The notes below the pieces were generated by a model. It searched no databases. It saw only the letters and a program-made list of their open reading frames with translations, and was not told the origin of the DNA. From NCBI GenBank assembly GCA_963971425.1, contig OZ020515.1, positions 22,254,637 to 22,318,636 on the forward strand: 64,000 nucleotides of DNA, read 5' to 3'. Made by a program: the position numbers and the translations under genes. The stretch is from Bryoerythrophyllum caledonicum (lineage: Eukaryota > Streptophyta > Bryopsida > Pottiales > Pottiaceae). Below, piece by piece: positions 1 to 64,000 of the stretch; positions within the stretch are counted from its first letter, which is position 1; each line of letters begins with the position of its first letter.

Positions 1-70
1 GTTACACCTGAATACCAGTAATGAAGTGGTAAAAATACGGTCTACATAGAGTGAACTGTCCTGAGAACAA

Positions 71-889
71 TCAAGAAGGTTTGATGGACAAGTAATTGTC
101 CACCTTATCTTTCTGGGCCCTTCTCTGAACTATAGGCGGAGGAGGAGGAACTTTCGGCAGAGGATTCTTCGCGATTGCCTTCTTCATCTCTTTCTGAGCC
201 AGCTGCCCGTGGCTCCGCGGAGGGCTGCGCGGAGGGCTCATAACATGTAATTCACGCAATGTTTGTTGCGCCGATGCCTCATCCATCATGTGATCGGTGT
301 CACGCAAAGTCACATCCTCGGCACTCTTGGACACAACCTCCACTTCAAGACGCGTCGTCAAAGGGTTGGCCAGCGGAAGATCTCTGAGTGCTCTGTGGGT
401 GTCGTCGAACTCCAGGCGATCGAACATTGCCGTGTCATCGTCCAGATCTGGCGGAGGAGAACGTTGCCTATTGGAATGCGAATTGGTTTCCATTTGAGAG
501 GTACGCCGTCTAGCGTCCGGAGTAGAGTCACTTGTCGAACTGGGAGAGTCACTTCTCGAACTAGGCGAGGCACGCCTGATAGGAAGAGGTGGTTCATCAT
601 CATTTACCTGCAAGGGGTTGATTGGGGTGCCCGCACCAATGATCCGCGCGGCTGTGGCCAAGGACTGGAGTCTAAGGTTGGAAACCGCTGATGAACTCGG
701 TTCAAACCGCACATCAACATCAAGCATCCTGGCATCAGTTGTCTGTGTCACATTGACGAAGTCAGTGTGGAAAACATTAAGACGGAATACATAAGAAAAC
801 GGTATCATATACCCGAAGATCTCCGGTTCAAAGTTGTCCTTGTCTACCGGACGAACTAAAATTGAACATGGCAATGATAAAGAAGAGCC
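71..889 (-). pseudogene. Gene A, last exon: Ser/Pro-rich tail
   Basis: This is the terminal coding exon of the spliced gene A that runs leftward from 8460. A reading frame continues from a splice acceptor (TTCTTCAG, just above 889) to a TGA stop at 71-73. The first third is a plain globular-looking stretch (IFGYMIPFSYVFRLNVFHTDF). The middle is Ser/Arg/Asp-rich and low in complexity. The end has Pro runs (KVPPPPPIVQRR) and a basic tail. I recognise no domain. A start methionine can be read at 907, but it falls inside the intron and is probably not used. Intron 890-965 carries a near-perfect CCGGAGATCTCCGG palindrome. The exon itself looks undamaged, unlike the rest of gene A. Function unknown. 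Confidence 0.5.
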
Positions 890-965
890 CTGAAGAATGG
901 AGGGCATCCGAATCGAATGAACAGCCGGAGATCTCCAGATAAGGTAGTTTCCGTAGGCGTTATAC

Positions 966-2230
966 CTCGCCGGTGTAATTCATCCTCGACATAGCCCGTG
1001 TTTGAACCCCAGCGCATGGGGTCGACCCAGTGATGTCAGTCTCCACTGCCTCCTCGGGAACGGCGTCGGTAACGTCGGCTAAGATATTCAAGTGGAATTT
1101 GAATATTTGTTCTGCGCAGGATTCGGCCTTGACTTTGGCATCTTCGCTATTCACAATCTCGAGGACCCGCGCGTCGTGAGTCTGCAAACAGAAAAAAACT
1201 TGAGTAAGGCGTCATCCAATACATATAACTGTATCTGGACCGGAAATCTTTGACGTTGGATTGCTTGGGAAGGATGTCCTGCTTACCAAGCTGAGGTATG
1301 TTAAATGTGGTCCTCCATGAACATTGACGACCACCATACCCTCTCTGATGTATCCCGTGAACAACGAATCGAGGACAGAGATCCTCAGTTGTGGGACACC
1401 GGTTTGCTTCTAGCGCTCGATGGTATCTTTATGTTGAGCGGCTAAAAAGAAGGTCGGCATTTTCTTGGAATGGCCTTTGAAGAGCCTCTTGAATGACTGA
1501 GCAGGCGTCTCGCTCGAATAGCATTCATATAGGAATACGCAGTATACTGTCTCCTTGATCCCAATTACTGGAATCGGAATCCCATCACGAGGGTGGGGGA
1601 AGTAGTAGACGACATGCGTTGCCCACAATTTTACCTTGCCTCTGGACTCTCTCTGCCGAAGAGTGATGTACCTCTTCAATTCAACAAATCCTGCAACGTT
1701 AGTGATAAGAATCGACGGTGATCTGACCCTTATTCGCCCGTCCTTCGTGTCCACCTCGAGATGGTCAAAAATGGTTCTGAAGTCAAACGCATCTAGGACC
1801 TGTGCACGACATATGTCGTCTTTTACGCGATAGAGGAAAATGAAGTAAAAGTGAAGGTCAATGACGTTACGCCACTGCTGAATGTCCGGCATGATAAGTA
1901 CTTCAGCGATCTCGCCCTCTCTGTCAGGCATAACCCTGCAGGTGTATTTGGAGTCGAACAGGGACGTGTCATCCGTGGGTGTGGCCTTGGCAGCATCTTC
2001 TATGATGTATTGACTCCAAATCGACACGAGGAAGTCTGTGGTGAGGTCGGTTGTTGTAGTTCGTAGAGACAGTATTCCTCCGGAATGCTCCTAATCGTCA
2101 CTAAGAGCTTCCTAGAGTAACCGCTCCGGTTTCGTTCCCACAGAGACCTAAATGTCTTCTTCCAATACCCCAGATTACTAATCTTACCCGAATAATACAA
2201 GTACGAATTAGCTATAATTCTCTATCACTT
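966..2230 (-). pseudogene. Gene A, exons before the last
   Basis: Two exons are visible. The first is about 2230 to 1287, ending TTG|GTAAGC. The second is 1181-966, beginning after TTTGCAG and ending GAG|GTATAA. All three junctions keep one reading frame into the last exon at 889. The longer exon encodes an unrecognised, partly hydrophobic protein segment (for example VIDLHFYFIFLYRVKDD and KLWATHVVYYFPHP). The short exon is acidic. The right side of the longer exon is interrupted by the foreign insert that begins near 2216. The long exon contains internal damage, so gene A is probably not functional here. What the segment does is unknown. It belongs to the same transcription unit as the ParB-like exon at 6680-7525. 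Confidence 0.45.
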
Positions 2231-2531
2231 ATATTAGGTCCGGATCGGTCCGGATCCGGATGCTATACAATGGTTCCCGGAGTTGAGTTTCCGGAAATCA
2301 GGAGGGTGGTTTGATTAGTCTCTGTTCCTCCTCAGAGAGTCTCCTGGAGTTTTTAAACGAGTGGCCGAAGTCCACTGACCCGGTTTTGTGTAAGTGGTTG
2401 GGTTTCCCACTACCCTGTGACTTAAAGTGGCTAGGTACCCACTGTCCGGATTCTTAGATTGACCAAACAACACTCTTCCTACTATGCTAACTGGTAATTT
2501 GACTGTTGTTGCCGGACTTCGACTCTCACGA

Positions 2532-2553
2532 CATCCGGAAGGCCTTCCGGATG
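2532..2553. repeat. Perfect 22-bp palindrome
   Basis: The core TCCGGAAGGCCTTCCGGA, extended by two complementary bases on each side, reads identically on both strands. It lies in the non-coding side of the inserted TCCGGA-rich element. It may be a protein-binding site or a small hairpin of that element. Confidence 0.8.
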
Positions 2554-3369
2554 CGGTCACACAGAGACTAACCCGGCTACAACGGCATTCCGGGGGGTAT
2601 GACTGTAAATTTCCGGATCAGAGACTCACGGTTCGCTATGGTTACTTTATCCGGGTACAGGTATCAAGCTTTTTCTTCCTCTCTTAAGGGAGAACTCCGG
2701 TATTGACCGGAGATCAGTTTAGCACGGTTTCCCGCGCAAACTAGAGATTACCAGGAACACCTCTGCAGTTCATCTCTTCCCCTCCTGGCTACTTCCGGAC
2801 CCTGGGAACTACCAGGAACACCTCTGCAATAGTTCTCTCCAGCTCTCCCGGGCGATCTCCTGACACTACCCTCGATAACTTCCCCCTCCGGCAAAACGAG
2901 TGAGTTACTCTAGTCCGGAAAATTCCTCACACAACCACACCCTCCAGAAAGGATCCGTCACTCACAGGATTCATACGTCCCACAAAAACACAAGGTAGCA
3001 AATCTGGTGAAGGAAATGGTAACGTATATTTCCGAGTGAGATGAACAAGACGAAGGTTTTTCCCAAAACCTCCTACTAAATACTCTCTGAATTCTCTAAA
3101 TTCAGATTTCCTTCTACCTATGACTATGGAAAATCCGCTAGATCTTATCTAAAAGATCCGAGAAATCCGGAAAAGTCCCAGATCGGATCTCAGATCCTAA
3201 AATCTCGGAACAGTTCCTCGACTCCGGACTTCCTTCTCTAACAAAACCTGGCTATTGATTCCGGTAGCAGCCGGGTGCACTTGGGGCCCCATCGTTAGTC
3301 GCTGCTGATCCGGACTCTTACCCTGAGAAAAAGTGGTTAACAGAAAGAAACTTACAACCTATTTTTACC

Positions 3370-5430
3370 CTAAGTAGGAGCACCGGGGCCCCGATTTCTC
3401 CCACTCCGGCGGGAGGGGGAACTCTCCACCGGAACGCGCGCCTTACCCTTTGCCTTCTTTGAAGCCGCCGGCGAAAGGTTGGTCTTCCTGTTGGCTGGGC
3501 CGGCTGGTGAGGGAACAGCCACCCCTGGAGACCGGGCATCCGGGGGTAGAGGGGGCTGGGCCGGAGATCCTTCCGGAAGCGGAGGTGTTGGGGTGCCTGC
3601 GGCGGAAACTGACCCGGTCTCTTGGACCAAGTCCCTGTAGCTTCCGGACGGACTCCTGGCTCCGGATGCTAACCTTCGTGACACTGACCTTGGAGGAGCT
3701 GGAAGGCCACCCTCTGTCGGAGGATCTGGAAGCCGCATAGTGGGTGGCGACAGGAGATCCGGAAGTGTCTTCAGGATCTCGCTGGTACTCGGGTTAGGGG
3801 GCACGATTCCCTCCGCCGGTGTCCGTGGCGGAGTATCCAGGGACTCCGGGTTCGCGGAGGTTCCCGGCGCTGGGGTGGTCTTGGGTGGTGGTTCCGGAGT
3901 GGCTGTTGTTCGAGTTGAGGTCGGCGTGCCTTACGGTCCAGGCGCTGCAGGTTCTTCCGGAAATTCGACGACAATGTTGTCGACTAACACCTTCATCTGC
4001 TCCCAGGTCCTTCCCATCTTGTCAGCCTGGTCAAGGAGGAACCGGATGATGTTGGCCCGGGTGACCTTCTCCTTCTTCTCCACCAACTCGGTGAAGAGCC
4101 GGCTTCGGTTGACCACGTCGACAGGTAGGTCCAAGAAGGCCCGGACTTCCAGTAAAGCCGCTGCGGAAGCGTTGGCCTTCTCCTCGGCCAGTTTCTGGGC
4201 CGTCACCGCCACAGCCGCCTCCGCTAGGTACTGCTTCATCTTCCTCTCCATCTCGTTACTTGCCTTGTATAGAGAGGCGATCTGAGTGTGCAGCGCCTTC
4301 GTGCCCACCTCCCGGCTCCGGAGTTCCTCCACCCGGTTAATGGCGTCCTCCAGCCGTTCGACGCCCAGACTCCGGAAGATTTGCTCCACGCTGCTGGTGA
4401 TGATGTAGTTGGTCTCCTTGAGGAGTCCAACCCTCCAGCCAATGTCGCGGGTGAGCTCATCCATCAGCTTGAGCTGGCCCTTGGAGTCGTCCCGGTCCAC
4501 CTTTCTCCTCTTTCGGCTGGTCCCTTCTGAGGGTCCAGACTCGTCTTCTCCGGAGGATGCAGAGGAGCTTCGGATGCCCGGACTCTCCGTCGCAGGTTCT
4601 TTCCCCCGAGGTCTCTTTGGGACCTTCCGGCCCTCCGGAGTGCTGGTGGTGGCTGCTTCCGGCGCTGGCTCCCCCTCTCCGGATTCTTCCTCTTCAGACT
4701 CGTCCCCTCCGTACTTCTGGAAGTTGAGGACGATATCGTACTTCCGGACCTCCGCCGTAGTGAGTTGCTGGTGGTGCGCATAGAGGTGCACCACATAGGA
4801 GGCCAAGGGTGTTGCCGTCTTCTTCACCCTCTGAAGGTTGGCTACTAGACGGTTGATCATGTCCGTCATAAGCGTTCCCCAATCCACTACTATCTTCTTC
4901 CGGAGCGCCCCGAGGAAGGTGCAGGCCCACTTCGCCACCACCCGCTTCGGCTTTTCCGGATGGAAAATAGGGTTTAAAAACCCTAGCACGAGCTGGGCGT
5001 CCAGATGCCGAAGGTCCTGCATGTTGTAGCCGTCCTTTGGGTCAGCCGGACTCGCAAATTCGTCCACCAGGAATTCGTCTCGCCGTTCCACCACTTTGGT
5101 GCGTCCGCCCCGGAAGTCGTACGCCTGGGACCATTCCGGAACTCCCCAGTTTTCCGGATGGGCTCTCAGTAACCCCTGGTACTTCTTGTCCGGAGCGCCG
5201 ATAAGCTCCTGGACGTAGATCTCCTCCCGCATACCCCAGGGGACTTCGAGCAAACCCTCGCACCCCATAGTCTTCAGGCTCGACTTCAGGAGGTTAAATT
5301 CGTCCAGGTCTTCGGGGATGTCCGGAAGGACTCGGGCCAAAAGGGGAAGTCCCGCGGCCGGCTCTTCGTCTCTTTTGCCGCGCCCGTCTCTATCCGTCCT
5401 CTTCTTCTTAGCCATCGGTACAGTCTTCAT
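3370..5430 (-). pseudogene. Putative gag-like or plant mobile-domain protein
   Basis: A 499-residue frame starts at 5430 and a Pro/Ser-rich part lies downstream of it. The first 50 residues are basic (MAKKKRTDRDGRGKR). The next ~200 residues are globular and contain conserved-looking Trp-rich text (NWGVPEWSQAYDFRGGR, AKWACTFLGALRKKIV). Then comes an acidic and Ser-rich linker with a basic KRPRGK/RKRRK patch. A long Ala/Glu/Lys-rich segment (residues about 340-440) is likely coiled coil. The tail is low-complexity Pro/Ser. The layout (basic head, globular domain, coiled coil, disordered tail) resembles structural proteins of plant retroelements or the 'plant transposon protein' families, but I cannot assign it firmly. 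No protease, integrase or polymerase is seen, so any such element would be non-autonomous. It looks nearly whole, with about one break. Confidence 0.4.
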
Positions 5431-5929
5431 GAGGGCCTCCTAAATCCTCACCGTCTCTCAAGGTAGTCCCTGCACGCACCGTCCTCACAAAAGCACTCCC
5501 TAACGGACGCACGTCCGTTCTAACCGTCTAAGCTTCAAACCCTAACGGTCAGAGTTTTGGAACCGGGAGCGAGGAAGTGAAAGAGGGAGAGGAAGAAAGC
5601 CTGAAGACGAAAATCCTGCACGCGACGAAGGAATGGAGAAGAAAAGAGTTCTCCCCCCGAATCCCAGCCTTAAGTAGTCCGGCAGTTAGTACGGAGTCAT
5701 GATGGCAGTTGATGGCGACAGTTCCGGCTGACGGTTCCGAATAACTGTCCGCCCCGGAAAATCGGTAACTGCTCCGGCTCCGATTTTAACAGATTTTGGC
5801 TTAATTAGGGTTTGCAACCTGATCCATCCGTCATTATTCTTTTCTGACGACTATAGGATGAATTCTAGTGGAAACTATCATAACTACTTAACTAATTTTT
5901 TTGTTTTAACCGGATTTAAAGTTAACTTC

Positions 5930-6556
5930 CGGCAACATGTGGAAACGGAGTCCCACATTGGTATCCTTGTTAATCGCCTCCAGTCGACCCTCAAGCTAAG
6001 CTTCACCCTTGGCAGAGTGATTCGCGGCGTCCACCCAGGACTCGAGCTGGACCCGTCCAATATTCCTTTCTTCGGCAAATGCGTCCCACTGCTCCTTCGT
6101 GTATGGGACGAAGTCTGCAGACTTCGAGAGAAGGGGGTGCGACTTGTATTTTAGCATCAGTTCATTCTTCATTGCCCGTATTCTCTTCTCCCTGATTACC
6201 GCATTTTCGAGAGTCTCCGCCTGCCCTTTCATAGTACCTTGGTTCGCCGCTTAGGAGGACTTTATACAGACCTTCTTCTCGAGCACTAAGTCCGCGAGGT
6301 AGTCTAGGTCTTCAGCGCGTATTTTGTAAAGAGGCTTGAAGTCGTTCTGCACCAGAGGTTTCTGCTTCAGCTTAGCTGGGTCCCCCGTCTTCCCGTTGGA
6401 GTCTGGTAAGAGTCCAGCGATGAACATCCTATCGATTCGGATCCACTTCTACATCACCGCATCATCCATCTCAAATAGAAGAGGGACCTTCGCGTCTTTG
6501 GGGTCCGTTTTACCGAGGTGTATGAAAACCGTTGGCACCACTTGCCATTGGAACGT
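5930..6556 (-). pseudogene. Gene A, fourth exon
   Basis: The exon begins after the acceptor CTAATTGCAG and stays open in one frame down to the junction with the foreign insert, apart from a few in-frame stops. It encodes a Lys/Glu-rich, helical-looking segment (for example FKPLYKIRAEDLDYLADLVLEKK and LENAVIREKRIRAMKNEL). The phase joins the ParB-like exon at 6680 cleanly across intron 6557-6679, which contains a perfect CCGGAGATCTCCGG palindrome. No domain is recognised. The in-frame stops are mainly TAG, where Gln would be natural. The exon has lost its neighbour to the insert at its 3' side. Confidence 0.45.
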
Positions 6557-6679
6557 CTGCAATTAGAACAGTTACAGGGTGTAAGCAGCCGGAGATCTCC
6601 GGTTGATTGGTTTGGTTGCTGTAAAGAAAGAGCGCACCCACGGAATTCAAATCTATTAAGGTTGAGAATGTATGCTTAC

Positions 6680-7525
6680 CGAGAATGAGTCAGATTGAGG
6701 ACGACCATACAGTTGGGGGGCTGGTTTTCCGAATTCAAACGACTTCACTCTGCACGTCTGCAGCTGCTCAGTGAAACTCTGCTCCTTCCGCAGACCCGTC
6801 AGATCTTGGTTAAGAGCACGCGAGAGTTGTAGCAGGGTCATGTCTTTGGGGTCCGATTTTGTCCAAACCGGGATGATGGAAAAGTGGGAGATCTCTTCGA
6901 GCGTCCACGTTGATGGCAATTCGTGTGACAATACCTTATGCGCCGCCACAGTATGCTGACCTCTAATAATATAAAAGTGTGTCGAGTCCCTCAGGTAGTC
7001 CTCCTTCATCGGTTTGGTCGCGAAAAACTCCACCTTACTTCCTTCAGGATTCTTCTTCAGTGGCAGGACTCGAGTGTGAATCTCAGGTGCCGTGGCCTTC
7101 GACGACGCGCGAGCTGCGTTGATAATTCCTTGAAGCCGTTCTTTCTGAATGCCCCTGTATACTAATCCTCCAGAGGGGGCTCGGTGCAGCTTATCGAAAT
7201 GAACGAGCTTCACGACATCCTTCTTTGTGACAGGGTCCTCTACTGTCAAAGGCTTATTATTGTGTATGTAAACGTTTTTGAACGCGTCGTCGAGAACCTT
7301 GCCAATTGCTTCCACTTCAGTGCGCTTCATTTTGGTGAGGTCAGCCTGTGTGAAGTTCACGCACTGTTCGATCGCAAGGCCAGGCTCATCGGCCTCCGCT
7401 TTCTTCCCCTTCTCCGCCCGCGATGAGGAACCTGGGGTCGAAGTCTTTAAGGAGGTCTTGCATTTTCTTGCCAAGGTCGATGCTGGTGTCAGAGACAGAT
7501 TGGGAGTTGCGTCAGGAACAGGCAT
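6680..7525 (-). pseudogene. Gene A, ParB-like exon
   Basis: A clean 282-codon stretch ends at a splice donor (TCG|GTAAGC). The centre carries the text HFYIIRGQHTVAAHKVL, which resembles the G-Q/E-H-R-x-x-A signature of the ParB/Srx-like nucleotide-binding fold. It is preceded by a substrate-like strand (IHTRVLPL) and followed by a helical C-terminal region (LTGLRKEQSFTEQLQTCRV). Known ParB/Srx-fold proteins bind nucleotides and act as CTPases, nucleases or DNA-binding proteins. Thr-Val replaces the usual Arg after the His, so activity is uncertain. The N-terminal ~60 residues are Ser/Lys-rich and probably disordered. The start at 7525 is the first in-frame ATG of this stretch. The preceding exon (about 7540-8020) appears to enter through a small shift of frame. 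The ParB-like call rests on one motif. Confidence 0.45.
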
Positions 7526-7539
7526 TCGGGACTACTTGT

Positions 7540-8020
7540 GCTTCTGCCATCCACTTCCACTACTCATTGATGTACTCTGGCATCCACGTATCACCCTTTG
7601 GAGAGGCATATAAAAAGTTCTCAATTTGGCACGTCTGCACCATCGCATCCGAAATCTTAGATGATTCTAGGATCAAGCCGTATATGTGAGGCTCGGTGGA
7701 AGAGTCCACGTTCTCCTGGACGACAACAAGACTGACCTCGTCATCAAGACCCTGCATCTCGAGAACCTAGAGACCAATTTCGGGGTGTCCCCGTTTGCCA
7801 ATCCGAAGCTGAGGGACGAATTCCTAGGCACCGTTAGGGGTTTTAATGAGCTTGGTGCCCCACTCGGTTATGCTCCTTCGGCATATGTATACGTAGCCGA
7901 CATTGTGTATCCCTCTATAGACAAACTCAGGGAGCCAGTACTCTACAAACGCCCCAAGTTTCCCGGGTCGACATTCAGTCAGAAGTGTGGATGTCCACGA
8001 ATCCCTGCAAGATGATTTTG
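7540..8020 (-). pseudogene. Gene A, second exon
   Basis: One reading frame stays open over about 480 bases except for in-frame TAG codons. It encodes mixed globular sequence (FVEYWLPEFVYRGIHNVGYVYICRR, then DDEVSLVVVQENVDSSTEPHIYGLILESSK and YASPKGDTWMPEYINE). I recognise no family. The exact 5' splice acceptor is unclear because several AG choices exist near 8020. The 3' end runs almost directly into the ParB-like exon with a change of frame. It belongs to gene A by strand, spacing and the same decay pattern. Confidence 0.4.
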
Positions 8021-8236
8021 AAAGAACACACAGGTAGTTTGAAATCACTGCAATTGTCTGGTCAATAATGGGAAGCCGAAACTATGTCACCGGACATATT
8101 CCTAGAAATTGAATTCATGAACCGTGCTTCCAAATCTGTATCACAGAGCTAGCAGGGGAAGGTCTTCGAACTTATATCGAATCTTCAAATAGTCGAATGA
8201 TCTCGATTCGCTTGAAGTATCTTGCATGCGCGACAG

Positions 8237-8699
8237 CCGGAGATCTCCGGTTCGGCAGCCAAGTTCTTTTGTCCTCGTGAGGCGGTATCGAAACTTACTT
8301 GAAATGTCAGGAGATCTTTTGCTTTAGGTCGGATGAAGAGCAACATGGGAGTTCCATTTTGTTTGAGCTCATCGCGAAAGTACTTGGAGATCTCCGGCTG
8401 ATTTGGGGAAGTCGAGTGCATCCGACCAGGAACGAATCCTGTCTGCTCTGACGAATCCATTTCTGTTCTGAACCGGAGATCTCCGGTTGATGACCCCTAA
8501 GTGGAGGTTCCCGATATTCAAATGTCCATCAACGTGAACCTCCACTTCTTCGATACATCCGGAGATCTCCGGCTGTTTTTGAGAATTACTAACGCCTGTG
8601 TAGGGTTTTTATATTCATCTGATCGCGACATCATCCGGAGATCTCCGGCTGATTACTGGAACTCCGTATTCAATTTAGGATACAGCCGGAGATCTCCGG
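8237..8699. repeat. Cluster of CCGGAGATCTCCGG palindromes at the 5' end of gene A
   Basis: Six copies lie at 8237, 8384 (two end bases changed), 8473, 8569, 8635 and 8686, most of them perfect. They are spaced irregularly by 50-150 bases and usually followed by CTG or TTG. Two more lie in introns of the same gene (925, one mismatch, and 6589, perfect). The placement at the head and in introns of gene A suggests element-specific binding sites or tiny mobile palindromes. Confidence 0.85.
8299..8460 (-). CDS. Gene A, first coding exon (54 codons)
   Basis: The ATG at 8460 opens a 54-codon exon (MDSSEQTGFVPGRMHS...) that ends at a strong donor, CAA|GTAAGT, in phase 0. The intron that follows holds a perfect copy of the palindrome (8237-8250). 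Another copy with two changed end bases (8384-8397) lies inside this exon and is read as Gln-Pro-Glu-Ile-Ser. Five more copies lie just upstream, where the promoter should be. No signal peptide or domain is seen. Confidence 0.45.
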
Positions 8700-10370
8700 C
8701 TGCAGCAAGTACGGCTTTACATAGCACTAATCGCATCATATCATCACTTGATTATTCACATTCATTCACAGAGAGGTTTGACATATAACTCTTGAAGTTT
8801 GAAATACTCACAAAACAAGTTACATAATAGAGAACATATAGAAATGTATCAAAAAAGCTCACACAATTCTTTTAAAACTCGACCTTACACACAAGAAGAA
8901 TAATCCGCAAATGTTACGATGGAACGCCAAATTTGACGACTCTACATGGATTACACTATATACATTGAATCGAACCGGACTCAACAGACTCAGTGAGGAC
9001 AAACACATTCAAACATTCTTAGAATTCCAAAATCATACACATATACATGAATAGATATACAATTATGTTCACGGGACAACAAAAAACCAATCGACTATAG
9101 CCAAACAGACATCTGAATTCTAGTACGCAATTTCTGAGGTTTCACTTAATCATTCAAGTTCTCGACCGCTCGGTATAAATGGAACTAATTTGGAACTCAC
9201 TCAAAAAAAAGAACCCCACCCGGTCGCTCAGACTGAGCATAAACAGTTCAATTTTGTGGACTTATCGGTTTCCATGCCACGAAGTCTCACTCGACGTCCC
9301 TGCTGTAGTCGCCATTTCCCAACCTCCTCCAGGAACTGCTCTGGATTAAAGCGTATACACGACTCTGCAGTACATCAACATTCAACAACTCAGAACGACT
9401 AACTCTACAATTACTCAAATGCCCTAGAATATAAGGTCCAGTTCTGATTGACAAGAATTTGGCGGAATAAATTTCAACACTACATAAATTGCTCATTTAC
9501 GGCCCTTCAAAATTGAATGCACAAAACACCAGAACCCTAAACCCTAATCCCTTCAATTACTCTCAAACGATTAACAACATCAGTACTAGTCGAGTCTCTC
9601 GAACCCTAATGAAGCTTACCGAACCCTACACCTGCTCCAGTGACGATTCTAAGCAGTCCTGAGCAAATTCGACTGCAATAACTCTCAAAGCCATTTTTGA
9701 GACTTTACATACCTCTTCACTTGCCGAATCGGCACACTCGTACGTCGTGGTCGTTCGTGTTGACGCCACCCTCAACCGCAGCGTCATTCACTCTTGGCTG
9801 CTGAACCTAAGCGCTCTTCAAATTTCTTCCTAGTACATTCGCTTTCTTTCAGTCCTGCTCTCTGACCTTCAGTCTATATCCACTTAACAACCTCTCCACG
9901 GTACGCTCAATTTCCCTCACTTAAATCAACACTCACCTCGCACACCAACGGCCTCTCACAGCATATACGAACTTAACCTAATGCGTCGACGCCGACTCTG
10001 CAAACCAAGAAAGGAAACCCCTCCCGCCACTTCCGCTCACTACCTTCGACATTACGAAGACAAAATCCATAAAAAACAAGAAATGGTTCATGCTTGGAGT
10101 TTCCAAAACCCAAAGAGGACAAGCTGGATGGCTCAAGGGTGTGACGGCTCATGATGACAGTGGGTGAAGTAAAAAATCAGCTGAAATCACGTACATATAC
10201 AACGTGTACATTTCACAATCATGACATTGTCAATGTCGTGAGCATGCGTGACAAGACGTATTGATACCCGGTTTCATGGGTATTAGATATGACTATAATA
10301 GATACTCGGGTTCACCGGGTATTAGAGTAATCATTATACTTGAATTTAAAACAACATAAGTGGAAAAGCT
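8700..10370. other. Intergenic stretch between genes A and B, left part
   Basis: I see no gene that I can support. There are scattered telomere-like pieces (CCCTAAACCCTAATC near 9535) and short reading frames without domain or splice context. The palindromes of the flanking genes are absent here. Confidence 0.5.
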
Positions 10371-10371
10371 T

Positions 10372-11125
10372 AATCTCCCTTTCCGTTACTCTCCCTCCCT
10401 TCTTTCCCTCACTTGTTTTTCTTATTTTTGTTTTACTCTCCCCTCCTTCTCCATCTCCATCTATTTTTTAATCTTGATTCTAATATTTTTTAGACTCCCC
10501 GCGATTTCAATAATTACACATTCTTAAATTAACTTACTACTCTAAAAAAATCCCTTACTCTCCCTCTCTTACTCTTCCTCTCCCTTACTCTCCCTCCCCA
10601 TCTCTTTTTTACATTTGATTTTCTTTTAAGATTCCCCTTATTACATATTCTAAAAATATAAACTACTCTAAAAATAAATCCTTCAAGTCTCTCCCTCTCT
10701 TACTCTCCCTCTCTTCCTTCATGTCCCTCCTTTACTCTCCCTCCTACTTGTTCTTTACTTATTTTAGTTTTACTCTCCCCTCCTTCTCCATCTCCATCTC
10801 CATCTCTATTTTACTTCTTAATTTTAATTTTTTGGATTTCCTCTTAATTCAGTAAATTCACATTCTCAAAATAATTAACTACTCTAAAAAGCAATCCCGC
10901 ACTCTTCCTCGCTTACTCTCCCTATCCCTTATTCTCCCTATCCCTTACTCTCCCTCTCTTCCTTACTCTCCCTCCCCATCTCTTTTTTACATTTGATTTT
11001 CTTTTTAGATTCCCCTTATTACATATTCTAAAAATATAAACTACTCTAAAAATAAATCCCTCAAGTCTCTCCCTTACTTATTTTAGTTTTACTCTCCCCT
11101 CCTTCTCAATCTCCATCCTTAGTTA
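10372..11125. repeat. Pyrimidine-rich imperfect tandem repeat
   Basis: The plus strand is dominated by CTCCCTCTCTTACTCTCCCT-like text. A larger unit of about 320-380 bases recurs. A segment beginning TTACATTTGATTTTC and ending in ACTACTCTAAAAATAAATCC occurs near 10609 and again near 10988. The block TACTCTCCCCTCCTTCTC recurs near 10433, 10770 and 11091. No coding potential is seen. Confidence 0.75.
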
Positions 11126-11267
11126 ATAATATTGAACTATTTTAATAGTATTTTTTTCTATTCTATTCTATTACATTATTAAAATTAATGCATAGGTTTC
11201 AAAGATATATTTATATTTTATGTAGATTGTTGTTACCTTTCTTAAATATTTTGTGATATAAAAACTA

Positions 11268-11545
11268 CATTAAAATGGTTGAACTAAGGCGTTGCAAACC
11301 AAGCGCCAACTCTTAGTCATACTACTAAAATCATAATTTGCGCTAGTAAACCACAGAGTGAACTATTGCGTAGTCAACCATGCAGTGAACTACAAAAACG
11401 CTACAGTCAACCGCGTTGTCAACAATATAGTGAACCATTCCACCTTTCATTTTTTAATACTTTTAAATCTTAAAAATACATAAGAATGGTTGGGCTAATG
11501 CATTCCAAAGCAAGCGCCAATAGCTAGTCTACTCTAAAATTAAAT
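11268..11545. repeat. Two diverged copies of a ~65-base repeat
   Basis: The text around 11270-11330 (AATGGTTGAACTAAGGCG..., CAAGCGCCAA...) recurs with substitutions at about 11483-11545. Between the copies are several short 'agtgaac/agtcaac' repeats. This is non-coding repeat DNA. Confidence 0.55.
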
Positions 11546-11831
11546 CCATTACCCTCCCTCTCTTCCTTATTCTCCCTCTAACTAAATTATAATGTATCAA
11601 AATAAATAGTTATTGTTCAATTCTTGCTAAATTTCCTTATAGTCTATTGTATCCTATTTTTTTAAAGTTATACTTATCGATGAATTTAAGGTTATAGTTC
11701 ATAGTTATAAAATAATTTTAATTTATAGATTTATAGGTGATATAAGCCCTGGACCTTCATGAACCCAGAACCTTCCACGGTGAACTGTGAACCGTGAACT
11801 CTTAACCTTCAACCTCAAACCGTGAACTAGG

Positions 11832-11945
11832 AACCCTAAACCCTAAACCCTAAACTGTGAACCGTGAACCATGAACCCTAAAACCCTAAACCCTAATCCT
11901 AACCCTAATCCTAGAACCCTAAATCCTAAATCCGAAACCCTAAAC
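11832..11945. repeat. Interstitial plant-type telomere-like repeat
   Basis: A perfect run of three CCCTAAA-type units (11832-11855) is followed by a degenerate run (11874-11945) with CCCTAAA, CCCTAAT and CCTAAC variants. Decayed derivatives such as GTGAACC lie before and between them. The unit is the Arabidopsis-type telomere repeat. Here it is internal and degenerate, so it is either an ancient chromosome-end or repair scar or a seeded microsatellite. Confidence 0.8.
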
Positions 11946-11949
11946 ATTG

Positions 11950-12990
11950 ATGCACAATCCAGCCTGAACACGGAAGCTGTACCGGAATTCATAGGACCGG
12001 GTTGCGGTACTTCTAAGAGCATCTGCTCAGTTATTTGTGCACGTATCTTCTCAAGCATCCATATAACTTCTGTTGAACTAGGAAATTTTGGAGATTATTC
12101 TAATTGGTAACGAATGCCGATGTTCTACTTGAGTCTTGTAATGCCAGATGAACAATACTAGTAGTCAGTAGAGGGCCCACTCCTTTCCTTGGGTAGGGTA
12201 TAATTTAATTCACAAAGGTGAGTACGAGAAGTCCAATACGATTACATTATACTGTGATTTAGTCTAAGACGTGATACAACCCTAGTATATTCAAAGATAC
12301 ATCATGGGGCATACTTCATCTTCCGTCTTCTAATTTGCACTACTCTAGGAAGTAGATGGTATCCTTACAATACGGTCATCCCAAGAGTACGAGCCTTTCA
12401 TTATCATGAGTGGAATGTGGCCTCGGTCGTGGGCACGTCAAAAAATGCGCACTATCATGATGGTGTACAACAGTTAGTTTGAAGGAGCATACATGCCCAA
12501 GATTCGTTTCAAATTTGAGCACCTGAATTTTCCCTCTAGGAGATGATGGAAAGGTTGATAAGAGTATCCTTCAACTCAGCTCTCATCCTTTTTTGCTCTG
12601 GAGGTTTGGAATACTGTGGGAGCTGAGCGAGTTAGTGAGAGTGTTTGCATGCGCGACATCGTGCTAGATAACTGTAGGGAAACGATTCGACATTATTCCA
12701 GGAATGTTAAGTATGTTTCCTCTAAAATTTCGTATCCGCTGTCTATTTGTGAGGATTGGTGAAGATTGTGTTGCATTCTGCCCTTTGAGCCGATCGAGAG
12801 CTATCGTGTAGTGATTCTGTAACTAATTCGTCTCCTCAGATAAAGTCATAGCCCGGAAGCCGTAACTAAATTCGTCTCGAGAATTTATATGGCGTAATTT
12901 CTTGGCGTTTGAATCCGTACTGTTAACCGGGCTTTGCAACTGTATCTCTCAGCCATACCCGCGAATATTCCGTACGGTTGGTGATTCGAT
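11950..12990. other. No gene seen
   Basis: About 1 kb of mixed-composition sequence lies between the telomere-like tract and the first palindromes of gene B. No supported reading frame, repeat or RNA gene is visible. Its right part may hold the promoter or a 5' untranslated exon of gene B. Confidence 0.45.
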
Positions 12991-13008
12991 CAAGGCAACA
13001 AAATCCAA

Positions 13009-13305
13009 CCGGAGATCTCCGGCTGTTCATGCCGTGGTAGTCTGGATTCTTCCATGCTCACTTGCAAACCAGGGTTGCTACCCATGAATTTAGTGGCCGT
13101 CATATTCTTCGAACGCAGGATTCCCGGAGATCTCCGGCTACTCTAGTGTGAAATGTTCATAGTGAGTTTCCTCGGCAGCCTGGTTCTAATTAACCAGAGA
13201 TCTCCGGTTAGATACGAATGGAACTTTTAGTTCGACCCTTCTCTTCCTTACTTAAACAAGAAGTCGTCGTTGTTGATCATTCACCACTCAGGCGGAGATC
13301 GCCGG
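13009..13305. repeat. Palindrome cluster at the 5' end of gene B
   Basis: Copies of CCGGAGATCTCCGG lie at 13009 and 13124 (perfect), 13194 (one change) and 13292 (two changes). Two more lie inside or beside the first exon at 13819 (perfect) and 14809 (one change). The spacing and position mirror those in front of gene A on the opposite strand. Confidence 0.85.
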
Positions 13306-13403
13306 CTAGCCCATCCGACGATATTGACGTTGGTCATCCAATTCGTTTCTACATACACTCATTTTCTCATTGAGGGCATCAGCCACCAGCCGATCATCCA
13401 CCG

Positions 13404-14835
13404 ATGCAGCACGGGAGTATGTCTGACTCAGATTGGTGGGAGAGTGACTCGGAAGACCTTGCCATGGTCGCAGCACAGTGCCCCAATTTTGGACATGTGA
13501 ATTACACGAAAGAAGATGATCCATGCCAAGAGTCTACTGGAAGGTCGGAGGTTCTGTGGTCAGGAATGTCTGTGAACCTCATGAGGCCACGTTGAGGCGA
13601 AATAGGAGAAGCGTCCATTGTTGAGGTTCACCCCGTGGGACAATGGCTTGGAGTTGACATACCGGTTGATTCCAGTGAGTTCGTATTACTTAGACCAATG
13701 GCCATAACGTCCACGGCGGAAGAATTACCACTCATTCCCTTGCAACGCGGATACAAATCACTTGTTCACACACTTCGGCGGACCATCTTGTGGACAAGGG
13801 TGGATGTCATGGTTCCAACCGGAGATCTCCGGTCCAACGAGTCCCCATTCGTACCACAGGAGCGATGGGTTGGACTTGAAGTGCAGAGGTTGGACGGAAA
13901 TGGGTTGGTGTACTACTCTGGGAGAATCATGGCCGCGTTACCATCGGATCATTTCCGAAGTGGATGCTTGGGAGAAGATAATATTGGTGTAATTGTCCTC
14001 GATGTTTTTGTGGGGGACTCGGAGAGAATAATGAGTCATGAATCGTGGCCCATTCTTGAATGTCGTTTTTCTTCCGGGCGGTCTTTGAAATGCACAATTG
14101 ATCATTTCGCATCCCTGCCTTTACAACCTGATTCTTGTGCTCATTTGGGGGGTCGTGTGAAGGAGCCTTACCGCTTCATTTTCCGACATCAAGACGTTAA
14201 CAAGAAGGAATCCTTGTACACCAAGAAAACCACGGACGACGAAATTCGCAAAGTCAGCTCGGAAAGGTGCTGTCCCAAACGATGCTGCCAATATTTTCAA
14301 CAATCCCAGACTCTCTCTGTTAGATAGAAATTCTATGACAAATCCTTTGAAGACGGAAAGGAGTATGCAATCTTTGTAGGCAGATAGTTCCACTCCATTG
14401 ATGGGGAGTGGAAGAGAAAGTACGTTACGCTCTTGGGAGAGGAGGTCTGCTCTGTTGCATGGTATACGATCCATGGAATTCGGAAGTCCACATTTCATAC
14501 GTACATCGGACATTTCAGTAGAGAAATCATCAATGCAACTCACGGTAACAAGGGCATCAAACGCCCACGGCTAGCCATTATACAAGCCATGGGGTCAATG
14601 ACGTCCATTATTAATGACAACGCGGATCAAATGCCTCACCAAATGCGGAGCGTCGGGAATGGTCGGATTGACACTCTCAAGTATCTTCCTGCTGGAAACA
14701 ACTGGAAGAAAATTCGAGCCAACATCAATGATGTACCTTATCAGTCCCTGCATATTGCTATGGATTCGTACTCTCCTTCCTTAGTCGATCGACGTCCTAG
14801 TTTCTGTACCAGAGATCTCCGGTTGGGTCATCGTT
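13404..14835 (+). pseudogene. Gene B, 5' exon (N-terminal part of DUF7869-type protein)
   Basis: From the ATG at 13404 (context MQHGSMSDSDWWESDSEDL) a single frame of about 475 codons runs to about 14830, interrupted only by a few in-frame stops. The first 270 residues are unrecognised. From about 14268 the text matches what I know of the N-terminal region of DUF7869-type proteins: a Cys cluster (CCPKRCCQYF), then GEEVCSVAWYTIHGI, THGNKGIKRPR and ADQMPHQM. This region is thought to bind zinc and precede the transposase-like core. A palindrome lies in the coding frame at 13819. The 3' end meets an intron whose acceptor is probably near 14938. The product would be nuclear and element-encoded. 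The decay means this copy is unlikely to be active. Confidence 0.6.
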
Positions 14836-14989
14836 GACATGCATTGACCTTCAATTGATTAACTCTGTAATTCGCACTGTCTATTGGATTGTTCTTCAGA
14901 ATATCTCCTCTCATTGGGATATTATTTCATTTTGCAGACAAACGACTCCTACAGTCTCCTTCCTGTAAGTTAGTCCACAGTTAGTAGGG

Positions 14990-16260
14990 TAAGGAAGGAA
15001 TTCTTTGGGAATGTTGCTATTCAGCCATCTGGAAGCACCTTTGCAAAATGTAGTACTTGTGATGAGTTCAATCAATTCTTACTGACGACTCCAAGGAGAA
15101 CGCCCGCATACGAGCTATTCTATAGCAATAGGCAGGCTCACTTTAATCACCAACAATCATGCAGGAAGCTTTACACGACATGGAAAGAGGAGTCGAAGGC
15201 GAAGCCGCTGACCTTTCTTTGTGTCATTCACGACAAGATGGACACTGCAAAGACGGCCCTTCCACGCATGTGGAGGACCACTTAGGCGACATCTGATCTC
15301 GGATAGCTTCCCATGAATGTGACTAGAATGGTGGCACACGGTCATGTCGACGGAGCGTATGCTCACTATGCTCCTGCTTTATGGCCTGGAGATTCGAACG
15401 CCACCATCTCCTCCATGACAAAACTTTTTAGGCCGCTTGAGGGAGCACCTCTACATGAGACGCGCGCGCTCTTCGAGCACCTGCCTCCAAACTCGATGTT
15501 CACGGCGCTCATGAGGGGAAAGAGCAGGTGCGTCGACGCTTTAGAGCCCATGGAGCCCAGTGCTTTTAAGGGACCGAAACTGTTGCCACCGAAATTGTTT
15601 CTACATCTCGACAACTCAGCAAAGGACAACAAGAACCAATACTTGATGGCATTCTTATCACTGCTAACAACTCGATGTGTTTTCAAAGAGATTCAGGTTG
15701 GCTTCTTGGTGGTCGGACATACGCATGAAGATATTGATGCTTACTTTAGTCATCTATCGAAAGAACTGAAGAAAAGTTGTACATATATTCTAGCGGATTT
15801 GATGAAGGCATTCATGAAGTCATAGAAACTAGCCTTCATGCCGGAAGTTATCCAAGAAGTGGCCGAATTCAAATCGTACGTCGATGGCTATCTATGCAGC
15901 GGGGCGGCACGTCTGGTGAGACTAAGTGATACGCATCTCTTCTAGTTCTACGTTGACAATGATGGTGTTCCGGTCATGAAGTTCAAGAAATCTGCCGTTG
16001 ACGCAGAGTGGTTACCCACAAATAGAGAGCCGATAAAACTCTGGAAGATAGATGACAGTGGACGTCCCATGCTTCCAACACGCTCTCCCAAACCCGTCCC
16101 TTTCAAGCCCATATGGGGTAATGAGAAGCAAAACCCGGTCGGAAACCAAGATGTTGCCAGAGACAAGACCAAAAAAGCGACAGAGAACAAAAATTTCATA
16201 AAGACGGGGCTTCGGAAGTACGTGGACAACTCGGCGTCCGGAATGTCAAAGTGCCCTGGG
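14990..16260 (+). pseudogene. Gene B, DUF7869 transposase-like core
   Basis: One frame spans the region with several in-frame TAG codons and no obvious frameshift. Recognisable text in order: a Cys pair (KCSTCDEFNQFLL), CVIHDKMDTAKTALPR, MVAHGHVDGAYAHYAPALWPGDSN, LHLDNSAKDNKNQYL and GFLVVGHTHEDIDAYFSHLS. The Asp of LDNS and the His/Asp positions of GHTHEDID form the RNase-H-like acidic core seen in DUF7869 proteins, which are repetitive, transposon-like genes in algae, bryophytes and animals. The following part (FYVDNDGVPVMKFKKSAVDAEW...) leads to a donor near 16259. The rest of the protein resumes at 24311, after a GTCC microsatellite and a nested transposon. Strongest match in the left half of the window, although 'transposase' is inferred from the family. 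Confidence 0.7.
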
Positions 16261-16267
16261 GTTGTTC

Positions 16268-16325
16268 GGCCGTCCGTCCGTCCGGTAGTGTCCGTCCGTC
16301 CGTCCGGTTGTCCGTCCAGTAGAGG
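16268..16325. repeat. (GTCC)n microsatellite, left of nested element
   Basis: Tandem GTCC units with a few interruptions. A matching patch lies at 24255-24292. Both are on the same strand, so they look like one microsatellite in a gene B intron split by the insertion between them. Confidence 0.75.
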
Positions 16326-16429
16326 CTGTTGTCTGTCCGATAAGGGTCAACCCTGGTTTGAACATGACTCAAGGTAAATCAATTTATCCACTGCCACCAA
16401 GGCGACTACGTGGCTGACACGTCGTCAAC

Positions 16430-16482
16430 AGGGTCGCGCGCGTACAAACAGGGGGGGCGGAAGCGTGAAGGGGTCGGGCGCA
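16430..16482 (-). repeat. Left subterminal GC-rich array (inverted), running into the gap
   Basis: GGTCGCGCGCGTAC and GGGGTCGGGCGCA are reverse complements of the TGCGCCCGACCC-type units in the arrays at 20035 and 23838. The array is cut off by 200 N, so its length is unknown. The gap probably exists because the array is repetitive. Confidence 0.6.
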
Positions 16483-16682
16483 NNNNNNNNNNNNNNNNNN
16501 NNNNNNNNNNNNNNNNNNNNNNNNNNNNNNNNNNNNNNNNNNNNNNNNNNNNNNNNNNNNNNNNNNNNNNNNNNNNNNNNNNNNNNNNNNNNNNNNNNNN
16601 NNNNNNNNNNNNNNNNNNNNNNNNNNNNNNNNNNNNNNNNNNNNNNNNNNNNNNNNNNNNNNNNNNNNNNNNNNNNNNNNNN
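16483..16682. other. Assembly gap of 200 N
   Basis: Exactly 200 undetermined bases, a conventional gap size, so the true length is unknown. By comparison with the second copy it should hide the rest of an array and the promoter of accessory gene copy 1. Confidence 0.95.
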
Positions 16683-16826
16683 GCGCTTTGGCCTGCAACT
16701 GCCATGTGGCGGCTGCTTGCTAAGCACTATTGGGAAGTGGGTCCCAAGATCTATTGACATCCCTTTCCATCCCGGTGTCTATTGACATCCTTTTACTCCC
16801 GGTGCCCCTTCACGCTTGTTTCAAGC

Positions 16827-17778
16827 ATGGACTCAAGTGGGCCTTCTGAGATTCGGGCTTCCGAGAAGAAAATGAAGAAAGGACAGCGTGATGCGGGACA
16901 AGACGCAACCACAAGCAGAAGAAACGCATTCACATAATCATCGATGGTGAGTTGAAGGCATTTCGAGGCTGGGAGATGTACCAAATCCGTGGACATTTAC
17001 ACAGTGTGCAAAGTACATTGCCTGGTGTCATTTGGGACGAATGTGGCCGCATTCGCGGTATTTGCAACTTCGGAAATACGACAAGGGTAATTTAAATTAC
17101 TGCACCAATGAAGTATTCAGAGAACGGTGCATCCAAGCGTACCAGCATATCTACAACACGGCAAAGGTTCACCGGAACGAGGTGAATCTATCCATTTAAC
17201 ATATGGTGTATCCTGAGATTATACTCGGAGTAGTAGTCGATTGGAGGACGATGGAAATACAACCAAACTCCAAGATGACACCAATATCCACGGCGTCACT
17301 ACCAATAGAGCGCAAGTTTCAGGGCGAAGCTCTAGGAAAAAAGGCGAAGGAAGTTGAAGTTCCAAACGAGGAAGTCGTGTGGTCTGACACTTCCAGTGAC
17401 CACTCGGACACTAGATGCGACCCATCTAGTCGCAAGGAGATTGAGGGCTTTATTAAATGCCATTGGCTAGATTCTGCCCTCCAAGAAACACCGACAATTG
17501 GAGAAGATTCCGGCAAGGAAGAAGATCAAACTGAGATGGACGCGGTTGCATATGAGAACATCAATGAAAACCTAGAGTCTTCTGATGATGTTCCAACTGG
17601 ACGAGAGGCTCATCTTCAGCTTCTTGCTAAATATGAGCAGAGTTTACAGGAAAACAAGAATCTGGTAGAAGAAGCCAACCGCAACAAAGAAGAACTTCAA
17701 AAATTACGCACTATACTCCAAGAAAAGGACATTCAAATCCAGGAATACGCGAAGTTGGTGTTTACTTTAAAGTCGTAG
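16827..17778 (+). pseudogene. Accessory gene of the composite transposon, copy 1 (broken)
   Basis: Copy 1 starts with ATGGACTC at 16827, in a Kozak-like context, and aligns throughout with copy 2 at 18884. The shared 5' leader begins GCGCTTTGGCCTGCAACTGCC in both. The first part is basic, followed by a Trp-rich block that is conserved between the copies at DNA level (WTFAQCAKYI.WCHLG in copy 2). The last 191 codons (17203-17778) are open. They begin with PEIILGVVVDWRTME, continue with an acidic Ser/Asp-rich linker and end in a Gln/Glu/Lys heptad-like coiled coil (ENKNLVEEANRNKEELQKLRTILQEKD). No known family is recognised. A basic, possibly DNA-binding head and a dimerising tail would suit an accessory factor of the transposase. 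The 5' half is damaged in about two places. Confidence 0.5.
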
Positions 17779-18639
17779 AATTTGATAGCAATGGAAGTAG
17801 TGCCATGAATGATAAACGGGCAATTTTGTAACATTTTGAAATCATAGACCTTGTGAATTTTGTAAATTGCACTTCATTTGTAAATGGCTTTAGTTCAAAA
17901 CAATATTGTTTATCTCTGACGTTAATCAAGTTTGTATGGTTCAGCATGTTTTATAATTTGGCTAGATGTAATAAAGTGAATGTTCTATACAGTCTTGTAT
18001 AGGTTTAAATTATATATTTGATGAATGTGTTATGATCTTCCATGATTGTACAACTTCATGCACCCTAGTCAATAAATTAAATTCACTTTTGTCTAATATT
18101 TGATAACCGACTACAATAATCTACAGTATCATCGAGAATTTTTTTGTAGTGGAATTTATATCATGTGTTGAAGAATAAAACTTAAATTTTTGTCTCAAAC
18201 ATGTCAATCATAAGACTAAACAATAAAAACCATGTTACTTTCTTGCATAATAAATGATTTGGGATGAAACAAAATCCCCAATATTAATGCAACATTATTA
18301 TTCTTGGTTGAATTATATGTAACTAATTGCAACGGCCTTCCAAATGATAAGAGATGGCATTCTACCATACAAATTATCCATATTATATCTTAATATGAGT
18401 ATAAGTTTGCGGAACAAATCATTGAGCATGCTAATTGAAGGTACTAACTCTCCCCAAAAAATCATTAAGTAAGCATAAGTATTGTGTGCCTAAGTAAGTA
18501 TCAGTATTGTATAAGTAAGTATAAGTATTAAGTATTGTATGTGAAAGTATAAGTATTGTATAAGTAAGTATAAATTCAAGGCACTAGGTTATAAGTAGGT
18601 AGAAGTATTGTATGTCAAGTTCAAGGCACAAGTTCATGG
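17779..18639. other. AT-rich spacer inside the composite transposon
   Basis: No gene. The right part has short tandem AAGTATAAGTATTG-like repeats (about 18470-18620), which end directly before the GC-rich array that precedes accessory gene copy 2. Confidence 0.6.
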
Positions 18640-18730
18640 CACACCCCTCTCGCGTACGAGCGCAGCCCTCCAGCGTACGCGCGCCTCTTGGTCGTATGCG
18701 CCCGCCATAGGTCACTAATTTATTATAAAT
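18640..18730 (+). promoter_or_regulatory. GC-rich array plus TATA box of accessory gene copy 2
   Basis: Three to four degenerate units of the GCGTACGCGCGCC / TATGCGCCCGCC type (about 18645-18708) are followed after about 15 bases by TATAAAT (18724-18730). The ATG lies about 155 bases further on at 18884. The same order (array, TATA, leader, ATG) is seen before the transposase gene. Confidence 0.55.
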
Positions 18731-18883
18731 ATGAGATTTCAAAGTTACGGACCCCACTTCCTAGGCGCTTTGGCCTGCAACTGCCATGTGGCGGTTGCTT
18801 GCTTGGCACTTTTGGGAAGTTTTTTACGGTGTCTATTGACACCTTTGTATTTTGCCACCTTCGTATTCCTCCACCTCGTCACC

Positions 18884-19812
18884 ATGGATTCTGGACAACC
18901 ATCTACCACTAGCAGTCCCCACGGAAAGCGACAACGTGATTTACGTCAGGCACGCTCAAAGCAGAAGAAGTGCCTTCACGTGTTGATGGATGAGAAGTTG
19001 AAGGCATTTGCTGGTTGGGAGTCAGTTCCAACTCCATGGACATTTGCACAATGTGCAAAATACATTGGATGGTGTCATTTGGGGCACCTCTGGCCATACT
19101 CACGGTATTCTCTAATGCGACGTACAAACATGGCCAACTTGGGGTACTGCACCAATGAGTTCTTCAAGGAGCGTTGTATCCAAGCGTACCAGCACATTTA
19201 CGACGAGGCAAAATTGAGCCGCAATTCGGTAAATATTTCAATTTTAAGGATGGTTTACGCGGAGGTGGTACTTGGCGTACCGGTTCATTGGAGGACAATG
19301 GAAATCCAAACACACTCCAAGATGGCGCCAGTCATTGGATTAACAATACCGTTTGTGCGGAAGTTCCAGGAGAAGGTCTCGGGAAAACCATGGAAGTTGA
19401 ACCTTCGAATCAAACAATCGAGTGGTCTGCGTCTTCATCATCCGACTCGGATACTGGATGTCATCAGTCTGTGTGTAGGCAGCAAGAATTGTCCATCATA
19501 TCAGCGTCGAACCCTAAACCGTCGGTTTCACAACAAGTCGGAGATGCCACGAACTTGACAGATGCGGTACTTGAGGAGGGCGTGGATAATAAAAAAAAGT
19601 CTACGGAGGGTGACTGGGTGAGTCGTGACGATTATCTTCGAGTAAAGAAGCGACTATATGAAAGCTTGAACGTAATTGAGGATCTAGGAGAAGAGCTCGA
19701 TGAGAAGTATAATGAAATTGTAAAATGTCTTGAAGAAATTCAAGACTTGAAGGCACGAGTTCAGGAGAAAGACAATCTTCTTTCATTTTTTACTGGCTTT
19801 AAGGGATTCTAG
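18884..19812 (+). pseudogene. Accessory gene of the composite transposon, copy 2
   Basis: The ATG at 18884 has a strong context (ACCATGG). Text in order: a short Ser-rich head, a basic patch (GKRQRDLRQARSKQKK), a Trp/His-rich globular block (TPWTFAQCAKYIGWCHLGHLWPYS and GYCTNEFFKERCIQAYQHIYDE), AEVVLGVPVHWRTMEIQ, an acidic Ser/Asp linker, and a coiled-coil tail (YESLNVIEDLGEELDEKYNEIVKCLEEIQDLKARVQEKD). The copy is open apart from one change of frame around 19390, so it is nearly whole, about 300 residues. No family is recognised. Its conservation with copy 1 and its position before the transposase argue that it is part of the element. The AEVV-x-GV-x-V-[HD]-W text also appears in the unrelated-looking gene at 52041. 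Confidence 0.5.
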
Positions 19813-20034
19813 AACTACAACAGTACGAGAAATGCACATAGAGCAATGTTGAATTGTTTTGGAACAAGAGCTTTCTACAATTTTGTAACTGCCATTTAAT
19901 ATTGAGGGATATTTTGTATATTGAATAAAACCTTGTAAATTCAGTGGCATCATGTATATTTAGTGGATTTTTTATGAGATGTTTTACATATCAAAATGTT
20001 AAGTGTTGCAATGTTTCAATAGACCGTCAAATTA

Positions 20035-20199
20035 GTGCGCACGCCCCAACATTGTGCGTGCCCGGCCCCACTGCGTGCGCATTCGGCCCACAGCGTGCGC
20101 GCCCGGCCAACAGCGTGTGCGCCCGGCCACATAGAGAATGCGTCCGGCCACCCAGGTGCGCGCCCGACCCCAGATGCTCTTGCTCCAGCACTATATAAG
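20035..20199 (+). promoter_or_regulatory. GC-rich array and TATA box of the hAT transposase gene
   Basis: Six to seven units of roughly 22 bases (GTGCGCGCCCGGCCC type) end at about 20180 and are followed by TATATAAG (20192-20199). The transposase ATG is at 20389. The units match those of the terminal array at 23838-24130, so transposase binding could also regulate this promoter. That is inferred. Confidence 0.6.
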
Positions 20200-20388
20200 A
20201 ACTATATGCGATGTGCTTGACTCACCTCACATCCTTGGCTTCGTGTCCTGGAACTCCTTATTGGGCTTCTTGCATGAATCTACAAGTTTGTGAGTGACCT
20301 TTGGGTCAACATTTTCTATGCACACACAATTTCCTATTACTTTTGGCGGATTCTCTTTGGCACAACATTGCGCGCCAATTTTATTGTG

Positions 20389-23300
20389 ATGTCGTCTCAA
20401 GAAAGGGCTCAAACGAAGGAGTGGGCTCCATGGTACACATTTAACAAGAAGGATCAAGTGACATGTGTTTGGTGCAATTACACGTTCGCATACAAACGTG
20501 GGAGGTGCATGTCACACTATGGGTATCCACAATGGACGAAGACTTTGTGCACTAAGGCCCCAACAGTTGTTAAGGCCCGTTTTAAAAGATGCGGGAATAT
20601 TATTCCTACTAGGATGACCGAGGCGGAGATCGTTGGCCTTCCTAGCGCACCAACAACATGTTCCACTGAACCTTGTTCTAGCCAATCCATCTAAGAAGGT
20701 AGTTTCTTGGAAACTCAAAATGAGGAGAACACGCAGTCCACAAATCCTCTAAGCCAAGCAGCATCATCAACACCAAGATCTATACGACAACGGAGCTTTT
20801 CAGAGGCTTACCAAATAGAAAAACAAAAAGAGTTGGACAAATTATGGGCACATTTTTTTTATGAAGCCAACATTGCATTCAACGTGGTTAGACATTCGGC
20901 CTTCATCAAGGCCACCCTTGCAACGTCAAAGGCGGGTTTTGATTATACACCGCCATCGTACAATGCCATGAGGACGACATACATTGAGCCTCTAAAAAAA
21001 AAGTGAAAGACCTTGTGGACAAGAAGACCGGCGTAGATATTGCCAAGTATGGGGCAACAATATGCTCGGACGGGTGGGACAATGTTACACGTCGCCCTCT
21101 CATGAATATCATGCTCGTATGTCCAATGGGTGATATCTTCTTGGGGTCTATAGACACCACGGGTATGAAGAAATCTACGGCATATATAGGGGACCAATTG
21201 AAAAGTTTTATCCGTAAGGTTGGACCATTGAATGTGGTCCAAGTGTGCACCGATAATGCTTCAAACATGTTGGAGGCAATGAAGAAGGTCAACGATGAGT
21301 ACCCGCACATATATACTCAAGGATGTTGTGCACATATTTTGGACCTCCTCCTCGAGGACTGGGGGAAGGAAGGCATGTTTGCAGACCTCGTCGAGAAGGC
21401 AAAACAGATCGCATTGTATATCCGGAACCACCATGTGCCCATGGCCCTTTTTCGTCGATTTTTGCCAAAATTGTTTTTGTTGTGGCCAGCAGCAAGAAGG
21501 TTTGCATGCAATTACATAATGATCCATCGTCTGTTGGAAGTGAAGAATGCCCTAGAGATGGTTGTGATAGACCCAACATGGATATCCTACATATCCTCTC
21601 TTTTCGATAGGCAAAACGGGCACCGTGCCCATGCGAAGGCATCGCAAGTACGAGCCACCGTTCTAGACAAGACTTTCTGGCATCGCTGCACTAACTTTGA
21701 ATTTGTAGTGGCACCAGTACTAAAGGCATTGCGGACTTTTGATGGTGACACTCCGGCAATGGGAATTGCTTGGCTGACCATGAACAAGTTAAACGAGCAC
21801 GTGTTCAAGCTGCGCAATGCGCCATTCAACATGCTTGACGGAATTGCAACTCGCCTTGAAGGATCATTCCTACGGCGTTGGGAGATGATGACAACAGATC
21901 TCCATTATGCAGGGGCTTTATTGAATCTTTATCTAGCCAATAACTTGCAAATTCAAAACAATGGTGAGGCCAAAAGGGCCCTAAACAAGGTTGTTATGAC
22001 GCTCTGTGGTCCACTTGGAGTGTCTTTTTCGGTAGTAATGCTCGAAATCACGGAGTATGAAGAATTGTGAGGCCCATATTCACCGGAGGAAGCTGGGGAA
22101 ATTGAAAACATCAACCTCTTGCCTCACCAATGGTGGAACCGCGTGGGCGGGCAATCATTGCCTATCATTGCAAAGCGTATACTAGCACAAACGTGCTCGG
22201 CCTCGTCATGTGAGCGTAATTGGAGCATGTATTCGTTCATGCATAGTAAGAGCCGAAATTGCTTGGGAGTGCAGAAAGCGGAAGATTTGGTTTACATCTA
22301 TAGGAATAGTCGATTGCTCCGAGAACGTGCTCGACCAGACCCGATTCGATGGTATGAGGAGAATGTGCATTTGGAGGAGTCTGATCCAGATGGGGGACTT
22401 CCTTCAAACACAGAGGACGAGGGCTTGGAGTCGGATGATGAGGGTTACAACTGGATGGGCGGCAATTAAGAAGACCTTGCCGGTGACAACAACCCCGTGT
22501 CTGATCATAGCCCACCTAGGGGCAACTCTGCAAACAATGAGCACGGTGGAGATGTACTACATGACCATTTTCACAACGTCCACGGTGACCCAGTGGATCC
22601 TTTTCTATTTGATGAAGTCGACGCAGCGGCAGTCCATACTGTAGTAGAATTATTGGGTGAAGACCGTGCCCAAGAAGCTAGGGCAGGCGAAGATGGGTCG
22701 GCATTAAGGGCAATCTTGATGGAGATGACAACATCTCGGAGAATCAGTCTCCCAACTCAAACGGTTCTAGCGCCTTGGGCCCTTCTAGTGGCGATGGCCC
22801 TGAACTCGACGGTCATGGCATTGGCATTGCAGCAAACGATACATTTCCTCACGATGGAAACGAAGTGAGCAGTGCTGGAAACAATAATGAATCCCATGAG
22901 CCAATGGCCACCACGGGGTCCATTGAAGTTGTGAGAAGCAATGCGGTTTTGCCTCAAGCAATAGAACCGGACTCAGAGGAAGACATGCCACTCCAAGATT
23001 TGTTTTGGCAGCCATGTGCTCAAAGTACCGCATCGATCGGAAGAACTCTTTTACGCGTAAAGAAAAAGACCTCTTCAACAATAGTTTGGCCACCCGTCCA
23101 CCGTAGCGCACTCGGCCCAAATGGTGGTGTGGAGCGTGCGATACTAACCCCACAACTTCCTTCCGCGAGGATTGGGTCCTCTACTATGAGCAGTCATTTA
23201 GGGACACGGAGGGGCGAGAACAATGGTACTCTCCCTTTCTTCACGGGACCTTGGCAAAGTGGAACCTCGGAGAGAGTCATTGGAGCCAAAGGCAACCGCT

Positions 23301-23614
23301 CCAAAAACATGGATGGAGTAACAGACAAAAGGAAGAATATCCGAGTAAAACGACTTGTGAACGCTGCATCAACTACTGGAGCCGAGCTACAACGACGAAA
23401 CTTGGCCTCGGAGATTGAGGAGTACATGGCACCAGTCTTGGAAAATGCAGCGGAGAACTTCTCATCATCGGGCGATGATGCAGACAATGAGGATTGCGAT
23501 GAGGTACCTAGCGACAATACGGTGGTGCTTCGCGGGTTTTCTCTTCCCCAAAATGTTCGCCGATCAAAATGGAAGCGGAAACACAATGAAGAATCCTCAA
23601 GCTTAGATGATTAA
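20389..23614 (+). pseudogene. hAT-superfamily transposase with BED finger and acidic C-terminal extension
   Basis: hAT transposases cut and paste DNA using an RNase-H-like fold. Seen here: an N-terminal BED-type zinc finger (TCVWCNYTFAYKRG...MSHYG...C) and a DUF659-like catalytic start (CSDGWDNVTRRPLMNIML). A second Asp block follows (VQVCTDNASNMLEAMK), then the C-terminal dimerisation block with the catalytic Glu region (TCSASSCERNWSMYSFMHSKSRN), acidic text (ESDPDGGLPSNTEDEGLESDDE), and a long Ser/Asp/Asn-rich extension up to 23614 that hAT proteins normally lack. The frame is interrupted by in-frame stops TAA (20692), TGA (22068) and TAA (22467). There is a shift at a 9-A tract near 20993 and another change of frame around 22750. 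This copy is therefore inactive, although all core motifs survive. Confidence 0.8.
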
Positions 23615-23837
23615 AAGATGACGGACACGAGGGTACTACAAGTTAAAAGTGACTTTAGTGGTGTGGTGATAGCATGGTACAATAGTACCGCGGTTTTAAA
23701 ATATGTACTTGGTGTTGAGAGTGCCCATTCATGAAAGCACCACATTGAAATAAATAATTTTAATGTTAGAGCACCCTGGTACAATTGTATTATTTCAAAT
23801 TCTCTAAACCTCAGCCCTTTTGAGGGGCAGACGTAGT

Positions 23838-24130
23838 GTTCGATCGCGCGCGCCCGATAGCCAGGTGCGCGCGCAACCCACAATAATGCGCGCCAGGCCC
23901 TTGACGTTGCGCGCCCGGCCCCTAACGGTAGGCGTCCGACCTTGACGGTACGCCCCCGGCCCTGAAATGCACGCGCGAGGCCCTTAGGGGTACGCGCCCG
24001 GCCTTGTATGCACGCGCCCGATCCTAAATCGTACGCGCCCGGCCCTACATGAACGCGTCCGGTCTAGATTGGTACGTGCCCGACCCCAAATGTTGCACGC
24101 GTGGTTCGAAGGCACGCGCCCGCCCCTTGA
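23838..24130 (+). repeat. Right subterminal GC-rich array of the composite transposon
   Basis: About twelve degenerate 20-24-base units of the type TACGCGCCCGGCCCTNNAT. Successive units differ at several positions, so it is an old array. It lies between the transposase gene end (23614) and the right edge of the element (24243). It is in the same orientation as the internal arrays and opposite to the left outer array. Subterminal arrays of this kind are the usual transposase binding sites in large hAT elements. Confidence 0.75.
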
Positions 24131-24254
24131 TGTGGCGTGGAAAGCCGTCTGACGTGTCGTGCACACGTGTTTTATTAGGGGGTAAGTTAAAAATTTGATT
24201 TAGGGTTTGTAATTTTTTTTACACGCAACTATCCGCCAAAAAGTGTTGTCTGTC

Positions 24255-24292
24255 TTGTCCGTCCGTCCTACTGACCGTCCGTCCGCTGTCTT
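24255..24292. repeat. (GTCC)n microsatellite, right of nested element
   Basis: GTCCGTCCGTCC and related units immediately follow the right copy of the 11-base direct repeat. The microsatellite on the left side (16268-16325) is in the same orientation. Confidence 0.7.
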
Positions 24293-24310
24293 TGGGCCCA
24301 TGTCTGTCTA

Positions 24311-24952
24311 TGTAGACAACCTTGAAGTGCGCAAGGTTCGTAGACTCCATCCGCCCATACCTGTAGTACTGGAAGGACGTCATCGACGAGCTTGACAAGC
24401 CACTTCTACAGACCCCCTCCGAGCTCGAAGAGGGATTCTGGCTTGTCCATGATTGGATGAGGCCCTCATGAGGGAGGTGCAAATCCGCTAGGATTGCTTC
24501 CACAACCATTGGATGTCACTCCCGAAGATGAGGTTCTCGAGCCTTACTGCGGACCCGCTAATGAAGCCTCGAAGTCCACATTTAATCCTTGGCGAGACAT
24601 CTATCATGGGTCTTGGGTTCTAGTAAGACCTAGTGATCCAGACATCTATCATGTCTGGCAGGGAAGAGCAGTTTCAGACGTCATCAGGGATGAGGGTAAT
24701 GCCAACTACAGAAAATTCATTGTTAAATATTGGGAGCCTGATAATAAGCAGAAGAATCTGAAGAGGAAGTACCAGGACTGCTGGGAAGCCACATGGGTTC
24801 CCGACCAAGAGAAGCCTGTATGGTGTCATGTGAGTTCTGTGGTGTTTGCGACTTGGTCTAGCAAAGTAAATCAACTAACGAGGTCCATTCCGCGTAAAAT
24901 GAAGGAAGCAGTGCTTGTGAACTTAGAAAAAGCGAATGCTGCTAATCCCTGA
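24311..24952 (+). pseudogene. Gene B, 3' exon: C-terminal domain of the DUF7869-type protein
   Basis: After an acceptor-like CTATGTAG, the text YWKDVIDELDKPLL and ELEEGFWLVHDWMRP appears. It is followed, in a shifted frame, by an open stretch to the TGA at 24950-24952 that includes PRTYCGP-like and YHGSWVLVRPSDPDIYHVWQGRAVSDVI. The rest reads FIVKYWEPDNKQK, YQDCWEATWVPD and CHVSSVVFATWSSK. This Trp-rich, small-beta-barrel-looking domain (BAH- or chromo-barrel-like) is what normally closes DUF7869 proteins in algae and bryophytes, as far as I recall the family. It therefore belongs to the gene interrupted at 16260. Stop codon TGA. One frame change is visible near 24470. Confidence 0.6.
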
Positions 24953-25117
24953 GGGCTGACCAGTCTATCTTGTTTCTCACGCTCATCTTGAAATATCATT
25001 GTGAGAAGCGAATCTTCCAGTTTGTGAGTTAGGTTTTAGGTGATCGGTCCCAATAAATACAATTCCACACTGTAGTATAGTAATCTCCCTGAGTCACCAC
25101 ATCGTTACGGATTTGAA

Positions 25118-26844
25118 CCGATGATCTCCGGCTGTGGAGACAATTATCATCCGGCCTTGATTTTCGACATCCAACCCAGCAATGCCCTCATGTCATCTTG
25201 AAGATTACCGGATCCGTGCTCTTCTAGTCACCGTAATTCAGATTCTTAGAGTTCTCACAGTATCACGATTGTCTGGTTAATTCCATTAGTATATTATAAG
25301 GCGTGCACTTCCCTCCGAAAGCTCACCGGAGATCTCTAGCTGTTTATTCGGAAGAGGAACCGCTTCTTCTCGACTTCCACATCTGACAACGGCTGTCGTT
25401 TGGCCAGATATTCTCTTCTAAAACAGTGGATGGAAGGATGTTCATGTATTGCCATGTTTATCGGTTGAAGATCTAGCCGGAGATCTCCGGATAGGCGATT
25501 CACATTAACCATTCTCAACAATGGGGTCCATGAATCGAATTTTGAGCGGACCTTGGTATTCATAGGAGAGTTGTAAAATATCCGGAGATCTTCTCTGACT
25601 ACGATACTGCAATTCATCTGACGATGGAACTTCTCCAAAAAAATAGAGTCGTCTTGGGCTCTCTTTTGACTGGTTCCTTCTTAGATTTTGTAACATGCCA
25701 CTGCTAATACAAAATATGGTGGTCGAAGACCCAGCACAAATCTGTCATCCGAGTACTTCTTATCATTCAAGTGATGCTGATGGTTGGCGGCAGAGATAGT
25801 ACTTCCCACAGCACATTACGACAAGTCGCTTGACGCGTGGCCTACCATGCTTAATTTCCATATTGTAGAGTCATTACTACGGAATCTACCTTTAATTACA
25901 TCAGTCTCGGTGTTAGGGCAGTCTCAACCCAATTACGCTTCCTTCACCTACGCTCCATAAGTGTAATGAATGGGTAGGTACAAAGGCTAGTATATAAGAA
26001 GGTTCAACAGTGCAGCATTTTATATGTTTTGTGGTTCAACGTTAAGTCTTTTTTGTCCATAGCCAAAGTGGAGATAGAGGTGATGGCTTCCGCAAGTAGG
26101 AGAGGGAGAGGGAAGATATGGATTCGTTAGAGAGGAGAATTACACGAAAGATGGAGAGAGAGTATGTTCAACAGGAGGACGACAACATCGACTACGACGC
26201 GGAGGACGAGAAGGAGATCGACTCCGAAGTTGGTGAGACCCTCGATGGAGATGCTTCGATTGAAGATGAGGAGGACAACCCGTGGTATGAAGACGAGGAG
26301 GAATCTGACTCGGAGGGCGGCTGCAGCCCATTTCGAACAGGGTGTGACACAGGGTCTGATGTCGATTCGGACATGTACGCACCGACACACTGGAAGGATC
26401 GTTAGAGCTCTTCAGAGAGGTAGTGCAAGGATAGAAATTGTCGTTAGATCCAAGAGTTTCGCTGAGACCAGGTACAGTTTTTTCGTACATTTTCTCTTGT
26501 ATCAGACGCTTTTGTAATTAGACTCCCTTCCAAAGTTGCATTGTCGTTTTTGAACAACAGATACATTTTTTCATCAGTAGTTTCCTGTCGACCGGATATC
26601 TCCGGATGGCTGAACAGCATTTTTACATGTCAGTGCTTAAAGCTCTATACTGCACTGTACTCTTCTTCTACACTATATTCCCTCATAAATGTACAGTTGA
26701 CCATATGACATGGTAATATGTTTTATAAACGTTTTAGCTTGAAAGTTGTTATCAGTTTTCGATCGTGACTATCACAATTCCAGGCTTGTTCTATCACTGT
26801 AATCGATTCATATCATATCACTGAAATCATCCGGAGATATCCGG
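25118..26844. repeat. Palindrome cluster downstream of gene B
   Basis: Copies lie at 25118 (two changes), 25326 (two changes), 25477 (perfect), 25582 (3' half changed), 26592 (one change) and 26831 (one change). They are more decayed than those in front of genes A and B. Together the three clusters bracket the A/B region from about 0.9 to 26.8 kb. Confidence 0.75.
26118..26405 (+). CDS. Small acidic protein of unknown function
   Basis: A 95-codon frame opens MDSLERRITRKMEREYVQQ and continues as an Asp/Glu-rich chain (DEKEIDSEVGETLDGD, DEEDNPWYEDEEESDSEGG). A TATA box (TATATAAG, about 25991-25998) lies about 120 bases upstream. An earlier ATG at 26082 gives only a short peptide. No family is recognised. 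It sits within the third palindrome cluster, so it could be a further gene of the A/B system, but that is a guess. Acidic low-complexity frames also arise by chance. Confidence 0.35.
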   Translation: MDSLERRITRKMEREYVQQEDDNIDYDAEDEKEIDSEVGETLDGDASIEDEEDNPWYEDEEESDSEGGCSPFRTGCDTGSDVDSDMYAPTHWKDR

Positions 26845-26989
26845 TTGAATGATCAAAATATGTTAACTCGGTATTCCTTTCAATTTCTTTCGTGCCAGTA
26901 TTTTACTAGACTAAAATCCTTCTTCTTTATTTCTGAACTTTGCAAAGTCCAGAAATAGTTAAATACAACATTTAGGGAAAGGTTCACCG

Positions 26990-29900
26990 GTCCCGGGACC
27001 GGGAGTCTTCCGATTTATCGGTCTACCGGTAATCCGCTTGTGACTAGGCTACCCTTGATTTTAGGATCTAGATGTCGTTTTGTCCTTCAGTGGATCTACT
27101 TTTGGAGGGTAGCTATTGACTTTAGTGCACGCTCTAGATGCCATTTTCACCTTTTTGAAGTTCTAGTTAAGAGGATAGCTATTGACTTTAGTACACTCTC
27201 TAGATGTCATTTCCATCTTTTAGGGATCTAGTTTTGGAGGGTAGTTAGTAGCATTTGTGTACTTAAAGGACCTTGGGCTCTTGTCTTAAGTACTCTTCTC
27301 TTTATTGATGTGCTCGTGTCTTGCCTTCATTGCTTGCATCTAGAGTCTTTGTTGAGCTTGTGTGAATAGACTAGGAGAGAGTTGAGTCCTCCTAGTGTGT
27401 CTTTGCTAAGTGTGCAAGGTTCTGACTTGTTGTGTGTTATGTGATTGAGTGTGAGTAGAGACATCCCGAGGGTGTAGGATATCCAGGTTAGATAAGGGGA
27501 GAAAGATCCGAGATCTATACTCCAGACCCTTCACCGGTGGGACCGGGAAGAGTTGTTTTAGCGGATGGGATCTAGGAAGCCCACGGCTATTTATGATAGC
27601 CTCCATTAAGTAGGAAGTGTTTGGATTGGTGGGGAAGAGGGGTGATATCCCCCCTCTTGGTACACAAAGAGAGATCTCGGCTAAGCCTGAGTCCGGAGAA
27701 TTTCGGGGTTATTATCCTTGTAGTGGACGAGTTCTGACCATCCCTGTGGAAGGTTGTATTGCTCATATGATTTGCTTAGTACTAACTTGTTGTGAGTCTT
27801 GTATCTTCTTGGTTTGTTTCATTTGGTGTGGTTGTATTTGAAACCCGAGCTTGCGTGACCAGTTTACCAGGACAAGTTCCCAGTAGATTGTGAAGACCAG
27901 TGAACCGGCTGTGACCTTTTTAATTCTTTCAAGGTGTAGGGTTAGATTGTAGATATTGTGGCCTCTGAACTGCGAGAACGGAGGGCAGTGACTTTCCGGG
28001 CACTGTAAAAACTTACCAGAAAACTACTTTGACGCTCAACACAGTTTAACTGAAACAGATGTGGTTACTTGTTATCGGTGACTAAGGTACCGGGGAAGCC
28101 ATCCTCCGGGATGTGCTGAGGTATTAAGTGTGAATTGTTGTTAAGATTTAAAGAGTTTGATGCACGATAAAAATCCCTGGAAACAATCTGGTAAGGTGGG
28201 CTTGCTTAAGGTTAATTTTTGTTAACTTTGAGAACTACGAACCACTAGACACCTTCTTTCGAAGGCCTTTACATATACTACCACTTAGTAGCGTTTCATG
28301 CATCTTGTAAGTGGCTTTTCAAGCAACTTGAAAGTGGCTTCGCAAGCAATTTGTAATTTCGTCTATGCCAACTCATGGCCACTCACTTGTCCTTGTTTAT
28401 CTCATGCAAGACATGTGTGTTGGTCTTACCTCTTTGGCCTTGCGCCATACATGTACATGTCAAGTTCCTTTCACCTGTCCTCTTTTTCTTCCTATTTACT
28501 TTCCTCTCTAAATCTACATTAATAACTATTTACAATGCGGTAATGACTACGAGCAACTATTAACTCAAAGAAGATGTAGAATCAAAAGTAGGTTCAATGG
28601 TGGGGTTTTGAAATCTGATAGTTAAGAAGTTTGGGCGGAATCGAACCGAAATTTGTGGATCTGATACGTGATTTTTGCATCTGGTCAAGTGGTCTTTGAT
28701 TAATGTTAGGTGTCCGTTTCTGGGACTTTAAGGGCCGTGTTGACTTTGAATGATAGTCGGATTTTTAGGACCATAAGGGATATTTTGTGTACATAAGCGA
28801 AATGGTTGCAAGCCATTCACATCTTTAATCTTCACCCCCCTATCTTCACATTTGTCGTGCACCCAATTATCCTTGTAGTTTTGTAAACCCCATTAGCAAA
28901 TGGTGAGTGCTTTGGTGATGCTCAAGTGTAGTTGTTGGGAGGGTGGGTTTTAGATCCGATTTTCTTTAGGATTTTGTGAAAAAGATACAAGATGCTTTAA
29001 TCTTTAACCTTCATCTTCACATTTGTGTGTCTCTTACCTTTACATTTGTTACACTCCTAAGTATCCTTGTAGAGGTGTGAACCCCATTAGCATATGGTGA
29101 GTGCCTTGGTGATGCCCAAGTGTTGTGGAAGGGAGGGTTGGTTCTAAAACCCGGTTTCCTCAGGATTTCGAGAAAGGATCGCAAGTCCTTTTTGCTTGTG
29201 TGTTTTCTTCTTGCTGCTAACCGGCGGCGTTTCCTACAGTTGTGAAGAGACATGCAGGATCACTAACCGTAAGTGGATCTGGAATCTGTGAGAAGTTGTT
29301 GTTGTAGTATTGGGAAGGATTTGTAGGTACTTCTGCATGACCGGTTGTCCGGGGACGCTTCCTACACTTGTGAGGAAGTATGGGTTACCCTCGTGCTATT
29401 GTTTGTGTTTTCCTGATAAGTTGGTTGGGTTGATAAGTGGATTTTTTGCAACTTTAATATTCAAATGGAGAGTTTTGAACACCGTCCCTCTCCCAATCAA
29501 CACGCGCCCTCTGATAGCAAATATCATGAGAATAAACTAGAGCTTGATTATTGTTACTTGTTGAGAGGAATCCGGATACGGAAACACATACAGAAACCGG
29601 AAAGAGAGTACTTTCTGGCCAACAGGAATGGATGGTTGACCGGATAGATAAGAGAAAGGAATTGTAGAAAAAGATGTAAAAAGAAGTAAGTCCACATTAG
29701 ATCTGGATAGCTACTTCATCAGAATCCAAGGAACAACACTTGAGTCACTACTTGGAGTGTTTTGGCACTCAGAACGCTCAAGGGAATGCACTCACAATAA
29801 TCGTGGTCCGACAACTTAGCTGGCTAGAGATGAGTTTTGCGTGGAGAACAACGTTTGCTTGTAGAAATCAGTCAAGTTAAGAATACACTTACGCCTTGTG

Positions 29901-30450
29901 AGAAACGGCGAAACAGGATATCGGCGAAACAGGATATAGGCGAATCTTTTGTTTGTTTCTGGAAGCCATCCTCTTACTACCCTTGTTAATTCGTTTTATG
30001 ACCGAAGCTCACATCTTCAACCCGGGCCCCAAAAAAGCGGTTTGAAGTTACTAAGGAAATCGATTCTGGTTTGAAGTTACTGGCGGAATGAATTAATATT
30101 TCCATTTGTGTGAAAGGGAATGTTACCCACCTGTTTTTAGATCACCTGCAGAGAGCTTATGATCACAATATGTAGTGTGGAAAGATGGAGACCAGCGCAC
30201 TATGTTCAAGTGATGAGAATAATGTCAAATCCTTAGAAGCTTCAAAAAAACATATGGGTCAAGGACTCCAATTTTTGGCCTTCTTGTTCCTTTACTTGAT
30301 TATTTGGGCCTAGACGCATAACCTTACCTTACCGTCAACCGTGATTGCACTGTGATGGTGCAAACTGCACACGCACATCATAACACATGAATCTGCTTAT
30401 ACTCACTCATATTGCACATTTCATATTTTTAAGTTCAGGTACACCCAGAA
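26990..30450. other. Repeat-rich stretch without a recognisable gene
   Basis: Contains a ~67-base tandem repeat of three decaying copies around CTCTAGATG-CATTTTC...GCTATTGACTTTAG (27058-27250). It also contains two copies of a ~150-base segment (28842-28992 and 29034-29190, both with ATCCTTGTAG...CCCCATTAGCA.ATGGTGAGTGC). The 27-28.2 kb part has the mixed look of a solo terminal repeat of a retroelement, but I could not find its partner or ends. Short reading frames here have no support. Confidence 0.45.
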
Positions 30451-30610
30451 ATGCAGGCTTGGGAATCTTGTGAGCAGGCGTGAAGCTGTTGAAAGGACCC
30501 ATTGGAGATGCATCTCAAACCGGGGCTTGGAGGCTTCGAAAACTGAAACTCGAGAAGCTGAGGCTGGGTCCCTTCAGGCACCCTTCCGCGAGCTGCGACA
30601 ACACGTGAGA

Positions 30611-30758
30611 TTCAACACGACACCACAAACAACACCGTACTCAACGTCGTCTTCTCCACTCCGAGCGGGTAGAAATTGGCCCTCCAGAGTGTGCAAGGCA
30701 CCGCAAGACGGCGGATGGCTGCGGGAGGGTTTCATTCAACACGACACCACAAACAACA
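30611..30758. repeat. Short direct repeat, 24 bases, two copies
   Basis: TTCAACACGACACCACAAAC and the following AACAC occur at about 30611 and 30735, inside an otherwise unsupported 107-codon frame (30470-30793). Nothing else is recognised. Confidence 0.6.
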
Positions 30759-30799
30759 CTCTCCAACAAGCAGATCATGATTTGGATTTATAGAATTCT

Positions 30800-32160
30800 T
30801 GGAAAAGTTAGGAATACAACACAAAATACACCAAGTACACTAAAATACAGTGAATACAGTGAATACTATGCCACATACTATGTTGTATTTCACACACATG
30901 CACAAGGGTGAGGCACGGTGATGCACTCTTCTTGGCTCTTGATATTAGGTAGTAACCTAATGACTCTTGATTTTGACTTCTTGATGTGAAGGGTTTTCTC
31001 CTCCTATATTAGGCAAGTGATACTTATGTGCACAAAGGGTTGATCAAAATGCAAATGTAAAGCAAATGTAGTTTATTTTTGGAGTCGATTTCAACTAGGG
31101 TAACGTTTACATGCACTCCAAAAATATAAGTACTTTCCCATTTAGTTTCGATTTGAGCTTACAGGTTTTAAAATACAAAACATACAAACGTAAATTTAAC
31201 ACACCACCCTCTGCTCTCCCCATTGGGACGACAAGTACCAACCCTAATACAAGATAAAAACTAACTACACCATAACGCTCATCTAGAAAGTGTATAGTAT
31301 GAAAATACAACTATACATGTCCGAAAAGTCAGGTAGCTGTGATTGACTTTCCAAGTACCATAACTCAAACGTCACTTTCAAATGACACTATTCATTTCAA
31401 GAACAAAGTTAACACTTAATCATTGGGGTGACAAAAATCTGGTTGATGAAAGAATGTAAAATGCTCACACGTGATGATAAAACATTACTTTCATCCAAGT
31501 TTTTGTGAAGGTATTGTCAATAAGTGTATGTACCACATGCATTGAAGATACCCTTCATAGAGTGAAACTTTTTCTCTAAACAAGAAAATGTTTGTGACAT
31601 GTGACTCGACATAGTGAATTTTAGAAACTTCTAGCTTTATCCCTAAATCTGAATTTGAGTCAAAATGATAGTATTTTCTGAAATTGAGTCCAACTAATGA
31701 AATAAGGTATATCAAATTTCCATTCCAATATGAAAATTTGAAGAATACATAAAATTGAGTAAGTTATTGCAATTTGAATTTGGGCATATCACTATGGATA
31801 CCAATTTCCTAATTTTAGCTGAACAAGGAAGTTTCATCTACACCACAAGTTCTGCACAAAAATGTACACCTTCAGTGAAATTATCATATCTTTTAAGCAG
31901 AAATTGTATATGATATGATAATCATTCAATTATTCTTCAGAAAATGACAAAACTTTTTATTTCAACAAAAAAATCTTGCGTATTTGGTGACAGGTACAAA
32001 GCATATGGTGTCATCTCTGAAAAACGATATAAAAAGAATTCCACTTATACTTGATGAAGATGAAGAATCAGAGAACCTACTAGAATGAAAATCGAATTGA
32101 TGCCACGATCATACCTCCGTCCTTTAACAGTTAATAGACACAGGGGATGAGAAAGAGTAG
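30800..32160. other. AT-rich spacer downstream of eIF4A
   Basis: No gene, repeat or RNA is seen. The part nearest to 32900 probably holds the eIF4A 3' untranslated region. Confidence 0.5.
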
Positions 32161-32902
32161 ACAAGAAACACCAGCTATAAAACTCTCACCATCTCACCTC
32201 TTGGACTACAATGAAACATGTACAATTCTGCAAGAAGTTGACCACAATTGGAAGGGTGTGCATAAAAACCTCTAGCCATACTACTCCATCAATGCCACAC
32301 TTGAAAACACCAACATCATAACGCAAGCATCGGTTATGCCCCTCTATTTCCCAAAAACTTAGTATACCCCAGACCAAATGCTCCACTGTCCACCTCACAC
32401 TGCTCCGTCCCGATTACTACACCTCCCCACGAACAGCGAACACATCACAACCAACCGAACTGCAATGCAACAACCTCCACACTGTAAAGCATCGAGACCA
32501 TCCACCTGCCATCATCATACGACCTCAACAAGCCTCACGCGAATCAGCCCAAACACACATCGCACACCCACCGCAAGAGACCAGAGACAGAAGGGGACAA
32601 CGGGAGTGAACCTCCAGATAAATACAATCGGCCACCATGGGACCCTCAGAACACCCCAACTGCTCGCAAATACTTGCTTCATTAACTGCGCCGGTCCTCC
32701 AGATCTCGGCGAGAGATACCCCTCCCAAGTGCGGACTCGCAACCACGCCCCACCTCGGATCAAACATATCCCCCAACCAATCATCGCATCCGACAACCTC
32801 GCCCTTTCACTCCCTTTCACACACTACTTCCGCGACCAGCCACACAGCCACGCACCCATGCCTACGCGCCGCCCAAACCTGGTGCTATACGCTATCAACA
32901 AC

Positions 32903-34958
32903 TCACAAAAGATCTGCGACATTCGACGGCAGCTCCTCGATCACGGTGTTGTAGAACCTCTGGATGTCCTGGAGCATGCGCTCGTCCTCCTTCGTCACAA
33001 AGTTGATGGCTACTCCCTTGCGTCCGAAACGCCCACTGCGTCCAATACGGTGCAGATAGTTCTCCGGCTGTGTCGGCAGGTCGTAGTTGATCACCAGCGA
33101 CACCTGCTGCACGTCGATACCACGCGCCAACAGATCCGTCGTGATCAGCACCCGGGATGACCCGGATCGGAACTCACGCATGATGATGTCGCGGGTGTTC
33201 TGGTCCATGTCTCCGTGCGTGGCCGACACCGTGTGGTCGCGGGCTGAAACACAAACCGTTCGAAAACAATCAGAAAACCCATGCCACCACACTGCCCACA
33301 ACTGCCTCCCGACCTGCACACTCCACCCTCGACCATCCCAGGCTCCACCGCAAATGCATCAACCACGACCACTACCACTCCGCAACACAACCTACGCTGC
33401 CCTGGAACTACACTTCCACATCGCATCTTCAATCAACTCCAATCACCACACGCCACCCAACGCCCACTCAGCACACACATCTACTACACCCACCACACCT
33501 CATACTAACTACACTGCCTACACCACGTACCGCGCATCTTGTCCGTCAGCCAGTCCACCTTCCGCCTGGTGTTGATGAAGATCACACTCTGCGTGATCGC
33601 CAGCGTCTCGTACAGATCGCACAACGTGTCCAACTTCCACTCCTCCCGGTCCACATTCACGTAGAACTGCTTGATACCCTCCAGGGTCAGCTCGTCTCTC
33701 TTCACCAGGATCTTCACAGGCTTGTTCATGAACTTCCGCGTGATCTCCAGGGCTTCCGGGGGCATCGTCGCAGAGAACACGCCCACTTGCAGCTTCTGAG
33801 GAAGAAGCTGGAAGATGTCATAGATCTGCACCACCACACCACCACACCACCACACCACACCACTCAACTCGCCAACCAAACACACCGTCCTCACCATCAC
33901 CCAACACCATATACACTCTCTCCGAAACCTCTGCCATAAACACCTTCCCCTCAGATCACAGCCCCATCCACATCACCACACCACCCCCCACCAACGCACC
34001 TGATCCTTGAATCCCCGAGAAAGCATCTCGTCGGCCTCGTCCAACACGAAGCACTTGATCGAGTCCGCACGCAGGGCGTTCCTCCGCAACATATCGTACA
34101 CCCGCCCGGGCGTGCCCACCACCACGTGCACACCGGCCTGCAGGATCCTCTGGTCCTCCCGGACACTAGTCCCTCCCACACACGCGTGCACCTTCACCTG
34201 CAAGTAGTCGCCCAACGCGCGCATCACCTTCTCGATCTGCTGGGCCAGCTCCCGAGTCGGGGCCAGCACCAGGGCTTGGCATTCCAACAGCTGGTAGTCC
34301 AGCTGCTGCAGGATACCAGAGCAGAAAGTCGCCGTCTTCCCCGTACCCGACTGGGCTTGTTGGATCACATCCAGACCCTTCGTGAACGGCACGATTCCGC
34401 GCTGCTGGATCGCCGACGGCTTCTCGAAACCTGTAAAACTCAATCAGATACCAGTAAGGAGGATAGAAATAGAGCCGGGGCTCCTCAGCAGAGCTCACTG
34501 TTGTGTACGATTACGGACACTTGTCAAACTAGAACAACCATGACACGTCATGACAAACTAACACCCCAGCAGACATATGCCCGCACATGTTTACACTACG
34601 AAGTTCATCTACTTCTATAGGACATCTCATAGGATCTCACCGTAAGCGTAGATTCCTCTCAAAAGATTCTCGTGGAGTCCCATCACATCGAAGGTCTCGT
34701 GAACCTCTTCCCAAGTGGAGATGAAGTCATCACCCTCGCCGGACAAGCTGCGGAACAGAGAACAATGGACTGTCACAACCAGTCTATGATATTCAACAAA
34801 GAACTATCCGTATCATCGACGGCCGCTCTCTTCTACCATCGACGGCAAAACCGCAACATCAGAACAAGCCGTCACGAGGACATTTCTTACATGTTCTCCA
34901 TCTTGGCGTCATACTGGCGGGCATCGAACTGGGATCCTTCGGGAGCAGAACCAGCCAT
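32903..34958 (-). CDS. eIF4A: Eukaryotic initiation factor 4A, DEAD-box RNA helicase
   Basis: eIF4A is the ATP-dependent RNA helicase of the cap-binding complex eIF4F and unwinds mRNA leaders in the cytoplasm. Five coding exons fit perfectly: 34958-34891, 34747-34641, 34430-34000, 33825-33531 and 33243-32903. Together they are 1242 bases, 413 residues plus TGA, the normal family length. Motifs: Q-motif [11 protein letters not shown] (59-69), Walker A AQSGTGKT (84-91), PTRELAQ (116-122), TPGR (165-168), DEAD (189-192), SAT (220-222) and HRIGRSGR (365-372). All introns are GT-AG. Gln is coded only by CAG/CAA. The exons are GC-rich and the reading frame is intact. The first coding exon follows a 5' untranslated exon about 1.1 kb upstream, in a module shared with the next gene. 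Antisense frames in the region are shadows. Confidence 0.96.
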
Positions 34959-35629
34959 ACTATTTCACAACTGCACACACCAAGTCGACGCCCACAAATC
35001 AGAACCACTCCCATCACCTTTCCAAAAGAACCAAAGTCCGACTCCCGATCACGATCAAACACAGAGACACCGCATACTCCTAAACCTCGTACAATTTTAT
35101 GACGTAACCCCCTCCGACAATAACATCCCAAATCTCTTCTTACGTCATGGCACCACTGAATGTGTGGTCAGTGACCACGGACTCGTCACAATCCATGCGT
35201 TCCGTCTGTACCACCCCTCGAGCCAAAATCATCGTCATTCGCTACTCCACTACACTCAATTTCGGAAGCATGGCATACAAATAACAATTGTGAGAAAATT
35301 GCCAGTGTCAACTATCTACATGCCACTGACACCAAACACGACTTCTCTCCATAGCTGTAACCTCGTCTGACTAGCAACCCCACTGCGACCTCACCACGAA
35401 TCGCGTCTTCCATCCTTGGCGTGTCCACACACTCCAAAAGAACGTCGCCGACCATGACGACATACAGCAACTCTATTCGACGGGGCGGATCCACACCAGC
35501 CATGCACGGAGTCCGCGGGCTCATGAAAACTCACACAGAATTGCACTATATCCATACTCTTACGCTGTGAGTACAATCTCCGACCTCCTTGACCCCGTAC
35601 CAAACTCCCTCAAACACCGCTTTGCCATA

Positions 35630-36240
35630 TACACAACCACAGCGCCAACCACACGGAACCCTAATAGCTGCCAGCGCCAAAACGCTCAGACGCCACCCCG
35701 AAACACCCGCCTCTCATCTGTACGATCACCTCGCCCTACAAGCCCCATACAACCTCACCTCACAGCCTCCAGCGACCGCCACAACCCAACGGCCACTGCA
35801 CCGTTCACGAGCCTCTACTTTTTCCTCGAATGGCTCCCTCGCGCCACAATTTCATAGTCCCGCGCCAACAGTCCTAGGAATGTCCACACGGCGGGCCAAT
35901 CCACGCAAGCCCTACTCTCATGCGCAAATCTCCAACACACGGCGCAAACCCCTAATCGAGCAAATACAGCACCAAAAAATGCGCGAAAGAGCTCAAAAGA
36001 ATGCGGCCACCGAGACAGCGGGGCGGAGTGCAGAGGGAAGCGGGGGGAGGGCGGGGCGGGGCCAGGAACTCACCGATCTGGGGAGCGCGAGGCAGCGGAG
36101 GGGGCGACGACGACGACGCTGCAGAAGGAAACTTGAAAAGGACTGCCGTATTTGGCCCCGTAGGACTTTCAACCCCCAAAACGCCGGGCCGCCCTGCGTT
36201 CGCCGGGGCCGGCCGCGTTGTGGGCGTCCGGGTGGTCCGG
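35630..36240 (-). promoter_or_regulatory. Leader module of eIF4A (copy 1 of a shared 5' region)
   Basis: Read on the minus strand, the module starts with AACGCAGGGCGGCCCGGCG (near 36200) and runs through a pyrimidine-rich 5' untranslated stretch with GTCGTCGTCGTCG. It reaches CTCCCCAGATCG|GTGAGTT, a splice donor near 36070, then a GC-rich intron start. The intron ends at TGTGTGCAG, 13 bases before the eIF4A ATG. The same order and much of the same sequence recur upstream of TFIIA at 41225-41715. Homology stops abruptly beyond 36240, where the core promoter should be. Confidence 0.7.
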
Positions 36241-36329
36241 GCCACCCCTCGCTTCGACACTTCAGGCCGGCCAAGTCCTCCCAAGTTTCGCGCCACTGAG
36301 AACCATCCCTCATTTAGTTGTTGTCAAAC

Positions 36330-37362
36330 TATATATTGTTCATTTTATGTGTAGGCACTCAACCGCATTTCATAGATGAGACACCGTCAATGAAAATTCT
36401 TTTGTTCCTCTCACATGCCCTATTTCATATGATAGAACAGGAGGATGTACGTGTGATTTCCTGGGATTTGGACTACAAGGACAGATATATTTGTGAAAGT
36501 TGATTTTACTTTATGGCCGTAGGTTGCTCGTTTATTTCACTTCAGGATTTTAGATCGGTACCGTTTTTAACCATAGGAAACACGTTGGCCACTTATATGT
36601 TTCAATCCAATGATAGCGCATGCAGACCAAATCCTAAGGTTTAATTTGCTCGAGGACATCAGAACGCTTCGTGAACGCCGCACTCTGCAACAGCGACATC
36701 GACAGTATGTTCCATCTGCAAAGTTTTCAGTGATGCAGCACAATTTCCATATTCTCGAATGTACAAATTGACGACGGCGTCGAAACAACCGATGATGTTT
36801 CAGATAGTAGCTAATAACCCTCAAACCATAAGCGCTAAGTCGGTACACCACGGAGTCGGTTTCTTCGGCATAGCCAAAACTGGGCACGAGGTTAGAGTTA
36901 AACTCATGTCTCATTTCGCTTGCATTCAAATGTCAGGTTGCACTAAATGCATCCAGGTCTTGATACTCTGCACTAAACGCAACCAGGTGCTGACCCCCCT
37001 GCAACTCAATCCATCTAGGCGCGGAATGGCTCGCAACTTTCGTCAATTTAAGTCAGACACCTTAGTGACCGACGGTCTGCGCAGAGTTCCAATGGACTTC
37101 CACAACAGATACTCCATAATGCTGGGCTCCAACAGCAGCACATTGAACATATCATCTGGAAGTGATACTCGCCTACATCTTGTTTCAGCACTCTGAAAAC
37201 TAAGCGTATGAATAGATAGTCGAAGACTTCAGTGCAAAGAGCAACCTGATAAGAATTCCTACGCTTAGGTAGCATCCTGACCAGAATATCAAGCCATCCC
37301 AATCACAATGGTACTTCAGCCGTAAGATATATTCTATCACCAATTATCCAAACATATTATAC
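36330..37362. other. Spacer between eIF4A promoter and TFIIA 3' end
   Basis: No gene is supported. The part next to 37363 should be the TFIIA 3' untranslated region. Reading frames near 36567 and 37048 have no domain and look random. Confidence 0.5.
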
Positions 37363-40300
37363 TCAAAATTCGAACTCCCCGGTCGCCTGGCATAAGACGA
37401 ACACAAGACACATCAGAACTAGCGGACTTAAGCATCCTCTGATAAGCTTTGAAAAGTGCAAAAACTCCAATGCCCGCAAACAACTATCTTTCCATCGGAA
37501 TAATCAAACAACAAGAGTAGAAACGAACTAAGTCCAGCTTGGAAACTGGTACCACTCAGCAGAATAGGGCTTGAGATTAGTGCCTAAAACTACTTACCTT
37601 TACAAAGAGGATATCACGGTTATTCAAATGCATGATGCCATCCTTCAGAGTACACTTCCACTTGTTCTTTGACCTCGTTACCTGCACACCGAGTTAAACA
37701 GAGAAAGAAAAATAAATCTATATAAACAAAGTACCAGCGATCTAGAATTGCTAGCATGAGTATAATATAATTGGATCACAAAGTACAGAAGTATCAGATT
37801 AAGCATATCACTGAGGTGATAGATACAAGGTTTGAACTCACCTTATCAAACTGGGCAAGAACTAAATGATTGGTAGCCGGCTCTTCGTCACCATGGTCAG
37901 CATCATCTACATCATCGTCATCATCATCTTCATTTAGAGGCGGCTCCGAGCCCTCTGATTCTGTCGGCTCAACTGCTGCTGGTGTGGCAGCCACGCTCGC
38001 TGGAGGAATGTCTGTCATGCACATAGTTGGATGTCAGATAATGCACTGATCAAAAGGGATTCTCGCTCGGTCCTATGAAAATGTCAATTTGTCAATCAAA
38101 ACTAGATAAGAAATGACTGGACTATCCAATGCCAGCACACGACAACTACAAGAGTCAAATCATCAGGTCTGTTTATAAAGAAAGTACCAGAGCGGTTTCT
38201 TACCATCCTCCTCAGGCTCATTGTAATCCTCTGCTACAGCCTGACAGAACATAACGTAAAAAGATGATAGAATTAGGAGATTACAGAGACCTGCACCAAA
38301 TTCTTCAACCACGACTAAAACAATAGTTCAATCAACTTCCAAAACGAGTACAAAGCACGTGAGAGAAAAGACACCTACATCGTCGTACTCATCATCAAGG
38401 CCGTCGAGTTGAGGAACAATTCCCAAACCCACCGAATACTTAGCTCGTATCATCTCCTCAATTGCCGCATCTGCACTCTGTCTGTGTGTTAACCACAATC
38501 CGGAATCTCCGCTCCTACCAATATTTCTCTCCGCCACCCAGCTTCCAACTGCTTCCGATTCCTGAACATTTTCAAGGGAGAGTGATATGACCAAGTCAGG
38601 GGATAGGAACAACCAGTGCAGAATAGAAAATTTCTCAGCACATTCACGATGCCGAAAGGGTGAGTGATAGCATGGCAAATCACACATCTAAGTTTAAGAA
38701 GAAAAAAAAAACATACCCAAGTCTCATTTCCAACTTGGTTCCTATCTGTTGTCTCTGAAGTAAGGGAAAAGGGAACTGACCATATTTTGGCAAGCCTCAT
38801 CCATCGATGTAGATAACTCATCACCCGTTGCACCATCGCGTTGTGGAATATAGAAACCAGAGCTTATTTCGTCGTGTTTTCTCTTCCCTGTGGAGATGGT
38901 AAGGAAATCCTGTTTCAATCCACCGACGATAATCAGATCACCAGTACACACATCATTCACCATCGTTGTCTTCCTCATGTAGTATATAATTCTTGCAGCA
39001 AAAAACTGAGGCACCAGCATGGTCGTATCATGACAATGAATGGGATCAAAAGCAAAGGATAATCATCTTAGTAGATTCTTTTAAAATACCTTAGTGATAG
39101 GAGGTGCGCCTTGTGCAGCAACAGGCATCTGTGCTAGGCCATTATCTCCTTCCTCCCTTTCCTCATATGCTGTAGCAACATGAATATGTCAACATATAGT
39201 ACAGTAGATGTTCCCGACAAAGCTTCGATTCCATACAATCGAGCTTACTAGCACATCCAACCAGTAATAGGATGTACATGGTTAGACAACCATGCTGATG
39301 TATAAACAATTTAGTTAAAGCACAGCAACTCACTTTCGTTCATATTCAGCTCGACTCCACGGTGTTTCTGGTTCATCCAGGAAGCAGGCTGCGGCTGAAA
39401 TCACCAACCACAGAGACAGAAATGCCTGTTAGTAACATACCGAAGAAACACAACTGGACACATAGCTCTGCTCCATCACTTGTAAGAAACGTAAGATGCT
39501 ATTGACATTTAAGGCTTCATCATCACAACAGTAAGTACAGTGTTAAATTCCTTTTAAAACCTGTAAAAGAAGCTATCAATGGACTCAAAGAACAAATTAA
39601 GAGATAACAACGTACTTAGAACAATGCCATCTGAAAAGTGTGCTCAAAGACCAGGCCTCTATGAAGAAGCGCTAACTTTAAGCTGAACTGAGCTGAGCCT
39701 TGGCAATTTGTGTGATGAAGCTGCATCGATAACCCGCCTAATTTACATGACCCTCTATATGAGCAGAGAACATGACAATCTCAAAACGAAATCTGCTTCC
39801 AAGTACCATGAAAGAACTCGGCGTGCCGTTTCCCATCCTAGAAGAAAGACCATGATGACCAGAGTTCAGCTGCAAGGATTCCTCACTGGGGCCTGGAGGC
39901 ATGTACTGGAACATCACTGGCTCCCGAGAACTAGCCGATGCAGGCACCTGCGAATAGGAACATATCATGATCAGCCCTAGCTGAAACCTGCAGGCAATGC
40001 CAGAAACGATAGCAGGACAAGTTCTTCTCAATGTGACACAACGGGAAGATTGATATAGCCATAATTGTTCCTTTTATCAAAAGTACGAACCGTGTGAATC
40101 AACAAACAACACAAACATACCCGGGAGAAACTCATATCATTCGACGGAGCCTCATATTCCTCAGTTGCCACATACGGTACATTCAAATCGTGTACAGCTG
40201 TTGCTGCTGCCGGAGGAGCAGCTTTGGCTGCTGGGTTTGTAGGTGCCTCATGACCCGAGGACTCCTGAATTGCGCCTGACTGCACTAACTTCAGCTCCCA

Positions 40301-40908
40301 AAGCTGATCCAATACACAAAAATCAATCGACATCAGAGGTTGACATGTCCAGCAGGTACTCGCAACATGTATACAAAGACATTTAATCTATTTCTCCGCC
40401 AACGCGTTCCACAACCACACCCTACAGTGTCACCGCCTCCGCATCAACGTTTAGAGAAACCCGGAAGTCTAACAGTAGAAAATACCTACCAGAGAGAAAT
40501 ACACGTGGCAACAAGAAAAAGATGCCTACAAAATAAAAGCGGCAACAAGACCTGGCCAGCTGATGCAACTAGAGATAAGCCTGAACCTACCAGCAAACAG
40601 CTCAAACTAATAGAGGTGAAGAAAAAGAATGCCAGTGTCTGCATCCTAAACTCTCACCCTCTAGACGTAGAATGAGCAAAACTATAGAATTCTGAAGCAT
40701 TACTGCGCTAAATCTCAAGAACATAAGTCAAAATAAGAGGAGAAAAGCCTCTTACCGACTGCAACTCGTTCAAAACATTATCATCCACACCTTCGCTCTG
40801 GAAATCAGCGCGAACATTGTTGATCACATCCTCCACGACGTGCAGATATACATTTGATACGCTCATTGCCATCTCCTTCTCCTTCGCGAGCTGCTTAGTG
40901 TTTGCCAT
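37363..40908 (-). CDS. TFIIA-L: Transcription factor IIA large subunit (alpha/beta)
   Basis: TFIIA stabilises TBP on the TATA box in the RNA polymerase II pre-initiation complex. Eleven coding exons join in phase: 40908-40756, 40303-40121, 39947-39807, 39394-39334, 39169-39090, 38909-38781, 38561-38379, 38240-38204, 38011-37842, 37681-37598 and 37386-37363. That is 1245 bases, 414 residues plus TGA. The N-terminal helical-bundle part (VSNVYLHVVEDVINNVRADF, LWELKLVQSGAI) is followed by a long Pro/Ser/Gln spacer. Family signatures come next (IPQRDGA and IVPQLDGLDDEYDD, then AEDYNEPEED), then an acidic Asp tract. The C-terminal beta-barrel (HLVLAQFDKVTRSKNKWKCTLKDG, MHLNNRDILF) ends in ATGEFEF. 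The last exon codes only seven residues plus the stop. Exons 4 to 7 are less certain than the ends. The gene looks intact. Confidence 0.92.
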
Positions 40909-41224
40909 CTTCCTAGCTTTTCGTGGACAGTTCCGAGTATAAAACAAAAATATCCTATGCCCTACGAAAATCTAATATGACACTGCTACCGCTCACTTCT
41001 AGTCAAGCATAAGTACGGGAGTGCGATAAGGTTCAAGATAAAAATATATTACAAAGATCTAGAGTAGACAAGAATGAAACATGAAAAATCGGTGCAGATA
41101 AGTCTTCTGCACTCCTCAACCACCTGCAAAAAATCAAAATAGGATCAATGCACTGTGTACTCCTTCATGCATCTCAAAACGTGACGCCCTGGCCTCTCCG
41201 ACACTACAAAACACACCACGTGTC

Positions 41225-41715
41225 GCCGTATATACAACCACCGCAACCCTAACGACTGCACACTGAAACGCCACCCCGGAACACGCTATTCTCACCCGCG
41301 CAATCACCTAACTCACAACCTACGACCGTCCGCCTTCCACTTCCTCCTCACGGCAACTTTCCATATTCGCGCGCCTAAAAACTCTCAACGTACACAGGGC
41401 CTAATCTCGTGCGGAAACCCCTGGCATGGGGCGGAAACCCCTGTGCTTACCCTAATCGCGGCGATACAGCACCAAAAAATTGCGCGAAAAGGTGCAAAGA
41501 ACGCGGCCAGCTTTGGCCGTGGTGCCGAGCAAGGAAGGCGGGTCAGGGGCAGTGAACTCACCACCGATCTGGGGAGTGCGAGGCGGCGGAGGAGGTCCGA
41601 CGACGACGACGGCGCAGCAGGAAACACGAAAAGGCTGCCTCGCCCTGCTCTTGTAGGGCTTTCAGGCCCCGAAACGCCGGGCCGCCCTGCGTTTCGTTGG
41701 GCCTGCCCCCCGTTT
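41225..41715 (-). promoter_or_regulatory. Leader module of TFIIA (copy 2 of a shared 5' region)
   Basis: On the minus strand it begins AAACGCAGGGCGGCCCGGCG, continues with CTTTTCGTGTTTCCTGCTG and GTCGTCGTCGTCG, and reaches CTCCCCAGATCG followed by a GTGGTGAGTT donor near 41565. The intron ends just before the TFIIA ATG (CTAG|GAAGATGG). Further blocks matching copy 1 are TACAGCACCAAAAAAT (41465 and 35965) and ACGCCACCCCG (about 41270 and 35690). The sequence beyond 41715 is unlike copy 1. Confidence 0.7.
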
Positions 41716-41759
41716 CGTTGCGATACGGTCAACCCATTTCACCTTTATCCACACGCAGA

Positions 41760-44700
41760 ATAGATCATTTCTCGCCATTGTAATTGCTCTCAGGTTTTAT
41801 ATCACCACCTACTCTAATTTATTGTATGATGAATTTTTTAAATAATCGAATGACTTTTACATATTTATACATTTAGTTCTACTCATACATCAGTTAGGTT
41901 GATAACTTTCTTTGTAGTAAAATTATTCATTATGAATAAATGTATTTGTGAGGTATTAATTGTGAGTGTGGGTGGTATAAGTAGTGTAGTGATTAATAAA
42001 TATACATTTATCTCTACTATCCCCCTTAATAAACAATTACCATGCGTCATGTAAAGCATATCTATGTTTTAAAATATTTTGTACTTTTTCTTGATATACC
42101 CAGGTCTATAACAGGTTTCTAATGTGAATAATGGGCATACGTTTAAATGCAAAAAGTTCTAAAGGTGGGCTTTTAGTGATTTCGGGTAGCTCAGACAAGT
42201 GTCAATTCAGATCATGAATTTTCAAAAAAATTATCATAGATGTGTATTAGTAATAGCTTCGTGGAAAAAAATTATGAAACAAATTTACGAAACCAAAGTT
42301 ATTGGGGTTTGAAGTTCGAAAGGGGGAGTGGGGGCACGATGGGCAAGGTACTGTAGAGCTTGAATAGTACCACTGTAGAGCTGAATAGTGCACATTTTTG
42401 TGGTGGGTAGCAATGAAAGAAAGTTTTTGGCAACCTTTATTGTTTTTTACTTAAAAATGCATAAAAATTAAGGCTTTCACTTTTTTATGATTATTAACAG
42501 AAGAAGGCATGATAGTTCTATCCACCGTTCAAATTTCAAATCCAAAAAATATTTTTCTATTTTAAAAATAAAATTGGTTTCCTAGGTCCCTTGTCATTGC
42601 AAGTTTTTCCCTCTTATCGTGAATACCTCCATTACTTGTGATTATTTGCGTGCAATGACTTGACACAAGGTAGAACATAGATTCATAAAATTTATGCAAT
42701 GTGTAAGGTAAGCCCCCCTAAAACCGACAAGTTAAGGAATGAGCATATATGGAGAGAGGAGATAATTATACTATTATTTTTCAGTGATAGCTAATAGAAT
42801 CACAATTCCAACCCAAGTGATTTCAAATTTTTCCAATTAAAATTGAATTAGTTATGGATTTTCAAAGCGTGCAACCATGTTTAGTGGGTGGCCACCAGTA
42901 GGTACCCCCCATAACCAACAACCAAAAGTAAGGGTCTTTACTAATAGCAAACCTCCATTTGGAGCTGAGTTGGTGGTAATGGGATGGAAGAGGGTTGGAT
43001 ATACCCCAATTTTACAGGCGTTGGCTATGGGTTTTGGTTGGTAATGGGGGAGCTTACCTAAGTGGAAAAGTATGGCAATATTTTGAGTCAATGTACGCTG
43101 AGTTGGGAAGAAAAAAACCACACTGCAATTTTCATTTGCATGCATCTTACAATTTGTGCGGTCAAAGTTTATGAATTTTTTTCAATGTCACCTTGTAGTA
43201 GTTAAATTGAAGATCCTACAGTTGAAAGTAGTAAAAAGTTGTTTCAATTAGTCTTGCAAAGTTGCATCTTAGAGAGGTAGTTTTGAAGTATTTTTGGTAT
43301 GAAATTGTGAAGGAAATTCATGGATTAACTATGGCATGGCCTTGGTTTGTTGGAGACAACACGAGATCCGCTAGTCTACTTCTACTGCATATGATAATGA
43401 AAAGAGGAGAGGCAATATCCGGTAGTGAAACCGGCAATTCCCGGATGATACTCTCTTCTCTAGGAAGTCGGTACATGGCATTTACTTTAATACCTTAACT
43501 TTATATACCCATGCAACCCAAATATCTAAAGTAAATAACGGACATATTTTGACTTAATTTGGAATTTTCCTTGACCATTGGAAACATTAGGGGGGTCCAC
43601 TAGTTTACTTATAAATTATAAATGACAGTTTCACTTTTGATATATTCATGGAATAGTTGAGACAATTTTGCAAATCATCATTAAACTGGACAATTTGTAA
43701 ATTGTTTTTATTTGGATCTTTAAATAGGAGTAAACTCTTTCTCAAGTCCTTCATTTTCTCTCTCATTCGGCCATTCATCTACTCTTCTCAACCCTTTGTT
43801 TGATCTTTGATGGGACTGACAAAGGTTGATTGGATGAAGATTTATTGGATGTTGATTTGAATGATAGTTTTATAATCATGTTTCACCCTTAATAAAGATT
43901 CATTTACCATGTTAAATAAGATTATTTTAGGATACATCAATTGTTTTGGACACCTAAGACGGCCTCTTTGGCAACATTGTAAGAAAATTATCCAATGTAG
44001 AATCTAGGCACTACCTTGATCATGAATTGATCCTATTGTCTTGTGATGGGAATGTCTGTTACAATAAAACTTGTTGTGATAGCACATCACCTTGGCAATC
44101 TCATGATAGACAACCATTGTTCCTCAATGTTTGTTGACTGTTGGGTTCTAGGCCAAACTACATCAAGGAGTTGTTGTCTACCACATCGATCTAGCTTTTG
44201 CAAATAAGATCTTATTTGTATCTATCTAGAAGTGTTTATTGGAAGTAGATCTAAAAACAAACACCATGTTTCTAATAATTTCAAATCAATAGCTTTATAC
44301 ATTTGTATTTTGACAACTCTTTTTTGACTCTCTAATCCAAATTAAAGTTGTTGAATCCTCTCCAGGAGGAGAAGAATTATGGTCCTCGCTGGGAGGGGCC
44401 TGGAGTGAATAAAGCGCATGTTTGTTCCACCACTAAATCCATGTCCACCAGACATAGGTTTTGTAGTATGGAACTACTTCCCCCTCTTGAGGATAGACAC
44501 TATGTAACCAATAACTAGTAACTAGTAACAAGTAACCAGTAACCAGTAACTAGCAACCAGTAACCAAGGACCACCTAGAGTTACATGGCTCAATTCCGAA
44601 TAGATAATTTATAATGATTATGTGTGTGTTTTTAAGAGGTTTTTAAGAGTATTGTATCATTCCGGGAGAAGTTGGTTATTTTCGAGTTCTCATTTATATA

Positions 44701-46070
44701 GAAGTGTGGACATTGCCGTTGGATGGCGATGGTGTTGATTTTTGTGAATGTCTTTTTAATTGAATTAATGGGGATATTGGATGTTTTTTTGAGGCTTTTC
44801 ATAGAGGGGATAAATGTAGCAGCTCTAGCTCTAACATCAATGACAATAAAGGGGTCAACTTTCCATCCAAGAGCTGCAATATCATTAATAAGTGGTTGGT
44901 ATTTATTGATTTTGTTTTCAATTGCTTATGGAGAGAATCTATCATTACAATATTTGAATTCAATAAATTGGATAGTAAGGTTTATACTGACGTGGTCTGG
45001 TGGGGGTCTTTGTATGGTAGTCCTTTGACGCATAATATGTCTGGTATAAATCTAGCATCACAATGACATCTTTAGGTTCGACATGTGCTTTGAAGTAGCC
45101 ATAAAGGGACAATGTTTTCTTGAGGGTTGTTGTTGAAGGTTTTGGCATTCATAAGAACAAAACACCTCAATTTGTTTAAGGAAACAATTAGTTGTTGAAT
45201 TTTCCATACGGCTTTATTGTGTCGTTTAACAATCAATTAATGTATGTGATGGTATTGGCATTTGAGGAGTACATGTAGCCATGTGTTAGGGTCCGCAAAA
45301 GTGCATATGGGGCATGTTGTAGACATGGTTGTCATAACGGACAAAACAGAGTTGTCATAACGGATAAAATAGGGTTGTCATAACGAACGAAACAGGGTCA
45401 TCCGGCGAGCGAATCGGACTAAACGGGCGGATGGACTGGACGATTTTGTTTTTTTTATAAATAGTACTTTGTTGAAGGGTAAAATAGTTGGTTGTAAATG
45501 ACACGTCAGTATGCAACGTGTCATTCTTTGGTGGACTGAAGTCCACTGTGCACGCCTCCAACAAGGCGGAGGCCATAGCGTCGGGGCGCAGATATCCTCG
45601 CCCAGGGCGTGGTCGTTCTTGTTAGGGCGCGGACGTCCCCACCTCTCCAAATTCCTTGTCACCAATCTTTGGATGGCCATAACTTACTCATAAATGATCC
45701 AAATATATAATAGAGGTATTTTTTGGCATCTTAAAAAATGTAGATGTCAAAAATCACCTCATATGCTTGATTTGGACTATTTTTGAATGAATTATGGCCA
45801 TTTCAAAGTTTTGAATGAATAAGGGAAGACTTGGATGTTCGCGCCCTAACGTCCCAGCAAACACGTCCCCGTCTTAAAGGTAGTCCCTCACTTCATGCTT
45901 GCAAAACTTGGCTTTGACCTAGCCAAAGCCATTCCTCTATCCCAAGGATTGGAGGAGCCATTAATAGCAACTAGCTATTATTCCTACGTCTGAGAAGATC
46001 TTGACATTCCCCATTCACGACAACGATCTTGTCTTTGCCAATATGTGGGAAGGAACTCTATATTTGAGGT
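41760..46070. other. AT-rich gene-free region with short tandem repeats
   Basis: About 4.3 kb in which I see no gene. It contains an AGTAACC-type 7-8-base tandem repeat (44504-44576) and three 23-base units of GGTTGTCATAACGGACAAAA type (about 45328-45395). Short reading frames (for example 44723-45028) are low-complexity. Confidence 0.55.
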
Positions 46071-46410
46071 ATGACTTTCCCCACTCAACTAGATTTAATT
46101 ATTTGGTTGTCTTCCACTACCACTTTCCCCTTCTTTCTACTTCATTACCTTCAATATTTAAGTAAATGTCTTTCATTCCCATCCTTTACTCCCATCCCCC
46201 CTATTAGATTTTATTATTTTGTTGTGTTTCACTACCACTTCCACCTTCTTTCTACCTTCATACTATGCTTATTTAATTAATTGTCTTTCATTCTCATTCC
46301 TTACACCCTCCAATTCCCACTAGATTTAAATAATTACTTTATTGGCTCCATCTAACACTTTTCCTTTCCTTCTACCTCCATACTATGCTAATTTGATTAA
46401 ATGTTTTTCA
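46071..46410. repeat. Tandem repeat, three copies of ~116 bases
   Basis: Copies begin near 46091, 46206 and 46322 with AGATTT(A/T)A-TTATT and share CTACCACTT...CCTTCTTTCTAC and GTCTTTCATTC text. Pyrimidine-rich, non-coding. Confidence 0.7.
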
Positions 46411-46734
46411 TTCTTGGTGGGTAGTGCCACAAGTAAGGTTGATGCAACCCAAAAGAGTGAAGCAACCTCAACAAGTTGTCAAAATTGGCTCCCACTTGTT
46501 TTGAACAGTGAAGAGTCACTCACCTGAGTCCCTTGTTGCACTTGAATTTCCTGTCTTTTGTGATCTTCTGCTAACCCTTCCTGCAATAGCTCTGAAAGAT
46601 CAATATTGTTGTATTGGTCCAAGTCAGGTCACCATAACATACACTAACAAGTCCATTGCATACCTGTAGAGCCGCCCTGCAGAGAAACACTCGTCTAAAG
46701 GAAGTGAAGTCAACCACCACACGACCATCAACAA

Positions 46735-46930
46735 ACGACAAGGAGAAGCAATTCGAGATCAACAGGGAGAAGCATTCTAAAAAGAAGCCCGAACGTGCCT
46801 GAAGCTAGAGTTGCAACCCGAGGAGAAGTCTGAGGCAAGTCGAGGAGAAGAATTCTGAGAAGAAGCCCAAACCTAAGACCTGAAGTTAGAGTTGCAGTTT
46901 GAAGAGAAGCCCGAAGCAACTTCTAGCTCA
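46735..46930. repeat. Two to three copies of a ~85-base purine-rich repeat
   Basis: GGAGAAGCATTCTAAAAAGAAG...GAAGCTAGAGTTGCAACCCG recurs as GGAGAAGAATTCTGAGAAGAAG...GAAGTTAGAGTTGCAGTTTG, with a partial third start. No gene. Confidence 0.65.
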
Positions 46931-47478
46931 TGAAGAGGTAAGAGAGAACCCTAAGCTTGTGTAGTAGCCCGAGATAGTTGAGTCCAAAGCAGGCCAATCA
47001 ACAACCCTAGAATACACCAGGGCCACAACTCTAATCACATATGCTAAAGCAAGAGTTGAGTAGTTCAATGGACCACAACCGCCCACAACAAGTATTAACC
47101 TCAGGTTCATTTACTGATCTTTCCTCTAACATATCTCTCTTCATGTTTCACTTTCCTTCTCCACACCCTTTAGTTTACTGCATGAACTCTTTTTGTTCAC
47201 AATCAACTTTTTATGTATAAAAAAAAACCATTATGACTTGAAATGTAACCCTACAATTTTGGGCACATCTCACAACGGTGTCCCTGTGTTGTAAATTGTA
47301 AAGTCTAGGAGTATTAGTATTTGCATGCAGGTTTGTCAAGCATACTCCTTCTTGATCTTACCTTTAATAAGCCCTCAAAGAAAGTTAGGGGGAGAAGGAA
47401 AAGACAAGGTGATAAAGAGGAATAGCTTAAAACACTTTCTAACACCCTTAAACACCTTCATTTGTCATCTTTTTAGCA

Positions 47479-48196
47479 TGTCTAACTCTAAAGCACCTAC
47501 CTCTTCTTCCAAGCGTTTGTTTAACGAAGTAGTAGAAGAAAGTCAATGTGATGCAAATGCCAATGTTAATAGTAGTGCTTTAGCTATTGTTGCAAGTGCC
47601 ACTCAAAAAAGGAGAAGGCAACAAGTTTTCCTTATCCATACTGGTTGGGCTTTCACACAATGAACACAATTTGAAAAATCCACAAAAATCCTAAAGTCCC
47701 TATTGTTGGTATAGAAGAATTAGTTACGATTGGTTTGAATACAAAAGAGGCAGTGGAGAGATTTGAGGCATTACCTTTTTTCCCATATGTCCTTCAAGAA
47801 AAATGGTTCTTGAAAATGTCAAATAGGAACGTAGGCAACCACTTTAATCTTACTCAACTTCCAAGTGAAGTTGAGGTAGATTTCAATAATTTTGCCTTAG
47901 ACTACCACCTCTTAATACACTTTGAGATTGGAGAACAAATCTCGTCCAAAGATGTCATAGCAGAAATGGTGAAATTGAGGCTCAAGGATATAAGTATTCC
48001 CATTGGGACACACATTGAAGAGCCAATAGCCATCTTATGCTACCACCAATTTGACCATTGGAGTGGTAATATCAAAATACATTTCAATAATCTTGAGATT
48101 GATGGTAAAGGGTTGTTGCAAGGGCTACTGCAAAATAATCTAGCCGTATCATGGATTGTTGAATTTATTTTGTATGAAATTGAATATCATATTTAA
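47479..48196 (+). pseudogene. Broken reading frame of an unknown protein
   Basis: The first part (ATG at 47479) reads MSNSKAPTSSSKRLFNEVVEE, a Ser-rich and partly basic head (QKRRRQQ). After a change of frame, an open stretch from about 47690 to 48196 encodes a globular segment (VERFEALPFFPYVLQEKWFLK, FNNFALDYHLLIHFEIGEQ, DHWSGNIKIHFNNLEIDGKGLLQGLLQNN). It resembles the head and middle of a plant mobile-element protein, but I cannot place it in a family. At least one frame change and an AT-rich setting make it a likely relic. Confidence 0.35.
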
Positions 48197-48199
48197 TTG

Positions 48200-49400
48200 T
48201 GTGTATAAAGGTAATAGATTATAAAAAATGTACCAAGATATGGAGCATATTACCTAAGAAAAACTAATACATCCAAAAAAAATCATTGCAAGAATAAAAT
48301 TACTGCGTGAAAATAGAAGTAGCAATAAATTTGATAACCCCTCTAAGTAGGGTTTAAAATTGGACTAAATACACATATACACTCATTTAAATTCCACCTA
48401 GAATGCACACCTTTTCATTTGAAAGAGAAATAATTACCAATTTCAAGAGATTATACTATTTTCAAACAAGGTCGTTGAAATACCTAGCGTTGAAAAGTAA
48501 GCATGTATTGTAGCAATCCATTCAATAATTGCTATCAATAGAAAGTATCGATGCATCAAGGATAAATGTACAATTAATGACACTCACAATGTGGACCGCC
48601 ATTTATACATCAATGATGAAACTAAATTTTTGCCTTTGTTCTATAATATTGAAAGCAACACAATACATCAGTACATGGAACTACAAACACTAATCTAATT
48701 CTATCTACAAATACGCTATGGGTATAAGTCCACTAAGCTTACTCACTTTTGGGCAAAAAAAATATACTACTGAGTATGTTTTTCATGGAGCCCTTTGTAA
48801 GAGGTCGCGAGCGTTGAGGACCGTCCATCCAAGTGGTGGTTGCTAATCCTGGCCGTCAAATCTGTGATGCTACTTGACATAATTACAAACAACGGTGCAT
48901 TAATCTGGACGCATGGGATGAAGCCACGTGGCGCTGAATTTATGAATGTGTTGGGCGCGGGTTTCGAGGGGTTCCTGAGTCGACGAGTTCCAGGCCGGCT
49001 AGTGTATGTTTTTTTCCGCGCGGCTGTGGTTTCTTCATCTCCTTGGCGCCGTTGAGTTTGGGTGAATTGAACTGAGGCGATGGCCAAACATTCGGAAGCG
49101 AGTAAAGGCGGAGTTGGTGCACGCCACGATTGAACTTCGCAATTCAAGTGCAACTCATGTCAAGGTATTCAATCATTGCAGTTGTAGAGAGAGAGCTCAT
49201 AGAATTAGCATGTTAGAAGTGTTGTGATTAGTTTAGGTGACATCCTATTCGTGGCGGACGAGGTGCTAGAGGTCATAGGATTTAGCGCTCCCGAAAAGCG
49301 GTGCGCAATCGGTGTCTTTGCATGGGAGGTTGTCTCGGGAGGAGGGTCGGGCCACGATACAAAGTGTATATGAAGATCGCAGAGGCGTTGCCTCCAGATC
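48200..49400. other. Spacer, possibly with a 5' untranslated exon
   Basis: AT-rich up to about 48780. A GC-richer patch (48890-49060) might be a promoter or leader of the gene at 52041, but no direct sign of transcription is visible. Confidence 0.35.
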
Positions 49401-49402
49401 GC

Positions 49403-49853
49403 AGCTGAAGGAGGAGCTCCTGGATCGCAATTGAAGCTCGGGGTGGCGACGGCGTCATGTTCTTGGTAAGACAGTGCCTGAGGTTCTTGTTTTGCTTTTC
49501 TCATGTTTTTTTTCCTTCACCTGGTCTAGTGCACGTGGATCGACGTAGCACGTACGTAGGTAGGGGACGTGTGGGGAGTGCTTGCAAGTTCTAGGTCTCA
49601 TTTTGAATCTCAAACGTGCACTCGGTGTCTGTACGTGGAAGGCGTTGAAGTTGGATTGCAGGTGAAGGAGGAGCTCCTGGATCGCACTTCGCACTCGGGG
49701 TGGCGACGCCGTTCTGTTCTTGGTAAGACATTGCCTAAAGTTTATGTTTTGCATTTCTCATGGTTTTTTTCCTTATTCTGGCTTGATCGACGTGGATCCC
49801 CGTAGCACGTACGTAGGTAGGGGACGTGTAGGGAGTGCTTGCAAGTTGTGGGT
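49403..49853 (+). repeat. Tandem duplication, two ~192-base copies 258 bases apart
   Basis: Copies 49403-49594 and 49661-49853 share GTGAAGGAGGAGCTCCTGG, CTCGGGGTGGCGACG, TTCTTGGTAAGACA and GTAGCACGTACGTAGGTAGG. Each contains the same GTTCTTG|GTAAGAC, a good splice-donor sequence. The unit could be a duplicated non-coding exon. A second, weaker duplication follows (50041-50190 and 50335-50470, both with ATTCCATACAAGT or GTTCCATACAAGT and CTTCAG(A/G)GCTGC). Confidence 0.65.
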
Positions 49854-50475
49854 GTGTGCTTGCAAGTACTATTTTCTAAATGTAAGCTGCTCTCGTTTCC
49901 GCAGCTTGCTAATCAGTGTAAAATGACATCAAGGCTTGTTCGTTTAATTACATGTGTGTTTTAGTTGGATGGGATGTGGAAGATCGTCCATGGCTGGAAA
50001 CAAATTGTTTGCTTGAGGTTCCTACTTGATTAATGTACACGTGAACTGTAGGTGATTCAGAAAGTTGTTGTGAGCGTGCAATTGTTCACGGTTCCATACA
50101 AGTTTGCCCCGATTCTGCAACAGATTTCTACCTGACCACTTCAGGGCTGCGGAGAAAAAGCACTGGAACTCATTGGTAAGTTTGCTCTCTTTCTAGTTTT
50201 TAAATTGTTTAGTTGTTCTTTTGCTTCTTGTGTAATGTGTGAGTAGAAAGCGCAACAGGTACTTAAGTGCGTGTCCAGTTGTGAATCTAGAAAGAGGTGC
50301 TAGGCGAGTTCGTTTAAGGTTACTACTACAATGATGTGAACATCTGAATTGTAGGAGATTGGGAAAGGAGTGTCTAGGCTAATTCCTGACGATTCCATAC
50401 AAGTGGGGGACGTGAGCTAACAACGGAGAGCTGACCGACTGCTTCAGAGCTGCTTACAAAAAGCGGTGAAACTTA

Positions 50476-50827
50476 GGGGCGTTTCACACTAAGCCCAAGG
50501 GCCGAACTCCATTGAAGACCAAACTATGCCGAGGGGCCGAGTTTTGGAGTTGTAAAAAATTATTAAAATTATTTTAATGAGAAAATGTTCGGCCCCTCGG
50601 CAAGAGTTTGGGTTTCTATTCTTGTTGGACCCAAACTCTCCTCGAGGGGCCGAACTATTGGCGCCAAAATTCTCAAAAAGTGTTGCCATGTAAGCATTTT
50701 GGTGCCCTTCGGCCCTTGGCCCTTGGCCCCTAGTGTGAAGGCCCACGGGCCGATTTTCAACTCTAGGCCAATCAAATTGCTAGATTTGCTCGGCCCCTCG
50801 AGCTCGGCCCCTAGTGTGAAACCCCCC
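50476..50827. mobile_element. PIF/Harbinger-like MITE
   Basis: A 352-base element is flanked by TTA (50473-50475 and 50828-50830), the target duplication typical of PIF/Harbinger. The terminal inverted repeats GGGGCGTTTCACACTA and (complement of the right end) GGGGGGTTTCACACTA match at 15 of 16 bases. Inside is a strong hairpin: arm 50587-50613 and arm 50629-50655 match at 25 of 27 bases around a 15-base loop. Copies of GGCCCCTCG / CGAGGGGCC recur through the element. There is no coding capacity, so it would depend on a transposase elsewhere. The ends are intact and the repeats little diverged, so it is fairly young. Confidence 0.85.
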
Positions 50828-50989
50828 TTAGGTAATGTGCGTTTCCATGTACACGTTGGTGATATGATTGATATGGTTTGCTTCATTGTATGGTCACATT
50901 GTCGTGGTGGTTAACATGTTTGCGGTTTAGTGTTGAAATTATACGTCTTTGGTAAATACGTCGGGTTTAGAGTAATATCTAGGTTGCTG

Positions 50990-51760
50990 TGCATACATGG
51001 GTTCATGTGCATATCTGTGTGGATGTTCATACATGGGTTACAGTGTATATCTAGGTGGGGTACTATACAATGGTATCAATATTGTAGCTAGATTCGGGGC
51101 CATACCTAGGGTTGGTGTATATACCTCCATTGATATGCATACCTGGGTTGGTTTAGGATTTACATGGGCTGAGGTGTTTACTTAGGTGGATATCCGTATC
51201 CGGGAAATGTTGCTTATCTGGGTTTAGGTGTCTAATCTAGTACTTATGTATACCCGACTAGGACTGTGTATCCGGGGTTGGATGCATACCCACGTGGGTG
51301 CATACTTGGGTGACTATATACGTAGGTGGTGGTTCTTGCTGTGGCTTGGTATTTGCTTCAGATTTAGACGTGCGTCGATGTATACCAATGGAAAATGTCG
51401 CTTATGTGGGTACGGGTGTCTAGTCCAATACTTATGTATACCCGGCTAGGATCATATATCCGGGTTAAGGTGTATATCCATCAGGGTGCATATCCATCAG
51501 GGTGCATACCCATGTGGGTGTATACGTAGGTGGTACTTCTTGCTGCGGGTTTCTATTTGCGTAGGGTTTACACATGGATTGATGTTTCCAAATGTGGTTA
51601 TATTCCTAGGCAGGGTATATACTCGCATATGGGTTTACCACTCTGTGGGGGGAGTATATTTTAGGATGTATTCGTCAGGGATGTATATTTTAGGATGCCA
51701 CTACATGCAATTTTGGATGTATTGGACGGTCATGAGTCCTTTGTATGCTATGTACTGAAA
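50990..51760. repeat. Imperfect repeats with a ~180-base long-period copy
   Basis: Short GCATA(C/T)..GGGT motifs recur. A longer segment (51208-51370) returns at 51385-51570: GTGTCTA-TC(T/C)A(G/A)TACTTATGTATACCCG, TATA(C/T)GTAGGTGGT, TTCTTGCTG. Apparently non-coding, although frames stay open because TA/TG-rich text is read as Tyr/Gly/Val. Confidence 0.6.
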
Positions 51761-52040
51761 GGGTTGCCATAATCGGCTTTAGGAATTTAAGTTCAGTGTA
51801 TAAAATATGTACTCCACATTAGTTTAGTTCATATGCGTGCATTCTTGGAAAACTATGCTACCTTTTCTGGAATTTACAATTGAGCACTGTAATACACCCT
51901 GGTATACCATATGAGACATTGTATATTACTCACTGTAGTATAGTATAGTCACTACAGTATATTTTAGTTTAAAGTTAAACTATCACGTCCTTTGCATGTC
52001 TGGTAGGTGCTGTTGGACGTGAGTATTGGCTTCATCCGGT

Positions 52041-53562
52041 ATGAGGAGGCAAGACAGAAGGGGACACGGTCGGCTGAAGAAGAAGGAGGTGGCCATCCGA
52101 AGGATTGACAACATCGATGAACGAGATGAGTCTGACACGAAGGAGGAGGCCAGAGAAGAAGAGGACGATAAGGTGGAGAATATCGACGACAGTAGCGATG
52201 AGAAGGGGTCTAAATTGGAGGACATTGAGTTGAAGATGGGGATGATGCTCAGAGGCGCGCCGCCTTGTGCTGTTTCATATGAGCAATTCCGAGACCAGTA
52301 CAAGCTACACGCAGGTGGGTTGAATCCGCACAAGCACGGGGAGAAGCATGATGTCACGGAAAATGACCTCATGGTGATTTTTGGACCGAGGCGATTAGGT
52401 AAGTCCGGTTATTCATTCAGGAAGGTCGTGGATACGGCAATAACAAATGCAATAAACCGCTACTATTGCATTTGTTATCAGAAGCTGCAGGTACCTCACT
52501 CAAAACTTGTAGGGAAGGACTTTGCGGTTGCAGTTGTTGCAGAGGTGGTCAAGGGGGTTGAAGTGGACTGGGCGGGTTTTGCTACTATCACGAACACAAA
52601 CCAGAGGTCTGCCTCGCGCAAGAAGATGTTAGGATTGGTGAAGGAAAAATCGCGCATTACTGGTAAGTCTCTTCTTGAAATTGTGCAAGAAGAGGGATTG
52701 GCGTGCTTTTTTGAGGGAGGGAATTCGGTGAAGCAAGAGGGTGCCGAAGCTTCTACAGGAATGTTGGACAGCAACGCCTCTCAAAGCTCTTTGTGGACGG
52801 AGAAGAAGAGGACAGAGGTGCAGGAGCTTCTTCCGCTGGTGGGGTTGGAGACTGACGCAACAAAGAAGGAGCTTGAGGTGGCAAGAAACGATCTCCACCA
52901 TCTAAACCAGCAAATCATGAGTCAAGGTTAAACAGTTGAGACCATGGAGGCAACTGTGACCGCTGCAAGAAAGCGTATGGATGAATGCAAGAACGATGGG
53001 CACTTGCATCACCTGCGGCTGCACAATGATTTTTATGGTGACATGTTCAGAGAAGCAGGCGACAAGCTTGGGATCCTCAGGGCTCATTACGAATGCAAAG
53101 TTGCATTGATTGCTAGACTGGAGTGGAGAGAAGACATCTTGGAGAAGCAAGCCAAGGACTTGTTGAAGCTCGTAGGGACTTTGAAGGCTCGACAGAGCGA
53201 TCTATCCGTTTCTCCACACCCCATGGTGTACCTCGAGGAAGCAGAGGGTAAGGGATGGAACACATTGAAATGGAGGACATGCACGGTATGTAATCTTCCA
53301 TTTCCTTACAATGACATCCATATATGTAGTTGTGAGCATGTGTATCACCCGTGGTGTGCGAGGCTGTGGTTTCAATCAAATTCAAAGTGTGCGTCGAAGA
53401 ATTGCAGGTTGGTCCATCCAGAGTGGTACAAGTCTAATGGATACGGGGAGTTGCTGGGTGACCTTCAAGTGGAGGCTGAAACTTTGGATTGTAACTTTTC
53501 TCGGGTAATGGCAATTTCGGCACGTACACTATCGGCCAAGAAGAACTGCACTACAATTGGTA
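52041..53562 (+). pseudogene. RING-H2-like zinc-finger protein of unknown family
   Basis: From the ATG at 52041 one frame runs to a splice donor at 53562 (ATTG|GTAAGTG), interrupted by a single TAA at 52929. The protein has a basic head (MRRQDRRGHGRLKKK), a long acidic region (about residues 25-65), and a globular block (NDLMVIFGPRRLGKSGYSF). The AEVVKGVEVDWAGF text and a coiled-coil middle come next. Near the end is a Cys/His cluster, CTVCNLPF...CSCEHVYHPWC...KCASKNC. Its spacing C-x2-C-x11-C-x2-H-x2-H-x2-C matches RING-H2, except that the final pair is C-x4-C. RING-H2 proteins are usually E3 ubiquitin ligases, but that is not shown here. The TAA could mark a relic, or a missed intron. A further exon downstream was not found. 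Confidence 0.5.
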
Positions 53563-53599
53563 AGTGTTTCATTCATGGTACACTTGTGGTATGCTCTTT

Positions 53600-54800
53600 A
53601 TAAGTATGCTATCAATGTCGAGAACATGTTCAATGCTATCATACAGTGTGTCTTGTATGTTTAGTACTACCTCAATTGTGATTGTGCCTGTGCCTACTCA
53701 TGTATAACTATTGAGTTTGTGTATTCTGTTGTTCTTTATCCTCTGATATGCTTTCTAGTACGGGCTTAGGGTATATAGAATACCTCAAAATACTATTTGC
53801 TACTATAGACGTGTAAAAAATATGCATGGAACGGTGTATGCCTAAGTGGAGTGTCTCTGGGTGGAGTGTATGCATGGATTTTGATTTTACCTGGGTGGTG
53901 TATACAGTTGTTAGAAGGGACCAAGCTATTTTGCATGCCCAACTTCGCGAGCTGCGAGCCGCGAGCCTACGGTTGCGAGCCTTGGGGCAAATACATTGTT
54001 CTAAATTTGAAAAAGGCCAAAAAAAAGTGAAAGTTTAATGGGATTCTTTTTGTGGAAATGGTGGATAGCTAAAAATCAGGGGACCTATTACCGTGGAGGA
54101 GGGTGTAGAAATTGAACGGAAGAGGTTGTAAAATTGACAATTTGGATGATATTATTCTAAGAATGAACCTATGACCGTGGATTTTTTGCTCTACGAATAA
54201 AGAGGAGACAAGATTACTAAGGACATGAAGCTCTAAAGTGGGGCTCAGTATAGATTAAATTGTTGTGTAAGAGTGGAGGACAAGGAAGTTGTAGTTGAGG
54301 TTTAGGATGCGATTTAGGGTTTAGAAATTCAGAGTACCGGTACTGATATTTAGGGTTTAGGATAGAGTAATTAGAGCTAGAGATTACAGGGTAGGTTTTG
54401 GCGATAGTTATGGATAACGATAGAATTGGGGTTGGAATAGGCCCCCACGTCTCATGGGATACCAATAGGAAATGGTTCAATTAGGAGATAAACATTTTAA
54501 CATCGTTAAGGGTGATAGCAAATATTGCGAATTTAAGAGAGTTAGGGGGTTTGAGAAGTTTAGGGCAATTGCGAGAGAGGATCAAAAAATAAAATCACTA
54601 GCGGACTTAGGTTTAATGAGAGGTTCAACTAGGTTTAGAGTTTACAGGGAAGATAATCAGACGTTGCGAATCACCTGTATTGACACTATTTTGCAAGAAT
54701 AGAAATGGAGATTGACAAGATGTAGTACAAAGTGTGGAGGTGGCCCTTTTAGTCTCACCGCCTTTTCAATGGAAGGAGAGTCTCAGTACAAGGTTTTGCG
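53600..54800. other. No gene seen
   Basis: Contains two short TTTAGGGTTTAG patches (54313 and 54349), again telomere-like. The frame at 54472-54702 has no domain. The last part is the downstream flank of the MULE gene. Confidence 0.45.
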
Positions 54801-54814
54801 ACAGGAAACGGCAG

Positions 54815-57800
54815 CTATGCACTGTAAAATTTAAGCACCAGAATTTGAAGAATTCGTTTGATCTCAATCCAGTTGAAACTAGGTGCATGAATGAACACAT
54901 CTACCTCCGGATCTAAACCACATACAATATTGAATACGTAATACAAGTGCTTACAATAAGTCCATGAACCATGTTTGCCGAGTGATTTCTTGGACATCTC
55001 TGTAAACGATAGGCAGTCGCAGCTTGGAAACTGACCGACTGTAACAAAATACCGTGAAACTGTGGAAATGTTTCGAGACTCTAGAGTGACAATGCAACCC
55101 AATGCTGGAGGCGGGACCATTAGAATTGTGCAGAGTTTTCCCACTACAGAGAGAGCAGAAGCGCAGCTGTTATGGTGTCGAGTAGTTGGAGCAGCTTTGT
55201 TCCTTCGAATGTTTTTCCCATATCGCTTGGTTGGATGCTCATCAGGTTTAGGAGGAGTAGGGTAATCGTTTAGGTTCACAGAGATGCCTTCACCAAACAG
55301 CTTTCGAGGAGATAAAACCTGACGCTCAATAAGATGGAATCCAACATTTTCAAGGGAAAGTATCTCCGTTCTGCTAAGGTTAGTGCCCATCTGAACAGGC
55401 CAGAACTCTGGAGGAGGTGGCATACTTTTAACCCATTTGCGCCTTTTGCCCATAACACAACGGTGAATGTCATCGCTGCAGAAGAACTAATGTCTCTCCA
55501 ACCTAGTCTTCTTGTAATTGTCCATAAGACCAGTGTATGTAGGGGCAGCTGTAGGTCGATTGTTGCGCACAATCGTGGCAACACACTTCTTCCTGGTAAC
55601 GGCTTGTAGAGCAAAACATTTCCTAGCAGATGTCTTCGGAAGCCTTGCAATATGCCATTCATTCTCATCACAGACTGTCTCTTCTACACTCTTCACGCGT
55701 GGAACGCAAGCTGAAGTTGTAGGTGGAGATGAATGAAGTCCTGCACGGGACTCCGGAGAGTGATGCAAGGACGGCAGAGGATCTTCAGCAGTAAGGTCGA
55801 CAATCACTTGATCAATGCGAATTGCTTTACCCCGAGGGCAGGAGATGCTGATCTTATCCGGGCGATGCGAATCAAACTCAGATCCAGGAAGAAGATCAGC
55901 TTTTCTCTTCAAGGATACAAATTCCTCTTCTCCTTCAAGGTGAGGATTGCGAGTACAGAATTCTTCAGCATCAGGCATGTTGGCGAGGGCAGCATGAAGG
56001 ACCTTCGCATTTCCTGAACGTTGGGCGGTGCGATGGGCAGTACGGAGCCGAAGTTCTTCCTTTCCGGGACCCGTACCTGGCTTCTCCCCTTTCAAGAATT
56101 GGTAGTAAGCTACAACCTGCATAAAAGCACGAACCATATTGTCCATTGCAGCAACGTACAAATCATTCCCTCTCTTCCCTGATTGCTGCAACCATTTGTT
56201 ATGAACTGATTCGGCCAAATTACACGATGGCATCTCAGCAAGTTCAGCTTCAGTGAGGTTCTGCAGAGAAATCGAAAGAATCATAGTTCAGGAGTTAGAA
56301 TAAATCGTAAGAACAATATGGCTTTAGATACAAAAGCAAGAAGTCATTGAAGACGTGAATATGTCACAGAAGGAACGAATGCCCAAAAAGCGGAAGACTA
56401 AAGTCATGTCATGCACATTCATTAGTTTAATACACTGTTTTGTAAACAGAGACATCGGCAATGTCAGAATTGGTCCAGTGACTGACATGGCCAGACCATT
56501 GGATGTAGGCTGGTCTACCAAGAAGGAGTTGCCGACATCGGCTATGATAAAGAAATGAAATTGAAATTTTCAGTAATCTAGGTAATTGTAGAGTGACGAG
56601 GCAGCTTGCCGACTAAGGCGTCCATTTTCATGGTCTCTGATGACAAATTTAAAAGCACTATTCAAAAAGAGTGGATTAAGAAACTTACCAACTCCATGAA
56701 TCCTCCCCACTGCCGATATCGGAAATGCCAAAAGGCTAGCCAGAGGTCTAGTCTTGGAAGACCTTCATCAGTTGTTGCGCCTGACGATAACCACCATGCC
56801 TTTATCGCCAAATACCTGCTCTGAGCCACCTCCAAAGAAATGGAATTCTTGTATTGCTTACAAAGCCTTCGGTGTTGATCCTGAAGGTCAGTTCGAATAT
56901 CAGCCTTAGTATGCTTTTCGAGAGACTGAACCCAGTGAAAAAGACAAGTTCTCTCTCTGGACTCCATGGGGACGGCTGGGTCGCCACTTCCGTAGCAAAT
57001 TCGAATAGCATTCCAGTTTGCCTAAGCGCTATCTGCCATAAATCCCTTAAAATTTGGACTGGGAAGGTCATGTCTGCTACAAACTGCGTTGAGATTCTTC
57101 CAGAACACTAACTGTGCTGCCACATCTTCGGACTGCATATCGTAGACAGCAATGGTCATGATTCGACAGTAATTGGAGTCGTACACATGATAAGCCATAG
57201 TGGTCCAAGATTTCACCCATTTGACATGGTCAAACATCATCCAGGAGTCCTCTAAATCACCTCCACGTTGCATTCGTTTAACTAAATCAACTCCACACCC
57301 CGGACCAACCTCAGCCATCTTAAATATGAAGACCTTATCAGAGTCAGTACCTTGGCCAGGAAAGCGATTCTCCTGGATGAAGGCCCAGCTGCTGGACCCC
57401 CGAAGTTTGGTTATGCTATCCATCACACCGAAACGGCGAAGGTAACGAAACGTTGTCACCTCGTTCCGAATGCTAGGAGAAGACATCAGTTTGAACTTGT
57501 CCAAGACAGGGACAAGCTCTTCAAATGCCAAAGTCTTCATTGGAACACCATCAGGGCGTAACAATAACTCCCCAAGGTACTCTTTACTAGCTTCAAGCAC
57601 AATAGAGGAATTTGTTCCTACGGGAGTTCGCTCCACCTGGTCGCTGATGAGGGAACGAAGCTTCAATGATGAGTCCCTGTAGTTTCCTTTCTTCACAGGA
57701 TGACCATGCGACCCCAAATGGATGCAAGCACGAGTCATATGGTTTTCTCTAAGGACGTAGTATATCTTCGCTTCGCAAGACCTAGAACATGTGGGCGAAA

Positions 57801-58800
57801 CTTGACACACAGCGCAGACAACGGTGGAATGACAAGGAGGCTCACATCCAGGCACAAATGGAGAAGCAGAATTGCCCTCCCACTCAGTTTCATTGACAGG
57901 GGACAACCTATTCGGTCGATTGAGATAATCACATGATTCATTAGCACACCTCAGCTCGCCCTGACAGTTAGACATTCGAAAGGCAAGGTGAAACTCGGAT
58001 TTAATGTGAGAAGTGGAAGTTCGAGTCCATGCGTGGCCGTCATCCCGCTTATCCATTCCGTGTAGCTGCCCAGCCTTTGAGGATGAAAGGTACTTTCCCA
58101 AAGAAGGAAGTTCGAAGATGACATCTCCATCAAACTGGGGAGGGAGGAAATCAACCTTGCAAATTGGAATGGCATTGTAATCCAGTCTTCACAAAACTGA
58201 CTTTGAACCACGTCGGGTGCTAAGAAGTCGGAGACAGTCCACCACACTTTCCGTACGGGCGAGAGGGGGTTTGCAAATGGTGGGACCTATAGGCTCAGGC
58301 GGAGGAGATTGAGGAAAAGTTACTGGATCTTTCAGACTACGAACGCTAGGCAGGGAACCAGGGGTGATGCCATCGTTGTCTGAATCATCACTTAGAAGGA
58401 GAACTGGGTTGTCAGGCGGCTCAAGTTTTACCTTCCTAAGCAACGGAGTCACATCATTTGGAGCGCAGCAAGGAGTAGGATTTAATTTGGACGAAGCACT
58501 GCTAGAACCACTGTCCACAGTCCCGTAGACTCTATAGGTTCCAGGCGCTAATGACCAAGTCTTCGATCCGTGAGATGAGCAGGGCATCTGAGCAACAGTA
58601 TGAGTGACATTGCTTGTGAGCAGGTCCACCACATCAAGGTCAACATGGAGACTCTCTTCTACGAAATGGAAGCGACAAGCTAAGCGATTCCTAGAATCTA
58701 TAGCGAGACCATCCTCAAGAACAGGAAATGAAATAGGTAAAATATCACCAGCACCATGAATTACAGCAGATCGAGATATCAAATCCTCTGAGAGAGCCAT
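54815..58800 (-). pseudogene. MULE-type transposase with GCM/FLYWCH-like finger and SWIM finger
   Basis: Two exons fit: 58800-56689 (ending GAGTTG|GTAAGT) and 56260-54815 (after TCTCTGCAG), about 1185 codons in all. The order is a Ser/Pro-rich head of ~200 residues and a Cys/His-rich N-terminal finger (LRCANESCDYL... CAVCQVSPTCSRSCEAKIYYV... TRACIHLGSHGHPV). The MULE catalytic region follows (MMFDHVKWVKSWTTMAYHVYD, IAVYDMQSEDVAAQLVFW, FKGFMADSA, ERTCLFHW), then a spacer, then a SWIM finger CDC-x19-CKH near the end. Such proteins occur in bryophytes, lycophytes and streptophyte algae. In-frame stops are TGA (58189), TAG (57022) and TAG (55487). Each corresponds to a single C-to-T change, so this copy is a fairly recent relic or a domesticated remnant. 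The final stop is also TAG. Confidence 0.8.
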
Positions 58801-59504
58801 GTGATTCTAGAGAATTGGAGAAGCGCTTTAGAAAATGACTGTCTGCTATGGCCAATGATGCATTTTGCAGAGACTGCATCGAAAGGGAAGGTTGATAGAG
58901 ATGGACTTAAGCATTCTGTAGTGAAGATGCGTTAATAATGAAGAAGTAGTTTTTGTCAAATTAAGACTGCAATGATGTAGAATTGCCGCCGCCTCAAATT
59001 CAGGTAGGTAGTCAACTTGCTGAACATCTAATTCAAATAAATGAAGTCACTGATAAATAGGCGGTTGGAGGATGGATTTGAAATGGCCCGCAAACATAAA
59101 TATGCCGCCATGTCGATTTCCATATCGACTTTTTGAATGCAGAAATAAACTGAGCAATACATGGCTGGAACACTTTCTACAGCATTAAGCAAAAGATTTA
59201 GTTGATGATAAAATTGGGTGGTGCTTCACGGCTGTTAATACAAAAGGGCGGCTCTTAATTATTAGATTGAGATCCGATTCTAATCAGATCGTCAGTCGGG
59301 AAGGCCCCCAAAATGTGCAATTAATATTGTCAGCCCTACTTCCTTGTAGACATGCTGACAAGTACAAAAAATCAATCTCTTTTTATGCGTCAATTTTAAG
59401 CACCTTCTAGAAATGATACAAATGATACACATGGATCATATAAGGCTTCAACTTTTAGAGAGTTGCATTGTAGACATTGTCTAGGGTCAGCTTGATTTGA
59501 TAGT

Positions 59505-59861
59505 ATGCCAAGGAGGCGTAAGAGAAAGACTTTGTATTTCACCAACTCGAAACAGTTGAAGAGGTCGAGGCAAATGAGGGAGTTTAGATCAAATTTTAGG
59601 TTAGAAGACGCTGGAGATACTATTAGAGTACTGGAGTTTGAGGCAACAAATAATTCCTGTCCAGTAGTGCAGGAAGATCGACAAAGAGAGTTGCAGAGTC
59701 TGAGATTGATTGAAATGATTTCAGGTCAGCCGGGAAAGCTGACTCCCGAAACGAGCGCGAGTGGAAGCAGTGATGCTGAAGCTGATCGAGATGCTAGTCG
59801 AGCTCAATCACAACGGTCTGCTCAGGAATCAGGTGACAAGACGGGTAACGACGTCCACTAA
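59505..59861 (+). CDS. Small basic protein, head-to-head with the MULE gene
   Basis: 118 codons beginning MPRRRKRKTLYFTNSKQLKRSRQ and ending Ser/Gln/Asp-rich. The start has good context and the frame is undamaged. It lies 0.7 kb from the MULE start and in the opposite direction, an arrangement in which some MULE-family elements carry accessory genes. No domain is recognised. It could equally be an unrelated small gene. Confidence 0.4.
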   Translation: MPRRRKRKTLYFTNSKQLKRSRQMREFRSNFRLEDAGDTIRVLEFEATNNSCPVVQEDRQRELQSLRLIEMISGQPGKLTPETSASGSSDAEADRDASRAQSQRSAQESGDKTGNDVH

Positions 59862-59869
59862 TCACCATG

Positions 59870-60966
59870 ACTTTAGATATGTATATGAAAACATAGATGT
59901 TGTTTTTAGATGTTACATTTAAACGCCGCGTGTTTCGATGTTCTGAAGATCACATACCAGACAACTCATGTTGGGTCTCGAAATGGAATACTGAAAATCA
60001 TTAGAGCTTCTTGTATGAAACACATTTTCAGAAAAGTCATCAGCTAGCGTTTAATTCTTCATGGAAACGCAAAATATTTTCCGTTAAATATCACCGCAAA
60101 AGACAGTTTTGTAGTTGAAGTATTTGAGTAAGTCGTTGGACGTGATTCACGTCGTTGTCTGGATGAAGATTACCATAAACAAGTATTACTGCCCATCTCC
60201 TTCACCATGGTGAATGAGTTCTATATCTTATTGCAAAGGATTAGGGTTTGCACAAAGAGTGGTTTCCGCGCATGAGCGACCCTCCTCTTTTGCTTAGTTG
60301 TTGGTGTAGCGTTGAGCAGTTGTGGAGATGGAGGAAGAAGGAAGAGTGGAGAGGTCCGAGGAGATGGAGGGCACCGACAACGTTGACGCAGGTGCAATCC
60401 CGAACCCAGATTTTGTTTTACCTCTAATTTGAAGCCGGCACCCTCCTCGCCATGGCCGTCGTCCATGTGACTCGCAGGTGTGTGAGTATGAGTCAGCTTC
60501 CACACAGAATAGTACTCATATAATCTTGCACTTCAAGACGAAGGACGATCGGTGGTTCATCGTCGGGTGTGTTCAGGTGATGGTTGTTGCTTCGGGTGAT
60601 GGTTGCTGCTCAGGAGATGCTTGTTGTTTTGGTTATGCTCAGCTGCGTTTCCTATGTCCTTTCTCTGGCTAATATATCGTCGTATTGCAGCCTCTGCTCA
60701 AGCCCCAATTCTTTTTATCGATGTATTGTCCCTTTCTTATGTTGTTTGCAATTCTCGTGGGTGTCCTCCATCGTGGTGGTGAATCAGCTTCAGCTTCAGG
60801 TACTAGAAGACCACCAGGGTAGTCTTTTCCCTTTGTGTTGCCAATGTTCTTGTCCCTCGGGCATTCCGCTCTCTGTCTGTTTGTTCATGAGCAAGGCGAT
60901 GTTTTTCTTGGAAAGGCTGTTTACAATCATTCAGTAGAACTTTGCCGTCATGATGGATTGACTTAG
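59870..60966. other. No recognisable gene
   Basis: Mixed sequence with short GTGATGGTTG(T/C)TGCT repeats near 60575. No supported reading frame or RNA gene. Confidence 0.45.
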
Positions 60967-60969
60967 TGA

Positions 60970-62263
60970 CACTACAAGAAAACCAGCCCAATGTGACTAG
61001 GTTTTATGACTACAGTTGGGCATAAACCAAAATGTGACTAGCACTGTTTCTAGTCATTTTGACTTAGTCGCTTCGGACAATCTGACTGGAGGTCATATCG
61101 GACACTTTTTGTTCCCAATACTGCGTTCCCACAGTGTTTTGGGACCTCAAAACGGGACCTGCAGTGGGACTTGGGTCCATATGACTCTATATAGTCATAT
61201 ATGTATGACTACACGTAGTCATCCATATGTAAACAGTGACTGAATGAATGACTATTTCTAGTGAGGTATAAGTCAACATAATACTGGTTTTATCACTATG
61301 CATAGTAGTGAGATGGTGACTAAATTGAGTCATTCATTGAGTTGGGAGAACGTGACTCTTTGAAGTCACATCTATTTGGCAACCTCTAGTCACAAATACT
61401 CAAATAGCTTCCAAATGGTATGACTAAATGTAGTGAGGTATCAGTTAATACATGATTGGTTTTATCACTGCGCATAGTAATGAGATCTTGCACGCATTGA
61501 GTCATACATTGAGTTTGGAGAATAGGACTCTTTGGAGTCACTTCTATTAGACTACCCATAGTCACGAATATTGAAATAGCTTCTGAATGCTATGACGAAT
61601 TGTAGTGAGATTTTTAAAGATTAAAGAAAAAAGGAAAAATCTCCATATAGTACCTGTGCCTGATTGTTGACCCTGATTGATGTGCCTGAAAGATGTTGAA
61701 TCAAGTATTGTAAGCCTCAACTGTAGCAAACTAGCACCCAACAAGCACCCCAACTTCCAAACCTTCTATGTCTGCCATCCCCTCTCCCAAATTGCTTGAA
61801 AGTACACAAAGAAGAAGCATCTCTAAATAAGAGAGAATATGTGACTTGTTCGCAAAGAATATGGGATAAATGTGATTACATGTTTCAAATGTATGCTCTC
61901 ATATATTATTATATGACTACTACTAGTCAGGTTATTTACTACATGACTGTGTGTAGTCACCCAAACCAACTCTCTTACTACAATAAGTCATACATAAACC
62001 AATTACCCTTACCATATGACTACATTACTATGACTACACATAGTAAACACTCAGAGCATGACTCTGGGAACCGGGCAGGAGAACATATGTCCCGTTCCCG
62101 TAGCCGTTCCCACCCAGGTCCTCAAAAATATGACTACATATATGACTAGTGCATGACTGGACCCTATTAGGATTGATTTTAGACTAAACCAATGACTGAG
62201 GTGACTACGCAGTCATATGCGCTTAGTCACATCCAGTCACATTGGGCTGGTTTTCTTGTAGTG
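60970..62263. mobile_element. Non-autonomous CACTA (En/Spm) transposon
   Basis: The element starts CACTACAAGAAAACCAGCCC and ends with its complement. The inverted repeats match over at least 30 bases (through CAATGTGACT). It is flanked by the 3-base duplication TGA (60967-60969 and 62264-62266), as expected for CACTA. The interior is packed with TGACTA / TAGTCA motifs in both orientations, the classic subterminal transposase-binding repeats. At 1.3 kb it has no transposase, so it depends on a helper. The ends look complete and near-identical, suggesting recent movement. Confidence 0.93.
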
Positions 62264-64000
62264 TGAGGAATCTTAGTGTTGGATCAGAATGTAATTCTTA
62301 TTAGTTCTCCTTTCGGTTACATCGAGGTTTAGGACTGTGAAAGGACCGAGAGTTTTGTGTGATGCTTGTCACAATGTCACTGGTTTGGAATGTTGGAGCA
62401 AGGTGCTGATTTTGTGTGGTCCGGACGTGCATGGATGTATTCAGTTCGTTGAAAATCAAGGCGCTAGGTAGCCAGGATGAAGAGACAGTGCATGGACAGA
62501 CCATGGCGTGTGCATTGGTAGTCAAGGCCAAGTAGGTGTTCCAGCCGCAGCATGGTGAAGGATAAGAGGAGGCGGGCACTACTGCAGCACCCTCTGGAGT
62601 GGACCAGTCTACGCTTCAGTGGAAGGCGCCCGAAACGACCCAAGCAAGAAGCTGTTCTACATCACGGTTGCCTTCACCGGCACCCCATTACTTGCGATGC
62701 TTTTGAATTCTTGATGCACACCATGCTTAAGCCTAGCCTTTGTAACGCTTGCTTGGATTTATTTTTCAGTTGCATATGATGTTCATTAGGCATGATCGGA
62801 TTTTTTTTGTCCTTAGCCATCAAGCTATTGGAAATCGCTAGGATTGGAAAATCCGCAGACTTTGAATTTGAATTGCTGAAAATACTAGTGAGTAAGAGTG
62901 CAGGAACCGGCAAGATGAAACCCGATCACCTCGCCACAGTGGACGTGGACTAGATTCGAATTTCTATTCCAAGGTGGTGCACAGACAATAGTGGAGCATT
63001 TGGATGTTGAGCTTCATCATTGTGGTTGGAACACATGCAGCTCTTGCCACAGTGATGGCGTCTGCCCATCAGCTAGGTGTGCTCCTCCTCCTTGGATTGA
63101 CAGTCTTCGTGAACTTGGGAATCTTTCACTGGATTTTGTTATCATGCAGCTCTTGAGCACGGCCATTGTTCCTGCTCGTGCACATAGAATCTGTCGACGT
63201 GCTTTCATTTTGTGCAGGTTCTTGAAAGGCGTGAGTAGCTGTAGATGTCTATTTATCTTTGGTGGGTTTGGTCGATGGAATTTTTTAGAAGAATAAGAAG
63301 GCGTGTGGGCCTGAAGCGCCGCTACCTCGTGCTTCCATCCCTTACGTGAGTTTTATCTTTGTCCCTTTAACATACATTCAAGTCACTGTTCTTCTAAGGG
63401 TCAGCTGTTATCATGAGTATTTGTGTACTCGGCGAGGGTTGTTCAAGCTGTCGTTGCATGATGACCAAGGTTAATATCGTCATATTGTGCAGGTCAAGGC
63501 GGATTTACATTATGGACACTGTAAAGGACCCGCGCGCTCCAGAGGTGTAGAAGACCGTCGAGCCGGACGAGATCTGGTCGAAACAGTCTTGCCGTATCCT
63601 CACACTGCCCGTTGCCTCGCCAATGAAGAAGCCACTGATAATGAGGGTAATTCCGAGGGCTCCGCTTTTTGCTTCTTGACTTCGATTTCATCGTCAAAAA
63701 AAGGTATGGGTTTTTTTATACCTTAAAGAATTGCTGAGAGGTTTGATGCAACATTTATGTTCATATCTCTAACCTCCGCTCTCGGCTCCCTTTCTAATTC
63801 GTATCTATCGTCTTGAATGAATAAAACCAAGCCTTGAATTCGAAAGCTATGTATACTTCCAGAGAATAAATCAGAGTTGATATCTGATATTGCAGACAAT
63901 TCTACATTCGACTTCAATCTCAAATTGGTATTCTTGTGTTCTATTCGTTCTAGGTGGAAGAAGTCGGGTCACTGTTTATTTACCAGGTATTTACATTAGT
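62264..64000. other. Spacer with possible isolated exon
   Basis: A stretch at about 63493-63645 is bounded by TATTGTGCAG and GAG|GTAATT and could be an exon of an unrecognised plus-strand gene running out of the window. Nothing in it is recognisable. Other frames have no support. Confidence 0.3.

Follow-up and report, generated by a model that had tools for sequence, protein, structure and literature searches.

The window analysed here, a 64,000-nucleotide stretch of DNA from the moss Bryoerythrophyllum caledonicum, holds at 16257–24324 a single hAT-type (DUF659) DNA transposon of 8,068 bp. The element carries two copies of an accessory gene followed by a transposase gene, four arrays of short repeat units and (GTCC)n-rich tracts at both termini (Table 1). 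All three genes are broken, so that this copy is, judging from its reading frames, inactive.

Table 1. The element, its parts and the interrupted gene, in window coordinates.
Feature	Position	Strand	Basis or remarks
DUF7869 gene, left flank	15307–16248	+	Pfam 5.7e-33; L016 homologue
Left target-site duplication AAGTGCCC	16249–16256	.	7/8 equal to 24325–24332; empty-site protein alignment
Element, hAT-type	16257–24324	.	8068 bp, exon insertion; L001 right-end homology stops at 24324, and empty-site protein alignment
Left terminal repeat TGGGGTTGTT	16257–16266	+	6/10 identical to right repeat; all four differences are transitions
Left (GTCC)n-rich terminal tract	16267–16337	.	Absent from uninterrupted gene
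Array A (left end; units inverted; truncated by gap)	16425–16482	-	D matrix, 0/1000 shuffles on minus strand
Assembly gap, 200 N, inside element	16483–16682	.	Separates array A from accessory copy 1
Leader of accessory copy 1	16683–16738	+	Imperfect dyad; 52/56 bases equal copy 2; present in L001 too
Accessory copy 1, pseudogene	16827–17778	+	Reading frame altered in 5' part; stop codon TAA in frame at 17197
Array B, 3 units, before accessory copy 2	18640–18712	+	1/1000 shuffles
TATA-like box of accessory copy 2	18724–18730	+	Sequence, after array B
Leader of accessory copy 2	18765–18820	+	Match to copy 1 leader and L001
Accessory copy 2	18884–19812	+	One frameshift near 19400; N-terminal domain and coiled coil; RING half not found
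Array C, 7 units at 20–21 bp, before transposase	20031–20182	+	0/1000 shuffles
TATA-like box of transposase gene	20192–20198	+	Sequence, after array C
hAT transposase gene, broken	20389–23614	+	In-frame stops 20692, 22068, 22467; frame also changes near 21000 and again within 22682–22865
Probable long C-terminal extension of transposase	22470–23614	+	L007 extension also long, sequence not alignable
Array D, right end, 12–13 outward-pointing units	23840–24132	+	Source of matrix
Right (GTCC)n-rich tract and terminal region	24244–24314	.	Common to L001 and L008
Right terminal repeat CAAGGTTGTC (L001 counterpart CAGGGTTGTC)	24315–24324	-	End comparison
Right target-site duplication AAGTGCGC	24325–24332	.	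Comparison with left duplication
DUF7869 gene, right flank	24333–24949	+	Empty-site alignment to L016

When the flanks of the element are joined, they align with the uninterrupted 963-aa L016 protein at E 9e-16, without gaps over ~44 columns across the junction. The insertion thus lies within an exon of a DUF7869 gene and not, as a preliminary description of the locus had it, in an intron of a ‘gene B’. The gene sequence exactly at the junction is weakly similar to L016, so that the argument for an exonic site is carried by the spacing. The borders given earlier, 16338–24243, leave 53 residues too many in the same alignment, and the homology to a related locus, L001, ends at 24324 (0/500 shuffles, with the same result for the part outside the GTCC tract); the borders are therefore corrected to 16257–24324. 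The 11-bp sequence TGTTGTCTGTC is repeated directly at 16327 and 24244; this repeat has a low probability of arising by chance (3/2000 shuffles) and would yield exactly the earlier borders, but is rejected as a border because the L001 homology extends past it and the interrupted gene puts the border further out.

The 8-bp target-site duplication, AAGTGCCC compared with AAGTGCGC, matches in seven of the eight bases; one mismatch is what an old copy may have. Terminal inverted repeats of hAT elements are short and start with CA; the element ends read CAAGG/TGGGG, and the L001 end is CAGGG-like. With one mismatch allowed, CAGGGTTGTC occurs at 9 places in the window, so that the terminal motif proves little by itself. 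The (GTCC)n tracts are, by the comparisons listed in Table 1, evidently part of the element. The inner right end (24133–24243) does not align with L001 beyond chance (26/500 shuffles), and neither do the left and right ends with each other when the arrays are left out (60/500 shuffles), compared with 3/500 when they are included.

The hAT transposase of the preliminary description is borne out by Pfam matches to DUF659 (E 9.5e-33) and to the hAT dimerisation domain, Dimer_Tnp_hAT (E 1.5e-7). In the N-terminal part of the transposase (20278–20691), Pfam gives no match to a BED finger, and all that can be seen there is a Cys-x2-Cys spacing at 20464. The transposase piece has chance-level matches only among solved structures (E 0.42 or more), and scans of viral_contigs with the transposase protein yielded no relative. 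These domains, together with the 8-bp duplication and the subterminal repeats (arrays A and D, inverted), place the element in the hAT superfamily. CACTA elements have CACTA ends and a 3-bp duplication, and MULE/VANDAL elements a MULE transposase and a duplication of about 9 bp; CACTA (En/Spm) is ruled out by the CAAGG/TGGGG ends, the duplication length and the hAT transposase, and MULE/VANDAL by the 8-bp duplication and the presence of hAT domains only.

The accessory gene is indeed present in two diverged copies, with 70% nucleotide identity over 510 columns and 74 of 115 amino acids identical. With dS of about 1.4 and dN/dS of 0.18 (bootstrap 0.08–0.29, 135 codons), the copies are old paralogues that diverged under purifying selection and are now broken. 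A split of this age speaks against a recent duplication of an array-plus-gene module, and hence against the earlier view of the element as ‘composite’. The RING half of the protein was not found in the window copies (best E 0.87). Neither the accessory protein nor the DUF7869 piece, the proteins of L001 and L007 or the leader pattern retrieved a relative from viral_contigs, and a phage search gave no match.

Accessory genes were compared at four loci: the window, L001, L007 and L008. The loci that show the lineage elsewhere are, apparently, mis-binned eukaryotic contigs; of 386 genomes drawn from the phylum to which G001 belongs, G001 alone has a match, and a DUF659 family search of G001 gave none, as did its control. 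In L007, the C-terminus of a hAT transposase (Dimer_Tnp_hAT, 1.2e-9) is followed by an intact 855-aa accessory gene and then by a 21-bp array that runs to the contig end; the protein contains a RING finger (PF13639 at 4.4e-9, which passes the cut-off), and upstream of its gene there is no clear array (best site 9.9, minus strand). L001 has the order array, TATA-like box (L001:1714), intact 801-aa accessory gene, array and family right end, and its RING match falls below the cut-off both with the whole protein (0.025) and with the piece (0.0029). L008 has a fragment of the accessory gene before the family right end, the last bases of which are degenerate. A further candidate, L013, was dropped as a chance match (E 0.048), and for a possible distant relative at window 52023–53600 no adjacent hAT domain was found. 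A hAT transposase thus occurs on the same DNA at two of the four loci (window, L007) and the family right end at three (window, L001, L008), with no locus lacking both (0/4). The suggestion that the accessory gene adjoins hAT ends elsewhere is therefore answered positively on a small sample.

The arrays were tested with a 17-base weight matrix derived from the right-end array D alone (12 units), with the summed score compared with 1000 shuffles. Array A scores on the minus strand (Table 1), and 85/1000 shuffles reach its score on the plus strand, so that the units of the left array run opposite to those of the right array, as previously described. For array B, the best single site is equalled in 11/1000 shuffles; the matrix finds no further clusters in the window. 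Pairwise local alignment is clear for C against D (0/500 shuffles), weak for A against C and D (11/500 and 10/500) and indistinguishable from chance for B against C and D (80/500 and 70/500). Accordingly, the earlier claim of four related arrays stands by the matrix, which is the support for A and B; by pairwise alignment it is weak for A and not upheld for B. The TATA-like boxes at 18724 and 20192 lie 14 and 20 bases past the last array unit; the distance noted before was 15 bases. The companion claim, an array before each gene, is valid for accessory copy 2 and the transposase; any forward promoter array directly upstream of copy 1 would lie unseen in the gap at 16483–16682, and L007, with no clear array before its accessory gene, indicates that the arrangement is not general. 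The unit spacing is mostly 20–21 bp in C, D, L001 and L007.

The fact that accessory copy 2 and the transposase each possess an array and a TATA-like box would fit two nested elements, with the hAT element confined to about 20.0–24.3 kb and 16.3–20.0 kb being a separate element or a duplicated module. This is very improbable: the flanks fit the uninterrupted gene only after removal of both parts, the left and right arrays are inverted partners, and in L007 a transposase and an accessory gene adjoin in another element. Nearly as improbable is a wrong scaffold join that glued two different element copies together at the gap. The gap measures exactly 200 N and separates the left array from copy 1, but the two outer flanks are parts of one gene and share its frame, and the left array has its match in the right one. 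A single element is the preferred reading.

By their matrix scores, promoter and end arrays are more alike within an element than between elements. With the D matrix, the four window arrays score 14.0–24.1, compared with 9.9–13.0 for the other four arrays (raw scores, no shuffle control). With the matrix from the L001 promoter array, the L001 right end scores 22.1, L008 16.0, L007 6.4 and the window no more than 8.3 (likewise raw scores without shuffle control), and a 17-mer is common to the L001 promoter array and the L001 right end. Such agreement is expected if a protein of the element itself reads its arrays, and we infer that the reader is self-encoded and most likely the transposase. Slippage or gene conversion within the element could also make the arrays alike, and the arrays could be slippage-grown tandem repeats that serve as promoter elements for host factors, with no role in transposition. 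They directly precede the TATA-like boxes at 18724, 20192 and L001:1714, and the CGCG core of the units resembles plant CAMTA sites. This explanation is nevertheless unlikely. The arrays are also subterminal at both ends, the left one inverted; promoter and end arrays agree within elements the units of which differ from one another; and a decayed left-end-like stretch in the window contains one strong inverted L001-type unit (22.0, 0/500 shuffles) and two weak ones (6.4 and 3.6) at a spacing of 20–21 bp.

Less improbable, although still doubtful, is that the arrays are read by the accessory protein and not by the transposase, as a TnpA- or VANC-like component that aids excision or lifts silencing. 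VANC proteins are reported to bind tandem same-orientation motifs in non-coding regions of the VANDAL elements that encode them, with changes in the motif accompanied by changes in the protein (PMC5735166); TNPA of En/Spm recognizes subterminal repeats (PMC2613891). The array sequences here differ between elements, and the accessory proteins are roughly 28–45% identical in their aligned parts. The accessory N-terminal region is predicted to be mostly helical, at low confidence (structure models with mean pLDDT 55 and 50). Domain searches of the window, L001 and L007 proteins found no known DNA-binding domain in that region, a TMF_DNA_bd match in L001 (E 0.021, below the cut-off) being located in the coiled coil, and the N-terminal piece has no match among solved structures. 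Also against this reading, CpG is retained in the arrays (observed/expected 1.05–1.38), although TpG/CpA is raised in array C (1.72); in 18 array units, transitions number 23 at non-CpG compared with 6 at CpG positions (CpG positions being 6/13), so that decay by CpG methylation is not supported. Finally, there is precedent, in Hermes, for hAT transposases that bind the subterminal repeats of their own element (PMC10368747).

We therefore favour, at slightly better than even confidence, a decayed, once autonomous DUF659-type hAT element in a DUF7869 exon, belonging to a two-gene lineage that uses one set of sites for ends and promoters. The genes of this lineage are of two kinds: one encodes a transposase, probably with a long extension at the C-terminus, and the other an accessory protein that combines an N-terminal domain with a coiled coil and, in relatives, also has a RING finger. 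Just inside the two ends the arrays are inverted, and upstream of genes they point forward. At a spacing of 20–21 bp, about two helical turns, the sites would face one side of the DNA. The transposase could load via a putative N-terminal zinc finger on both sets of arrays: on those at the ends, so as to locate the ends and bring them together, and on those at the promoters, so as to regulate its own expression and that of the accessory gene. Protein supply and mobility would then be coupled through a single binding site. The accessory protein may assemble via its coiled coil, and in full-length forms the RING finger may serve as an E3-like arm directed at a target in the host or at the transposase. 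A broader proposal is tentative: a plant-lineage hAT group, with a coiled-coil RING protein as second gene, in which promoters and transposon ends share one array of helically phased sites that evolves as a unit per element, one self-encoded protein controls expression and mobility, and short RING-less forms are built-in inhibitors or adaptors.

The element shares with DUF659-type hAT elements the DUF659 and dimerisation domains, the 8-bp duplication, a CAGGG-like end (in L001) and subterminal repeats, and differs in its second family of genes (for coiled-coil proteins, with a RING in relatives), its long phased arrays that also precede genes, its GTCC-rich terminal tracts and its long C-terminal transposase extension. 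Among the literature matches listed, no plant or algal hAT with a RING or second gene stood out, although published cases may have been missed. Similar traits recur in other systems. VANDAL elements of Arabidopsis (MULE superfamily) have multiple genes and tandem same-orientation, element-specific non-coding motifs, but belong to another superfamily with other proteins, and anti-silencing is described for them, not for the present element (PMC5735166). En/Spm (CACTA) combines a transposase with a second protein (TNPA and TNPD) and subterminal repeats, whereas here CACTA ends are lacking and the duplication length and proteins differ (PMC2613891). The hAT7 elements of rust fungi also carry an extra gene, which encodes a TET/JBP dioxygenase rather than a coiled-coil/RING protein, and their duplications are 7-bp (PMC12730594). 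The transposases of Hermes and Kat1 use subterminal repeats, which are short, and the descriptions cited mention no array before a second gene (PMC10368747, PMC4763223). In Kat1, repeat polarity differs between the two ends (PMC4763223). Hermes BED domains bind the left-end subterminal repeats and no BED domain binds the right end, so that the precedent covers one end only (PMC10368747).

Subterminal repeats of hAT elements are known, as are co-changing motifs of the VANC kind in MULEs; a hAT lineage that joins both with a RING second gene would, if real, represent a similar solution reached independently. It would then be testable whether transposon expression and movement are linked through a single binding site, and material for such tests is at hand in the arrays, which are specific to each element, and in the two intact accessory genes of 801 and 855 aa.

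Four related arrays lie in the hAT-type element, one at each end (A left, D right), one before accessory copy 2 (B) and one before the transposase (C). A weight matrix built solely from the 12 units of D and scored against shuffles recovers A on the minus strand and C upstream of the transposase (0/1000 shuffles each), as well as B (summed score 1/1000, best site 11/1000), which bears out the preliminary description on the kinship of the arrays. Scanned on the opposite strand, A, C and B are not recovered (85, 747 and 247 of 1000 shuffles), and the matrix detects no further array cluster anywhere in the window. Pairwise alignment is weaker than the matrix: only C and D match beyond chance (0/500 shuffles), A is marginal against C and D (11/500 and 10/500), and B is not significant against C and D (80/500 and 70/500). 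The units are spaced by about two helical turns: 20–21 bp in C and, for the most part, in D, with B at 21 and 19 and A at 23.

Searching contigs of prokaryotic genomes with the accessory protein gave a 4.9 kb contig, L001, filed under an uncultured Synechococcales cyanobacterium; from its TATA-like box, its hAT-type end and its MITE-like repeat (71% identity to a repeat of the window) we infer that it is mis-binned eukaryotic DNA. The assembly so filed, G001, holds several eukaryotic-looking contigs (L001, L007, L008 and L016, with hAT, DUF7869 and RING genes). L007 (6.3 kb) reads, in order, transposase C-terminus, intact accessory gene and a 21-bp array up to the contig end; L008 contains an accessory fragment and a right end. 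Among the four accessory loci, namely the window and these three relatives from a single assembly, two have a transposase, three have an end of the family and none lacks both, so the expectation that the accessory gene lies beside hAT sequences elsewhere was upheld in this small sample. No left end was seen on L001, and this contig is thus uninformative on the transposase. Gene order varies, the accessory genes coming first in the window and last in L007.

When the arrays are compared through the raw scores of three matrices, the table is nearly diagonal. The window right-end matrix gives 21.8, 14.0 and 22.7 for A, B and C, compared with 13.0 for the L001 promoter, 12.8 for the L001 right end, 9.9 for L007 and 11.8 for L008; the L001 promoter matrix gives 22.1 for the L001 right end, 16.0 for L008, at most 8.3 for the window and 6.4 for L007; the L007 matrix gives 17.0 for the L001 promoter and at most 6.9 for all others. 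Promoter and end arrays are therefore more alike within an element than between elements, with two exceptions to a clean separation: B barely exceeds L001, and the L007 matrix scores the L001 promoter fairly high. Such agreement is the pattern expected if one protein reads both promoter and end arrays, and a comparable one is described for VANC proteins and the motifs they read (PMC5735166); gene conversion inside an element could also produce it.

By analogy, the transposase is somewhat favored as the reader of the arrays because hAT transposases use subterminal repeats: the BED domains of Hermes bind left-end repeats, though the right end is bound by none of them (PMC10368747), and Kat1 activity requires subterminal repeats (PMC4763223). 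The main rival, in which the accessory protein reads the arrays, seems unlikely. The element would probably regulate itself, and the accessory protein would contribute a RING arm. The earlier statement limiting ordinary hAT elements to a transposase has published exceptions: in rust fungi, hAT7 elements are reported to bear a TET/JBP gene (PMC12730594).

The two copies of the accessory gene upstream of the transposase are indeed diverged copies of one unknown gene (70% DNA identity over 510 columns, 74/115 amino acids identical). Copy 1 is broken by frame changes plus a stop, copy 2 by a single frameshift. The dN/dS between them, computed over 135 codons from gap-free blocks, is 0.18 (0.08–0.29); the long block gives 0.14 and the short one, which has 21 codons, 0.51. 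The dS is ~1.4, close to saturation. These values imply that both lines remained functional as proteins long after the split. Both copies stop shortly past the coiled coil; the intact genes of L001 (801 aa) and L007 (855 aa) extend into a further half that includes a RING finger. The finger is significant in L007 (4.4e-9); in L001 it is weak, at 0.0029 when the piece alone is searched, under the cut-off. The window's element yielded no such half, the one match being at chance level (E 0.87). Predicted structures were of poor quality and unusable.

Upstream of the accessory gene, a 56-bp leader is 93% identical between the copies; with 4 differences, it is better conserved than any 56-nt window of the coding alignment (353 windows, minimum 7, median 16). 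L001 carries it too, in the stretch from TATA to ATG (copy 1 as query, 0/500 shuffles; copy 2, 0/500 in this stretch and 4/500 over the entire contig); in L007 it was not found. The leader contains a dyad; folded as single-stranded DNA, that of copy 2 is only slightly better than shuffles (z -1.95, 9/200 equally good), and that of copy 1 is no better (z 0.12). A motif, TCTATTGACA(T/C)C, occurs twice in the copy 1 leader and once in that of copy 2, where it is near-palindromic.

The transposase itself, as previously described, is certain (DUF659 9.5e-33, hAT dimerisation domain 1.5e-7), and it retains three motifs that we take to be the hAT catalytic blocks. Downstream of the dimerisation domain lie two open frames, 132 and 310 codons long; L007 likewise has a long C-terminal extension, and the two extensions do not align. 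The transposase has three in-frame stops and two frame changes. The element is dead in its present state, unless part of the damage to its genes reflects sequencing errors.

The borders had been placed at 16338 and 24243, exactly where an 11-bp direct repeat lies. This candidate was overturned by the independent relative L001, whose right end aligns past 24243, crosses a GTCC tract and ends at GACAACC(C/T)TG, position 24324 (0/500 shuffles, also for the portion outside the tract). L008 has the same right-end region (0/500), its final bases being degenerate. With this border the element is bracketed by a duplication of 8 bp (AAGTGCCC, AAGTGCGC). Thresholds of ≥7/8 and ≥6/10 matches, applied to 23,200 border pairs, let three through, and the two besides the chosen pair fall inside GTCC tracts. 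The terminal motif CAGGGTTGTC has nine one-mismatch matches within the window, and by itself is weak proof. Joined at the new borders, the flanks of gene B, the interrupted DUF7869 gene, match its uninterrupted homolog L016 (963-aa open frame) with E 9e-16 and ~44 gap-free columns across the junction; the earlier borders leave 53 extra residues. Identity is low right at the junction, and the fit lies in the spacing between conserved parts on both sides. Because the alignment crosses the junction without a gap and L016 is one open frame, the intron proposed earlier is disfavored, and the element sits in an exon of gene B, which has stop codons downstream of the junction.

Positions of features in the window and in related contigs
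Feature	Sequence	Position
Element, revised borders	window	16257-24324
Leader motif, accessory copy 1	window	16745-16795
Leader motif, accessory copy 2	window	18827-18849
Stop, accessory copy 1	window	17197
Frameshift, accessory copy 2	window	near 19400
In-frame stops, transposase	window	20692, 22068, 22467
Frame changes, transposase	window	near 21000; between 22682 and 22865
SDGW	window	21066
CTDNASN	window	21246
CERNW	window	22209
AACCCTA repeats	window	11832-11945
Decayed left-end-like stretch	window	45324-45660
Imperfect palindrome, 230 bp	window	45621-45850
Tandem repeats, 115 and 172 bp	window	46088-46413 and 61248-61609
MITE-like repeat (outer limits by eye)	window	about 50477-50826
MITE-like repeat	L001	628-956
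MITE-like repeat	L008	2249-2582
MITE-like repeat, aligned part	window / L001	50645-50784 / 812-950
RING-like gene (+)	window	52023-53600

Elsewhere in the window, a decayed left-end-like stretch of the same lineage has an end-like motif in tandem copies of 23 bp (CATGGTTGTC, CAGAGTTGTC, TAGGGTTGTC), followed by GACACGTC and then by inverted L001-type array units spaced 20–21 bp apart. One of these units is strong (22.0, 0/500 shuffles) and the other two score weakly (6.4 and 3.6); the window right-end matrix is close to chance here (25/500). The imperfect palindrome adjoins this stretch. The host is a eukaryote, and the window's eIF4A-like helicase and AACCCTA repeats hint at a plant-lineage origin. 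The MITE-like repeats of the window and L008 have 93 bases in common (72%). No hAT domain was found beside the RING-like gene, which is possibly a distant relative of the accessory gene. Its AEVV..VDW-like motif is weak (profile E 0.0063, probability 6%); its RING-like finger gives PF13639 at 2.3e-4, under the cut-off, and in a profile comparison matches the RING half of the accessory proteins (E 2.3e-5, probability 76%).
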